DNA of 64,000 bases, taken from Ustilago trichophora (Eukaryota > Basidiomycota > Ustilaginomycetes > Ustilaginales > Ustilaginaceae). Shown in pieces: positions 1-64,000 of this stretch. The position numbers and the translations under genes were made by a program. The notes under the pieces are model-generated. The model was not told the origin of the DNA and ran no database searches. It was given only the letters and a program-made list of their open reading frames with translations. Numbering within the stretch: the stretch's first letter is position 1; each line of letters begins with the position of its first letter. Where the stretch lies: the NCBI GenBank assembly GCA_900323505.1, contig OOIN01000042.1:246558-310557 (forward strand), given 5' to 3'.

Positions 1-2366
1 TTACGCTGCAGTGTGTGGAGAGAAAGCTCTTCCTCCTTCATCTCGTCGATCCACATCCCAGCCACCTTTTCGAGCTTGCCCGCAGCGAGGTAGCAGAGAA
101 CAGCGTTCTTGCGGTGTTCCTTGGCCTGAGTAGCGTCCGAGTTGCGTGCGACGGTGTACTGGAACTCGAGGCGCTGGCCGAGCTGCTCGGTGAGGTTGCT
201 GAACTCGTCCTGCTTGGCGAAAGTGCAGAGGACGACGAAGATCTCTTGCCACTCGCTGAGATCGGCATTCTGGACGACATCGGTCAAGTCATCCGACACG
301 ATGCTCTGGAAGAGACGGAGGTAAGGGAGCTGAGCGGTGCGCTTCTCGAAGTAGGCCTTTTGAGCTTTGGCGAGGAGCTCCTCACCGCCACGGACGGCGA
401 GGAGGAAAGCATCGGCGAAACGGTCGCTGTTGATGCAGAGCGAGACGGTGCTCTCAAAGTCGCCGAGGACGAGGGCGTGGGTGATGAGCTTGTCACCCTC
501 CGACTCTTCCGAGGGGTAGATCTTGAAGGTGGAAGGGCGGATGTTCTCGCTCGCGACCGAGGAGGGACCGGGCGGGCCAGCAGTTGCGGCGGCGGAAGAG
601 TGAATAGGCAGCTGAGACTCGGAGAGGAGATGGCTGGGCAAAGCGGATCGGGCGGCGGGGGTCTGACCAGCAGAGATCTGGCTGAAAAAGTCGGAGCCGT
701 CGTTAGCGCCGGGACCTGCAGCGTCGTCACCAAAAAGGCTAGGCTCGTTGGCATCCTTGGCCTCGGCTTCTGGGGCAGCCTCTGTAGCAGGCTCGACAGG
801 CTCGGCAGCAGCGGTTACATCGGCATCGGACACGGCAGCCTCCTCGGTAGCAGCAGGCTTGGAAGATTGTGGCTCCTCAAGGACCTTGGCGACAGGAGTT
901 GTCTCTTCTCCGGCAGCAGTGACACCGTTGGACTTGAAAGCAGCAATGGATTGAGATACCTTCTGGGCGACATCCTCTTTTGAAAAGCCAAGGAGGGCAA
1001 CGAGCTCGTCGCGCGAGTCTGCACGGAACAAGGTTTGGAGCGCCTTCCAATTGGCAATGTCATCAGGGCAAGTGGTGGGATCCTGGCTTCGTTCGGCACA
1101 GAATTCTGCAAGGCTCTGAGCGTCGAGAGCCTGCTGAAGCTTGGTGGCCCTTTCAACAATGGAAGGCTCGGAGACGAGGTCACGGAGGTGGACGGTGGGG
1201 GTGAAGGGCTTGGAAGAAGGGCCACCGCTGGAGACGAGCTGACCACCGAAACCAAAGACGGCCGAGACGGGGCGACGAAGCCACTTGGGGGGCTGCTTGA
1301 GCGAGAGGCCTTTGGAAACAGTCTCGGGAGCGCTGGCCTGGTTGAAAAAGTCGGAGCCATCCGAAAGCTGCTGAACGGCCGGAGCTTCGGTTTCAGGGGC
1401 GTTGGTAGATTGGAGCGAGTGGATGCCAATCTTGCCGTCGAAACTGGCGGTGGCGAGCATGCCGGGATTGCGGGGAGACCACTGGACTTCGAAAGACCAA
1501 TTGGAGCTGGAGGGAAGTTCGCCGACAATTTCGCAGGTCTGAGGGTTCCAGCAGATGGAACGGTTGTCTTTGCCACACGAGAGGAGGAGGTCGGCATCCT
1601 GCTTGCACCAGGAGAGGGAAAGAACGCCCTTGTCGTGGCCGGTCATGATTTTTTCGGGAGCACGCGAGTTACGAAGATCCCAAAGCATGATGACGGGGCT
1701 CGAGTCGTCCTTGCTGGCAGTGACAAGTCGTGTAGGAGTGTCGGGATGCCAAGCGACGGCGCTCATCCCACGTCGACCGCCAGCAGCAAGAGCGCCAGCA
1801 GCATTGAAGCCAAGGCTGCCACCGGCAGTACCGGCGCCTCCACCGTATTGAAGGGCCACGACTTTGTGCTTGCCCTTGAGATCCCAAACGACCGTGTATC
1901 CGCTGCTGGAAGAGGTGGCGAGGACGTGAGGAACCTGGCAGTTCCAGGCCAATGAGGTGATTTCGTCGAGCTTTTGGGAGCGTGCGCCGGGCGAGTAGGG
2001 CTTGGCAGGTGAGTTGAGATCCCAGATGAAGATTTCACCCGCAATGGCACCACTGGAGAGCAAGTTGGGCTGAAGAGGGTTAAAGTCGAGACCTCGGACG
2101 GGTCCGGTGTGTGTGGTGTTTTTGATGACCTGTGCGTCGACCTCGGAAGAAGCGGCGAGGACCTTTTCAGCGTCCCAGATGCCAAGCTCACCGTTTTCGA
2201 GACCAGCGGCAAGGAGACCTTTTGGACGGGAAGGGTTGGCGTAGCCCCAAGCGAGACGGTTGAAACGGGCGCTTGTAGAGATGCTTCCAAGAGGCTTTGC
2301 GTCGACGGAATCCTGGGAAGAGGCTGCGTAAGAGGGCTGCCAGAGCTCGAGGACGCTGGCCGGCAT
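1..2366 (-). CDS. SEC31: Sec31, COPII outer-coat subunit (partial, 3' end outside window)
   Basis: Outer cage subunit of COPII vesicles, which works with Sec13 on ER exit sites. The frame stays open from the Met codon at 2366 to the window edge (788 codons; the family is about 1200-1300), so the Pro-rich C-terminal part is missing. Visible pieces are the WD40 propeller (VLELWQPSYA, then NTTHTGPVRGLDFNPLQ, GEIFIWDLNSP, IMLWDLRNSRAPEK, SFDGKIGIHSLQ) and the start of the ACE1 helical region (ALVLGDFESTVSLCI, AGKLEKVAGMWIDEMKEEE). The usual N-terminal 'RTATFAWSP' segment is not in this frame. One or more 5' exons must therefore lie upstream, and a minus-strand GTAAGT donor with an ACTGAC branch sits near 2.73 kb. 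The true start is unresolved; 2366 is only the first in-frame Met. Open frames on the plus strand here are antisense shadows. Confidence 0.92.
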   Translation of the reverse strand, partial: MPASVLELWQPSYAASSQDSVDAKPLGSISTSARFNRLAWGYANPSRPKGLLAAGLENGELGIWDAEKVLAASSEVDAQVIKNTTHTGPVRGLDFNPLQPNLLSSGAIAGEIFIWDLNSPAKPYSPGARSQKLDEITSLAWNCQVPHVLATSSSSGYTVVWDLKGKHKVVALQYGGGAGTAGGSLGFNAAGALAAGGRRGMSAVAWHPDTPTRLVTASKDDSSPVIMLWDLRNSRAPEKIMTGHDKGVLSLSWCKQDADLLLSCGKDNRSICWNPQTCEIVGELPSSSNWSFEVQWSPRNPGMLATASFDGKIGIHSLQSTNAPETEAPAVQQLSDGSDFFNQASAPETVSKGLSLKQPPKWLRRPVSAVFGFGGQLVSSGGPSSKPFTPTVHLRDLVSEPSIVERATKLQQALDAQSLAEFCAERSQDPTTCPDDIANWKALQTLFRADSRDELVALLGFSKEDVAQKVSQSIAAFKSNGVTAAGEETTPVAKVLEEPQSSKPAATEEAAVSDADVTAAAEPVEPATEAAPEAEAKDANEPSLFGDDAAGPGANDGSDFFSQISAGQTPAARSALPSHLLSESQLPIHSSAAATAGPPGPSSVASENIRPSTFKIYPSEESEGDKLITHALVLGDFESTVSLCINSDRFADAFLLAVRGGEELLAKAQKAYFEKRTAQLPYLRLFQSIVSDDLTDVVQNADLSEWQEIFVVLCTFAKQDEFSNLTEQLGQRLEFQYTVARNSDATQAKEHRKNAVLCYLAAGKLEKVAGMWIDEMKEEELSLHTLQR

Positions 2367-2931
2367 ACAGGCATGAGCTCCTGGGGCCACGTTGGTTTGG
2401 CAATATGAGCAGCAATGCAAATGTCGGAAGGCGCCGAGCAAGGAGAGCTGGATGGATGTGAAGGTCAGGAAGGAGGAGGAAAAGGCTGAGTTGCGCGATT
2501 GAAATACCTTCAGCCCTGAACGCGCTGCGCTAGGACCACCCAATTTTTCGAGCTGGTACAGACACTGCGAAAGTGCCTGCAGTGTCTGCCGCAATTGGTG
2601 CTGACTCAGCTGATGGCGTTAGAGACCTGTTGACTTTTGAGATGGTGGTGGAAGGCACGATGGCGAGCAAAAGTCGTAACGTTGAGTCAGTGTGGGCCTT
2701 ATTTCGATGAAATCCAAGCCTTTCATGAACTTACCGCGCTTCGATGCTGTGCAAACTGATCAAACGAGCCATCCGAAGTGCTCGAGGCCATTGAGACTGT
2801 CCATCCGCCACTTTGTTCGAGCGCTGTGGGCAACCTTGAGACCGAGTGTGCTGAGCAGAGGGCCAATCCATCCGCTCTGCCTGCTGTCGAAGCAACCACC
2901 ATCAGCAATCGATGCCAAGTCGTTGATCAAC

Positions 2932-4686
2932 ATGCCATTGGCAAGAAACCGAACCAGGCCACAACGAGGGAGAGGAGAGAGTATCGGCGATGGTGCAGAG
3001 TCTTCTTCCAAACGACGCAAGAATGATGGCATCCATTCGCCAAGTAGCTCGTCGTTGAGCTCCATAGGGGAGACAGAAGCAAATGCTTGGCATTCCGAGT
3101 CCGAAGACGAACCAGAGTCACTAGAGAGCGTGACACAGTTACCTTCGAGGGTCGATGCTGGCCAGCATAGCAATCCTGTTGTTGTCAATGCCAATCAATC
3201 AGCCGAAAGCAGTCAAAGCGAGATTTGTGGATATCAAGATGGCGTCGACAGCAGAGAAGGGGAGCAAGCTTTGCGTCAGCAACTGCGCGGTGTAAAGGAA
3301 CAGGTCAATCGACTGATGGAGAGGCTCGCCAACAGCCAGGCCGAGCAGCACGCCATTGTGCAGACGCTCCACTGGCAAGATGCCATCATCAAAAGCATGG
3401 ACGCAACCGGAGAGAGCACAGTCCCTGGCAACAAGCCTCCGTTGCCTCCTCTTCTGCAGCTTCCAAAGCGAGGCGGAGGCGCTAAGCCCAACAAGGATCT
3501 TGAGGCGCCGTTCAGAAAGGAGATTTGCAGACGAATGGGCCTCAAATCCAAAGACCCGCTGCCTCCTTTCGAAGAGAACCCGCCAACCCTCTACGGTGTG
3601 CCTGTCCTCCGTCTTGACTGGTCAAAGCCGGCAAGTTGCAGCACCGGTCTTGTGCAAGAGATCGTCACCGAGCTCTGTCAGCAAGATGCCGGTGTGCGCC
3701 AGCGAGTTGAAGAGCTTGGCGGCCATTGGGCTGCTGTCGAGACGTGCATGGCGTCCCTCCAACGCCTCTTCAGGGACTGGCGCCAGCAGGAGCGCGACGC
3801 CAATGATCCGGACAGAAAGGTGGCCAGAGATGCCAAGCGCAGAAGAATCAATCGAGCCAGGAGGAAATGCGACAAGCGCACCGCCATCTTGGATCGTAAT
3901 GACACCCTGTGGTGTCGGTACCATCGCACCAGCTTTGCCATTCCAGAGGCAGCTAGTGTCGAAGTCACCGACGCCGAGGCAACCGATGAATCGAACCACG
4001 AAGCCGGAGCCAAATCGAGCTCGTCAAGCATTGGACTTACCCGTCGTCTTGTTGGTCTCAGCGGTGGAACAAATGGTGGTGGTGGTGGTGGTACGAGTGG
4101 TGGCGGTGGAGCGAGTGATGGTGCCGGAGGCGCAAGTCAGGGCGCAAGTCAGGGTAGAGCAATGCGAAAGGTCGTCCCATCCTGGAGATCGCTCGAACTC
4201 CATGAAGCCCTGCAGCAGGTAGATCGGAGAAGGGAAGAAGAGAAGTCAGTACAGCTGTTCCCACCAACTCAGTTGCGACAACGGCTTGAATCACATCCAA
4301 TTCAGTATCCACCCATTGATGCACCCATTGAGCCTCTGTCAAAGTCCATCGAGCGTTGGATGGTCAGTCAGGAATTCGCAAGACTTTTCCCCTCTGCTGT
4401 TCAGGATGTGTCACGGAACACCATCCTTGCCGAAGCCGTCAATCCGGCCATACTCGACCAAGACCAATGGGGACAGCATCCGCCGTACGAAGTGCAACGT
4501 CCAATGCAGCATGTGACTCACCAGTCGAGCGATGAGGATCATTGCAATCCATTCCATGGGTCCGATAATTCTCCATCCAGGGAAGATGAGGAGCCAGAAG
4601 CGATCGTGCCTTCAAGTCGTGGTCAGGAGCGTATTCTTGAGGCAAGTCCAAGCACTCGCCCTATTCGAAGCCGTCGACGTCATTGA
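2932..4686 (+). CDS. Unrecognised basic, largely disordered protein
   Basis: About 584 residues from the ATG at 2932; the frame is open further upstream and in-frame ATGs at 2707 and 2725 are alternatives. I chose 2932 because the preceding stretch may overlap the 5' exon of divergent SEC31. Visible parts are an acidic Ser-rich N-terminus with a basic patch (SSSKRRKND), a heptad-like helix (LRGVKEQVNRLMERLANSQA) and a compact middle block around FRKEICRRMGLKSKDPLPPF and YGVPVLRLDWSKP. A strongly basic helix follows (RKVARDAKRRRINRARRKC), then a Gly-rich linker. The middle block followed by an RR-rich helix resembles hypothetical proteins I associate with repeat-rich basidiomycete loci, but I cannot name a family. 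It lies 1.4 kb upstream of the transposase ORF on the same strand, so an accessory transposon role is possible but unproven. Confidence 0.55.
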   Translation: MPLARNRTRPQRGRGESIGDGAESSSKRRKNDGIHSPSSSSLSSIGETEANAWHSESEDEPESLESVTQLPSRVDAGQHSNPVVVNANQSAESSQSEICGYQDGVDSREGEQALRQQLRGVKEQVNRLMERLANSQAEQHAIVQTLHWQDAIIKSMDATGESTVPGNKPPLPPLLQLPKRGGGAKPNKDLEAPFRKEICRRMGLKSKDPLPPFEENPPTLYGVPVLRLDWSKPASCSTGLVQEIVTELCQQDAGVRQRVEELGGHWAAVETCMASLQRLFRDWRQQERDANDPDRKVARDAKRRRINRARRKCDKRTAILDRNDTLWCRYHRTSFAIPEAASVEVTDAEATDESNHEAGAKSSSSSIGLTRRLVGLSGGTNGGGGGGTSGGGGASDGAGGASQGASQGRAMRKVVPSWRSLELHEALQQVDRRREEEKSVQLFPPTQLRQRLESHPIQYPPIDAPIEPLSKSIERWMVSQEFARLFPSAVQDVSRNTILAEAVNPAILDQDQWGQHPPYEVQRPMQHVTHQSSDEDHCNPFHGSDNSPSREDEEPEAIVPSSRGQERILEASPSTRPIRSRRRH

Positions 4687-4854
4687 TCTTGTTGTCGTCC
4701 TGATGCCGAAATGTATGCTTGTCCTGGAGTCCGATGATGTTGAGCTCGTACATATGTGTGATGTTGTGAGAGCAGTGATTGGTCGTAAGGCAATGGGATT
4801 GAAGATGTCGAAACTTGATCAAAGGGCCTTGTACTGAGCCCGTGCGCATCAATT

Positions 4855-4902
4855 GCACGCGTGCGCAACTCAGCCTTTGCACGCGTGCGCAACTCAGCCT
4901 TT
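4855..4902. repeat. 24-bp tandem repeat, two exact copies
   Basis: Two exact head-to-tail 24-bp copies, 4855-4878 and 4879-4902, each with the palindromic core GCACGCGTGC followed by GCAACTCAGCCTTT. The palindromic core suggests a binding site, but this is only an inference. Confidence 0.85.
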
Positions 4903-5065
4903 GAAAATTTCACCACTCTCGTCTTTCTCTACCATCACTACCACCACCACCGTCACTCATGCCACCATCACTCATACCACCATCACTTGCGACATCATCA
5001 CTCGCACAACATTTTATTGCATCCAGCCAATCTCTTCAAGGTTTCTTTTCTCTCCACGGCTCATC

Positions 5066-5245
5066 TCTCATCGCTCTACGGTCTTCTCTCTCGTCGCTCT
5101 ACGGTCTTAACTCGTCGCTCTATGGTCTTCTCTCTCGTCGCTCCAAGGTCTTCTCTCTTGTCACTCCAAGGTCTTCTCTCTCGTCACTCCAAGGTCTTCT
5201 CTCTTGTCGCTCTACGGTCTTAACTTGTCGCTCTACGGTCTTCTC
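5066..5245. repeat. About 23-bp tandem repeat, roughly eight units
   Basis: Head-to-tail units with the core TCGCTCTACGGTCTTCTC or TCACTCCAAGGTCTTCTC; two units end in TTAAC instead of TTCTC. Subterminal tandem repeats are common transposase-binding sites in CMC/CACTA elements, which fits the position just upstream of the transposase ORF. Confidence 0.85.
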
Positions 5246-5308
5246 GGCGTCCAATCTCTTCAAGGCGGTCACTCTTCTCAATCAACTCACGGCCGCAGAC
5301 CTCGTCAG

Positions 5309-5357
5309 GACGGCCAAACTTTCACACGACGGCCAAACTTTCACACGACGGCCATTT
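5309..5357. repeat. 19-bp tandem repeat, 2.5 copies
   Basis: Two exact copies of a 19-bp unit (5309-5327, 5328-5346; core GACGGCCAAACTTTCACAC) and a partial third (GACGGCCATTTT). Confidence 0.85.
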
Positions 5358-6113
5358 TAAGCTGCACTCGTGCAGCCGTGGTTCCCTTGAGGCTGACCTG
5401 GCCTCGTGCCCCCCCTCAACATCCACCGTCCATTTGATCCAGGACGTTAAAGACATCTACGATTGGCAGGTGCATGTCCTGGTCGTAGACTCAACAACCC
5501 CAATCCGCCGGGGCCCCGCTGCCAGGAGAGTTGGTCGCTCTCTGGCTGGTTCTTGCATTAGCGGCAGCACGACCTAGGGTCTAAAGCCCCGAACTCCAAC
5601 AGCCCCAAAGGGGTCCCCCTCACCTGGGAGAGCTGGTCGCTCTCAGGTTGCGCTCGTTACGAGGGGCAGCACGACTACACGGACCTTGGAACTGGGCACC
5701 CGTGTCGACAGGCCTCTTCGAGGTTTTTGCCCCTGGCTTGGTGCGCCAGGAACACCCACGTGAGGTGACAGACTTGCCGGCGAGCAGTCTGCTTTGTGCA
5801 ACGACCCCCCCCCCCCCCTTCTCTCTTTCCTCCACCGGATCACAGCATCGTTGGACAAACGGCGACGTCCACTGACCATTGACGGCAGCTCCTCGGCAAT
5901 TAGCATTCTATGCCCTTGCCGTGGTGTCTGCAGTCTTCCAGTCACGTTGTCGTGACTCCTCCGTTTGCTCGGTGGATGGATGCCACTCGACTTTGCTGCG
6001 AGACCTGCCGATGCCACAGCCAAAAACGCACAACACACTTTTGACAGACTTCCTTTGCGTCTTGCCGCTCCAATCCTTTTTGCCGCCGTACCTCTCACCA
6101 CATTGCTCCCATC

Positions 6114-9100
6114 ATGAGCATTCCTTCGCCAACCCAGTGGGGTCACAGACCTCGTTTGTGTAGGTGCAAGGAATGTGGTGAGAGTGGACGACGCTTCACA
6201 TACGAGCAGTGGCGATGGCACCAGACAAGGAAGCAGCGCCGGCACAACACAGAACGGATGGCATCACAGGCATCAGGGTCTCGCAGCGCAGTCGTAGCAG
6301 CAGCAACATCATCAACGGCACGGTCAGGTCCTCCATCATCCACAGCAACCCCATCGCCAGCAGGAGCAGCAGAAGCATCATCGTCGTTGTCGCTCTCACC
6401 TCTCGTCTCTTCCCTTACCCAAGCCGGGCGCTCACGTCAAGAGCCTCATGCTGATGAAAGGAGACAGACGAGGCAACGAATAAGCGATACAGACAACGAG
6501 GCTCTGCTTGCTTCATGCTCGGCTGCTGACAAGGACCCGTACCAGGAAGCAGAGGACAGCCCAAGCGACAACAGCGATGCCGTCCCTCCCTTCCCTGACT
6601 TGCCTGCCGAAGATGTGATTGACGACAACGAAGACGATGACAGCAGCATCGACGAGACTGCTGAAGAGAATGCTCTTATCTCTTCTCAGGATCGTCTTGC
6701 GCTTGCACAAGCTGCTCTTCTCGACTCTTCTTCTAGTCATGCCGACGTCGAGCCCTCGTCCGTGGAAGAGACCATCACAGACCCTTTGCAACATCAACGC
6801 AATCGGTTCGTGATGGTTAATTACATCTTCGTCATGTACCTGATGATCTTCCACGGACTGTCCAACACCGTTGCAACACTTTACCTCTCCTTTGTGTTGC
6901 ACGTGTTGAGTCGATTCTGCGCCTTCGTCATCGAGCCATCTGCTCTCGTCGCTCCTGCTGCTTTGTCTCCCTCGTCTTCTCCGCCCTTTCTGACCCGCGA
7001 ACCACAGCAACAGCCATCGCCATCCACGAATATCGGGCCAGAGTTGTCGTCGCAGCCGTCGTCTGGCTTGATTGACTCTGTGCTTGATTCAGGCGAGCAC
7101 ACTCAACCAAGGGAAACCTCTTCGCCGTCGTCACTGCCGTCACAGCCTGCGCCTTTGCCACCACCTCCTCTCAGCATGCTGGTGACCCCAGCTTCGGTGC
7201 AACAGAGGCTTGGCTTGCAGAGCGACTTCGATCAGTACCTTGTGTGTCAAGAGTGTGGCAAGCTGACGCCGTGGGCTGGGTTTGGTTCTTCCCGGGCACG
7301 GCAAATCCTTTGCGCTTGCGGTGACAAGCTCTTCTACGATCACAGCCCTCGTCCAAAGATGTTATACTGTCATCGTACGCTGGAATCAATTCTCTCCAGT
7401 GTGCTCAAGGATGACAAGTACTATAATACATTGAAGGACTGGATTCAAGTCGTAGAGGAAGCTTCGAACACCACCTCACCCTCCTCCATGCCCACCAGTG
7501 CCCTCCGCCAAGACGACCTCCTTTGCAGGCCTTCCTCAACTTGCGCCGAGACTGGAGGTCATCCACGTCTCTATAGCGAAGTAGCCACGGGATCGGCTTG
7601 GCTGGAAGATTGTGGTGATAGCGCAGAGGATTGTCGTCGTCGATGCCAGCAAAACCATGCCCCTTTCGTCGCTGCCGGCCTGAACCTTAAAGTCACACTC
7701 TCTGTAGACTGGTTCGGCCCGCAAAAGGGAAAGTTTCACGAGTGGCATTTGACAGGAGCGATACTTTTGCGCATCGACAACCTGCCTGCTCGATCAACGA
7801 CTCACGACCGGCGCTGCCTCGGCACACACCTTGTCGGTCTGCTGCCTGGTCCAAAAGAGTCCTCGGCGGCACGTTTGCAGAAGTTCTTGAAGCTCGTAGT
7901 CGATGAGCTCAAGGACTTCAGCTTGAATGGCAAGGTGATCAAGACGCATGCGCGTCCAGAAGGTGAGCTGGTCAAAGCGCGATTGCACATGATCGTCGCC
8001 GACACTCCTGCTCGGGCAAAGGTGGCTGGCTTCGCTCTGAAGTACAGAAAAGGCACAATCTGTGCCTATTGCCCGAAGCAAGGAGAAAAGCTCGGCCTAA
8101 CGGATGACGAGGAGGACGAGGAGGACAGCTTTGTTGGGAGTCAGCGCCGTAGGACTCGGCAACGAACGGCGGCAGGTTTCAGGCGGGTAGCAATCGACGA
8201 GCTCAGCTACTTCAGTGCCGTCGACAGCTGCCCGCCCGACATGATGCATGCCTTACACCTCGGCCTCTGCAAGCGCTTTTGGCATCGTTTTCTGATCGAG
8301 TCATGCAACGAGATTGGATTGCGATTGCCGGAAGCTCAACATGTCATTGCCAATGCCTTGCTGCCGTCCAACGTGCAGCGTCCCAACAAGCTCATTGGCA
8401 GTCGAAGTGGTGGCAATCCCACCGCTGAACAGTGGGAGACTCTATTCAGAGTCTTGCTGCCCTTCGTCCTTATGCAGCTTTGGAGCGAGTCCTTGGGTGG
8501 TCGTGATGACGAGGAGCTCAACTTTGCCCTCGTCAAGCCGGGAGGGCCTCGAACGAGGCCATTGGCGCCCCAGTCTGCATCTCAGGCTGCCAATCCCACC
8601 GTCCACATCTCCACCACCGCTGCCAATACCTCCAGTGTCGTCGATGCCACCGCCGCCACCGCTGCCGCCACCCCTTCTTCTCTGCCGCCGCCTTCGACGT
8701 CCCATCAAAACTCTTCCTCCACATCTTCTCTCGTCGACAACGTCGAGTATCAGCCTCCACCCGGAGCTGACGTCGATGTTCATCTTTACGAGGAAGAGTT
8801 AGACGTCTGCGATGCTCCTGCGAGGGCTGATGGCGAGCCCAATGGCCGTCGATACCTGCCTGGGCCAAAGCGAGTGAGGAGTGTCTTTCGGTCGGCGATG
8901 CTTCTTTGCAGCATCGTTGAGATGACCAGCGGAGATCTCGACAGCGCCGAGGTGAACAAGCTGGCCGACTACATCAAGCGATACAACCGTAGTCAGGCCA
9001 AGCTTCTGGGACCGGCGTGGCTGACGTTTAACAATCACAACCTCAGCCACCTCCCTCAGTTCATCAAGCACTTTGGATCACCGCGACACTTCTCTTCATT

Positions 9101-9929
9101 GCCCTTCGAGCGTTTCAACGGCTTAATGGGCACGATACCGACGAGCGGGCACAAGGGCGGGATGCTCAAAGCGACCATCATGCGCAACATGGCGCAGAGG
9201 TTGGAGCTACGTCGCTTGCTATCAGAGAGCGACGAGCCCTTCTTTAGCACAAGGTTATTGGAGTTGATCGAGGGTCTCAATGCCCTCGACTTGTCTAGTT
9301 TGGACACTCGGCTCAAGAAGAAGCACATGGATGACAATACCTGTGCTCTTCTTCTCAATCACCTCAATCGCCGTGCTGCTGCGCCTACCATCCCTGCCAA
9401 TGCCTCTGCCGACGCCACCAGCAGCCCATCAAGACCACCGCGCTACACACCGTTCTGGGACATAGCTTCTTCCAGCGATGTGGCACACCTCAACAATGTA
9501 GCTGAGTTCACCCGTACTGCTACTGTGCGTCGAGGCTCAGGTACTATCAAGTTTGGTGGTGTGGGTCAAGGTGGTCGAGACAATCGAAGCAACTGCTGGT
9601 GTCTCGTCTCGATTGATGGCGTGCTGAAGCCAGCAAAGATACTTTGGATCTTCTCAAAGGAGATCCGACATTCTGCCATGGCGCTCGACATGGTCACTCA
9701 GACCTTCATCCATGTGCGACTCTTGTTGGAGGTGTCTTTGGATGTGCTTGGCCGCGATCATCCCTGTCGATCGCTCCTCGACGGCATGGGTATTCGTCTG
9801 GCCATTGACAATGGCGAAGAGTATGGCAAGGAGGTCGTGGTTGACCTGGACAGCTTCCGGTATCAGCTCGCTGTTGTGCCATTCACCTCAAACGGTCAAC
9901 GCTTGTTGGGATTGAAGACTCTGATGTGA
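6114..9929 (+). CDS. Tnp2/Plavaka-like transposase (CMC superfamily), intact ORF
   Basis: A 1271-residue uninterrupted ORF. An N-terminal Cys/His motif (CRCKECGESGRRFTYEQWRW then HQTRKQRRH, residues about 16-40) resembles the finger at the start of basidiomycete Tnp2 proteins. A hydrophobic segment lies near 233-271 and a CxxC...CxC ribbon near 370-405. The catalytic core follows the family order: LSVDWFGPQKGKFHEWHLTG (about 530), LVGLLPGPKESS, then FALKYRKGTICAYCPKQGEK. After these come PPDMMHALHLGLCKRFW (about 708) and HNLSHLPQFIKHFGS with LPFERFNGLMGTIPT (about 997), giving probable catalytic D, D and E. A Ser/Thr/Ala-rich insertion separates the last two blocks. The absence of stops or frameshifts suggests recent activity. 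Element ends were not found. Confidence 0.88.
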   Translation: MSIPSPTQWGHRPRLCRCKECGESGRRFTYEQWRWHQTRKQRRHNTERMASQASGSRSAVVAAATSSTARSGPPSSTATPSPAGAAEASSSLSLSPLVSSLTQAGRSRQEPHADERRQTRQRISDTDNEALLASCSAADKDPYQEAEDSPSDNSDAVPPFPDLPAEDVIDDNEDDDSSIDETAEENALISSQDRLALAQAALLDSSSSHADVEPSSVEETITDPLQHQRNRFVMVNYIFVMYLMIFHGLSNTVATLYLSFVLHVLSRFCAFVIEPSALVAPAALSPSSSPPFLTREPQQQPSPSTNIGPELSSQPSSGLIDSVLDSGEHTQPRETSSPSSLPSQPAPLPPPPLSMLVTPASVQQRLGLQSDFDQYLVCQECGKLTPWAGFGSSRARQILCACGDKLFYDHSPRPKMLYCHRTLESILSSVLKDDKYYNTLKDWIQVVEEASNTTSPSSMPTSALRQDDLLCRPSSTCAETGGHPRLYSEVATGSAWLEDCGDSAEDCRRRCQQNHAPFVAAGLNLKVTLSVDWFGPQKGKFHEWHLTGAILLRIDNLPARSTTHDRRCLGTHLVGLLPGPKESSAARLQKFLKLVVDELKDFSLNGKVIKTHARPEGELVKARLHMIVADTPARAKVAGFALKYRKGTICAYCPKQGEKLGLTDDEEDEEDSFVGSQRRRTRQRTAAGFRRVAIDELSYFSAVDSCPPDMMHALHLGLCKRFWHRFLIESCNEIGLRLPEAQHVIANALLPSNVQRPNKLIGSRSGGNPTAEQWETLFRVLLPFVLMQLWSESLGGRDDEELNFALVKPGGPRTRPLAPQSASQAANPTVHISTTAANTSSVVDATAATAAATPSSLPPPSTSHQNSSSTSSLVDNVEYQPPPGADVDVHLYEEELDVCDAPARADGEPNGRRYLPGPKRVRSVFRSAMLLCSIVEMTSGDLDSAEVNKLADYIKRYNRSQAKLLGPAWLTFNNHNLSHLPQFIKHFGSPRHFSSLPFERFNGLMGTIPTSGHKGGMLKATIMRNMAQRLELRRLLSESDEPFFSTRLLELIEGLNALDLSSLDTRLKKKHMDDNTCALLLNHLNRRAAAPTIPANASADATSSPSRPPRYTPFWDIASSSDVAHLNNVAEFTRTATVRRGSGTIKFGGVGQGGRDNRSNCWCLVSIDGVLKPAKILWIFSKEIRHSAMALDMVTQTFIHVRLLLEVSLDVLGRDHPCRSLLDGMGIRLAIDNGEEYGKEVVVDLDSFRYQLAVVPFTSNGQRLLGLKTLM

Positions 9930-10290
9930 TTGCTAGGCTAGGTCGTTGGACTATTCATGCGTGTTGGAACTTTAACCTTCTTTGCCATCCATCTTTGCTT
10001 GGAAGACATCTGTGATGATGTCGAGCTAAGGTTCCGCACCATCTTCCGCATCATCAACCTTACCATCTTCCGCGCTGGCTTCATTAAGCTCTTCCGCACT
10101 CTCTTCGCCGTCTTCCGCACGCCCAGCTCTGCTCTCGTCGACGTATATATACTCGTCTCCAGCACCGTCGATGTTCTCCTCTCTCCATAACCTCAGCTAT
10201 CAACTCTCCGCCCACCGTAGCTGTACCTAGCCCACCCTACATACCTAACGATTACCTATTCTCGCTGCACTCCACGCACATTACCACACG

Positions 10291-10548
10291 ATGTCCCTCT
10301 CCACCCTTGCAATCTTCATTGGAGGCTTCGTCCGTCAGCGAGCCATCCAGCTTTGGAACGACCTCGTATTCGGCATCGACTTCTTTCCGCTCATGTTGAG
10401 CGTGATCCATGGACCTTCCCGCTGCGGGCTCGCAATCGCTATTCACCCGGCCATCCTGCCTCCTCCTGGTGTATACGAACTCTTCAGCTGCCCCTTCTTG
10501 GACTGTAATCAGGTCTCAGTAGTCGTACTTCATCGCTTCGAGCCCTGA
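10291..10548 (+). CDS. Small unrecognised ORF, member of a local pair
   Basis: 85 codons, starting MSLSTLAIFIGGFVRQRA and ending VVVLHRFEP. The block FFPLMLSVIHGPSRCGLAIA lines up with FALMVGVTHSPSRWDFALLL of the minus-strand ORF at 12528-12869, and both end in '..EP' directly before the stop. Over about 59 aligned positions I count roughly 18 identities with one two-residue gap. No family is recognised. It could be a remnant of a spliced gene, because GT-AG-like signals follow the stop. Confidence 0.4.
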   Translation: MSLSTLAIFIGGFVRQRAIQLWNDLVFGIDFFPLMLSVIHGPSRCGLAIAIHPAILPPPGVYELFSCPFLDCNQVSVVVLHRFEP

Positions 10549-10910
10549 GCATGTCGATGATGCCGTGATTGGAAGCTAGACATCCACAATAACCCCAGTA
10601 AGTACCTCTCTCTCAGCCGTGGCTCTCATTGGGACTGCTCTAACCTCTTACCCTTCACAATCACGTCTGTACAGTCCTCTCAAGCTGCCTGTCTCGCTTT
10701 CCACACGGGTCTCTCATACGCCATGTCTCAATTCGTTGCTGTAAGTACAGGCATCGTATGATCACTGCAACGTCGTGACCCTACTAACATTGTGCTTTGA
10801 TTGCCTTCAACAACAGTAGTAGTCTTGTCCGTAATACAAAGGGTTTCGCCTCACACAACCTGTCAGGTCTGCGATGTCCAAATAAGTGACATAACATTGT
10901 GGCCTACAGA

Positions 10911-10960
10911 AAGATCCGTCCCTGGAGCCACCAGCGCATTCTTTTTTTCGAGGATATGAA
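10911..10960. repeat. Internally deleted fold-back element
   Basis: A short derivative of the family described at 11387-11516: left arm AAGATCCGTCCCTGGAGCCA, then directly the right-end type sequence TTCTTTTTTTCGAGGATATG. The internal stem is missing. Confidence 0.6.
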
Positions 10961-10977
10961 TGCTAGCGTGAGATATG

Positions 10978-11125
10978 TGCATCGGGGTGGAAGCGGGGAT
11001 CCGTCATGAAGCCACCCCTCGAAGCCACCCGGGGTGGGTGGCTACGTTGAAAAGCCACCTCGAAGCCACCCTGGGTGGCTTCGAGGGTGGCTTCGTGACG
11101 GATTTTTCCTTTTTTCACGATATGA
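10978..11125. mobile_element. Fold-back (MITE-like) element, GAAGCCACC family, copy 1
   Basis: Inverted arms GATCCGTCATGAAGCCACC (from 10998) and GGTGGCTTCGTGACGGAT (to about 11103) enclose further GAAGCCACC/GGTGGCTTC units. The outer part on the right (TTTTTCACGATATGA) matches the end of copy 2; on the left it is degenerate (ATCGGGGTGGAAGCGGGG). There is no ORF. The transcript or single strand would form a strong hairpin. Confidence 0.7.
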
Positions 11126-11386
11126 TATAATTGCAAGCGATTGCGAAAGATGGATTTTGTTTTGCTGTGACGACCATAAGTAAACTTGATCACATGCGAA
11201 TTGATGATTTCCGTACCAAATCTGCGTTTGTTGCAGTGGGTTAAGTTATCAGAACCTCTTTGAAATCAGTATCAAGCTCATAATGACAGGACAGGGGCAA
11301 TAGTGGGTCATGACTACGATCTTATCAAACAGTGTGTGACTCATAGTCTGAAATGTAGATACAGAAGCTGCGTATTAGTGTATAAA

Positions 11387-11516
11387 TCACATCGTAAAAA
11401 AAGGAAAGATCCGTCATGAAGCGGTGGCTTCGGAGAAAGCCAGCTGATCGGGGATGGCTTCGAGGGTGGCTTCAAGGGTGGCTTCATGACGGATTCTTCC
11501 TCTTTTTCCGATATGA
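11387..11516. mobile_element. Fold-back (MITE-like) element, GAAGCCACC family, copy 2
   Basis: Best-preserved copy, 130 bp. The ends pair over about 36 bp with a few mismatches: left TCACATCGTAAAAAAAGGAA then AGATCCGTCATGAAGC; right GCTTCATGACGGATTCTTCC then TCTTTTTCCGATATGA. The interior holds several GGTGGCTTC repeats. It is non-coding; the mobilising enzyme is unknown. Confidence 0.75.
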
Positions 11517-12032
11517 ATGACACTGTGATCTGTATTTTCGACCCACACATGGGCGAATCATGAATCACGTTAAATGTGCTTCACAAATGTCGTTTTTTTT
11601 GTTTTTGTTTTTTTGTTTTTTTTCCTCGCTGGGTCCCCTATCAACGCACAGTTCTTGGAAGCTTTCGTTGAACTTCAACCTCTTTAATGCCTTTTTGCGA
11701 AAATTGCGCTGGTGACTCGCTAATGGGCCAAAATCTCGCAGTGGCCAGTCACGTCCATAGTTCCCTGGGGCACTGTCTGCTAGGTGACTCTAGAACGTGC
11801 CGATCGAGTCATCAGACATGTCCAAATTATGAATGAAACGACAAAGACTTGCGACCTAACTCGTCAATTTTGTTCATTTCTGTTTTGCGAAGCACGATCA
11901 GCTCGTGAGTGCTTGAGCGCGACCGGGCCAACGCACCAATGATAAATCCCAAAAGCACAAACGCAATTTTTCCGCAGGACGACTACAAAATCGCCAGAAA
12001 AATGGGTAGTAGACACATGTTATTCATGATTG

Positions 12033-12264
12033 CTTAAGTATCCTTGTCTTCAAGAGAAAGAATCCGTCCCCGAGGCCACCGAAGGAGCTACCCATCAACA
12101 TCCTAATAAAGTCAAAGTCCGTCAGCGAAGCCACCTCCGAAGCCACCCCCGAAGCCACCCCCGAAGCCACCCGGGGTGGCTTCACTGACGGATCCCTTTG
12201 CTTCCACATATTCTGTTAGATCTCCAACATAATAGCACTCACATCTCGTAACAGCGATAACAAT
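12033..12264. mobile_element. Fold-back element, GAAGCCACC family, copy 3, flanked by a 17-bp direct repeat
   Basis: An inner hairpin at 12118-12192 has arms TCCGTCAGCGAAGCCACC and GGTGGCTTCACTGACGGA around tandem CGAAGCCACCC units. A further left arm (AATCCGTCCCCGAGGCCACC) lies at 12061. The interval is bracketed by two identical 17-bp copies of CATGTTATTCATGATTG (12016-12032 and 12265-12281), which could be a target duplication or an older repeat. Confidence 0.6.
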
Positions 12265-12527
12265 CATGTTATTCATGATTGTGATGTCAAAAAGGTGGAC
12301 CGAGCCAGCTATGGTATTTGAATCACCTGCAAATGCGAATACATTTGGAGATGTCAGTGTTGCTCCAACGAGCTCAAAGCGCCATGAAAGACAAGACTTA
12401 CCACACCGTGGGAACGTTACTCGAGGGATCCGGTACGTCTTTGAGGTGCGGGCAGATGAAGCATCGGAAAGAGACCCATTGAGATCGAGCGTCGGGCCAG
12501 GTGATCGGGTGCCAGCATCGATATAGC

Positions 12528-12869
12528 CTAGGGCTCCGGTTGATGTTGGATCAACAGGGAGACGACGTTGTTGGTCCAGATCGGAAAGCAGAACTGCCCA
12601 CGCAGGCTTGGGTAGGCCAGGCTTGCATTAGATGGATGTAGGAGGAGGGCGAAGTCCCAGCGAGAAGGGCTGTGTGTAACACCAACCATGAGCGCAAAGA
12701 TGCTGTAGTCAAAGTGGATCTTGTTCTGCACCGTCGCAGTGAGGCATCGCGCACGAGCCCAGACGAGGTTGACTCCGGCCTGGGCAATGGCATGCGAGGT
12801 GGCTTCGTGACGGATTTTTCCCTTTTCAGGATATGATCCGGCATGACTTGGGTTGAAACGGCCCGCCAA
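12528..12869 (-). CDS. Small unrecognised ORF, relative of the 10291 ORF
   Basis: 113 codons. Its C-terminal half (FALMVGVTHSPSRWDFALLL ... FCFPIWTNNVVSLL ... HQPEP) aligns with the plus-strand ORF at 10291-10548. Its N-terminal part runs through a half-copy of the GAAGCCACC repeat (residues about 12-25), so the start is doubtful and the ORF may be a pseudogene interrupted by the element. A weaker third resemblance may exist in the minus frame 12923-13159 (VVAISVVQ...LDFIAPWSAL). Confidence 0.35.
   Translation of the reverse strand: MAGRFNPSHAGSYPEKGKIRHEATSHAIAQAGVNLVWARARCLTATVQNKIHFDYSIFALMVGVTHSPSRWDFALLLHPSNASLAYPSLRGQFCFPIWTNNVVSLLIQHQPEP
12798..12836. repeat. Half copy of the GAAGCCACC fold-back family
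   Basis: Right end only: GGTGGCTTCGTGACGGAT, then TTTTCCCTTTTCAGGATATGA. No matching left arm is present nearby. Confidence 0.65.
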
Positions 12870-14540
12870 TGGCTGTTTCCATCTGCGAAACGTCTGTGCT
12901 TTGGATTACCCAGCTTGAATCCTCATGCTCTCGGCAACAGCCCAAGCTCGCAGGCATAGAAGTCGACAAAGATGGCAATGCCTTCCCTCATGATCAGCGC
13001 GGACCACGGGGCGATGAAGTCAAGATGACTCCTTGCAGCGTGATTTGGCTGCACGACAGAGATGGCGACGACCCATGTCGAGATTGAGAAGGCTCGATCT
13101 GCCCGACCCACCCACACAATGCACTTCGCTGCTGCCATTGTATCAGACACCCACTTCATCTCCCGTCAGAATTGCATTTGATACCCTGGATCATTCTTCA
13201 TGATTTGATGTGGCTCGAGATCTCATCCAGATACCTTGCAGGTTTAGCAGGTGCATGCGAAGAGCTAAGCTCAAGCGTACGCAGCTTGAAATCTTTACGT
13301 GTGTGTTTGTGAGATGCGACGCTTGAAAGCATTGTCTGACAGGACTTAGCGGCAAGAGCTGTACTTCTTTGAGGTCATGAACGATCACACGAAATTGGCA
13401 GAGCAGCGCAACCTTCAAGGACCGAGAGCGGTTACATATCGCACTACTATGAGTGGAAATTCGTGTGGACAGGTCTGTATTACTCTACTACAGACGACGC
13501 AAGTAACGACGCAGTGACTCAGGACTGCTCGAAGAGGCTGGCAGAGATACTGGCTCAAAGGAGAGTGGCTGTACAACCTACTTGCTATGTATGTATGTTG
13601 CAAGAAGGCCATCTTATCCGAATCCGAGCTGGCTGTGACACCAAAAGCCTGTCACAGACGAAGTCAATGTCTAGTTCGTCAGCTCCGCGGAACGTGAAAG
13701 CCGACGGTCGACACGCGTCCTTGAACTGTCCACGTCGACTCATACGAGATGTATTAATCGATTTATCGTCGATCGTCATAGATAAGCTTGTTCGAGACGT
13801 CTGCGCGGGCGGGTAGGCTCCGTTTATGACTGATGCAGTGGTCACAAAGCTGCACTGCGCTAGATCGATTGGCACCCATGGATTAAGTCGAAAGCGCCGA
13901 TCGAATTCAGAGAACCTGTGACAGAGAGCGTATTATTTGTAAGGCTGTGTGTGTAAGCTACTTCCACACGGCTCCACGGGTCAAAAAGCTACACCAGAAG
14001 CGTCGTAACGCAGACAGGACGGTGCAAGAGATCGTCAGCTCTTCCCTGCGGCAAGGCAATGTCTCGTACTTTGAGCTCAGAAGGGAATCTTGATGATCAA
14101 TACACACATCGTTACGAATGCGGGTGTGCAATGTGATGCTCAATGAAATCTCCACAGAACTGGGTTTTGTTTTGAGTATCATTCCGCCACCATGGACGAC
14201 CATCGTCGAATCGAGAGGGGCGCAAAGGTATTGCTGAAATTCGTCTGTGCTCTCGGCCATTCACCAACACGCTACAACTTGTTTAAAAGCCAGGTCAGTC
14301 AGCGTGATGCCTTTCACGCTTCAACAAACAAACAGCACAGACCGCGTCATGACAAATGTCAAAGTCTATCATCAAAAAGTATCACTGCGTGCGTACGGCC
14401 ATCAAGCCAGATCCTTGGAGAATCGGCGAGGCACGAGAATCGAAAGGGTGACAAAACAACCATAACATCATAAAATCACAAAAGGCATCCGATCATGAGG
14501 GTATAAAAGAATCAAGCAAACGCCGCCGCCGTCGCGATTT

Positions 14541-16106
14541 TTACTCGGGTCTAATGGGTCCAGGGCCCGGGGGAAGGTAACTGGCGCCAGTTATAGCGGC
14601 ACGACCACATTCGCTGGAGAACATGGCGTAGTTGTCGTGTCCGACACCGTCAACGACGCAATACCTAGCGCCAAATCTCCAGGGGTTGAGACTGGAGACG
14701 CCCTGATCCTTGAGAGACTGGTAGCCGTAGAACTGCGAAACGTCTGTTTTGGTACCGCCGAGGAGGTTGATGTAGGCCCACCAGGCGTAGCCACGGTCAC
14801 GACGATTCTGACCGCCCTGAGCCTGGACTGGGCAGCTCTGGTCACCGCTCTGGTCGCGAGAGTAGGTGTCGAGGTCGGCAGTCATGAGGGTGATGTCCTG
14901 GGTAATCCAGTTGCGGAAGGCAGATGGACCGCCTGGATTGCGATTGGCGACGTAGCGAGGCATGGGGCTGCCAAAGCCGTATCCCCAAGTGTTGAAGTCG
15001 GAGCAAGCGTCGGGCGAGTTGGGTCGAGCAGTTGTAAAGTAAGGCATGGAGGGAGAGTTGGCAAGAATGTACTTGTAGCCAGTGTTGGGCTTGAGCATGC
15101 CGTATTTGGCCATCATGCTGGCACCTCCAGAGTGAGCCACGACAAAGACACGCCTGAGGTTGGGGAACTTGGACCTATCGCGGAGAAGGTTGACGAGAGA
15201 GTCGTAAACGTCGAAGGAGGAGCACGAGCTGATACCAGCTGGCGCCACGGCATCGGCACCGTTGGCCCAATCGTTGCCGTTCCAGGCCAAGTTCTGCTTG
15301 GGCTGGTACCACTTGCCCGAGTCGCTGGAAGCGTAGAAGTTGGGTGCGATGATGACACCTTCGTCACCAACGACGTTGCGAACCGAGGTGAAGTAGTCGT
15401 TAAAGTTGCGACCAGAGCCGTGCTGGACGATCCAAGCAGTCGAGGCAGAGCTGGAGCCAGTGACGGGATAGTTCTTGTTGACAAACATGGGGATAGTGGA
15501 CGACGAGGTGCTGCAGCCCTTGTACTGGACCAGTGTAGCACCAGAAGGAGGAGTGGGAAGGATTGAGCCGCCGACGGCGCCAGCATCACGGGTGAAGCCA
15601 TACGAAGCGACGACGGTGCCACCGGTGCTGGTGGGGCCATCTTTCCAGGTAGCTGCGGATTTGTCCTGCTTGGTGGTGTAGAGAGCGCAAATGACGTTGC
15701 CTTCAGAGCTTCCCCTCATCTCGACGGGGTGGAAAAAGCCGCAGCGAGAGGTTTTTTCACAGATGGCACCACAAGCGTTGACTTCGGCTTGACCAACAGT
15801 GGAAGCACCGGCAATGGCGGAACGGCTGATGTACTGCCCAGAAGAGGTACCGTAGGAGGCACGTGCACCGTCAATGCCCCACGAGTAACGGTATCCGGAA
15901 GGGCCCTGGAGGTTGGTGTTGTAGCGACGCTCGAGTGGAGCTGCAGTGGAGATCATGCCATCGTATCGGGCCTCTAGCTGATCTCTGGCAAAAACGTCGG
16001 TCGAGTTGCTGGTAAAGACAATGGGAGAAGGAAGTGCTTGAGCGAGCGGGGAGAGGGCTGCCAAGAGGAGCGCACTCGTGAGTGTAGCAACAGAGAGACG
16101 AACCAT
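14541..16106 (-). CDS. Secreted alpha/beta-hydrolase-fold protein
   Basis: 521 residues from the Met at 16106; the frame extends 36 codons upstream but this Met starts a clear signal peptide (MVRLSVATLTSALLLAALSP, cleavage near ALP). A Cys-rich N-terminal block (about 108-145, CGAICEKTSRCGFF) resembles an apple/PAN-like module. The hydrolase part shows an oxyanion-type HG (229-230, VQHGSGRN), a nucleophile elbow VVAHSGGAS with Ser326, a candidate acid in MTADLDT (about 411-413) and a late His490 in DGVGHDNYAMFSS. Thus a Ser-Asp-His triad is plausible. Substrate is unknown; extracellular esterase or peptidase-like activity is an inference. The C-terminus is Pro/Gly-rich. No intron is evident. 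Confidence 0.82.
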   Translation of the reverse strand: MVRLSVATLTSALLLAALSPLAQALPSPIVFTSNSTDVFARDQLEARYDGMISTAAPLERRYNTNLQGPSGYRYSWGIDGARASYGTSSGQYISRSAIAGASTVGQAEVNACGAICEKTSRCGFFHPVEMRGSSEGNVICALYTTKQDKSAATWKDGPTSTGGTVVASYGFTRDAGAVGGSILPTPPSGATLVQYKGCSTSSSTIPMFVNKNYPVTGSSSASTAWIVQHGSGRNFNDYFTSVRNVVGDEGVIIAPNFYASSDSGKWYQPKQNLAWNGNDWANGADAVAPAGISSCSSFDVYDSLVNLLRDRSKFPNLRRVFVVAHSGGASMMAKYGMLKPNTGYKYILANSPSMPYFTTARPNSPDACSDFNTWGYGFGSPMPRYVANRNPGGPSAFRNWITQDITLMTADLDTYSRDQSGDQSCPVQAQGGQNRRDRGYAWWAYINLLGGTKTDVSQFYGYQSLKDQGVSSLNPWRFGARYCVVDGVGHDNYAMFSSECGRAAITGASYLPPGPGPIRPE

Positions 16107-17544
16107 TATTTCGAAGCAGCCTGCCACGGGACAGGGCTCTTTGGGAGGAAGGAGAAAGGTGCGGAAGGAGGAGGGAGGATTGATAGAGAGAGATTCAAGA
16201 AAATGGGCACACAAGAGGCTTCAAAGAAGGCATTACTTTATACGATGAGATGGGAACTAGGCACGGATTCAAGAGGACCGGAAATTCGTGAGCGGATTGG
16301 GCTGGGGATGTTGCTTGGCGTCGAGAGGCCCGTTTAGTCGCTAGAACGCAGAAGAAGAATAGCAGCAGTGACGAGGGATGCAGGATACATGTGGACGAGA
16401 GTATCGGTGGTGAGACGGCCAATGAGAAAGCCGGCTGGCGGAAGGAGGAGGCCCGTGGTTTTGGATCTGGATCGAATGCAACGGGAGCGTCTATGTGCGC
16501 GCGCGACCATGTAGCAGCAATTCCGCGATTGAGAGCGAACACAGTGAGGCTGATGCTGGGCGGGGCTGGACCTACTGACTGACGGACGGACGGAGGGACG
16601 GAGGCTGTGGAACGAGGCGGGATATGTACAGGGGTGGCTTTTGCTGCAGGCACGAGCAGAAGGGGTCGAAGTTGGGATTTGAGCGAGAATGTCCGACGAG
16701 CAGCAGGGACGACGACGACGACGAGACAATTATGTGTGGGGGGGCCTATGTACTGTATTTTGTTGCACTTGGCAAGGCGGACCGGTAGAGTAGAACAGAA
16801 GCGGGATCGGAAAAACGAGGCCGAGGGTCTCGAGTTGAAGCGAGTTGAAGCAAGAGGATTTACAGATTCGGTCCATCGCTTCTCGTGCGTGCCTGGGACG
16901 AGATCGGCAACAAGTGCGGGTTGAGAGCACAGAGACAGAGGCGAGCTATTCTCATTTGGCTTAATTAGCTGCAGATACTGCTGTACTGTACTGTCGTTGG
17001 CTGTCAAATGGGTTGTGCAGCGAGCCGTCTTGCATGAACTTTTGTTTCTTTAGCATAACCAAAAAAAGGTTCATACTGTGAAGTACAGTTATGAGAGAGT
17101 GCGACATGGTCCCGCGCTTTTTCCGAGTCGACGACACGCCTCGGTTAGAAGAATTAGACAGATGGATCAGCACTTAAGCGAGAGGGTTTTGTGCAAAAAG
17201 GCAAAGAGGTACAGTAGTCTGGCGAGATATGTTTTAGATCCATTTCTACTAAGTTATGCCGCAGGTTCAATGCGTATCCTGTTTTTCAGAGACACTGTGT
17301 TTGAGATTGCGGCTCGATTCGATTCGAGTCGTCGTCGGTCTCACGAAGACAATCGTGTGTGCGCGGAGAGAGAGAGACAGCGGTCATGTCTCAGGCCACA
17401 AAAAGAGCGAGGAAGGAAAAAAAAAAAAGACCAAAAAAGCAGAGTCTGGACAAAAAAAGCGGACCAGGGCGGCTCGCCACACACATACACACACAAGGGA
17501 GTGGCTGTCAAACCTATTCTGCCACAAAATTCCATTTCGTGAGT

Positions 17545-17583
<39 letters not shown>

Positions 17584-19741
17584 AGAGCACGTTTTAGACT
17601 CAAGTTCAAGAGAGGGAATCTCTCTCGAGCGCTCGAGTTGGCCGTCGTGGCTTGGCTCAAGTTGGACCGATGCTCGATTGGATTGGATTCGATTGGAATT
17701 GATTTGACCAACGACTCGACTCGTTTTGGCAAGTGGTGAATAATAGGCGTTGACATTGCTGCCAAGAACAAGAGCAACACCCTTGGCTAAGGCGAATCGA
17801 CCCCCTTTTTTGTGCATGGAGCGCACCGAACATCCTTTGCAGCAAAAGGGTGCCAAGACAAACAGGCTCGTGTATCGCAGTGTGAGTGTGGTGGTACAGT
17901 ATAGCAAAAGGCAGGAACGAGAAAATGTATCCAGGATTCCTTCAAACATGGAGCGAGCCAAGCTGATCCGCTGTAAAGGGCCACTTGTGCAAGCGCACTA
18001 CAGCTAAACTCGCTCTCGGGCCTCGTGCCGCTTTTCCCAAAAAATACCATCGGAACAGCCCTCTGAGCTGACAGACTCTTTCTTGAACTGTCACAGCAAT
18101 CCGATCGATCTTTGACATTTTTTATTCTTGATTCTCAAGCTCATCGGAAGCAACCCGGATGGCGAATTGAGGCTAGAAAGGCTTGCGCTGTCCGACGTCC
18201 AGGCGGAGTCGGATGTGAATTCATTTTTCAATTTTCATTTTTCTTTGTTTTTTGACGGGCGGAGATTTCCCCATACACGAACAACTCGGACAGCCAGCCC
18301 TGCAACAAAATCCTGAATACGGGCGCGCGTCGAAGCATCCAATCGAACAAATTTGGATGCACATCCGACGCCCTGTCCCGCTCAACCGTGCTTCTTTCTA
18401 CCCTCTCCAAACGGCGCAGAAGCCGCCTTCTCGCTTCACTGTGTAGCAATGACCAGATTCGACCTCCGCCTTTACCTCTTGTTTTTGCCTCCCTTTGCCC
18501 TTTCCTCTTCAGCCATTGTTTCATTCGTATCGCGAGCAAGCAGGGGGGGAGAGGGGGGGGTTAGAATATGCGGACAGAATACCAACAGAGCACATGGTGT
18601 AGGCTCGCATTTGGATTGATTGATCGTGTGGCTAGATGCCAAGATGTCGACGGTATGCAATTTACAGCTTTCCACAGTACTTGCCCTGAGCTTGCGATTT
18701 CGTCGAGCAAATACTGTAACCCTGAAAAGAGGAATGTAGAATGCTGTAAGTTAGCCAGTGTGTCTTTCTATTCTTCACGGAGCAACCCAAACGCGCTTTT
18801 CGCGATTTCCCATCGGTCTTCCCGCGTCCATTTGCGCGCCTTTTTGGCTCGTTCTCAAGAGCTCAACCAAATTCAAAGGTGAGCAAGGCCGGTGTTGAGC
18901 GATGCTGTCTCTCATGTTCTTGCCCTCTTCTTTTGATTCGGATTCGGATTCGAGCCCCGACTCCCCGCCTTGCCCCGCCCATCACAGACCCCGTTTCTGA
19001 CGGGTATACCATCTCAAGTCTCTCGAATTTCATTTTTCGCATTGTTTGGCACCTCACATCGGTGATCCCGAGCCTTTTCTCCTCCATCTCCGATCTATGC
19101 TTTGTCTGCCGATGCGATTAGCGCCAACTGCGACTTTTTGCCATCCAGTCGCCCCGCTTTGCCATTTCCAAAGCTGGTGCGAGATCGTAATAGCTGCTAC
19201 AATCGCATCGTAGCAGACGAGGCCCGATTCTGCATTGTGATCCACAGCCGATGCGATGATGCTCTCCTTGATCGGCTTAGCATCGCATCCCTCGCTGTGC
19301 CACCTTCACCACCGACCGATGAGAGCACAAACTTACCCCTTGACCACCACCCTCTGCCTACACTGCGCAGTTATCGCTGCTGAACCAACTACACATGCTA
19401 CAGCAACCTGAGCTGCCAAGGCCATCTCTACCACACGTGCAATCGTTTGGCGCGAAAAGTTGAAATGCATATCATCATGACCAGTAGCCGAGTGCAAGGC
19501 CAAACGAGATCTCATGTGTCCAGATTTGTTTCCCGATGCTTCGCCACTAAATTATCTTCTATCCCAAGGCCGTCGAAAACCCACAGGGATCTTTCACAGC
19601 CATAGTCTCGAGCAAACCGCAGAGCGTCGGAGGAAGGGAGTAGAGCAGTAGTTGGGGTAAATTGTTCGATTCTGTTTGCGGTTGTGTGTGTATGCGCGCG
19701 GGTGGCTGTTTGATACAATGCTGTTTTGTGTCGAGTGATCG
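16107..19741. other. Long intergenic interval between hydrolase and TIM9
   Basis: 3.6 kb without a convincing gene. Long open frames occur on both strands, but they overlap one another, are low in complexity and lack domains. Visible features are an A-rich run near 17418, an AG dinucleotide tract at 17547-17579, a G-rich tract near 18543-18560 and GGATTC/GATTCG repeats near 18935. Part must serve as promoter for the secreted hydrolase and as 3' flank of TIM9. Confidence 0.55.
17547..17579. repeat. (AG)n microsatellite
   Basis: Uninterrupted AG dinucleotide run of about 16 units. Confidence 0.95.
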
Positions 19742-20316
19742 TTACTTGTTCTGCTGCTGTGCCATCATCTTTGCGCTGTTGATTGCAACACCGTTCAAAT
19801 GGAAGGGAAAGAGGAGTCAGCATTGCAGCATCACTCGCGAGTCTCGATGGGTCAGTGTGGGAATATACATACTTTTCCTCGCCGAATCGCGCACCAACAC
19901 GCTCCGAGTGCTTGAGGAACTTTTGGATGCAGTTCGAGACGCATGTGTCCTGCAATGGCCCAAACAAGAGAATAGCGAGGAAATTCAGCATCGCTGATGT
20001 AAAGGATGACAGCAAGGATAGGCTTCGATTCGAAGACTTACCTCTTTCGAGCTGAGCGCCTTGGAAGTGAAATCGTTGCAGCACGACTCGAAGCATCGCT
20101 CGACGAGACCTGTGTAAAGCTTGAGAAAGTCCTTCATCTGCTTCTGCTCGATGATGCGCGACATTGCCTGCTGCTCAGACGACGAAAGTCCTGAGACTAT
20201 CGTTGGTATTCCACATCGAGATTGTCAGAAGTGCAAGTAGAGAGAGAGAAAGTTGGTCAATCACCACGTTTATGCAACGCTATGCGAGAATGAATGTAGT
20301 CAAACTTACGATCCAT
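19742..20316 (-). CDS. TIM9: Tim9, mitochondrial intermembrane-space chaperone
   Basis: Small Tim that pairs with Tim10 to escort hydrophobic precursors to TIM22 and SAM. Hand-spliced from four exons on the minus strand: 20316-20310 (7 nt, ATGGATC), 20196-20042, 19949-19873 and 19775-19742, with GTAAGT, GTAAGT and GTATGT donors. The result is 90 residues, the usual size. It begins [14 protein letters not shown], continues [20 protein letters not shown], and carries the twin CX3C signature: CFESC (about 38-42) and CVSNC. It then reads [19 protein letters not shown] and ends [11 protein letters not shown]. The match to Tim9 is close along its whole length, which fixes all splice choices. The 7-nt first exon would be missed by most gene callers. 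Confidence 0.93.
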
Positions 20317-21034
20317 GATTACGATATAGCTTTTTGCGCTGTTGAGAGTTCCGAGTGGAGTATGCGATGAGATGTATGGATGAAGAGAGGAGTCGATGGA
20401 GCACGAAAAGGTGGAGCAGTATTGAGATCGTGGATTGAACAGAGTTGTGTTGCATCCTCGGCGAAAAATTGACATTCAACGGTCCCTGCTTGCTTGCTTT
20501 GCTTGCTTTGCTTGCTTTGCTTGCTCTCTGCCAGCCCGTCCATATGCCGAGATCCGAATTGGCTGCTGCTGAGTGCGTCAATCGGGGATTCGGTCTTCGG
20601 AAATGTCACACACAGTCACAAATCACAAATCCGCGGCGAGCTGTGACTCCAAATCGACTCTGAATGACTTGCACGCTTATGCGGATGAGCGAGATCCGAG
20701 ATTTGGATAATTTGCTTATGTAAGCAAGAATTTCGTGGAATGGAGGCTGCAAAAAGCAGGATTTTCTCCACTCTCTCTTCTAACAAGATACACACAGGAA
20801 CTCAGCAACAACGTCAACGGCAAACGGCAAACAGCAGCCACTAGCTAACCAACAACCATATAAAGCATCACCCTCGATCTCGATTGGAAGTACAAAAAGT
20901 TACACCAATCGATCAAATCGCATTTACAGCGCCAAACGTAGTATCGAACCCTATCGTCGCTCCTTTTCATCCCCTTTCCCACGTTGACTACCACCACCTC
21001 GTCGAACCCCACCACGCCAACCACGAACCCGATC
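20317..21034. other. Divergent intergenic region TIM9/TIF6
   Basis: No gene. It contains a CTTTGCTTG-type tandem repeat (about 20488-20524) and must hold the divergent promoters of TIM9 and TIF6. Confidence 0.6.
20488..20524. repeat. Short GCTTGCTTT tandem repeat
   Basis: About four head-to-tail GCTTGCTTT units upstream of TIM9. Confidence 0.85.
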
Positions 21035-21878
21035 ATGGCTGTCCGTTGCCAGTTTGAAAACTCGTCCGAGATTGGCGTCTTTGCACGCCTCACCAACGCC
21101 TACTGCCTCGTTGCCATCGGTGGCAGTGCCAACTTCTACTCTACCTTCGAGGCCGAACTCGCCGATGTTATCCCCGTCGTCCACTGCTCCATCGCTGGAA
21201 CTCGTCTTGTCGGCCGTCTCACTGTCGGCAACCGTCACGGATTGCTCGTACCAAGCACAACCACCGACCAGGAGCTGCAGCACTTGAGAAACTCGTTGCC
21301 AGAATCCGTCGCCATTCAGCGTGTAGAGGAGCGATTGTCCGCGTTGGGCAATGTCATTGCTTGCAATGGTAAGCTTCTCGCCCTTTCTACTTGATACACT
21401 CTTGAATCTTGATTCACCTTTGCTGACACCTTTTCTCCTCCTCTATGCTGTCGTTGAATCGTGATACCTTGTAGACTACGTCGCATTAGTCCACCCAGAC
21501 CTTGACCGCGAGACGGAAGAGATCATCGCCGATGTGCTCAAGGTCGAAGTCTTCCGTCAAACCGTTGGTGACAATGTCCTCGTCGGCTCCTACTCTGCCA
21601 TCTCTAATCAAGGCGCACTCACCCATCCACGCACCTCGTTGCAAGACCAGGACGAGCTTTCGTCGCTTCTTCAGGTCCCCCTTGTCGCAGGTACCGTCAA
21701 CCGTGGTTCCGACTTGATCGGTGCTGGTTTGGTCGTCAACGACTTTGCCGCCTTCTGCGGTACCGATGCCACCGCCACAGAGATCAGCGTCATTGAGAGC
21801 GTCTTCAGATTGACCGGCCAGCAGGGTGGTGACACTGTCAACGAGCTCAGGGATGCGCTCGTCGACACTTATGCCTAA
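21035..21878 (+). CDS. TIF6: eIF6, 60S ribosome anti-association and biogenesis factor
   Basis: Binds the 60S subunit and blocks 40S joining until released by Efl1 and Sdo1; needed for nucleolar 60S maturation. Two exons, 21035-21368 and 21475-21878, with a GTAAGC donor and a TAG acceptor, give 245 residues, the invariant family length. The sequence starts [20 protein letters not shown] and has the typical internal pseudo-repeats ([40 protein letters not shown]). It continues to [20 protein letters not shown] and ends [10 protein letters not shown]. An in-frame upstream ATG at 20984 exists, but conservation begins at MAVR, which decides the start. Confidence 0.96.
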
Positions 21879-22954
21879 AATGTTTGCTTGGGTTCTCTCT
21901 GTACAAGATACCTCTTTCCCTTCCCCCCCACCCTCACCATTTGCATTACGTCTCCCTTTTGTCTTTGGTCTAGAACGGCATTTTTTCGCCCACCGATAAC
22001 TACAATAGCACACCTTTTTTCATAGCGAATGCTAGAAGGCGAACGTGTTTTGAGTCGTGTATCAAGATGACGAGGCCGACGTGGGTGGAGAACGCAAGCA
22101 TGGGACTGACATTCCGGGAAGTCTGCGCCGTTTCCATCACATCATCTCAATCCACCATCAGACGAGTGGGAACATGTCGCTGGACTACTGTGTTGTATCG
22201 TCAGTTAAAACATGCAGAGTTGGGTCCACAGCACATCCAAAATGAAATGGCTCCATTGACCCTTCTCTCGTTCTGTCTCACACCTCTTCTCTTCTCAAAC
22301 CACTTGCTCCTGCTTTTCAGCTCGAGTGCAATCACTTGACATCACTCTCGAATCGCCATCCTTCGACCCGCCTCAAGATCATCTCTCCAAGTCTTGACGG
22401 ATGTGAGGGTGAATACCCTTTCTTAAATGTCCTTGACTTTTCGCGATGAGCTTTGCTAAAGAGGTAATCATCTCGTAATAAAGTCTGTGTGCTCTGTGAT
22501 ACCAAGCTTGCTCTGATTTGGGCTCAATCTTGCTCGCTTCTCAACGCAATGCTGCTGCTGCTGCTGCAAAGTGGGTGTTGTCACCATCGAATGGATCGGT
22601 GGGACTGCCATTTCGGGTTGACCCTATCACCCGGAAAGCCATTGGTTGGACAAGTGCCGCGCCACTGGACCGGGCGGGAACGACCATTCGCCCACGGGTT
22701 ATCTACTGTGGCTGTCAACATTCTTGCGGACGCCACAGGAGCTTTTTCATCTCCAAGTGTCTCTGCTGGGGCTTTTGACCAAGTGTCCTACAACATTAAA
22801 AAGGGCCTGGTTTGGCTGCCAGAATCCTCACATCCTCACACCACTACCATTTGCCATTGTCTCGTCTTGATTGCACACGCACACACACACACGCACTCAA
22901 ACCCTTTCTGTCTCTCTCTAAGCTGATAAAAACCAGGGCATCTAACTAATCACG
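21879..22954. other. Intergenic, TIF6 to small secreted peptide
   Basis: No supported gene. A (CA)-rich tract (about 22876-22892) and a TTAAAAAG box near 22795 lie upstream of the peptide gene. Confidence 0.5.
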
Positions 22955-23110
22955 ATGAAGTATCACTTCATCATCAGTGCCCTTCTGGCCATGCTTCTGA
23001 TCGTATCCGTCTTCGCCGGCGAGTGTGAAGACCACCTTGACGAATGCTGGACCCGCGGTGAACCTGACCCTCCTAAAGGAGTCAATGCTCTTCCTCACCC
23101 TCACCATTGA
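22955..23110 (+). CDS. Small secreted peptide (51 residues), candidate effector
   Basis: An ORF short enough to be overlooked. It starts MKYHFIISALLAMLLIVSVF, a textbook signal peptide ending AGE. The mature part is only about 29 residues, with two Cys (24 and 31), an acidic start (ECEDHLDEC), a Pro-rich middle and a His-rich end (ALPHPHH). The ATG lies in a favourable context (ATCACGATG). Smut fungi secrete many such peptides, so an effector or pheromone-like role is possible. No family is recognised and expression is untested. Confidence 0.55.
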   Translation: MKYHFIISALLAMLLIVSVFAGECEDHLDECWTRGEPDPPKGVNALPHPHH

Positions 23111-23429
23111 TGAGGAACCTTTCTTTTGGGAGGAGGGGGTTTACCTTTACACAAGTCTTGCCAAACAACCCATTCTTGATCGACGACAAGATTGACTCGC
23201 TCTAACGGTCACCAACACCATTTCCACCCTTTTGCACCTCTCGACTATCATCGCACGCATAATACATAACCCTTGTGGCGATGAAATCACTTCACGTCTT
23301 TGCAGTCTTTCACACAAGGACCAAATCTGAATGTCTTGTATGTGTTGTTCAAGAGAGATGATTTTGACCTTTATCTTTACAATCGCAGATGTGTGTTCGT
23401 GTACTGTGAAATGTTTAAAAAGCGTGGTG
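23111..23429. other. Short intergenic between convergent genes
   Basis: Contains the 3' flanks of the small peptide gene and of convergent GTB1. I see no other feature. Confidence 0.5.
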
Positions 23430-23475
23430 TTAGAGTTCGTCCTTGACCTGGTGCCCTCCATCTTCGCTCTTGACA

Positions 23476-23513
<38 letters not shown>

Positions 23514-25290
23514 AGCAGGAGGGAAGCACACCGCCGGGGTAGCAACCTTGATCGAATAAATGCACTTTTCCGCCTCAAACACGTCCAGCACCTTGTTCTC
23601 CACCCCACACTGCAAATCCACAATCGCGCTCCTCTCTGGACCATTCCAACACTTCTGACCTCTTGCATAGATCTGTTGCAACCAATACCCATCATCCTCC
23701 ATCTTTTTATCTCCGGTCGGGTTGAAATTGGTAAAAGTGCCCAACGAAATTTGGGCGCCTCCGTTGTTGGGAATCTGAGTAGCCCGGCCAAAGAAGCAGT
23801 ATTCGTAGGTGTATTCGCCCATGTCTTTGGAGAAACACTTGTTTTCGAGATGCTTGAATTCAGACTGGCGGCCGTAGCGGGAGGCGAATTCGGAGAGTTT
23901 GTGCTTGCGTGTGGCGAGATCGTTAGATAGGCGGGAGAGGTGATTGGCTGCATCGGTGTGGGCGCGACGGGCAGAGGTGACGTTTTCGGGCTCATCGGTG
24001 GTGGAGGAAGTGGTCGATTTGGGTCGCATGCGTTTGACATCGGTAATGACATTGGCTTTCATGAGGACATCGAGGAGTGTGTCGACCATAGCTTCGAAAT
24101 AGGGGACAACTCCATCGGGAAGATACTCGTGGATGCGGAAGAGCAATCCTCCGTCTGATTCGGATGCAACGCGCTTGTCAGCGGATCCGGCAAGTCCACC
24201 ATCCATAATCTCGAGTGGATCTTCGCCGAGCAAGGCGGAAAGCTTGGTTGCGGGCCAATCTGCTTCGTCGAGGAGCTGGTTGAGCTTAATGTTTTCGCCG
24301 GCGAGTTGGTCAATGTTGTTGTTGTTATTCTCGCCGCCTTCATCCGCATTGCTCGACGAGGAAGGTGGAATACCTCGCCACTCTTTGTATGCCATGACGG
24401 CGCCCTTGACCGCCATATCCTGGTAGTTGGGGTTGTATCCTTTTGCCAGATCGTCCAGCAACAGCGTCAGCGTTTGCAGCTCCGACCTCAGAGCAGCATT
24501 CTTATCCTTCAACGCTCGAATGGCACCTTGATGCTCGTCCAGCTTTTTGTAAAGTGGTGTCTTGATCTTGGCATCGATCGTCGCCTTGTCCTGAGTCTCT
24601 GCCCTTGCCAATTCTTGCTTGAGGCGAGCTTCGTTCTCGGTTGCTACCTGAACCTCGATCTCCAACTTTGTGATTTCGGCCTGGAGCGTCTCCTTGTCCT
24701 TGCGACCGTCTGCGATGTACTTGTCGCGGATCTTGGCGCCTGCACGACGGAGGTTTTCGAGTTCAGTCATGCGCTTGCGATACTCTTTGCCGACTTTGTC
24801 GCATCGATCGGGGCAAGAGACTTTGCCATCGCGTTCGTCGGATCCATCACAGCATTCTGGATCGCAGATTCCATCGTCGACACGGCTAGAGCGGATATAG
24901 GCGGGAATGTGGCCGTTGTTGACGCAGTAGAAGGTGGAGTTGGGGCAAGCAGAGGTGCCTGGTTCGTCCGACCCATCGGGGCAGTCGCAGTAGTCGTCGT
25001 TGACAGCAGAGTAAGCAAGGTCTTTGGAGCCGTCGAGACACTTCCATCTCAATTGACCTGCTGCGTTTTTGATCGGGTGGTATTTGACAGCGTCTATGAG
25101 AATGCAAAGCGTACGTCAGTATATAGATCTGTACCAGCTTGACGAGTAGCAAAGGAAGGACAGACGTACCTGCAGGAGCAACTCCACGTAAAGGTCTGGT
25201 GTGGGAAGAAGACGAAGAAGAAGCAGAAGAGGCAGAAGCCGAGATAGCGCCAGCGGCTAGTGCAGCCACTGCTAGGTTAAGGCGGACCAT
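23430..25290 (-). CDS. GTB1: Glucosidase II beta subunit (ER)
   Basis: Regulatory, lectin-type subunit that holds glucosidase II in the ER and presents mannose for N-glycan glucose trimming. Two exons on the minus strand, 25290-25170 and 25093-23430 (GTACGT donor, CATAG acceptor), encode 594 residues. They show a signal peptide (MVRLNLAVAALAAGAISASA) and the typical start PLRGVAPADAVKY. Two LDL-receptor-A-like Ca-binding repeats follow (DDYCDCPDGSDEPGTSAC; GICDPECCDGSDERDG), then a long coiled coil. Next is an MRH lectin domain (KDMGEYTYEYCFFGRATQIP ... CWNGPERSAIVDLQCG). A polyglutamine run, encoded by the CTG/CAG repeat at 23481-23513, precedes the C-terminal VKDEL, an HDEL/KDEL-type ER-retrieval signal. 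Conservation across the intron decides the model. Confidence 0.95.
23481..23513. repeat. (CTG)11 trinucleotide repeat coding for polyglutamine in GTB1
   Basis: Eleven CTG units on the plus strand, read as CAG codons in GTB1 just before its C-terminal tail. Likely length-polymorphic. Confidence 0.95.
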
Positions 25291-25759
25291 TGTTGGATGA
25301 TGTCTGCGAGATGATATGGTGGTCAAGACAAGAGTAGTGTGGGAATGCTTGGCTCGTGCTTTTTGGATTTCGTCGGTGTGATGTGTGAAATGCGTGTGTT
25401 GGAAGAATCAAAGCGATCAATCGGGCAAGAATCAGACCCCGATGTGACAAGTCGCGTGCGGTGTCACAGAGTGTCTGTCTGTTCGAGGTGGAGAACAACA
25501 CATTTGAGATCAACACCTTGCTCTTCTCTCCTCATCCTCAATCATCATGACCCAGAGCAGCCATGACGACAATAGCATCCACACCAGCACAACCACGCCA
25601 TTCGGCATCTTCATCTACATCCCTTCTCAGCGGCGCAGCGTCACCCGTTCCACAATCTACGTCAAATTCACGTACACGGTAAGCAGCCTTCTCCACACAA
25701 GCACACAAGCACATAAGCATCATGCTGAGTGTACACTGACACGTTGGCACTGTATCGAT
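25291..25759. other. Divergent promoter region GTB1 / dynein light chain
   Basis: Holds an open frame from 25547 that reads in frame into the dynein light chain exon. A 5' exon ending at 25678 (GTAAGC donor) with an ATGAG acceptor at 25768 is formally possible, but the residues it would add show no family resemblance. I treat it as leader sequence. Confidence 0.5.
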
Positions 25760-26664
25760 ATGGATGAGGCGTGTAGGTTTGACGCAGCACAACTTCAGCC
25801 ACATCTCTCGAGCGTACTCACCTCACGCCTACGCAATGCAACATGGGACAAGTCGGATAAGGAAAAGAACCGCTCACTGAGCAGGTCCATAGCTGAGGTT
25901 ATCAAGACCAAGATGCTTGGTAAGTCAACGTGCACATGCAGCAGACAGATACACCCTTTGGATACTGTTGGGATAGTACTGACCGCCTTTGTTTGTGATG
26001 CCTTCCGTTGTGATGCTGCGATGCCGACAGAGATCGAGCCAAGAGGTAGCTAGCAATCCGACAACCGTACCTCACGCGGCAGTTTAAGAATCAACTTGAA
26101 AGCTCACACATGGACGATCCTTCTGTGCGGGGGGATGGAAACAGGCTTCAAATACATAGTCCAAGTACAGCTGGTAGAGAATCTTGGCCAAGGTGGAAGG
26201 TGCGTCTCTTTCTCTCTATACAAATTTTCATCCTGCGGGCGTTGGTTGCTGACTTTTGATGTCCCGTCGCGTGATCCCTCTTTCTCGCTTTCCATGTTGC
26301 CGTTGCTGCCGAAATAGAGGTGAGTCGGATTTCTCACCCATCTGCACATGAAAGACAGAGCTGACATAGCTTGGACCCACCATTCCAACTCGCACAGCCG
26401 ATCTAGCCTGCCATTGGGAGGACACGGATAGCGTCGTTCAAGACATGTATTCCAACGTAAGTCCCACCCTGATCATTCCAGTCCCACCTGACTCGCTCGC
26501 TCATCTGATATCTTGAAATCATAGTCGCTAACCTTTATTTGAAACCCCCCTTGATCGCCGCAATACCTCTATACATAATCCATCTCTGTCTGTTGTGTCA
26601 TGCCTTGGCGATGCCGTAGGACACGCTCATTTGCACCGTGCTATGCTTCGCAATTCGCACATGA
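25760..26664 (+). CDS. DYNLT1: Tctex-1-type dynein light chain
   Basis: Light chain of cytoplasmic dynein that binds the intermediate chain and cargo. Hand-spliced from six exons: 25760-25919, 26031-26045 (15 nt), 26145-26199, 26318-26319 (2 nt), 26398-26456 and 26620-26664. The total is 111 residues, the usual length. The protein reads MDEACRFDAAQLQPHLSSVL, then SIAEVIKTKMLEIEPRGFKY. It continues IVQVQLVENLGQGGRADLAC and HWEDTDSVVQDMYSN, and ends DTLICTVLCFAIRT, matching the Tctex-1 fold with its conserved GFKYIV and final ICTVLCFAI strand. The 2-nt exon AG, bounded by AAATAG and GTGAGT with CTGAC branch sites in both introns, is required to keep the frame at GQGGR|ADLACHW. Confidence 0.9.
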
Positions 26665-26894
26665 ATCTTGCCTTTCCCTCCATATATATTATTTTCCCTA
26701 CTGATCAGGCTGTGATGCGGCTGAGCTGAAAACCAAAGGTGTTTCTCAGCGTGCATGGTACTGTATTGCGCGAGTCTATGAGTCAAAAATACAGTGCGAG
26801 GTGGGAGTGGAGGGTATATGGTGGGACAGCTTTGGAATGAAAGCTGTCTGAGCAGGAGTGTATCGTAGGCGGTGAAAGTGATGCAAAGAGCGCT

Positions 26895-27339
26895 TTAGGC
26901 ATCTTCAAGGTTGCGATCGAGAAAGTCACGCAGCTTCTCTAGAAGATGTGCTTTGACGTGTGGTGGCAGCGTATCTAATCCAGAAGACAAAATTGCAATG
27001 CGTCATCAGTATCGGTAGTGCGACAGAGTTGCTTGGCTTGTCTCTTTTTCTCTTTTTGGAGGCGATAACGTCAAGGTTGTTTTGAGACTGACCTTTGGCA
27101 TGCGGTGTAAGCACGTCGATTAAATCGGGTACACTTAGTACCGGCTGTTGTTTGGCTTTGCTAGTGGCATGTTGTTGGAACTGAGTCTCCCATCCGCATT
27201 CGTCGAGCATACGACGGAGAAGGATTAGGAGTCGTTGCCATTCTCCTGAAGCGACGAGACGCTGGTGAAGGGCGTTGTACAGTTCATCGCCTCCGGATGG
27301 GACATGATCGTTCGTGGTGGAGAGTTCGCCTTCTTCCAT
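26895..27339 (-). CDS. SUS1: Sus1/ENY2, SAGA and TREX-2 subunit
   Basis: Small helical adaptor shared by the SAGA deubiquitinase module and the TREX-2 mRNA-export complex. Two minus-strand exons, 27339-27093 and 26974-26895 (GTCAGT donor, ATTAG acceptor), give 108 residues. The core reads LYNALHQRLVASGEWQRLLI, then LRRMLDECGWETQFQQHA, VPDLIDVLTPHAKDTLPPHV and KAHLLEKLRDFLDRNLEDA. This is the five-helix ENY2 pattern (RLvesGEwerLkelLrerLeecGW...). The longer upstream frame was rejected because similarity begins at MEEGELS. The start is only about 225 bp from that of divergent SFM1. Confidence 0.93.
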
Positions 27340-27564
27340 TGCAAAGAAAGAATGTGGTGGTACCGAGGGTCGAGAGTGGTAGAAGTAGGGTGCAAGGGGG
27401 GACATAGATGGTTCATACGCGGCAAAGAGAATGTGTGAAAACTTCGGAAATCGGATTTGTGGAGCATTCGTTTTAGCGCCTCTTTTTCTTTTTTTATTAA
27501 AATGGTCCACCTTCTTCTCCTCCCTACCACACCAACTACCAATCACCACCATCATATCGCAATC

Positions 27565-28507
27565 ATGACCGTCACCCCACCTCGACCTCAATATGTCATC
27601 GAGCATATGGAAGAAGACGATCCCGATGCTCCCTCCGTCTTTCCCGAATGGGCTTTACTCGAATATCGACACATGCTTCAACTGGTTGGACCAGGATCCA
27701 CGGTTCATTTCACTTCTCTTTCGCACGCCTCTCTGGAATCCCTCCGTTCTCTTCTCTCCACTCCTACATCGGTTCCTCAGGCAACCTTTGAGTTGCACAC
27801 GGCGAGCATCACCACCTTGATGAGTGAACGTGGAGTAACCAAGGACAAAGTGTGCTTGCTCGACCCGAAATCTCCTTTTGCCGTTAGCATCACCGATGCT
27901 GGAAAGTTCTCGAGTGAGACTAAAGACAGCGCTGCAGGAGGACCTTTTGAATTCTTTCTGTATGGAGGAATTTTGGGAGATGATCCACCTAGGGATAGAA
28001 CTTCGTCATTGAGACAGTTGGGTTTCCCGTCACGACATCTCGGAGGCGTTCAAATGACAACAGATACCGCTTTGGGCGTCACCAAACGTTGCGTAGAGGA
28101 CGGATTCCTGCTCCAATTGGACGATACAAAGGAGCAAGAAGAGAAATGGCAGGATAACAAAAAGACGCAAAAGGTACTGGAATGGGTCAATTATCCAGAA
28201 TTGAACTTTGGCAAGGGTGAAAGTGTAAGTTGTACCCCACAATTGGCTAGGATTGCTATGTCATAGATCCCTGATCTCACGAGAAGAGAAAGGCTTTGAA
28301 AAGAAAGAATGTCTTACTGACCCAACTTTTTCCCCACTTTCCTAATCGCATTGAATGAACGCGCGGCTTTCACAGGTCGAAATGCCCTTCAGATACATGG
28401 TAGATGAACAACGTCCAACTCTTTCTAGCGGTGCTAAACAACCTTTGATGCCCGATGGAATGCGCGAGTTGATCAAGAAGGATTTGGGGAGGAGTTTCGA
28501 GTTTTAA
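27565..28507 (+). CDS. SFM1: Sfm1-like SPOUT arginine methyltransferase (DUF431)
   Basis: In yeast Sfm1 methylates ribosomal protein uS3 (Rps3) on arginine using SAM, with a trefoil-knot SPOUT fold. Two exons, 27565-28224 and 28376-28507 (GTAAGT donor, CACAG acceptor), encode 263 residues. Signature stretches are QYVIEHMEEDDPDAPSVFPE, WALLEYRHML, KVCLLDPKSP and the knot region YGGILGDDPPRDRTSSLRQL. These are followed by GGVQMTTDTALGVTKRCVED and VEMPFRYMVDEQRP. The GGILGDxPPRDRT and LGxxQMTTDTA motifs are diagnostic. It is divergently arranged with SUS1. Confidence 0.94.
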
Positions 28508-28696
28508 AATTATCCTCCCCCTTTTTAGAGCCGCCTTTTGTATGTTCTTTTTTTTTGGCTTTAGCTCTGTCTTTAGGTCTCAAAACAAGAATGGATGTTT
28601 GAACGATTCTGCTTGTTTGAAGAGCGAGATAGGGGACACTGTTTGCAAGGTTTCAACGAGCATAATTGTTAAAGAAAGATTGCAAGAGATGTAGAG

Positions 28697-28738
<42 letters not shown>

Positions 28739-30167
28739 CAAGTGTTAACCATGTCAAACTCTTGTATCAAATGTCGATAGCGATGGTACTGGAGCATTAA
28801 GCCATTACGCTTTGCTGTGACAGCTATACAAAGCGTCGACATTGGGATCAGATAGTTCTTGCGTCCAAACCACCACCACCACCACGGGAATCCTTCTGCC
28901 TATACCGCTTTGCTAAAAGACCAAAATCCAAAGGAAAAGAATATCATTCCCTCACTACAGTAGACTTTGTCATTGCCATGCACAACGTCGAAATTGAGAG
29001 AGTCATACACTGAAAGGGGCAAAGAACGGAATCAAAACCTTTCTTCAGAAACCAAAAAAAAAAAAAAAAAGAAAAAAAAAAAAAAGTGGGAAACATATGC
29101 TACAGTCGCGTCCAAAACTGTCCCATAATTTTGTTCTGAGCCGAATATCAATGAGGCTCCACACCAGTCATTTTTACAAATCTAAGCCTCCTCACAAGAA
29201 TGATCACCACCATAATGTCAATATTTTGCTAGCTCATATCAAACACCTGGATGTGATAGATGCTATCCATAGCTACAACTTCCTCACCAACGAAAAAAAT
29301 AGTTTAGTCTTGGTTATTGAATGGGAACAGCATCAAGATAGCCTTAAATTGGGGTCAAAAATTTTGTGAAATTCAACTGCACAGTGCAGTATTGCGAAAA
29401 AACACCCCCCTTCACAAGAATGGAAATCACACTATAATCAATGTTGCAGCTCACTTTCCCCATTCATGGTGTGCGTAGCTGGTATGTATAGCTACAACTT
29501 TCTCACCAACATATAGGCAAGTGTCTGCTGACATTGAGGAGAAAAAGGCAGTATAAGGAAGGGTATCTTCAAATTTTCGAATTGAAATTTCCAGAGACTG
29601 ATAAAGTGCACAAATGCGCAAATTTTGTACTCAGATTTCCAAAAAAAGAGAGCCAATTCTGCTACAGCACAATAACTAAGACTAAACTCTTTTTTCTGTT
29701 GGTGAGTAAGTTGTAGCTATGGATAGCATCTATCACATCCAGGTGTTAGATATGATCTAGTAAAATATTGACATTAAGGTGGTGATCATTCTTGTGTGAT
29801 GTGGTGTTTCAGAGCTAATTGTGTGCTGTGCTGTTGGAAATTTTCAGAATTTGCAACTCAAATTTGGTAAGATACGGGGCAGTATTGGACGCGACTGTAT
29901 TTCTTGGCCAACAAAGGGGAATACAACTCGATAAGCTGGAATGGAGGAAGGCAAAGGGGAAGGGGAATTGTGATACACTGTTGAAAATGCGCTTGCTGAT
30001 ACTACTATTGCTAAAGAGGTTTAAAATAAAAGGTGTACTGTTGAAACATGGTAATACTTTGTCTTGTTCTCGTCTTTGGTTCTTTGTCCTTTATCAAATT
30101 GGGAAGCGACATCTTTGATCAAAATGCGGCTTCCTCATCGTCGTCGTTGTACTGTATCTGGTTGGGT
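28508..30167. other. Intergenic interval containing a Tc1/mariner-type element
   Basis: No coding gene. Contains T38 (28699-28736), long A-tracts (29054-29085) and the non-autonomous element at 29103-29897. Confidence 0.6.
29103..29897. mobile_element. Non-autonomous Tc1/mariner-type element with long inverted repeats
   Basis: The ends CAGTCGCGTCCAA (29103) and TTGGACGCGACTG (to 29897) are inverted copies, and each is flanked by TA (29101-29102, 29898-29899), the Tc1/mariner target duplication. Inside, long inverted segments pair: GATGCTATCCATAGCTACAA near 29260 with TTGTAGCTATGGATAGCATC near 29715, and the AATGATCACCACC / GGTGGTGATCATT pair. A degenerate third copy of the arm lies near 29413-29515. 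There is no transposase frame, so it would depend on an enzyme elsewhere. Confidence 0.85.
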
Positions 30168-31520
30168 TTACTTTTTGATCAAGCTCAAAAATTCCTCCCT
30201 TGTTTTTTGCCTATCTCTAAAGACTCCCAACATACAACTTGTGACGGTTGTTGCTCCTGGTTTCTGTACGCCTCTCATTGCCATACACAAATGTTCACAT
30301 TCCACCACCACGGCTACACCTTGTGGACGTAAAGCTTCATCCAACGCTAAAGCAACCTGTTTTGTCAATCTTTCTTGAACCTGCAATCTCCTTGCAAAAG
30401 TCTCTGCGATTCTGGCCAATTTGCTTAAACCGATGACGAGACGATTTGGAATGTATCCAATATGAATTTTTCCCGTAAAAGGCACCATATGATGTTCGCA
30501 GAGGGAGAAGATCTCGATATCTCGAACAATGACCATTTCATCGTGTTCTTCGTCGAATATCGCATTGGCAATGACGTCGGATAGGCGAACTTCGTAACCT
30601 TTTGTCATCCACAATAGCGCCTTGGCATAACGTTCGGGAGTTTTGACAAGACCCGAACGCGAAGGATCTTCACCGATGCATTCAAGCACGGTTCGGATGG
30701 CCGAGGCAAGGCGAAGTTGATTGGCTTCAGATTGAGCGGGTGTAAATTGAAGACGATTTAAAGTGGACTTGGCAGGCCAGCCAAGACCATTGGGGTCCAT
30801 AACGGGGGTAGCCGTTCCAGAAGGCGCCCAGGCAGAACCGATATAGGTAGGGTTGCCAGTTGGTGTGCCTAGTCCACCTCCACGGGTAGTGGCGAGTGCA
30901 TCCAGATCGGCAGTAATGCGAGTCGACGGTGCACCGTGAGTCGAAGTTGTAGCACAACTAGATCCACCAGCAAGTTGCGAATTGGACCTGGAAAGTAGAG
31001 CAGTAGCAGCAGCCTTCGCATTGGAATGGTGCACAGATGCCGAGGTGGAAGAAGGAGAGATGGAGGTAGAAGACGATGAAGCTTGCACATAAGATGTTGA
31101 AGTTTGCGAAGGGGATCCAGTGCCGAGGTTTAGACTAGAAACGCCGTTGGCGAGTGCCGAAGATTGCTGTCTCGTAGCCGCCTTGAATTTCGCTTCACCT
31201 GCACCTGCACCTGCATCAGTGTTGTTATCGTTATCCTTTTCTTCAGAAGAAACAGGAGGGCTGGGCACATCACCAGGATCCCGTCCACAATCTAGCCCAT
31301 TCCCATCAGGTGCGTATACATCCTCATATGCCACTTGTTTACCACCACCAATCGGATGCGCAGCGGCACTCAATTCGGCAGAAAGACCTTTCAACTCTCC
31401 CGAAGACATGTTTGCTCGTTGAAGGGCCGAGGCGAAGAACGTATCAAAGAAAGCTGCTCCTGAAGAAGAAGAAGGTTCGCCTTGGGCTTGTGAGGTAGAG
31501 TTTGTGTTGTTGTCGGCCAT
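30168..31520 (-). CDS. FOL2: GTP cyclohydrolase I
   Basis: First enzyme of folate/pterin synthesis: GTP to 7,8-dihydroneopterin triphosphate, cytosolic homodecamer. Single exon, 450 residues. The catalytic domain fills about 262-450: [39 protein letters not shown], then the zinc site [11 protein letters not shown] (Cys341, His344). It continues [30 protein letters not shown] and [19 protein letters not shown] (Cys412 completes the zinc set). The first 255 residues are Ser/Thr/Ala-rich, disordered and much longer than in bacterial enzymes. Fungal homologues often carry such extensions, which may be regulatory. Confidence 0.96.
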
Positions 31521-31813
31521 GATGATGATGGATGAGGAGGTACAAGAAGCGAATTTCAGCCAACTGTTCTTTTTTGTCTGTGCGGAGAAAAGAAGAAAAA
31601 CGTCTTAATTTTTGTAAATAATTGGCACGTTTTTCAAGAATTTCGAGTCAACCATTTCCCTTAAATCGGGTAGCAATAGCATCCATCGGGTGACAGAAAG
31701 GGATATGGATTGGTAATCCTCCAACTCGACAACCTTTCATCTTGTTTGATTCTGCCTTTATCATCTACCACATCCTATCCCTAACTCCCAAAAGCGCAAC
31801 GCAAGAAATCAAG

Positions 31814-32447
31814 ATGTTAAACACCTTCACAAGCTCTCTCCGTTTCAGTACAGCTCGCACATTATCCTCTTCAGCAACCAGCTCAACATTGCGACACACA
31901 TCACCACCAGTAGTGCGCAATTTCAGCTTCTCATCAAAACTCTTCAACCAAGCCCAAACACAGACAGAAGGAGAGCAAAAGATTCGTCAAATCCTAACGC
32001 AAAAATTCAAGCCTTCAGTGCTCAAAGTTCAAGATGTTAGCGGTAGGTGATTCAAATTCTTTTCCTTGTTGCCTAGACATTCGATCCTGAATCAGAGACT
32101 GATGGGCTGGCATCAACTCTTTATAATCCGACATGACGAATGCGAATGCGAATGCAAATGTGAATTGTTCCGCGATCTGGTTCTGGATTAGGCGGATGTG
32201 GGAGCTTTTACGCCATCCAACTGTCTTCTCAAGCATTCAAAGGTTTATCTACCGTAAAAGCGCATCGAATGGTCAACCAGGAGCTCAAAGACGTGATCAA
32301 GGATATTCATGGGCTGCAAGTACGTATCTTTTTTTTCTCTCTCTAACTTTTTTCTCCTTCTTGGGGGATATGATGGTGTATATACTGACACTTTTGATTT
32401 GCGTTGAATCGTGGTACTCTTAGCTGAGGACCGTTGCGGAGGAATAA
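31814..32447 (+). CDS. BOL3: Mitochondrial BolA-like protein (Bol3/BOLA3 type)
   Basis: Helps hand Fe-S clusters to mitochondrial target proteins together with Nfu1 and monothiol glutaredoxin. Three exons, 31814-32042, 32192-32319 and 32424-32447 (GTAGGT and GTACGT donors), give 126 residues. A Ser/Thr/Arg-rich presequence (MLNTFTSSLRFSTARTLSSS) suggests mitochondrial import. The BolA domain reads EQKIRQILTQKFKPSVLKVQ, then DVSGGCGSFYAIQLSSQAFK, GLSTVKAHRMVNQELKDVIK and DIHGLQLRTVAEE. The GGCGSxYAI and KxHRMVN motifs match the BOLA3 class. Confidence 0.93.
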
Positions 32448-33112
32448 GAGTAGCAGTCATGTTGTATATGTAGGTACATGAGAATATACAAGTCATACAG
32501 TAACACATTTTGTGGGGACGACGGGCTGGCTTAGACGCATACAAATTTGATGGGGGATGTCAAGCCGTCAGATTGTCAAAGAGACGAGATACATGGATCG
32601 CAGCCTTGTAGACGCAAACCTCCAAAAATAGACCATCGCAACAGAGTCCTATAGCACGACAAAGAAGTTGCATGTCCACCAACAACCTCCTTTTTTTCCC
32701 TTCTCTTCTTGATTCAACTAGTTGAAACGCTTAGAAGAGATCAACCTTTAACAAATCCTAAGCTAACAAGCGGTCTAGTTTGACGAAGACGCCAATATCA
32801 TATATCCGTACCCCCACATAATAGTCCAATCATTCTTCCAAAATCAACCATACCCAAAAGCAACAATCTCAATCAAATCACATCACATTCAACACAACCC
32901 AATCAACCAAAGTCAAACGTTTTTTGAAAGCTTCAACGAGGCATCATGAAAACGAGTACCTTCGTATGTGGGGATGTGTTTAATTTTGAGCATCGTTCCT
33001 CAGAAACTGTAGAACTCAGCTATGTGTGTGTGTGTGTGTGTGTAAAATGTTGTTGTGTTACAAAAAAGAGAAAACGTCAACCTTTATCAACCCTAAGGCA
33101 AAGGCAAACGAT
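32448..33112. other. Intergenic between convergent BOL3 and RPS25
   Basis: No gene. A (GT)n run lies at about 33023-33043. Confidence 0.55.
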
Positions 33113-33523
33113 TTACTCGGCAGAAGCACGAGTGTAAACAAGCTGACCATGGTGGTGAATCAACCTCTTAATCTGACCCTCGCGCTCCAAGTGACGAATG
33201 GCAACACGAGCGAGCGAACCGTTAATCTTCATCCTGTCAATCAAAGTCGACTGCGAAATCATCTTGAAAGTAGGCACCTCCTTAAGGATTCGGTCGTAAG
33301 TGGGACGGTCGAGGACGACCATGTTCTGGGCCTATTTCGCGCAACAACAACAACAAACAAAGGAGATGATGTTAGTAAATGCGTTGTTTAAAAAAAAAGA
33401 GGGGAAAAGGAATGCGAGGTTTGCAGAGAAACGTACCTTGTCCTTAACCTTGCCCTTGGACCATTTCTTCTTCTTGGCAGACTTGGACGCCGCGGCGGCG
33501 ATGGCAGCTTTCTTGGGCGGCAT
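33113..33523 (-). CDS. RPS25: Ribosomal protein eS25
   Basis: Small-subunit ribosomal protein. Two exons on the minus strand, 33523-33437 and 33331-33113 (GTACGT donor, ATAG acceptor), give 101 residues. A Lys/Ala-rich N-terminus (MPPKKAAIAAAASKSAKKKK) is followed by WSKGKVKDK and AQNMVVLDRPTYDRILKEVP. The rest reads TFKMISQSTLIDRMKINGSL and ARVAIRHLEREGQIKRLIHH, as in eS25 throughout. Confidence 0.96.
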
Positions 33524-35520
33524 CTGAGGGGCAGTGAAATAATCAAGAGTAAATAGTGGAGAGTGGGGGGTGATTGATCAGCGACTGGATCTGAGACGTG
33601 TTTGAGCGGTAGGATGGCACAGCACAGCCCGACGGCGATACGGCAACAGCAAGGAATGGCATGACTTGTTGAGCGACAAGTGGTGTCGACGAGCGAAAGT
33701 GGAATGTTGAGGTGCAGATGCTGTCGGAAGATCTCCAAGTTTCGCGCATCTGGCTGCTGAGGGGCAATGGCGATGTACAGTGGATAGCGCAACGCGACAA
33801 CGGCGGAATAGAGGCGTGGGCGACGCTGGCGGGGCTGAAGCGAGAACTTGTCAAAGGGTGCAGTCGGCATCATCTCGGACGGCGAAACAAGGATGTGGTG
33901 GCGAATTTGAGCATCACGCACAGAACCTCGCTCGATGCGTACCGAGACAGAGGGTTGGATGCTGGAATCTGAGCCGTGAAATGAAGGCTAGGGAGGATGT
34001 CGACTTGGGGATCGGTAGTCCTTGCTCTTTGAGTCATTGAGCAAAGGATGCACGATGCTGAATACGGTTTCGTAAAAGATGCTCGGTCGCAATGTTGTCG
34101 AGCTAGATTGCTAGAAGCTGTGATGCTTGTCCGTGTCTGTTTTCGAGTGCATTGCAACATGTCCATCTCTTTTTTTTTCCGACCGATGTTAAATGTGCGT
34201 TGAATCTGCCCCGCCAATCGTCTGGTGTGTTGTCATGATCAATCGTGTGATCCGTTGTAGAAGCGTACGATCCCAGCATCATCATATCCAATCGAACTTG
34301 CTACCCTCGAGCATTGCGAGCTCCATCAAACCACTGCGCGGTCGCTCGTTGAGAATGCGATTGTTGAAATGCTAATACGCCATTCTAGGTTATACTGATT
34401 GTGATGGCGTGTGATGCTGTGTTGTGTAGTGCTATGCTGTGCCGAAAGTCGAAAAACTTACCTTGATGTGTTTGGTGGATGACGGTGGAAAGGATGCTAC
34501 AGCAGTTGGGTAGCTGATTGATTGACAAGTTCTCACTCTCGGGCTCTCGCTCTACGCTACTGCCAATTGCTGTTCAACGAGACTTGGACTCAAGCCAGGC
34601 TCAGGCACTGGGCCAGTGTCCCGACCCAGACCAGCTCATCACGTGCAAGATTTTTGAGCTCGGCCGAGCCCAATCTGAGATTTAATAATCCTCAAGACCG
34701 AATTCCGAGGTTGCGGCTTTGGGTGTTGGCAGCCGCACGAGAGGAAAGAGTGCAATGTTTGACAGCTGATCCGACCAAAATTCAAATCGGGCGTTCATCC
34801 GGACAAGATAAGTACTATTCACAGCACACACACGCACGAGGCTGGCTAAACTTTATGATTCGGTCTCCAGGGTCTAGCAAAACCCCATACTGACTTCGAT
34901 TAGGCACGTTCACGTCGCAGTGTGCACGGTCGTAGAGAATCATTCGATGGACCTTGATTTGACGCAACTTGGATCTCAAGGTCAAATCGAGAGATGATGC
35001 TGTGTACACGAGCTTTCATCATCTGATAAAGTGTATAGATCCAGAGTTGCGGACAAGTGTGTGGAGCGCAACTTGTGCAGTTGGCTCAGGGATACGGTGC
35101 GAATGTGGCCGGTCGCCAAGGAAGATCTGTTAACAGCGGGCAAGGTTCTGATCTCAACCATGTATCTGCTCGTTTGAAGCACGTAGCTCGATTATCATCC
35201 GATCGCATGCCAGAGCACAGCACGGCTTCACACACTTTCTACGCTGTGTCATTGGCCTCATGCGCTTCCACTCGCCTCCCTCCCCAGCAGATGGTAGAAC
35301 GCATCATCACAACAAATCAGCACCTACATCCCCGTACATGTTCCCAAACATTCTTCACCCACATAACAAAAGCCAGAGCGCGCACACTTACACACACACA
35401 TACACTATAACACAGAGCTAGACTCGATTTCGTGAGTTTCAATAGGATTGCAAGGCATAACCTGCCATGTGTCTAGACGAGTCAGCGACAGGATACAAAG
35501 AGAAAAAGGTTTGATTCGGT
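33524..35520. other. Intergenic, RPS25 promoter to ATP7 3' flank
   Basis: 2 kb with no supported coding gene on either strand; the open frames are short and compositionally random. The left part should contain the strong promoter of RPS25, with T-rich tract TCTTTTTTTTTCC near 34168. A CACACA-rich tract lies near 35388-35402. Confidence 0.5.
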
Positions 35521-36981
35521 TTAGATGGCCGAAAGGTCTGATATTTCGCAAAAGATGAGAAAGGCGCGAGGTCAGCATTGTGAATATCGCGAATGTGTTT
35601 TAGTGTGTGTGGTGCTGATTGGCCAGTCTTTGATAGAAAATACTCACTTCCGAACTTCTCGTCGTAGCCTGGCGTGGTCCACTTGCCCTTCTTGATCATC
35701 TCGTCGACGGTCCTGCCAATCTCGGGACGAGCAGCAACGACGTCGTCGACGGTGAGCTGGTCGAAGGGACGTGCGTCCTCAATGTTCTTGAGCGTGGCCT
35801 TGAGGTCCTTGAGCTCGGCCTCAATCTTGGAAGCCGTAGCCTGGGCTTGCTCGACCTGTTTTGTCAAGAAGAACAATGTGGCGTCATGTCAGTAATCGGA
35901 CGGCGAGGAATCAGGATAGAGCTGAGATGCAAAGCATTGTCAAACACGTCTATGCTAGTTGTTGGTGCGTCAAATATCGTATCGTATCGCATCGTATCGC
36001 ATCGTGTCGCATGGCATAATGGTGTGTGTGTGTGGGATGGAAATGTCCGTGCACGTCGATTGCCAAATGCTTTACGGGTTGATGCTATTGCCGAGAATGT
36101 TGTACTGGGGTACTGGCTGTGAGTGCGGCAGCTGCTGTATGGTGTGGCTGCACACCATTGCTGTGATGTGTTGAGAGACACGGTGGCACAGTTGGGGCAG
36201 TTGCGACACGTGATGTGTTGACATTGGATTGACCGCTCGGAAGAGCCGGACATGGATGCACCGACAGCAATGGACAGCAATGGACGTTGTTGTATAACTG
36301 ATGCGAGAGTACAGCAATCTCAAGCTGGGTACGCGAACCATGGATGTGACATCAAGGTGATTGCGATGGTTTAGTGGATGGAGATGCAACTGCATGAAGT
36401 CGGGTCAAGTGCAGTGGGCAAGACTTGGGCAATCGACACGCCATAGTGTGCGGGTGGGTAAGGCATTTGGACTGTAGGCGAACAGGTGAGAGTGTCGTTG
36501 TTGGTAGCAAGGCAGCTGTTATGCAACAAAGGGACCGGCTCGAGGTGATGAGGTTGCAGCTCGGGTTGGAATAAGTGCGAGAATGGGATAGGACGATGCG
36601 ATGTGATGCGATACGATACGATACGATACGATACGATAGACGTGTTGAACAAAGAATGGAGCTTTTGCAAAGAGAGAGTATAGAGATACGCACAGCCTTG
36701 GACTCGAAGGCGTCGATGGCCTTGAGCTGAGCCTGAACGTCGTAGGTGACAGGCTTGAATTCCGAGAGAATCTTTTGAGCCTGACTGACGACGTCCTTGT
36801 TGCGAAGCACCTTGTTGTAATGGGCAAAGTCGACTTGAGTGTTTTGCTGCTTGAGAAGGTTGAGTTGACGCTTTGCGTCGTCGGCACGCTTGCGGAAGGC
36901 CGAGATCTGGGCAAGGGTGTTTTTACCAAGACCAAGGTTGGAGATCTTGGCAAGATCCACTGCAGCAGCACGAGCAGCCAT
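35521..36981 (-). CDS. ATP7: ATP synthase subunit d (F1Fo peripheral stalk)
   Basis: Peripheral-stalk subunit of mitochondrial F1Fo ATP synthase. Three minus-strand exons, 36981-36694, 35855-35648 and 35537-35521, encode 170 residues. The chain begins MAARAAAVDLAKISNLGLGK and reads FRKRADDAKRQLNLLKQQNT, VDFAHYNKVLRNKDVVSQAQ and FKPVTYDVQAQLKAIDAFES. It then reads LKDLKATLKNIEDARPFDQL, TVDDVVAARPEIGRTVDEMI and GKWTTPGYDEKFGNLSAI. The last exon codes only for the terminal NLSAI plus stop, matching the family ending (GDLSVL type). Intron 1 is 838 nt, far longer than the 70-160 nt introns of neighbouring genes, and carries complementary pentanucleotide microsatellites near its ends. Confidence 0.93.
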
Positions 36982-37921
36982 TGTGAAGAACGAAATGTAT
37001 GAAAAGGAGGTGATGAAGCAAGTAGAGAAGAAGGTGATGATGATGATGATGATGATGATGAGGTGGAGAATGCAAAGGGCGACGACGACGACGACGACGA
37101 CGACGAGAAGATTGCGATGGTTGGGCGAGTAATTTGCACACTGGCCAAGTGCTGAAATTGAAATGTGGGAAATGGGTTTTGAAATCCCAACCGATTCCTA
37201 TCGCTTCCGAGCACAAGACGATCACGTCTCTTTTCTTTTTCGCTTGGGAAAGCAGTGTTAGATTGTCATGACAAAGATAATCGCACGAGTCAGCGTAAAA
37301 GGCGAGGTGGGGTGTCTGTGCGCAGACGAGCCAAATGCGGAATGTGGCTGGCTGGCTGTGCACACTCGACAATTGATACAGTACATACACATCTTGGAAG
37401 CAGTATCTTTGCTCTGCTGCGATACTGTCACGCAAAGTCAAGCCAGCCACAGTTCAAACCCTGGTAGAGCAAGTAGCAGCGATAGCTCACAATTGAAAAG
37501 CTGGTCGGTGCGTCTTTAATTCTCGCACTGCCAAACTGCATCCGTCGTTTTGTGTGGAATTTCATTCAAAAAACAAAAGAAAAAGGGTTTCATTGACAGT
37601 CACACTCACAGTCTGTGCGCTCTGCCAAACTCGCACAAACCATTCCATCATAACGCCGTGTCCACTTGCTCGATTCTGCCATCACCAACACCATCATTAT
37701 CATTGTCCACCAATATCCTGTCCACACTCGAAGCATAGACTAGGGCTGCACACTCGCCAAACAGCACGCCTGCCGCAAGTAACAAATACCATTCACTCAA
37801 CCACTCTCGCGTCAATCAAGCCCTCAAGCATCACTCTCAGTACCACTGTCCACAAACCCCCCGAACCTCCTCTCTAAGGCAAGCAAGTATCCTCTTGCAC
37901 CTCATCATCTTGATCACAACC
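36982..37921. other. Divergent promoter region ATP7 / PKA regulatory subunit
   Basis: No gene. GAT/CGA trinucleotide runs (about 37036-37061 and 37081-37104) lie just upstream of ATP7. The remainder is leader and promoter. Confidence 0.5.
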
Positions 37922-39445
37922 ATGTCGCTCCCCGCAAACTACACAGCCTTGCTCAACGACCTCAATCGCGATGTCACTCGTGCCCGTCCCGCCGATCCGC
38001 TCCAGTTCTGCGCCAACTGGTTCAACGCCAAACTTGAAGAGCAGCGTCGCCTGTTTGTTGCCAAGAACGACCCCAACACACCTTTTTCTCAAAATTCGCT
38101 AGGACCCAGCGATCTCGACTTTGGCGGTGTAGACCCCGGTATGGCCTCCCCGACACAGCGTGCCTCTCTGTTCAACTCGGATCCCTTTGGACAGCCTTCC
38201 TCCTCGTCCAGCCTTGCTGCTACCTCAGCGCCCGTACCCATGGATGCATCCCAGTCGCCCGAATCTGCCCCCATCCCAGCACCACCTACCAACTTGCCTC
38301 CTTCCTCTTCGTCCACCATCGCCAATGCTCCCCTCATTCCACCTACTTTCAACCTCGGTCGACGCACCTCGGTCTCGGCAGAGAGCATGGCTCCCTCGGC
38401 TGTCAATGCAGAGCACGACGGCTCCCCACTCCCCAAAACCGTCATCCCCAAGTCGGAAGAGCAGATGCAGCGCATCCGTGGATCCATCGGAAACAACTTG
38501 CTCTTCCGCAATTTGGAGCAGGACCAGTACCGCGATGTACTCCTCGCCATGAAGGAGGTCAAGGTTGAATCCAACGTTACTGTCATCGAGCAAGGTGCCC
38601 AAGGCGACTACTTTTACGTTGTCGAATCCGGTACACTGGACGTCTATGTTCGTTCGCCTCCTCGCAATGGAGACGACCATGTTCAAGGAGCATCGGCATC
38701 GGCATTGGGGGACAAAAAGGTCTCTTACGGTCCTGGATCTTCGTTTGGTGAACTTGCTCTGTTGTATGCTCAACCTCGAGCTGCTACTGTCGTCTCGACC
38801 TCTGCATGCACTCTGTGGGCACTGGACCGTATCACGTTCCGATCCATTCTGATGGAGACCAACTCTCGTCGTCGTGCGCTCTACGAGAAATTCCTGATGG
38901 ACGTACCTCTGTTTGAACGTCTCTCGGCTGCTGAACGAGCCAAGATCTCGGACAGTCTGGAGCTCAGAGAATACGCGCCCGGTCAATCTGTCATCAGCCA
39001 AGGCGAGCGCGGTTCGGAATTCTTCATCATTGTCGAAGGCGATGCCGAGGTGCGCAAGACCAAAGAAGCGGGACGCGAAGAAGTCGTGGGTAAACTCTCG
39101 AGAGGTGACTACTTTGGTGAATTGGCGTTGCTCAACAATGCTCCGCGTGCCGCCACGGTTGCTGCGGTGCAAGGTGAAGCGGTGAAATTGAGGGTAGTGA
39201 CCATGAGCGAGAGGGCATTCACCCGACTTTTGGGACCCTTGGCAGGGATCTTGGAGAGACACGCAAAGGAGACCTACGGCGACGAATACTCGCAGACTTG
39301 CAACAATGGGATCAACAACAATGCCGGATTGGCAGGTAACAGTGCAGATGAGTCGGTGGGCAACAGTTTTGCGCATCCTATGGATTCTAGTGCCAAGCCG
39401 GGTGAGGGTGCTTGGAGCTCGTCGAATCCTTTTGCTGCTGCATAG
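37922..39445 (+). CDS. ubc1: cAMP-dependent protein kinase regulatory subunit
   Basis: Holds PKA catalytic subunits inactive until cAMP binds; in Ustilago the orthologue Ubc1 controls dimorphism and virulence. 507 residues, single exon, starting at MSLPANYTALLNDLNRDVTR, an RIIa-like docking/dimerisation helix pair. A Ser/Pro-rich linker carries the inhibitor site GRRTSVSAES (about 145-152), with Ser in the P position, so it is a phosphorylatable type II-like R subunit. Two cyclic-nucleotide domains follow, with phosphate-binding cassettes FGELALLYAQPRAATV (about 275) and FGELALLNNAPRAATV (about 398). The tail is Asn/Ser-rich. An upstream in-frame codon exists, but MSLPANY is the conserved start. 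Confidence 0.95.
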   Translation: MSLPANYTALLNDLNRDVTRARPADPLQFCANWFNAKLEEQRRLFVAKNDPNTPFSQNSLGPSDLDFGGVDPGMASPTQRASLFNSDPFGQPSSSSSLAATSAPVPMDASQSPESAPIPAPPTNLPPSSSSTIANAPLIPPTFNLGRRTSVSAESMAPSAVNAEHDGSPLPKTVIPKSEEQMQRIRGSIGNNLLFRNLEQDQYRDVLLAMKEVKVESNVTVIEQGAQGDYFYVVESGTLDVYVRSPPRNGDDHVQGASASALGDKKVSYGPGSSFGELALLYAQPRAATVVSTSACTLWALDRITFRSILMETNSRRRALYEKFLMDVPLFERLSAAERAKISDSLELREYAPGQSVISQGERGSEFFIIVEGDAEVRKTKEAGREEVVGKLSRGDYFGELALLNNAPRAATVAAVQGEAVKLRVVTMSERAFTRLLGPLAGILERHAKETYGDEYSQTCNNGINNNAGLAGNSADESVGNSFAHPMDSSAKPGEGAWSSSNPFAAA

Positions 39446-40871
39446 CCTTATTTTTGCTACATGTTGATGAGATGTGCTGTCTCCCTTTTGTCGATGTTTT
39501 GGTATAAGAAACCAATCAGAACTATACTGTTTTGTTTTCGGTTGTTTCCTGATCAATCACAAGTAGTTTTGGCTTGTTGAATGGGCGCTTTGTTCGAATC
39601 CATCCCTATTGGGGTTGGGAATGAATTGTGACAGCTTTTTTTTTTTTTTCTTTTTTTTTTTTTTTTGTATCGAGCAAAGGAAGAAAGTGAGCGAGAGTGA
39701 GAGATTGAGAGAAAGATTTGTGATGTTGTGAAAAGGAAATGTACTGTATTCGGCAAGGTTTTTTAGGTTGTAACATATGTCCAAGCTATCAATGAGGTGT
39801 GACGAACGGGAGTAGTGAACAAGTCATGCCTGATCTTTTGTTATTTCGTGAAAAGAGCTGTCTTTATACTACAGTACGATGGTTGATGGATGTTGTTAGA
39901 GAGTTGCTATGACATGTACAGTACAGTACAGTAGAATGCAATTTCTTCCTTACCATATGGACCATGGTTTCATTTTTTTTTTTTTTTTTTTTTTTTTTTT
40001 GGTGATTGCGCCAAAGATTTTCTGTACGGTGTCCAAAAGGTTGACGTTGCTAACTCATCGGAATCTTTAAATCAATCCTCTTGTGGCTAACAATTTGAAT
40101 GCCGAGATAGTAGCATGTTTCCATCCCACCGAGGCATAAAAAAATCAATAATTTAAATTTGATACATTACAGTACTGTACTGTGCAAGCCACGTTTCCCA
40201 CACAACAACTCACATGCTACAGTTACAGTTACAGTTACAGTTACAGTTACAAATACAGAGGAGTATGCAACTGTGCCAACCTGTCAACCAAAAATCATTT
40301 TAAAGAAAAAATAATAACAATGTGGCGCAATGTCAATGTCAAAGAAGAAAACTGTCAACCATGCACACAACCGCACCATTGGTGGGAAATTCCAAGCCAC
40401 ACATCCTCCCTTTCCGGTACCTTTCCCTTCTTTGGTCCGTGTGTACTGCAAGCCATCTCTATCAACCATGTACTGTATCCGATTAGTGGTGTGGTCCAGA
40501 TAGATCAGCTTGCCAAGCCAAGAGAGTAAGAGTAACATTTGCCATCTGCTGAAAGCTTGGCGTTGTTGACCAAAGCAAAAGAGGATTCAAGAAACAGAGA
40601 GAGAAAAAGAGAAGATATATAGACTCCCCCTATACGACAATGGTGGCAAAAGAATATGTCCGATACAACCACCCCAACCACCACCATCAGCACCTATCTT
40701 TTCAACAATCAACATCCCAATTTGGATCAAGCTCTCATCGTACAATTCTTCACTTGGAACCCGAACCCTTTTCTCGCATACAAGCCCAAGGTTCTTAGGT
40801 GGAAACCACCCGAGTCTGATTGCCCAATCCTCTCCTTATCATCAAGAAGCCCTGCGCCTCTGTAGTTCAGC
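39446..40871. other. Intergenic with homopolymers and TACAGT repeats
   Basis: Contains T-tracts (about 39637-39666 and T28 at 39973-40000), GTACA/TACAGT repeats (39917-39931, 40218-40251) and an open frame at 40656-40865. That frame ends with a single TAG six bases before the next ATG in the same reading phase. It could be a 5' exon of the following gene (GTGGAA donor at 40799, TTCAG acceptor at 40870), but the donor is weak. Confidence 0.5.
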
Positions 40872-42398
40872 ATGCCATTCCTCCAACTACCCAAAAACGA
40901 GGCGCTTTTACGCTTCGAACCGGGCCAAGTAACTTTTCACTACCTCGTCTCCACCCCTACCAATCCTACATTCGTTTGGGCTCAAGAAAATGCTTCTGAA
41001 CTGGCTTCTTCCCTTCTAGCCGCCAACCGGGACACATGCACTCCAACTCGAGGTCAAGGTAGCGACGAGGTGGAACTGGATCCGAATTTCCCCATCATAC
41101 TGTTCCTCCCTTCTGAATGTTTTTCCGTCGCCCACTTATTCAGTGCCCAACTGGCCAATCGATCGCTCTCTTCGCATTTCAACCTGGTTGCGCTGGATCC
41201 TCGTGGACATGGTTTAACAAAGGATGTACCGATTGTACAGAATGCAGGTAGAAAGTACGATTTGGATATCAAAGCTGCCGATTGTCTCGATTTCATCCAA
41301 CTCTTACTCGGAGGCTCGAAAACGTGGGCCAAGGGAATTCACATCCTGGCTTGTTCCATGTCTGGTCTAGTTGCAGCTCGAATGGCTGCTGCTTGGCCCG
41401 AGAGTTTTAACAGCATCATGATCACCAGCCCGATTTTGGAGGAGGAAACGTCGTTTATGGTCGAATCGTTTCAAGGTATAAAGGAGCTTTTGGAAGAATC
41501 TTGGCACACTCTTCACACGCGTGGTAGTGTGGAAAGAAGACGTTCGGAAGTCTCTTTTGGCGCGGATGGCTCGGCAAAGCTGCCCGGTGAAGTGGTGCAA
41601 GGTTTTACATTTCGCTGGGCTGGAGATGAAAGTATGCCGCATCACATTTCTTCGTATTTGTCCAAGACGTGGTTGGAGAGGTTGGTATTGCACGAGAAAG
41701 GGTTGGAGGCGGCGAGGGATTGGTGGTTTGACTTGTACTGGTTGCGTCGACCCATGTCGGATGCAAGTCTAGCTTTGATTCGATGCGATATTTTGGTGGT
41801 GGAAGGGGATAGTGATTTGCCGTACGATCGAAATGTTGGAGGCGAGATTGCGGCGCTTTTCCCGCATGCTCGGAGGGTTCAAGTGGAAAAAGTGGCGAAA
41901 GCACCATTTTTGCTGTCGGTAAAGAGACCGGAAGAGTTGTCGAGCGTGATTTGTGACTTTTTGGAGGTTAAAGGGGGTCAAGAGGAAACGCCGACGCAGA
42001 TCGAGATGAATCTCAAGCTGGGAATGCGAGAGAGGATGTTGAGATTGGATGCAGAGGAGAGGTTTGAATTGGTCAAAGTGTATGCGCCAGATTTGGTGGC
42101 GGATTCGGATGATGAGGAGGAAGAGCAAGAGCAAGATGAAGAGGAGGAGGAGGAGGAGGAGGAGGAGGGTCAAGATTCGGATAGTGGTCAAGAGGAGAGT
42201 TGTACGGATCCAGAAGACGCTCCAGTGTATAGGTTGAGGTTGAACAGCGTTGGAAATACCAAAAAGGTGGCTGGACCGAGGTTGAGTGCTGTTACGACTT
42301 CTAAGGGAAGTGTCAGCAACCATTTTGTCTCCATGTCGGGCAGTAAAGAGGATGGAAGCGGACCAATCGTAAAGAGGTTGCAGGAGACGCATCTGTAG
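40872..42398 (+). CDS. Divergent alpha/beta-hydrolase-fold protein with acidic tail
   Basis: 508 residues. The hydrolase half shows FNLVALDPRGHGLTKDV, the strand-4 region typical of the fold, and a nucleophile elbow IHILACSMSGLVAARMAAAW. There, CSMSG replaces the usual GxSxG. A strand DILVVEGDSDLPY could carry the acid. The place where the catalytic His normally lies (ValGH.P...) reads VEKVAKAPFLLSVKRPEELS and lacks His. Catalysis is therefore doubtful, and a non-enzymatic or divergent role is possible. Residues about 405-450 form a long Glu/Asp run. The C-terminal Ser-rich tail has no domain. No introns are needed from 40872 on; a possible upstream exon is mentioned in the preceding entry. 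Confidence 0.75.
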   Translation: MPFLQLPKNEALLRFEPGQVTFHYLVSTPTNPTFVWAQENASELASSLLAANRDTCTPTRGQGSDEVELDPNFPIILFLPSECFSVAHLFSAQLANRSLSSHFNLVALDPRGHGLTKDVPIVQNAGRKYDLDIKAADCLDFIQLLLGGSKTWAKGIHILACSMSGLVAARMAAAWPESFNSIMITSPILEEETSFMVESFQGIKELLEESWHTLHTRGSVERRRSEVSFGADGSAKLPGEVVQGFTFRWAGDESMPHHISSYLSKTWLERLVLHEKGLEAARDWWFDLYWLRRPMSDASLALIRCDILVVEGDSDLPYDRNVGGEIAALFPHARRVQVEKVAKAPFLLSVKRPEELSSVICDFLEVKGGQEETPTQIEMNLKLGMRERMLRLDAEERFELVKVYAPDLVADSDDEEEEQEQDEEEEEEEEEEGQDSDSGQEESCTDPEDAPVYRLRLNSVGNTKKVAGPRLSAVTTSKGSVSNHFVSMSGSKEDGSGPIVKRLQETHL

Positions 42399-43956
42399 GT
42401 TGAAAAGACACGTTGTGCTCGATTGGTATGGTATGACATGGCATTGGACTCGATTTGACATGGTATGGTATGGTATGGCTCGACTGGTTGGTTGGTTGGT
42501 TGGGTTTCTTTTCGTGCATCTCGCATCTCGCATCTCGCATTTCGCAGTTCGCATCTAGCAGATTTTGGCAATTGACAAATCTTGGGTTCGAGTTTGACAT
42601 GTATTGTGTGCGAAAGGATTGATTGCAAAGATGAGTTGGGATTGTCAATGTACAGTACAGTGGCGGCAGATGAACTGCGTGTAAAGTGAGAAAGGACTAC
42701 TCGTAGTGACGTTGGTTTGACTGGTGGACCCTGGGGTGAGAGAGAGAGGGGGAGACCTTTTGTTGTGTCTCGCTTGACTCGGCAATCTCGATCGGCGTTA
42801 GCATGTTATGTCGTCAAGTTACAACATGAATAGGGTTGAAATCGAACACGGCGCGCGCTCGCGTTGATTTTCTTAAGCGTGTTTGGGTGGAGGCAAGCCA
42901 AAGTGGGCATGATTGCGTCATTGCTTACGTCATTTTTGCTTGCTCGACACCGCCATCGATTGGGGGGAAAACAAAAGAATCAAATCCCGGATTGCTGGAT
43001 AGCGTATAACACACTGCGCCGCAAGCGAGATGGTGCTGTCAATGTTGGTGCACAAAGACCGGACCCTTAAGGAAAAATTCATCCGACGATCGGTAGGTAG
43101 GGTCAGCGGCAATTTGTCGATCCCGGTATGAGACAGGTGCAAACGAACAGAGAAAGTGGCAAGAAGAATAAAAAGATAGGCTCCCCCAGAGAGACAGTGT
43201 TGTGGTACCAATGGCTTGACAGTTTTGATTGCTTTCCAGAAGCATTGTTGGATTGAGATACGTTTGGATTTGAGAAAGCCCAATTTTCAACTGAATGTGC
43301 ATTCTTAGACTCGCATTGAGTTGGTGGTGGTGGTTCTCAAGTCGAGCCAACCAACCAACCAACCAACCAATCAACCAGCCAGGGAGGGAGCAAATCACAA
43401 GCCAAGCGACGAAATCGCAGCCAGCGGGTGAGATTTTGACTGCAAGTATTAATAAATCTGACTGAGCTCCAACCACCGGGTTATGTCTTTATTATAACAA
43501 TTCAAATACCAAATACAATTCCAACGACGCGGCCAAATGTGAACGCAGTGTGGTGTAATTTTGCTTGAAACTGCGCTTTTAACCTTTTTTTTCTTTTTCT
43601 TTTTCTTTTTCTTTTTTTTTTTCTCGCTTTTTGCAACAGATTTGGCGCGCATCGAGCCGATCAAGCTGGAAAAATGGGAATTAAATTTGGCATTTCCATC
43701 ACCATCGACCATCGACCAAAAGAGAGAGAGAGAGAGAGAGAACCCTGAAGACCCCACTCTGGCTGCCTCTCTCCCTCTCCGTCTCTCTTTCTCTCCAACC
43801 ACATCTTGCACGACCTTGACATTCTCAGACTTCCTCGAGCCATCCCCGTTGCCCGTTGCCCGTTGCCGAGCCGACTTCTATCCCACCCCCATCTTGGCCC
43901 ACATCTTGGTTGGACGTTTTTATTCCATTTTCCACCGCCATCGCATACCATACCAT

Positions 43957-43989
<33 letters not shown>

Positions 43990-44313
43990 AACACAAATTC
44001 CCTTGTTCAACAATACCCATTCTACTCTGCGTCATCATCCTTGCCCCTTTTCACCATCCTTTGTCTCCACCATCCTCACATCTCTTTTTATCGTCATACC
44101 ATCGTCATCCTTTTCGAGACAACACACACACAAACATACGCACCAGATTCTTGGAAACAGCTCGTCCGCTGCAAGCAAGCCACTCTTCCTTTCGCTTGTC
44201 GTCTCACTCGATTCCACTTCCATCCAGCCACACATTACACTGCTAGCATCCCATCTTATCGTCCATCTCTCTCTCGGAGCACCAAATAAGAGTCCCTCTA
44301 TACCAACTCTATC
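42399..44313. other. Intergenic and long leader of the bZIP gene
   Basis: No gene supported. It contains ATGGT/GGTTG/CATCTCG short repeats (42425-42560), CAACCAAC repeats (about 43350-43372), a T-rich tract (43587-43622), (GA)n (about 43722-43740) and (CA)n (about 43961-43987). The pyrimidine-rich sequence from 43.8 kb is consistent with a long 5' leader. Confidence 0.5.
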
Positions 44314-45975
44314 ATGTCGGAAGCAGGTAAGTAGCATTCAACGCTGGAAATCACTTTTCGTCGCATCAGATTCAAATCTGGATCGACTCGATCCAACACT
44401 ACTTTTCATAACAAACCCTACACGTCGGCTATCCTGAGACATGCTTCCTTTCAAGGATCGTGCGATCGCCCCGTCATCCCTTCCTCCCCTCCTTCCTTTC
44501 TTGCTTTCCCTCCCACCCGGACACCGGACCCCGCTTTAGCTTTCGCCTCGACCCTTTTTGCTGACCACCTTCTTATTCTGTCCACCTCCTCACCACCACT
44601 ATCATCAACCAACCCTGCCCACTGCAACCTAACTCAACATACATCGTCACCACCACCACCAAAAACACGATCAACAACAACACCCACTCATTCCTCCTCG
44701 CCTTTGCCTCTTTACCTCTCATCACTCACAATGATCGCTGTACAATCACCTCGTCCTCTGACCCATTCACCACGTCCAGCTACTGCCACAAGGCCTCCGG
44801 CTAAACCCATCCGAAGGAGCTCTCCCGTTCGCTCCAATGCAAAGCACCACCTCGAACCAAACCCGTTTGAAAAGTCTTTCTCCTCTGGTCCCACCTCTTC
44901 CGAGTCGGTCGACCGTCGCACCGACCTCAAAGCCGATACAAAGTCCAACGTTAGCACCCCTCCGCTCTCCACACGTCCCGGTGCAGCCTACCGTGATCGC
45001 ACCTTCTCCAACTCGAAAAACCAGTCCTCGCCACAAGACTCTGGCTCGACACCCAAGCCTCTCTTGCCACCAGTCGCCTCCATCACTTCCCCCGCCGGTG
45101 AGACCAACCCTTACCCCTGGTCAGCCGGTCTCACCAGCTCCTTGAGGTCAGGCCCTCTCTCGCCAGCCATGCTTGCGGGTCCCCAGAGCTCTCACTTTGA
45201 CCCCAACTCGTTCCGCACTGGTTTCACTCCCGACCTCTCCAATTTCAAAACCGGTCTCACCCCACTCGGCGGTGGCATGTCTTTCCCGCCTCCTTCGCCC
45301 AACACGGCTGCCTTCCTCGCCGCCATGGTCAACAACACCTCTGGCGCTTCCACCTCTGCAGCCACCATCACTCCCAACACGCTTTCCGCACTCACAAACG
45401 CTGCAGCTGCTGCCACCGCCGGTGGATCCATGGATCCCAGTGCCGCAGGTGCCGCCCCCGCCGGCGCTGCCCTCTCCACCCAACCACAAAACTTTGCCGC
45501 CAAGCACCCCGACGCGCATAACGCTTTCGACCTCGCTTTCAGCCGTTCCTTCCCAAACGAAAAGGCTGGTTCCAAGTTGAAGGGCGAAGTAAAGAGCACA
45601 GATTCGGATCGAAGCGTCTCGCAGAGTATAAGCCCACAAATGATGCAAAAGCCACTCGACGGTGCCAATGGCGATCAGCAGAATGCCGCCTCGGGTCTCT
45701 TTTTGTTGAGCAGAGCACACCAGCAAATGTCAAAACGCGACGGTGCCGCCGCTGCATCCACTTCGCTCTACGATTCCAAACCTTCCAACGCTGGCAAGAA
45801 GGGCGCCAATGCCAAGACCAAGCCAGACGATGCCAAGCCCAACGGCAACAAGCGCAAAAAGTCCAACTCGACCGATGACAGTGCTTCCACCGCTGCTGCT
45901 TCTTCATCAATGAACGCACCACCTACCAAGGCTGCCAAGACGGCCAAAGGTGGCAAGAAGGGTGCTGCTGCTACT

Positions 45976-46007
<32 letters not shown>

Positions 46008-46848
46008 TGCCGCCAATGCGAATGCAAATACGAATGCCAATGCGGCGAACGCATCTCAGAAAGAGGTTCACTCGATGACTGGTGGAGGCGGATCTTCACT
46101 CAAGTCGGAAAATGGCGACGATGACGAGCACTGGGATAGCGACGACGACGGTGGAGACGGCAAAGGCGAAAAGGGTCACATGGACGAGAAGCGCAAAAAC
46201 TTTTTGGAACGCAATCGTCAAGCTGCGCTCAAGTGTCGTCAACGCAAGAAAGCCTGGCTCGCCTCTCTGCAAGCCAAAGTCGAATATCTGCAAAACGACA
46301 ATGAGAATCTGCAAAACACGGTGAGCGCGTTGCGCAACGAAAACATGTTTCTCAAGAGTCAGTTGGTTCAAGCGACGGGCGGCGCGCCGTTGCCAGCCAT
46401 GCCGATGGGAATGCCTATGGGCTTGCCCATGGCACCGCACGGTGTAGATCCTCACCACTCGATGGGACCCGCTCCGATGGGCATTCCAGCGAGCATGGCC
46501 CCGCATCCGGCTTACATGCATCCCGGAGCTTCTGGGCCGCCTCCCATGACGCAAGGCCCCGGTGCCTATGCTCCGGCACATGCACCTCATGGAGGTGTAC
46601 CACGTGGTCCTCCTATGGGACCGGGTTTCGCAGATCACATGGCACAACAACAACAACAACAACAACGACAAGGTCCAGGCCGACCCCGTTCTGAAGGCGA
46701 CGTGCTCGCCCCCACAGCAAATGGCGATGCATCGATCAACGGCGTCAAGCACGAACGCGAATGGAGTGCCGCGTCGGATGTACCAAAAGCTACGTCGACC
46801 GCGCCTCCTGCCGCTAGTGCCAGTGGGGCGAGCACGATCAAGGTGTAA
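44314..46848 (+). CDS. Atf1/CREB-type bZIP transcription factor
   Basis: 693 residues in a two-exon model: 44314-44326 (13 nt, ATGTCGGAAGCAG) joined to 44780-46848, with GTAAGT donor, CTGAC branch near 44757 and CCAG acceptor. The joined start reads MSEAATATRPPAKPIRR. Alternatives are unspliced starts at 44704 or 44731. The N-terminus carries the Atf1/Aft1-type block EPNPFEKSFSS and FRTGFTPDLSNFKTGLTPLG. The bZIP (about 478-540) reads RKNFLERNRQAALKCRQRKK then AWLASLQAKVEYLQNDNENL, with leucine heptads after it. Poly-Ala/Asn (45967-46044) and a Met/Pro/Gly-rich tail flank it. S. pombe Atf1 is the stress-MAPK effector; that role here is inferred. Confidence 0.88.
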
Positions 46849-47828
46849 TTCATCTCCTACTTGGACACATGTGGCTGACAGAGACACTTGTTGTTTAAAC
46901 CCCCGCTATCCTTGACTCCCTCACCATCCAATTTCCACTCTGCTGTCAACTGCCACTCTTCGATCCCTTTTGGCATCTCTTTCTCTCTCTGTCTCTCTCT
47001 CTTGCTCATCTCATCTCGTATTCTTCGTTATGTTGCTTTTCCTCTTGTATCTATGACGAACGTTGTTTGTACTCTACCAGTCATCTAATCATGCGCATGT
47101 TTCGCAGTTTTTTTTTTCTTCTTTTTTTTTCCTCCCGCATATATGAGAGAAGGTTGGAATTGTGCGATTGTGAGATCAAGTGTCTGTTTCATATACCTAA
47201 GGTTTTGGAGGGAAAAAGGAAGGTGATAAGCGAGGTTGTTGAGGGAGGAAGGAGAAGGGTTTAGTTTGTGAGGAGATGGAAGGGTGGTTTGAAAATCGGC
47301 AATGGAGAGAGGGAGAGTTGTGAATCTAACAATGTTGGTATGAGGCGGATGAGGCTGATCTTTCGGCAAAGGAAAGGTGCCATGACACATGTTTTTGCGG
47401 TGTTTGGTAAAGGTGGAGCAAGTGAAGGGTGAAAAAAAGGAACATGTCGTGAAGAAATGCACCTCTTGCGTGCTTTGCTTTTAGACTGCAGCATGCACCG
47501 GCGTTAAGATTTACTTTGAAACAGTGCTATGTTGGTGGGGATCTTCCTAGGCTTCCGGCTGTCGAGTTGACGACACCTCACCAAAATTTAAGTTGCATTT
47601 GGTCTCCTACCACCATCCACCACAACCACAACCACCATCGTGGCTTTTATCCTCTTCAACGTACTACCAGACCCGCATTCAAGGATCGTTCGTTTTACGG
47701 CTCTCGCATTTGGCTTTTCTTCTTTTGCTCATCATCACTGGTTCGCATCGCAAATATACCCGCAAACAGCATCGTTCTTCCGAATCATCGCTCCATAGCC
47801 CACATCACCTTTTGAAATTAATCGCATC
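46849..47828. other. Intergenic, bZIP 3' flank to NADAR gene promoter
   Basis: No gene. T/C-rich tracts near 46980-47010 and 47107-47131. Nothing else seen. Confidence 0.5.
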
Positions 47829-48713
47829 ATGTCCTCTGCCGTCGTTTCAGCACCATTCACCTCGACAACACCGAGCGAGTCACGTCGACGCTCACTATTC
47901 AAACCATCTACATGGACAAGTAAAAAGCACAAGGCTGAAATTCACCAAGGTGCACAGCCTGCAGGTTTGGCTCCCGGAATCACAGCTGCTGGTGGAGCTG
48001 GAGATGTAGACGCTGTCGAAGGTGGTGCTCCCCTATCGTCCATTGTACAATCCGAAGCTCAACAACAACAACAGCAGCAGCAGCAGGAGCAACTTGGCGA
48101 ACGTACAGGTGAAGAAGAGGGAAAACGGCTTTCTTCTCACGTCGATGGTCGCGAGACGAATCAATCGTTAATTGGTGCTTCTGGTTCAAATTCAGGTTCG
48201 GGTCTGACAACAGTCCTCGACCCGCTAGGTAGGGTGGTATTCTTTCGTCAAGATTTGCCCAATTATCATCTTTCCAACAGTTCGCTATCCTATCCGGTGG
48301 TTTACAATTCGATTCGCTATCCATCAGCAGAACATCTCTTCCAAGCGCTCAAATTCCTACCCGACCATCCCGAGATTGCATCCAAGATCCGACGTACAAA
48401 ACATCCGCTCGATGCCATCCGTCTCGCCCGTTCCAACACCGCCTTAATGCGACCCGGTTGGATCAGCGAAGGAATCAACGTCCGCATCATGCACCACGTC
48501 GTTCTCGCCAAATTTAGCCAGTATAGCAATTTGGCAGAAGCCCTTCTGGAAACCGAAGATCGAGAAATCATCAACGATACCCCCAGCGACGTATTTTGGG
48601 GTATCGGCGGTGGAAGAGGTAGAAATGTACTTGGAAAGACGCTCATGGATGTAAGAGAGGTGCTAAGAACCATTAGCGGATTAGGTTGGGGTAGTGGCGC
48701 AAAGACCATGTAG
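47829..48713 (+). CDS. NADAR (YbiA-like, DUF1768) domain protein
   Basis: 294 residues. The first 130 are disordered, with a polyglutamine stretch near residue 78. The NADAR domain then reads FFRQDLPNYHLSNSSL, VVYNSIRYPSAEHLFQALKF, GWISEGINVRIMHHVVLAKF and DTPSDVFWGIGGGRGRNVLG. The YPSAEHxFQALKF and D.FWGxG..G.N.LG motifs are diagnostic. Bacterial and plant relatives hydrolyse N-glycosidic bonds of unstable riboflavin intermediates, and others process ADP-ribose-like substrates. Metabolite repair is the likely role here. Single exon. Confidence 0.92.
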   Translation: MSSAVVSAPFTSTTPSESRRRSLFKPSTWTSKKHKAEIHQGAQPAGLAPGITAAGGAGDVDAVEGGAPLSSIVQSEAQQQQQQQQQEQLGERTGEEEGKRLSSHVDGRETNQSLIGASGSNSGSGLTTVLDPLGRVVFFRQDLPNYHLSNSSLSYPVVYNSIRYPSAEHLFQALKFLPDHPEIASKIRRTKHPLDAIRLARSNTALMRPGWISEGINVRIMHHVVLAKFSQYSNLAEALLETEDREIINDTPSDVFWGIGGGRGRNVLGKTLMDVREVLRTISGLGWGSGAKTM

Positions 48714-49454
48714 CTTTTCCTCCCCCTCCTTTTTAACCTGTGTATCTACTTTCTTGCCTCCTCCAATGCAATCAAAGTCTCGATCAATTCGATAGATACT
48801 CTCTCTGGCACAAGGTCAAACATTGTCGAGGCAAAACCGTTGTCTCACAGAAAAGTGGTAGCTTGGCCATCTCATTTAGCCCAAAAATCTCGGATCTCGG
48901 ACTTTGAGATGGACCCGCACGCACGCACGCACGCACGCACGCATGAACGCACCTCCAGATTGCTCAGCCCAAATTAAGCATCCTGGGGGTGCCTAATCAC
49001 AAAGACCTGCCGACTTCAGCCAAGTTGGGATGCACGAATTACACAGCTGAATGGAACTGAGGCAACTGAGGCGTGGCGGCATCACGTTGTCACGAGGCAT
49101 AACAGACAACCAATGGTTGGCCCCCAAAGGTTGAGCCAAAAGGAAAACGATGATGAAAGTGGGATGATGGTTTGAGAGAAACATGGCTGAGTCGTGACAA
49201 GCTTTGACCTGCGTGTGGCCAAAACCAAGTTGCGCAGGCCACGTTTGGTGGATCAGTGCCCGATCGGCCGATAAGCCTCATCGATTCCCCGCCGCAAGAA
49301 TCTCGGAACTCGGACACTCGGATAAATCACGCATTCACTCAGCTGCTCAGCCATCCACCCCTTCCTCCTTACAATCATCATCCACCACCACCACCACCAC
49401 CATCGTCATCACTACCCTATTGATCAGCATCAAGATGGTGAGACAACTTCCGTC
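48714..49454. other. Boundary between core genes and subtelomere
   Basis: No gene. Contains an (ACGC)n run at about 48917-48943. Beyond it the window holds only telomere-associated genes and repeats. Confidence 0.55.
48917..48943. repeat. (ACGC)n microsatellite
   Basis: About six and a half GCAC/ACGC units. Confidence 0.95.
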
Positions 49455-52400
49455 ATGTCCAGCGTCAACCAACATGACCACAATCACCCCGTCGATGATC
49501 ATGACGACGATCTCTACCAGCACCTCAAGCACTGGCATAGCTCTGCAGATGAGTCCGACTTCCAGCTTATGGTCTATCAGATCAAGCACGTGCTTCGCAA
49601 ATGGTCAGAAAAGATCCCGGATCTTGTAGACAATCTCAGAGCCATCTCCAAATCGTCAGTCCTTGCCGATCTCTGCAAATCTCTCCGAGACAACTCCACC
49701 GCAAACCTCGACTCGCCCCTGGTAGCCAAGATTGTTCATCAGACCATCACTATTGAAGAGGCCGAGCTTCGAATCGGTAAACTCGTCTCATCTCACAAAG
49801 ATGGCTTCTCTGAATACCTCAAATCCCTCGACAATTTCGAGCTGCTGATCCTTTTTTCCGACGCTCTATTCGATCCGCCTGATTCTGAGTCAAGCCACAA
49901 CGAACCCGAGATCTTGAACAAGGACGAGGCAGATTCAGAAGTACGCCAGTCCTTCGCCGCCACCTTTAGGGGTCCCGCTGTCGAACTACTTGTGGCACAC
50001 CTCGAGAGTCACGAACGTGGTAATAAGCGTCATCGAGATGCTGCTGCACTCCGCCGTCAAGCAGAACGCCGTCAAGCAGAAGAATCAGACGACGTGGAAA
50101 TGCAAGACGCTGACTTACTTCCAGCCTCAACGTCCACACCCTCCTCCTCGCCTCTTGAACGACGTCTGGCAGCTTCCAATACGGCTCCGACTGTGCCCAG
50201 CTCCACCTCACCCTCAACTTCGTCCGAGGAACAAGACATGTACTACGCCAAGGTACTCCCTATCATCCAATCCTCTGGTTTCGGCAAGACCAAGCTCTGC
50301 GTCACACTCAGCGCTTCCCATCCCGGCATGTTGATTTGCATGCGCCCAGAGCCAACGGTGGTGGCAGTCTCAGAGCCAAAGGTGGCAGTCTCGTTTCCGC
50401 CACAAGACACCAAGGTTTTCGAGTACTTCAACAAGTGCTATGAAAAGTATTTCGTTGATGTCGGTGGCGTTCCTCTTGGGCTGGACATCCTCGAGCAGAA
50501 TCATGTTCACGTCTACGTCGTTTTTTTTCTCGCTGCCTACTGCAACGAGCTACATAGCCTCTTGAGCCAGATCATGCTCATCTCGGGCTGCCCTCCCCTA
50601 TCTCCATCCCTTGGAGACCCTGCCGCCACCCACCCGACCAATTCATCGCCGTCCGCCACCAACGATACGCATCAGGTCGCTCAGTGCTGGAACTCGGCCA
50701 TCCACGCCCTTGCCACAGCAATCCACGTCAAGCCTGACTTTCTTGCACAACTTGAGTTCCAGCCGCAGCATCCAATCTGTCCTCACAGTAAGGCTCGGGG
50801 CCAAGACTTTGCTAACCCCACTCCCTCCGCTATAGCCGCTTTGAAACGACGTTTCCCCTCTCAACACAGGGACTTCGTTGGCAAGCTTGCTGGCCCAACC
50901 ACACGCGCGGACATGCTCAAGCGCATCTGCGACCAAGCTGAAAAATACCTCGCCGAGTACACACCTACTGCAACATCTCGCGAGTATCTTGTTCCCCTCG
51001 ACAAACACCTCCGCCCAGCGCTTCTGCAGCTCGAGAGCCTCGTACCGTCATCGATCAAGGAAAGGACCTTTTTCTTCCTCGCTTTCGATGAGTGTATGAC
51101 TTTTTCAAGGATGCTGCCTCATATACGAAGGGTTTGGCATGCGGCCAAACCAGACCGAACTTGGCTGCTCCTCGTCGACACTAACAGCCGTATCGCCCCC
51201 ATAATCGGACGTGAAGCAAGAGACTCGACCCATCGCACCAAGAAAGAGATCTCACGCCTCACTCAGCCATTTGTTGACATGCCACTTGACGTCTACATCA
51301 CCCCAGAGGACAGCGATTTCATCCGGCAGCAAATTGCCGATGGAAACTTCACGCTCCGAGATGTCAACAAGCTCATCACCAGGATCGGACGCCCTCTGTG
51401 GAACGACAAGCCCTACACACATCCCGAGCACATCCTCCAACCACGCTACATCTTTGCAAAGCTCGTCCAACCCTTCACATGGGAATGGCCAGCGAGCATC
51501 TCTGGCAACAAGGATCACAAGTCCGACTCGAAGGCACTTCAGAACATCCTCGCCCTGGTCAGCCAACGAGTAGCCCTAGAGCACTCGATCCTAGCTAGAG
51601 ATCAGTCGTGGCTTGCTTACCTCCGTGGACAAGTTTCGCACCATTTGCGCTTCCTTTGTGACTTTTGTCAGGACAGCAACGTGATCACCACTACCATCCC
51701 CAGCGAACCTCCACTGAGCCTAGCCGCAACTTGGTCGTTCCGCTGCGGTACTCGAGAGCGTGTCTTGGAGAAATGGTCGATGGCGATCGACATGATCGGA
51801 TCTGCTCACTCGTCGATCGGACTCAACGTTGGCCTACAGGGCAAAGAGGGGGTGCGCATCCTCTGCAGCATCGCTGCTGACTTGGCAGCCAACCGTCGGC
51901 ATCAGTCGCTGGTGCTCAGGCGGTCGAGCTACGAAGGCATCACGGGCCTGATCAAGTTGAGCGAATGGCTGGCATGTCTTGTCGGAGCCGAACGGCAACA
52001 TGAGGCCTCTGATGACCCATGCTGGCTGTGGTGCTCACGCCAGTGGGTCAATTTTAAACACACGGCTGAGCTGCACAATCAAGTCCAAACAGGCACAAGC
52101 ATCAATCGAAACATGCTCGGCGAATTCTGGATGCGCCACGCCGCTATGCGAGGCGTCTCGAATCAGTGCGGTTGGGACATTCTTTTCCCCGTGTATGAAC
52201 ATGACTCCGACTCTCCTCCCATCGGAGACGAGCCTTTCCTGGCAAGCAAGCTCTCGTATGTTGCCATTCAAATAAAAAATTGGGCAGCAAGACCTCAGCC
52301 GCCCACGACCATCGGCCCCTCGCTTCCTGGGTTGGTGACGGGTGACAAGACTACCTCACTGGAACTGTTTTTCGACATCCGCGCACCTCAGGCAGAGGTC

Positions 52401-52730
52401 TCGTTGAGCCACAAAGTTCACGAGAATCACCCTTTCCAGGACGTCCATCGCCTTGTGATCAGAGGCAACTCTTCGGCCACCTTTCCCTTTGTGAAGGAAC
52501 TCGATGACTCTGCTAAACTCAAGATCCCAATCCTCTTTGGGCTCCCCACAGCAGGGGACGACGATCACGGCTATGACATGACCGAGTACATTCGTGAGGC
52601 CGGCTCGCATTTGGCAAGATACAGCGACCGAGCCGCTGTGGTCAAGGCAGGACATTTGAACATGACGCAGTGTATACCCGACACGATCAGCATCGAAGCT
52701 CAAAGCAGAAGTGGCAGAACATCTAGCTAA
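49455..52730 (+). CDS. Crinkler-like P-loop NTPase with possible PD-(D/E)XK C-terminus
   Basis: 1091 residues, one exon. YYAKVLPIIQSSGFGKTKLC (about 260-280) is a Walker A-type loop in the 'I.QSSG.GK' form seen in large fungal and oomycete NTPase-effector families. RTFFFLAFDECMTFSRML (about 537-553) is a Walker B with a DE pair. The region between is helical and contains HVYVVFFLAAYCNELHSLL. Toward the C-terminus, CGWDILFPVYEHD (about 905) followed by LSYVAIQIKNWAARP (about 935) fits the D...(E/Q)xK core of restriction-endonuclease-fold nucleases, as in CRN-type proteins. No signal peptide. The nuclease assignment is inference; the NTPase assignment is firmer. Another ATG at 49435 is out of frame. 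Confidence 0.6.
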   Translation: MSSVNQHDHNHPVDDHDDDLYQHLKHWHSSADESDFQLMVYQIKHVLRKWSEKIPDLVDNLRAISKSSVLADLCKSLRDNSTANLDSPLVAKIVHQTITIEEAELRIGKLVSSHKDGFSEYLKSLDNFELLILFSDALFDPPDSESSHNEPEILNKDEADSEVRQSFAATFRGPAVELLVAHLESHERGNKRHRDAAALRRQAERRQAEESDDVEMQDADLLPASTSTPSSSPLERRLAASNTAPTVPSSTSPSTSSEEQDMYYAKVLPIIQSSGFGKTKLCVTLSASHPGMLICMRPEPTVVAVSEPKVAVSFPPQDTKVFEYFNKCYEKYFVDVGGVPLGLDILEQNHVHVYVVFFLAAYCNELHSLLSQIMLISGCPPLSPSLGDPAATHPTNSSPSATNDTHQVAQCWNSAIHALATAIHVKPDFLAQLEFQPQHPICPHSKARGQDFANPTPSAIAALKRRFPSQHRDFVGKLAGPTTRADMLKRICDQAEKYLAEYTPTATSREYLVPLDKHLRPALLQLESLVPSSIKERTFFFLAFDECMTFSRMLPHIRRVWHAAKPDRTWLLLVDTNSRIAPIIGREARDSTHRTKKEISRLTQPFVDMPLDVYITPEDSDFIRQQIADGNFTLRDVNKLITRIGRPLWNDKPYTHPEHILQPRYIFAKLVQPFTWEWPASISGNKDHKSDSKALQNILALVSQRVALEHSILARDQSWLAYLRGQVSHHLRFLCDFCQDSNVITTTIPSEPPLSLAATWSFRCGTRERVLEKWSMAIDMIGSAHSSIGLNVGLQGKEGVRILCSIAADLAANRRHQSLVLRRSSYEGITGLIKLSEWLACLVGAERQHEASDDPCWLWCSRQWVNFKHTAELHNQVQTGTSINRNMLGEFWMRHAAMRGVSNQCGWDILFPVYEHDSDSPPIGDEPFLASKLSYVAIQIKNWAARPQPPTTIGPSLPGLVTGDKTTSLELFFDIRAPQAEVSLSHKVHENHPFQDVHRLVIRGNSSATFPFVKELDDSAKLKIPILFGLPTAGDDDHGYDMTEYIREAGSHLARYSDRAAVVKAGHLNMTQCIPDTISIEAQSRSGRTSS

Positions 52731-55421
52731 GCTATTTCATGTAATAGCGACGCGCCCGTAGTACCCTTTTCCAGTCAGATAGTAGGAGTCGGATGTGAAG
52801 GCCAAAAGCCTTGCCTGTGTGGAAGTGTCATCAATGCAAAGGGCCAGCCGAGTATGCACCATCACGGAGAAGAGATGTTATGGAGGATGAGACGACAACC
52901 ACGCTTTGTTTGTCTCAAATATCCATGCTTTGTAATAAAAATCATGAAAGTGTGTTACATTGAGAGAAACTACGTACAAACAAACAGAAGTGAGCTCGAC
53001 GGAAAGGTTGAGAGAGATCGACACAAGTCTCCTATCATTTCGTGGTGAGACAAACGACGAATTGAGCTCGACTCAACTCGCATATGCAAGCTCATGCACA
53101 CGTGCATAAAACCTGCAACAAGCAAGCTTGCCGAGGCAATTCTGAGACAAAGGACGGCCAAAACCTCTACTGAGGGTTATATGACTGTCTGGTCCTAGGC
53201 AAAAAATTATATGCAACTTTCTTGGGTTACAAGGTACTCCCCGCACAGGGTTGAGTGCTGATTTTTGTGGATTCATGTAGCATTTTGGGTGCTGATCAAA
53301 AGTGCTGGTGACCCCTAAGGCTGAAAGCATAATAAAATTTTGCGTAGGGTTGCGTCAAAGTTGGGGTCGGAGCTTAGGGGTAAAAAACTTTTTTGCTCCA
53401 ATCAGGCAACTCCAAGGCTTGTTGGATGCATCTAGGCTAGAAACTATGTTTCCAGAGTTTGCAGAGCCATCAGATGTGAATTGAGCGTGTGGGGGTGGAA
53501 TTAGTGCAAAAACGGCCAAATCCAAAGGGGGGACCATTGTAGCACCAACTTTTCGGAAAAAGTGAGCCCTTTTGCCTTGGTCTCTTAATGAAAGATGTGC
53601 ATAATGGTGCCAAATGGAGGTATGCACAGTGTCACAGTCTGAAGCTGGATGGTCATGATGGTACAGGGGTAAACGTGAAAACGCTACCCCTAAGTTTTAC
53701 CCCTAAGGGTCTCCAGCATAAGCGGCCTTATTAATCGGCCTTCTTTTCTCCAGATATATGATCAGTAGGCTGTGCCCTTCCATGTCACACTCTCAGCAGC
53801 CAGAATTGGTCCGACAGCCTCAGGGGTAAATTTACCCCTAAGGACCTCCGACATCAATCTAACATGTGAATGGCCTTGTTGATGCTCTAGCATGTCAGGA
53901 TCACATATCTGGCAGTGAAATTGCAATTGGACACCTCCATGTGCAGCTTTGTCCAAAAACACATATGCCTAGCCCTAGGCTGCGGTGCGCCAGCCGCAGG
54001 AGAAGCACCAGTCCGTCCCGCCAAAATGGCCAACCTGACCACGCTCCGTCAGCCTGAGGGACGCGTCAAAAAACACTGGTGCAGTGCCGCAACGGAAAAT
54101 TCTTTTTCCTTGGCTGGGCAGCGGACAGGTGGGTGACGGACGCGTCAAAATTCAGGGAAATTGCTAGCGTGACAGACACGCTCACCCACACTTCTCTAGT
54201 GCCTGACAGACCAATCCAACTTTTTTGGCTGAGCGGCCTACTCATGGAGCAGACTCACTGAGCTGTCCGTCACTTCACTGACTGGCAGACAGCATGAGTG
54301 ACAGACATGACTGACTGACTGACTTGGTGAAGTGACAGACGTGACTGACTGGCGGACATGATTGAGGAAGTGACCCGTGCTGCAGACATATGCAGTGATC
54401 AGATGTGTGACGGTGACCAATGTGTACCCATGGACTGCAGCAGACAGACAAGGCTCAAATGTCAACACTGACGGACAATGTCAAAAAATATGTCTGCCAA
54501 AAATCTGATCAGAATGCTGGCCTCAAAATTGAGAGCGCAATGTGTCCTTGGAGCAAGGAGCGTGATGTGTCTGGGCATGAGTAGACAGATTCTAATTGCA
54601 CCGCGCACAATTTGACTCTGCGCTGACTGACTGACAGACGCGTCTGCGCTGACTGACTGACAGACGCGTCAAATTTCAGTAATTTCATCTTGGCAGCGTG
54701 TACATCCTTCAACAGCACTCTGAACAGCAGCTGGTCCGTCAAGTCATGGCTCCTTTGTCTGGAAGCGTGTGAAGGACAATGTTGAGACAACAGTCAATGA
54801 CTCTCACGGCTGGAACCAACAAAGCTAACTCAGATGCTCCCAAGTGCGGACCTTTGCTTTGAGTGAGCTTTGTGTTTGACAGACAGATTTTCTCACAGCT
54901 TGACTTTGACGTACTTGTCCTTTGTCCGCCATGCACCCACATGCTTGTCTGTCCTTCACACGCTGTACACCTTTGTCTGTTGTCCGTTGTCTGTTGTCCG
55001 TCACACACCACACATCTTTGTCTGCTTGTTGCTCACCACACAGCTTTGTCTGTCCGTCACTGAAACAAAATTTTCCACACCGCTCACAGCTCTGCACTAT
55101 CCTTTCTTGTCTTGATTGCTTTACGGTGTGTGTCTGCGTGAGTGTGAGCGCAAGTGAAACCATCTTACCTTTGTACGTTTCCCTCTTGGACACATTGTGT
55201 GCTTCAAGTGGCTGTTGCTGTAACCCGTTACGCTTGCTGGAATCCTTGACAGTGTACATCTGACTGTGCTTGCTATGTGCGCTGCTTGTCTCCTCTGAAG
55301 CATATATACTGTGCCTTTCTGACCGTTGCTGACCGTCATTGCTCATCAATCCAACAATCCATTCCAGCTTCTCTCTACCGTACTCTACCACTTTTATCCA
55401 CCGCCAGCAAATTCTTCAACC
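52731..55421. other. Subtelomeric degenerate-repeat interval
   Basis: 2.7 kb without coding genes. It contains repeated TACCCCTAAG / CTTAGGGGTA motifs (53280-53850), many TGACTGAC/TGACAGAC words (54150-54500 and 54600-54670), an exact 26-bp tandem repeat (54619-54670) and several ACGCGTCAAA sites (54066, 54140, 54664). TTGTCTG/TTGTCCG words follow (54950-55055). The last part serves as promoter/leader of the helicase gene. Confidence 0.6.
54619..54670. repeat. 26-bp tandem repeat, two exact copies
   Basis: Units 54619-54644 and 54645-54670, each TGCGCTGACTGACTGACAGA followed by CGCGTC. Confidence 0.9.
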
Positions 55422-58400
55422 ATGTCTCAGCAATCTTTCCATCCTGATGACAGCATACTTGCTGCTGAACTTGTTGATGCAGGCATCAACACAATGGACG
55501 CAGTCAGTGATACGGACAGGTATGTTTGGGCAATCATCACCACACATCATCAATGATCAGCAGCTGACATCACTATTTGCATTTTTTGAATTCAGTCACG
55601 CTCTCCCTGCTGCCAACCAAGCCGCAAATCAAGAAACCACCATTTCCACTCCAGTGGATCCTCAGCACACCGCTCAGCTGGCACGCTTCAACTTACGCTT
55701 GGTGGACCATCCCCGCATCCTGCTCTGCACCCTGGACAGCTGTTGTCCTCAATTGCCGCTCATCCCAGACTTCAAGCACGTCACGGCTCACATCAAGAAG
55801 GTCCACAAGAAGCCGCTGGTTGGGTCTGCCAAGGATATGCTGCGTAGCCTCCTTGATGAACTGGATGTACCGTCTCCTGGCACGGTCTGCATCAACAAGG
55901 ATCTTCTGCCAGAGCGCATGATTCCTGAGCTGGGTGAGCTCTTCCAAGGCTACCGCTGCAACTTGTGCTCCTATGCCGTCCAAGCCAAGTCTGCTTTCTA
56001 CGAGCATCTGCGTGGGCATCCTGATGCTAAAGGCAGAGCATCATACACCCATCCTGTTCCCATGCAGAAGTTGCACAAGTGCGGCAAGAAGATCCGCTAC
56101 CTTCACGTCCGCAATCAAGATCTGGATCCCACACCGCCTCCTGCCATTCTCACCACCGCTCTGGATGCCAGCACCATCAGCGCCAATATCAAGACAAAGG
56201 TGGATGCCTTCCTCAAGAAGAATGAAGATTGCCTCTGTGAAGCAGACCTGCTCAAGCCAGGCATTCAGCCTGAATCTGCCAGCGGCAACATTGGTCCTTG
56301 GGCCAAGCAGCTGGGTTGGCATGCGTACTGGGCTGGCAAGCCTATTGTGGCCATCGGCGCACTCAGCAAGTCAAACAAGGTGTGGCCTGGTGCTCATATA
56401 GACTTTGTCCATTGGGTATTGGTCATGACACAGCAAGCAGCCGCAACATGGATGATGGCTTTCCTCAAGACTGGCAGGCAGGTGCAACAGACTTTCCGTG
56501 CCTACAGTCCTGAACCAAGCCAGCCGTACAACCTCAGCCTACCAACAGTCAAGAAACGTGCGGACATGTGGGCCTTTTTACTTGCTCTGCTTATCCATGC
56601 GGTCTTTGACGGTGTCTCTTTTGGTTATTACGGTGACAGTGACCAGACTGAGCATCTTGGTCTCAGCGCACACCTGGACTCTGTACTGCAAGATCTGCAT
56701 GATCTTTACTACGGTGCAGATGCAGACATTGATCCGCTCACTGATGAAGATCTGGCAAGCAAGGCAGTGCCGCTCCTCCTCCAACTCTCTCACCTCTTGG
56801 TCACGCAACAGCCAGAGGTGTATGGTGAGAATGACAAGCTTGCTTTGGTACGGCTGTTCCTCCACCTCTGCGTCAGCGCAGATGGCACTCCCATTCCCGT
56901 CAATGCCGCTACGTCCATCATTGCCAGCTTGGAGTTCTGCTGCCGTGCAGTGCTCTGGCAGTGGCTGTTGGATCCAGAAGATGGTGTGCTCATTGAGCGC
57001 TCTGCTGAGGAGATTGCTGCCGAGGTTGATCTACAGATGAAGCGCTATCTGTACAGCACCAGCAGCTCCGCCAGCTCATACCTACAATCCCTTCACCGGT
57101 ATGGCACAGTACTTGCGCAAGATGATGGCACCAACTTCCACTTTTCCTGGCAGCAAGATCTCAAGAGCGTCAAGTTTGGAACAGAGACCATCCAAGTGGA
57201 CCGTCTCCAAGCTCTGATGCATGGTGCGCAAAAGCGGGCAGAAGCTTTGCTACGTCAGCTCTGCCTTTTGCCAGAGGATGCATCACTTGCGCTCAACCTG
57301 AAGCACATTCTGGATGATCACCGCAACATGCAACCAGACTTCAGCTTTGTGGCCGCTTCTCCGGAGCTGCAGAGCATCAGCAGTGTTCTCTGCCGTGCTG
57401 CTGCTGGTAACGTACCTGCTGCGCAACCCCTCATGGATCCATACTCTGATGAGTTGGAGTTCGATGCAGATGCTGCCAATGCGTACTTCAGCATGCACAA
57501 TGAATTCACCAAGCTGCTTGCGGTGCTCATTGAGCTTGGTAGCGGTCTGCCTGAAAGAGGTACAGAGCTGCTCCAATTGCAGCACACCAACACGCTTGTT
57601 GGTCCACGCAACCTCTTTGTGCATGATGGCAGTGTCTTCACCGCTCTGCCCAGCAAGAAAGGCACTGGACGTCAAAAGGTGATTCCACGCTTCCTGCCAT
57701 ACCCAGTGGGATGCATGGTGGTCTTTTACGTAGCTCAGGTGGTGCCGTTTGTCCATCTCCTACATAATGCAGTGCTGCAGCCCCGTGCGGCCAGCTCTAT
57801 GCTCTTGGTGGACCATCACGGCAATGCATGGGAGACAAATGCCGTCACCAAGATGCTGCAAGCACTCTGCCAGGAGCACATCAGCTCTATCACGGCTGGC
57901 CTCAACATGCGCACTTGGCGGCAACTGGCAGTGAGCATTGACCGCAAGCTCATCCGTCCGAGGTCCATGACTGCAGAAGAGGTGTTGGACAGCGCTCACG
58001 ATCTTCAAGCTGGACATTCAACACGGACTGCAGAGCAGCACTATGGCCTGGATGCAAGCATGCTGCATCAGCTCACGCAAGAGAGCATGGATGTCATGTT
58101 GGAAGTGTCAGAGCGGTGGCATGCATTCTGGGGTATGCCATCCCGCTTTGAAGAGGACGTCAAGCCATATGACCACCTCATGGCAGGAAAGGCAGCAGGA
58201 GATGACTGCAAGGCAGTATCTTCACTGAAGCGGCAGCTGGATGCTTTGCAGGAGGACATGCGGTGTGTCAAGCAAAGGCTGGAGCATCCAATTGAAGTTG
58301 CTCCACCAAGCGCTACAAGTGCGGTGCCTGCTGCCCCCATTTCACGCTCTGCTGTGCTAGCAGAACCAGTCAGCAATGCACTCTTCAAGGTGACCGGCAG

Positions 58401-60411
58401 CCACCGCACCAAGACACTGGAGCAGGCCTATGCGCTCAATGCCATCTATGCCAAGGAGACACCACTGATCATTGTCATGGCCACTGGGTCCGGCAAGTCT
58501 GCACTTTTCATGGCACCGCTGCATTGGCTGCCGCCAGCCTCTGTCATTATTGTGGTGGTGCCATTCATTGCACTCACAGATGATCTGATGGAGCAGTGTC
58601 AGTGGGTTGGAATTGTGGCAAGCAAGTGGACAGGCTACCGGAGTGCAGACAGAGTAGAGGGCAGTCAGCTGGTCTTTGTTGCAGCAGAGAACTGCTACAG
58701 TCAAGCATTTGCCAACTGGGCGCAAGAGTTGGATCAGCAGAAGCGGTTGGCAGCCATCTTCTTTGATGAGTGCCATGTCTGCGTAACTCAAAACACCTTC
58801 CGTCCGGCAATGGAGAAGATCAAGGCACTCATCTCTGCTGTGCGGGTGCAGCAGTACTTCCTTACGGCTACGCTGCCACCAACTCTGGTTCCCACCTTCA
58901 AGACCACACTCTGTCTCCCGCAAGATGGTACTGGCATGATCAGGGCGGCCACCAACCGCAAAAACATCTCCTACAAGGTCCAGCAACTTACATCAAGTGT
59001 GGAAATGCCATTCCAAATCAAGCGTCTCCTTGAAGCTCACCCTGCCGGTGCAGTGATGATCTTCTGCAAGTCCACCACTGCAGCACAAACCACAGCGGAG
59101 GATCTCAATTGCACTTGCGTGATCGCAGACATGCCAGAGGAGCAGAAGCAGAGAACGGTTTCAACATGGTTGCGGTGTTCTGCCACAGAGACCAACACTG
59201 GCAAACGCGTCATTGTTGGAACAACAGCTATCGGCACAGGCATCAATCCGCAACATGTCAGTCTGGTGGTCCATTGCGGTGATACATGGGACATGGTCAG
59301 TTACGTGCAAGAGTCAGGACACGCTGGACGTAGTGGCAGTGGAGCATCAGCGGTGCTGTTGGCCACCAGAGTCCAAACACGTGAAGCACAGGTGCAGCTC
59401 TACATAGAGGAGCGTACTTGCCGGCGTCTGGCCATCTCACGCTATCTGGATGGAATGCAGGTAACCTGCCTCAGCCAGCCAGACTTTGCGCTGTGTGACC
59501 TCTGCCAGCAGCGTGTGGAAGGACCAGTCACACCGCCAAAGAAGATCATTGGCTTGGAGTCACCGCCAGAGTCTGACAAGCGTGAGCGGCAGCAGAATGG
59601 CAAGACCCAGACTGCTGGTCAACTCCAAGCTGCAAACAGCAGCAGTAGGCGGTTGCAAGTCAGCACCACGGCCTTGGATTCACCTACACCACGTCAGCGG
59701 CGGCATCAAGGTTTTACGGCAGCTCTAGACCTGAACCATCAGCACTCAGCAAGCAGAGGAGCGCCAAACCAGATATTATCCTCCACTGCTCAAAACCAGC
59801 TTCAGCCAGCATTGCCGGTTCTCAGTTTTACGCCTCCGCCATTTGCATTCAGCCTAAGTCCATCACCGGCACATCCACCTGTGCACATTGACATTGACAC
59901 ATCAAGCAGCAGATCGCTACTGCAGAGCCTTGCCGGTGTGTGCTCTTTGTGTTACCTCTTCCGCAACCAGCACACATGCTCTGGACAACATGGAATCCGA
60001 CACTCTTTCAGCAACTGCAACTGCTGGCCGCAAATCAAGGACAAGTTGCCACAATCAGAGCCACGCATCAATGCAACCTACATTGGCGGCCTCAAGCGCC
60101 GCATGCAGAAAGCAAAGCACATTGCTTGTTACGCATGTCTGGTTCCCATCAACATTTGCGCCAACACCAGCTCAACCAATTCTACAGCATGCTCACGCAG
60201 GTATGCTGACATTGTGCTGCCCGTAGTTGCGGCAGTGCTCAGATGCAGAGAGCACACTGCCAATGTGCTGCGGTTGATTGGCTTGGATCAGATGGACCCA
60301 CATGCGGTAGTGGTACAAGGTGAGCTAGGTACAGCCGTGACCTACAAAGGTGAGAGTATGCTTCTGGCATTTGCCATGTTTGCAGCGGCTGTAGAAGCAG
60401 CGGCTATGTAG
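55422..60411 (+). CDS. Telomere-linked RecQ helicase with C2H2 fingers and tyrosine-recombinase-like domain
   Basis: 1637 residues from two exons, 55422-55519 and 55596-60411 (GTATGT donor, CTGAC branch, TTCAG acceptor). Start MSQQSFHPDDSILAAELVDA. Order of parts: a Cys/His segment LCTLDSCCPQLPLIPDF with HVTAHIKKVHKK (about 76-105), then a C2H2 finger YRCNLCSYAVQAKSAFYEHL with RGHPD (about 151-175) and a long helical region. A tyrosine-recombinase-like block follows (about 680-850: LPERGTELLQLQ, GLNMRTWRQLAVSI, AGHSTRTAEQHYG). The RecQ helicase comes next: MATGSGKSALF (about 993), AIFFDECHVC (about 1088), YFLTATLPPT, VIVGTTAIGTGINPQHVSLV and YVQESGHAGRSGSGAS (about 1268). The tail is Cys-rich (CSLCYLFRNQHTC; CYACLVPINIC). 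Genes of this class sit at telomeres in Ustilago (UTASa) and other fungi. An AATAAA follows the stop. Confidence 0.88.
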
Positions 60412-60781
60412 ATAGAAGACTTTGCATGTTTCTCAAAATAAATCATTAATTGCATTTCCAGAGTCTGTGAAAATGCAGACAAAGTGGAGGCCTGACGCGT
60501 CAATGAGGTTGAATGAGTCCATCTCAAAGAGACGCGCAAATTTCAGAAATTGGTCCATCTCAAAGAGACGCGCAAATTCCAAGAATCAGTCAGTCTCAAA
60601 GAGATGGATGAAAATTCAAAATCAGTCCGTCTCAAAGAGACGGATCAAAATCCAAACTGGACACGTCTCAAAGAGATGGATCAAAATCCAAACTGGACAT
60701 GTCTCAAAGAGATGGATCAAAATCCAAACTGGACACGTCTCTTTGAGTTGGATCACACTTCCCATGGTACATCACACCACA
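60412..60781. other. Spacer with 36-bp repeats between helicase and dioxygenase genes
   Basis: Carries AAAATAAATCATTAATTGC (possible polyadenylation region, about 60436-60454) and the 36-bp repeat array. The frame of the downstream gene is open through the array (first in-frame ATGs 60473 and 60503). The array may therefore be translated as basic 12-residue repeats, or it may be a leader. Confidence 0.6.
60517..60758. repeat. 36-bp tandem repeat array, about seven units
   Basis: Units share the core GTCTCAAAGAGATGGATCAA followed by AATCCAAACTGGACAC or variants; each contains the small palindrome TCTC-AAA-GAGA. Units become more uniform toward the right, and the last one has the core inverted to GTCTCTTTGAG. 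The length (36 = 12 codons) keeps one frame open throughout. Confidence 0.9.
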
Positions 60782-61915
60782 ATGACATACATACCTGTAC
60801 CTGGCGGCACTTCTCAAGCAGATCAGAAGCGCATCAAGAGGCTGCAGTACAGCCTTGCGTCCATCAATGCCAAGACGTACACCCTTGACAAACAGTACAA
60901 GGTAATGGAGAAGGATCGGCAGGCAAAGTGCTCTTGGACCTTGCCCATCATCACCGGCCAGGCCATCACCTCTTTTGATGACTGCAAGAACACAGTCTAC
61001 ACCCACAACATCAGCCTCCAGGACAGCAAGACCGGGAATGTCTTCCTCCAGCGCTTCTGTCCGGCCACTGAGTCTGCTGCCTCCAGCATGACCAAGAGCT
61101 ATAGCAAAGGTGCCACCTTGTTCCGCAAGGTCATGGAGACAGCCAAGTGCAAGAAACACAAGGCAGACACTCGGCAGACAGTGGATCAGCAGCAGCACTT
61201 TCCACACTACCACTTTGGCATCTGGTACGACAAGATGATGGTCAGCTTGACTCTATTGGAAGAGACTCAGCAGCCAGGCAGGGAGGAAGGCAGGCAAGCT
61301 GTGGCGGAGTTCTGCATCTGGTTCAAAGAGTTCACCCGCAAGTTTGTTCTCCCCATCATCAAGAATGGCCACTCTGGTCTCTGTGATACCTTCAGGTCAG
61401 AGCTTCAAGAGCGCATGGATGTCCACTTCCCTTGGGCAGAGAAGCAAGTGGATGACCTGGACCGGTACTGCCACCCGCTGTACTCCACCATCTCACCATT
61501 CCTTGGCTTCTCCAGCAATGTGCACAAAGACGTGAAGGATGCAGACGTGTCTATCCTGGTCAACCTCGGACAACATGCTCTCTTGCAGCTGCCAGAGTAT
61601 GGCATAGCAGTGGAGCTGCAACCACAAGACATCGTCATGTTCCTTTCCAACAGCGTGGAACACCTCACCGTCCAACACCCAGCTCATGTAAAGGCAAGAT
61701 CAGACCCTGGAGAGCGCATGGCCATCAGCTGCTTCTTCCGCAAAGGGCTTCAGCAACAGAGAGAGCCAAAGAAGCACAACCATACATACTACGCAAGGAA
61801 GGCAGAGGAGGAGCAAGAGGCAGAGCGGCAAGCAGCATCAAAGAAGCGCAGGGTGGAGCAGTGCGGTGAGGCTGGGGGACTTGCCTCTGGAGCTGTAAAA
61901 AAGAGTCCAGAATGA
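60782..61915 (+). CDS. Putative 2-oxoglutarate/Fe(II) dioxygenase, TET/JBP-like (first copy)
   Basis: 377 residues from MTYIPVPGGTSQ; a longer N-terminus through the upstream repeats is possible. An N-terminal coiled stretch precedes FPHYHFGIWYDKMMVS. The catalytic pattern is FLGFSSNVHKDVKDADVSIL (His248, Asp250), then a jelly-roll-like stretch (NLGQHALLQLPEYGIAVELQ, PQDIVMFLSNSVEHLTVQHP) with distal His294. Arg312 in GERMAISCFFRKG is the expected 2OG-binding Arg. TET/JBP enzymes oxidise 5-methylcytosine or thymine in DNA and are expanded in basidiomycetes beside transposons. The family call rests on this HxD...H...R pattern and on the neighbour paralogue. The C-terminus is basic (KKRRVE), possibly nuclear. 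Substrate unknown. Confidence 0.65.
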   Translation: MTYIPVPGGTSQADQKRIKRLQYSLASINAKTYTLDKQYKVMEKDRQAKCSWTLPIITGQAITSFDDCKNTVYTHNISLQDSKTGNVFLQRFCPATESAASSMTKSYSKGATLFRKVMETAKCKKHKADTRQTVDQQQHFPHYHFGIWYDKMMVSLTLLEETQQPGREEGRQAVAEFCIWFKEFTRKFVLPIIKNGHSGLCDTFRSELQERMDVHFPWAEKQVDDLDRYCHPLYSTISPFLGFSSNVHKDVKDADVSILVNLGQHALLQLPEYGIAVELQPQDIVMFLSNSVEHLTVQHPAHVKARSDPGERMAISCFFRKGLQQQREPKKHNHTYYARKAEEEQEAERQAASKKRRVEQCGEAGGLASGAVKKSPE

Positions 61916-62032
61916 CAAGTCCCCCAGCCAAAATTGCTTTCGAGAATCAGGCAATGAATTTTGGCTGGTGAGCACAGAGGGGGACTTGCCTGTTTGTCGA
62001 AGCAAAAATGGCTGAAAGAGACAAGTCCCCCT
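61870..62032. repeat. Cluster of three perfect inverted repeats at the 3' end of the first dioxygenase gene
   Basis: GGCTGGGGGACTTG (61870-61883) pairs with 61916-61929; CCAGCCAAAATT (61924-61935) pairs with 61957-61968; AGGGGGACTTG (61978-61988) pairs with 62022-62032. The first hairpin spans the stop codon (61913-61915). Possible roles are 3'-end formation, mRNA stability or a recombination site; none is shown. Confidence 0.85.
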
Positions 62033-62142
62033 CCAGGCTGGGCTCTCGAGAAAGATTCAACCAGTAGACACCAGCTCCACCATAGAATCATCCATCATCG
62101 TTCCATATCCACTTGCCAGCAATCCAATCATCCATTCCAGCC

Positions 62143-63168
62143 ATGCCAGCCAAGGGTGAAGCAGCTTTGGATCGAAAGAGGAAGAGGAATGCAGAGAGAG
62201 ATGCCTGCAGGAGGCAGAGCTATCGAGACTCCCAGGAAGAATCTACCCACATTGATCTGTCTCGACAACATCATATCAAAAGGCACACAGACCTCAGCCA
62301 GTTTGATCTTATCGAGTGCAAAGCACTAGCAGAAGGCAGCAGCAGCCATTCAACTCGACCCAACCTTACTCTAGCAGACAGAGACACCAAAGAGATCGTG
62401 CTCCAGAGGATTGCACCCACCAGCTATGCCAAGTTTCTCGAAGCCAAGAAGAGTTCCCTCATAGGCAAGCACCTTTATGATCAATATCTGGCAAAGAAAC
62501 CCATCCCCATCTCGACAATCAGCACACAGAAGCTCAAGATCAAGCTCACCAAGAGAAAAGTCATCGAGCATCACCTAGGAATCTGGCACTCTCGAGGCAA
62601 ACAGACTCTGGACTTCACCAAGGAGACCACTGACCCTCGATACAAACCTGAAGCACTCGATCTTCTCTTCTGGGCAAGGATGCACACAGACCTGGTGATG
62701 AGAACTGCACAACCTTTGATCCATCCCAGCTTCAGGAGCAACATTTCATCTCGATCCAAAGGCAGAAAGTGGCTAGCATCCATCTTTGGTTCCAAAAGCA
62801 TCGAGCTTCTCCATCCCTGGTGGACTACTGTAGCCTTCTTCTCGAACTTTGCAGGTGGCATCCATCTCGACAATGATGACTGCATTCCATCCTTCTTATT
62901 CAACTTTGGAAAAGCTGCTTGGATCGAGTTACCAGAGTTCTCAGTCAAGATCCTTGTCGAACCTATGGACTTGGTCATCCTCAACTCTCGATCTTTTTAC
63001 CACAGGACCAGACCCTTCGTTCCTCCTGGACACTCTGCTGCTGCAAACAGGTGGGCATTCAGTGGATTCTTTCGAGATGCCATCTATCATAGAGAAACAG
63101 TGTGCAAGGTAGCAGAATGGAGGCTCGATAGCATCTTTGGGTATCAGTCAAAAGGAGGATCATCGTGA
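62143..63168 (+). CDS. Putative 2-oxoglutarate/Fe(II) dioxygenase, TET/JBP-like (second copy)
   Basis: 341 residues from MPAKGEAALDRKRKRNAERD, a strongly basic start that could bind DNA. It shares the order of its neighbour: HHLGIWHSRGKQTLDF corresponds to HFGIWYDK. AGGIHLDNDDCIPSFLFNFG supplies His241 and Asp243, and ELPEFSVKILVEPMDLVILN with SRSFYHRTRP supplies His287. NRWAFSGFFRDAI supplies Arg303. The spacing from the first His to the distal His is 46 residues in both proteins, supporting common descent despite low identity. It is the gene closest to the telomere. As for its partner, DNA base oxidation is a family-level inference and RNA or protein substrates are not excluded. Confidence 0.62.
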   Translation: MPAKGEAALDRKRKRNAERDACRRQSYRDSQEESTHIDLSRQHHIKRHTDLSQFDLIECKALAEGSSSHSTRPNLTLADRDTKEIVLQRIAPTSYAKFLEAKKSSLIGKHLYDQYLAKKPIPISTISTQKLKIKLTKRKVIEHHLGIWHSRGKQTLDFTKETTDPRYKPEALDLLFWARMHTDLVMRTAQPLIHPSFRSNISSRSKGRKWLASIFGSKSIELLHPWWTTVAFFSNFAGGIHLDNDDCIPSFLFNFGKAAWIELPEFSVKILVEPMDLVILNSRSFYHRTRPFVPPGHSAAANRWAFSGFFRDAIYHRETVCKVAEWRLDSIFGYQSKGGSS

Positions 63169-63816
63169 CTTCCAGCCATTTGGCAGGAGGTCTCGTTCCA
63201 TCCAGTTGGGGGGGATTTTGGCCTCCACTCTGAAATTCAGCTTTGACCCCCAGATTTCCTTTCGACTTGAAAAAATTTGCTCTCCACCAAAAAGATTCTC
63301 GTGTTTCCTGGCTGGGAGCTTCGGGCCTGCTTGGCTGCTCTGTGCAAATTGGAAATAATTTGTAATCAATTCCCATCTCCTGTTAAGCTGGGTCCCCCAA
63401 AATCATCAATTAATTCAATCATGTTTGCGTTCCTCAGGTCTCTGCACTCAAAAGATGCCACAACTTGAGTTTTTCACTCCAAGCACCCAAAGGGTTTATA
63501 TACATTGCTTTACAGCCATGTCCCTGTATCTCAGCAACCAGACATGCTGGCTCTACAATCAATTGCTCATGACCTTCCTGAGCTCCAGGAGAGTGTCACC
63601 ATATCAATAGCTCTTCACAATTGCCAGTCACCGTAGAGCTATGCTCACATGGCTGTAAGGTCACCTATATACTTCCTTACAGCCATGTGACCATGGAAGC
63701 ATCATATCAAGAGCATCAAGTGTGATATTTGGCTCTTGACCATCTCTTGGATGTCAGGAGTGTCATGAGCATCAGAGATGTGGGTTTGGACAAGCCATGA
63801 TGCTGCAATGGTCACA
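63169..63816. other. Terminal subtelomeric spacer
   Basis: No gene. A perfect 16-bp inverted repeat lies at 63645-63660 / 63675-63690. A related motif (TATATACATTGCTTTACAGC, about 63499-63518) appears as a degenerate direct copy upstream. Confidence 0.6.
63645..63690. repeat. Perfect 16-bp inverted repeat near the telomere
   Basis: TCACATGGCTGTAAGG (63645-63660) and CCTTACAGCCATGTGA (63675-63690), with a 14-bp loop containing TATATA. Confidence 0.9.
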
Positions 63817-64000
63817 GGGTTAGGGTTAAGGGTTAGGGTTAGGGTTAGGGTTAGGGTTAGGGTTAGGGTTAGGGTTAGGGTTAGGGTTAGGGTTAGGGTT
63901 AGGGTTAGGGTTAGGGTTAGGGTTAGGGTTAGGGTTAGGGTTAGGGTTAGGGTTAGGGTTAGGGTTAGGGTTAGGGTTAGGGTTAGGGTTAGGGTTAGGG
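63817..64000 (+). repeat. Telomere, (TTAGGG)n
   Basis: About 30 TTAGGG hexamers running to the last base, with one variant TTAAGGG near the inner edge (63826-63832). The orientation is that of the 3' G-rich strand at a right chromosome end, so the assembly appears to reach the terminus. Confidence 0.98.

Follow-up and report, generated by a model that had tools for sequence, protein, structure and literature searches.

The window, a 64,000-nucleotide stretch of the Ustilago trichophora genome, carries near its outer end a smut-fungus helicase gene adjoining the telomere (TLH), whose protein also contains a recombinase-type domain. All stranded features given below lie on the plus strand. The open frame covers 55339-60411 (unspliced numbering), and the splice join was deduced by comparison with P0001, a homologue of 1,637 amino acids. 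Exon 1 (55422..55519) begins with the ATG at 55422 and is followed by a 76 bp GT...AG intron (55520..55595) and by exon 2 (55596..60411), which encodes a Cys/His N-terminus, a tyrosine-recombinase (YR) domain, a RecQ core and a Cys-rich C-terminus. The best match is a protein of Ustilago trichophora annotated as DNA 3'-5' helicase. Assignment to the TLH family rests on the RecQ-type core and on a subtelomeric, multicopy location, as the 28 scored matches were all near contig ends; the 22 full-length copies show 1 to 29 differences per 4,911 nt (mean 12). The RecQ core, C-terminal to the recombinase boxes, comprises a DEAD helicase domain (58420..58884, PF00270, 3.5e-14) and a helicase C-terminal domain (59017..59337, PF00271, 9e-13), with structural matches to RecQ1, WRN, RECQ5 and BLM. 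Towards the N-terminus there is a putative C2H2-like Cys/His module (55945..56046; PF23075, E 0.018, under its cut-off), and OrsD (PF12013) was found above threshold only in relatives, at their N-terminal end (P0006, P0016, P0021, P0084 and P0017). Between the helicase and the telomere lie two putative TET/JBP-like dioxygenase ORFs, the first at 60422..61915 (PF12851, E 7e-5, under cut-off) and the second at 62113..63168, which has no Pfam match of its own and is related by BLASTP to ORF 1 (2e-20) and to a third ORF, L038:3492-4433 (2e-46). In longer copies this third paralogous dioxygenase-like ORF lies beyond 63815. Telomere repeats (TTAGGG)n, detected by Tandem Repeats Finder at 63816..64000, form the outer end of the copy and of the window. 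These outer ends consist of telomere added at varying points, other copies stopping elsewhere.

A preliminary description of this DNA had proposed that three boxes upstream of the helicase, RGTELLQLQ, MRTWRQLAVSI and AGHSTRTAEQHYG, belong to a tyrosine recombinase. They are present in that order within the frame, and the spacing of about 120 and 40 residues that had been claimed was measured as 121 and 41 (Arg-I 740, Arg-II 861 and Tyr 902, unspliced). The residue numbers given there (688, 806 and 849) hold for the tyrosine, while the arginines are residues 687 and 808 of the spliced protein. Two models obtained with AlphaFold2 from different alignments both show, by structural alignment, a tyrosine recombinase fold for a catalytic-type domain at 57457..58143 (residues ~707-935 unspliced, 654-882 spliced), and the arginines and the tyrosine are kept among 148 homologues, so that both the fold and the conservation bore the proposal out. 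The YR/topoisomerase-IB superfamily has in common Arg-I, a lysine, Arg-II, a His/Trp position and the tyrosine, in this order. Here they correspond to R740 (R687 spliced; 57556..57558; 136/142 homologues), the beta-hairpin lysine K774 (K721; 57658..57660; 148/148), R861 (R808; 57919..57921; 124/139, the exceptions being Q, H, W and C), H893 of a GHS box (H840; 58015..58017; 139/143, exceptions R) and the putative nucleophile Y902 (Y849; 58042..58044; 143/144). Among the 133 homologues that cover all five columns, 114 have every one of these catalytic-type residues intact. The HxxR-like box stood in part: its second arginine is kept but its first position, residue 858, is arginine here and shows no conservation (N 83, R 23, S 10, Q 10 and H 7 among 140 homologue rows having a residue there). 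Since the His that opens HxxR in the canonical R-H-R-Y set occurs in only 7 of 140, we file the domain as a divergent member of the YR-fold superfamily, defined by the predicted catalytic-domain fold and the five residues in order, and not as a canonical R-H-R-Y enzyme.

A chance triple of motifs was considered and rejected, because the residues conserved in the 148 homologues include the hairpin lysine and the histidine preceding the tyrosine, and because a YR fold is predicted. Sequence profiles give little of this. A Pfam scan of the whole TLH protein returned no recombinase match for the YR region; among seven YR-domain sequences Pfam gave a single unrelated match (0.027) and none to DUF3435 (PF11917), the captain family of Starships, and PHROGs gave two unnamed families (0.06 and 0.47) for the same seven. 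A profile of the domain had 0 matches among PDB sequences, and its alignment produced 33 pattern matches in viral contigs, none of them a relative. Compared profile to profile with 81 XerD-family sequences, the domain had Arg-I, Arg-II, His and Tyr in register (probability 2.4%, E 0.019); as 1 of 60 block-shuffled profiles outscored the real one, we take this match as weak support. On the models and the conservation together, the TLH domain is a predicted YR fold with conserved catalytic-type residues.

On the centromere side the copy ends in an inner terminus of the form CCTAG-CC-CTAGG, CCTAGCCCTAGG (53968..53979), which forms the junction with the chromosome. Twenty-eight inner junctions could be read, and they join 25 unrelated flanks at the same nucleotide; their element side is identical except that L006 varies in the first base and three copies carry an extra CCCTAG unit. 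The terminus motif occurs 38 times in the genome, always within 14.5 kb of a contig end and always pointing outward, while the reversed-pattern control gave 0 occurrences genome-wide. Because a search with the terminus motif finds intact ends only and so carries a selection bias, the fixed end was scored on copies found through their TLH protein, 27 of which read the motif out of 28, the remaining one having 2 mismatches. Adjoining the terminus there is an inverted repeat, CTGCGG-TGCGCCAG-CCGCAG (53980..53999). Its stem is perfect CTGCGG/CCGCAG in 8 of the 28 places, CCGCGG/CCGCGG in 5, CCGTGG/CCGCGG with one G-T pair in 10, and has broken pairs in 5. The sub-terminal region (53968..55338) holds 25 GACNGAC motifs on both strands, against a mean of 1.3 and a maximum of 5 in 300 shuffles, with 21 in the 54 kb upstream and 3 in the 8.5 kb downstream. 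These motifs are possible protein-binding sites.

The target core is CCT. It stands exactly at the junction point in 11 of 16 unoccupied sites (p ~4e-17), these sites being for the most part paralogous copies, not established alleles. At L002, for example, the initial 1.86 kb of the flank match a copy on C16 at 94%. For L011, L017 and L019 the alignment ends 2-3 bases before the junction, and the remaining positions were counted out. The exceptions are L006, L003, L011 and L009, whose relatives are 86-91% identical, and L008 (95%); at L009 one relative reads TCCC and the other diverges ahead of the junction, and the site was scored as a miss. Identity of the relative alone does not account for the misses, as L012 and L017 show CCT in relatives of 91%. 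The count covers neither L001, L005, L007, L016, L018, L025 and L026, which lack a usable empty site, nor the flank of L027 and the second flank of L023 (C2:5642). L014, outside the 16 sites, is also compatible with CCT.

A recombinase-type domain in a gene whose copies sit on many ends and share one junction nucleotide gives TLHs the appearance of driving a mobile element by which chromosome ends are replaced. The preliminary description had suggested an element able to spread chromosome ends, and the fixed inner terminus, the CCT core, the terminal outward position and the iterated sub-terminal motifs speak in its favor. We consider it rather probable that the TLH gene supplies the recombinase for a mobile element that is carried at telomeres, has a single defined end and moves by terminal replacement at CCT. 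Such an element would consist, in order, of CCTAGCCCTAGG (from 53968), the GACNGAC array, the outward-transcribed YR-RecQ gene, the TET/JBP-like dioxygenase genes and the chromosome's own telomere. The YR domain would recombine the CCT of the inner end with one lying in some other chromosome end, and YR chemistry would make the junctions; whatever part of the recipient chromosome lies distal to that CCT would be lost or exchanged, its place as the end being taken by the element and its telomere. The fingers may bind the GACNGAC sites, the RecQ motor may drive either branch migration or copying as far as the telomere, and the dioxygenases may counteract DNA methylation. In a wider sense, we give an even chance to the proposal that TLHs, at least those of the OrsD-YR-RecQ branch, are recombinases of terminal-replacement elements, a class of mobile DNA not recognised so far, which spread by YR-catalysed end exchange at CCT and have one real end, the other borrowed from the chromosome telomere, and a fused RecQ motor. 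This branch was found in smuts, mushrooms and Piccolia ochrophora, a lichen fungus.

The same junctions could be read as telomere capture, where a free linear element or a template copy is attached to broken ends through microhomology-mediated end joining or break-induced replication carried out by the host; the YR domain would then be a bystander or have another role. The 3 bp of CCT match the size of microhomology used in such pathways, and truncated and healed ends are common in this genome. However, end joining would trim variably, whereas the 28 junctions read show an unchanged element side apart from the L006 variant and the three CCCTAG additions; microhomology priming on an integrated copy could begin anywhere within the element, and one trinucleotide serves most sites, so we regard capture as possible but rather doubtful. 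The near-identity of the 22 full-length copies is what ectopic exchange or gene conversion leaves, and would fit a subtelomeric repeat of the ordinary kind that homologous recombination has spread between chromosome ends, like the Y' elements of yeast, with the YR domain as a degenerate relic. The published view of a host role in telomere maintenance, in the portions of PMC10532341 and PMC7473861 considered here, goes in the same direction. But homologous exchange copies old junctions and cannot create 25 different flank joins at one nucleotide, and the five residues are intact far too often for a relic (114/133); we find this explanation improbable. That the YR-fold domain acts at telomeres as a topoisomerase-IB-like or protelomerase-like end-sealing enzyme, and not as a transposition recombinase, seems to us very improbable.

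Other candidates were rejected. A classical two-ended transposon does not agree with the 38 outward-facing termini, and only the inner terminus was seen in the element copies, no outer terminus being found. A misassembly that joined sequences chimerically at the edge of a repeat would need that edge to be fixed all the same, and the empty sites give CCT independently. Pfam found no Rep/HUH nuclease in the TLH protein, only helicase domains and weak unrelated matches, which rejects a Helitron; a reverse transcriptase was found neither in the four scanned ORFs nor in the additional one, which rejects a retroelement.

Telomeric retroelements occur in flies and rotifers, and if terminal replacement by TLH elements is true, it would be their DNA-recombinase counterpart and would provide, in nature, a system in which a chromosome end is replaced at a short, known site. 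A hidden recombinase-type domain, a fixed end and a short core would give a direct account of why TLHs fill chromosome ends, and would explain the variability of these ends and their possible rebuilding when telomerase is missing. In this sense, the upregulation of TLHs in telomerase-negative survivors would reflect mobility of the element and not helicase action alone. The literature on smut TLHs goes back to 1998 (cited in PMC10532341), and they are usually taken as telomere-maintenance genes. Among the open-access papers listed, a search outside which subscription papers and most preprints fall, no description of a recombinase in telomere-linked helicases was found.

The layout of the element resembles that of Starships, where a YR gene comes first at the 5' end, is transcribed inward, and a short target motif is used. 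Unlike the TLH element, Starships are two-ended, insert into the interior of chromosomes and are not known to carry a RecQ fusion. HeT-A/TART, Athena and MoTeR are chromosome-end retroelements with one orientation, one fixed and one variable end, but they use reverse transcription, whereas no reverse transcriptase is present in the scanned ORFs of the TLH element. Helitrons have a hairpin near one terminus. They combine an HUH nuclease, which cuts strands by means of tyrosine, with a helicase, according to the sections of PMC12730594 considered. The likeness lies in a tyrosine-type enzyme together with a helicase and in the hairpin near the end; the TLH element instead has a YR fold with RecQ, and CCT at chromosome ends. 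Cryptons, in the part of PMC3212892 considered, are DNA transposons encoding a tyrosine recombinase with an R-H-R-Y tetrad. They possess two termini, a circular intermediate has been proposed for them, and their terminal direct repeats of 4 or 6 bp, regarded as recombination substrate, are comparable to the CCT core. In contrast, the tetrad histidine is variable in the TLH domain while R, R and Y are conserved, and in place of two termini with short direct repeats there is an inner terminus only and a variable telomeric outer end; the word helicase is absent from that paper. Fungal TLHs such as UTASa of Ustilago maydis and the subtelomeric RecQ of Agaricus bisporus var. burnettii are RecQ-like, subtelomeric and multicopy (PMC10532341, PMC7473861, in the parts considered). 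There they appear as helicases for telomere maintenance; the present case has in addition a domain of YR fold, a mobile terminus that is fixed and a core sequence at the target.

The gene under study lies near the right-hand end of C41, one of the 45 contigs of the 38.8-Mb fungal assembly, where TTAGGG telomere repeats fill the final 185 bases of the window. It occupies an open frame at 55339-60411, and a start at ATG 55422 with one 76-bp intron (55520-55595) was deduced against P0001, a Ustilago trichophora homologue that is 99% identical to the gene product in the domain. The spliced protein has 1,637 residues; residue numbers refer to it and are 53 lower than in the unspliced translation.

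At least 28 places in the genome match the telomere-linked helicase (TLH) protein (61 candidates, of which 28 were scored), and each of them lies close to a contig end. When these loci are aligned to the window, similarity ends at 53968 in most of them, and at the junction the element side reads CCTAGCCCTAGGC... while the other side differs between loci. Junctions were read at 28 places, being 27 of the 28 TLH copies plus one truncated tandem element, and have 25 unrelated flanks among them. In 27 of them the element begins with C and in the remaining one with T, and an additional CCCTAG unit is seen in three; the 28th TLH copy (L027) has the terminus motif with 2 mismatches. Genome-wide the motif occurs 38 times (reversed control, 0), never more than 14.5 kb from a contig end and on 34 of the 90 such ends. 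All but one of the 38 are oriented to the nearer contig end, the lone exception being on the 27.9-kb contig C22 (L039), where the telomere is on the side to which the motif points. Telomere repeats are present at all 19 motif-bearing ends read among the 34, the window's end included. The terminus reads CCTAG-CC-CTAGG, and after it comes an inverted repeat whose arms are 8 bases apart; the stem of this repeat is perfect at 13 of the 28 places, has one G-T pair at 10 and is broken at 5. Between terminus and gene (1,371 bases, both strands) GACNGAC occurs 25 times, against 1.3 on average and at most 5 in 300 shuffles; the upstream 54 kb of the window hold 21 and the downstream 8.5 kb hold 3. Near position 468222 of C38, close to that contig's end, a different but related terminus, CCTAGCCCTAGCCAAGGCC, was found (L061), perhaps from a second element family sharing the (CCCTAG)n end. 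Just chromosome-inward of the element boundary lies a 1,091-aa open frame (49455-52730) with no Pfam match at E 1.

Related unoccupied copies of the flanks were searched for in the genome with fifteen flanks and then six more. At 16 independent empty sites the bases after the junction are CCTT, CCTG, CCCT, CCTG, CTTT, CCAA, CCTG, TCCC, CCTT, CCTA, CCTG, CCTG, TCTG, CCTA, CCTG and CCTA. Exact CCT is found in 11 of the 16 (binomial p 3.9e-17, given a CCT frequency of 0.0151 in the window) and 15 match CCT at two or all three of its bases. The base preceding the junction is C in 18, G in 6 and A in 1 (n=25), and farther positions are mixed. Three targets fall within older element copies, at positions corresponding to 57417, 59046 and 54616. 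In each case the older copy is truncated, and the newer copy takes over from its own terminus onward. The junction at 59046, inside the older copy's RecQ region, recurs in tandem elements at the left ends of C2 (L023) and C30 (L024/L028). Outer ends vary, and in different copies the telomere starts at 54404, 57647, 58490, 58652, 60493, 61400, 63081, 63270, 63486, 63628, 63815 or beyond, with 4.4 kb extra in the longest copies read.

The TLH protein certainly contains helicase domains (PF00270, 3.5e-14; PF00271, 9e-13), with structure matches to RecQ1, WRN, RECQ5 and BLM. Family and profile searches of the stretch N-terminal to this core gave no recombinase family match, and the tyrosine recombinase (YR) fold is predicted from AlphaFold2 models. 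Three homology searches, giving 18, the best 120 of 131, and 16 (7,987 candidates scored), provided at least 148 relatives with the recombinase-type stretch, P0001 included. In their alignment Arg687 is kept in 136/142, Glu690 in 142/142, Lys721 in 148/148, Arg808 in 124/139, His840 in 139/143 and Tyr849 in 143/144, and the five catalytic-type residues are all intact in 114 of the 133 rows having all five columns; the HxxR-like box lacks conservation at its first position (H in 7/140). R-K-R-H-Y is also intact in 22/22 full-length copies of the genome, one of which has a stop codon elsewhere. Among homologues the two Arg positions are replaced only by His, Cys, Gln or Trp (P0009, P0012, P0052, P0078, P0096 and others), as would be expected of C-to-T decay of CGN codons, which suggests that copies decay through a RIP-like or methylation-driven process. 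One 1,076-aa homologue (P0017) has OrsD and YR domains and no helicase domain; a YR without RecQ may exist, or this gene model may be partial.

The data show a fixed single end, a target with a CCT core and terminal, outward placement, together with a protein of predicted YR fold and RecQ helicase that carries conserved catalytic-type residues. The main rival is that host enzymes make the junctions, by microhomology joining or break-induced replication; this would account for the 3-bp core, but leaves the constant element-side nucleotide unexplained. In the most likely reading the element's own protein acts: it would assemble on the GACNGAC array and its YR would join the CCT of the element with one close to the end of another chromosome, the recipient's distal piece being lost or exchanged, while the RecQ motor might assist through branch migration or by copying outward to the telomere.

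On the telomere side of the helicase gene, ORF 1 (60422-61915), ORF 2 (62113-63168) and a third ORF of longer copies (L038:3489-4433, minus strand) are paralogues (BLASTP 2e-46, 2e-20). Two of the three match the TET/JBP oxygenase family PF12851 below the cut-off (7e-5, 0.045), and the third is tied to it through its paralogues only. A tandem array of a 36-bp unit (60516-60755) lies at the start of ORF 1, directly after the helicase gene; this array may not be part of the coding sequence, and the true start would then be near 60771. In rusts, mushrooms and Pezizomycetes, a 2025 survey describes several groups of DNA transposons with TET/JBP genes, and it suggests that these serve to escape methylation-based silencing (PMC12730594); 'tyrosine recombinase' and 'Ustilag-' are absent from its main text. 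TET/JBP-like cargo fits a mobile element.

Passages of an Agaricus bisporus chromosome-end study on subtelomeric RecQ helicases give the helicase core as their sole domain (PMC7473861), and those of a U. maydis survivor study handle TLH proteins as helicases (PMC10532341). Since no description of a recombinase in the TLH family was found among the matches listed in the open-access literature, the scope of our search, we regard the system as categorically new, subject to two reservations: the recombinase chemistry is putative, and the DNA evidence comes from one genome. In its mode of working, with a short core, it somewhat resembles Cryptons, and in its build of a putative strand-cutting enzyme plus a helicase it somewhat resembles Helitrons, but it lacks defining features of both groups. 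By family, the gene under study is a telomere-linked helicase, and its protein is predicted to have the YR fold.
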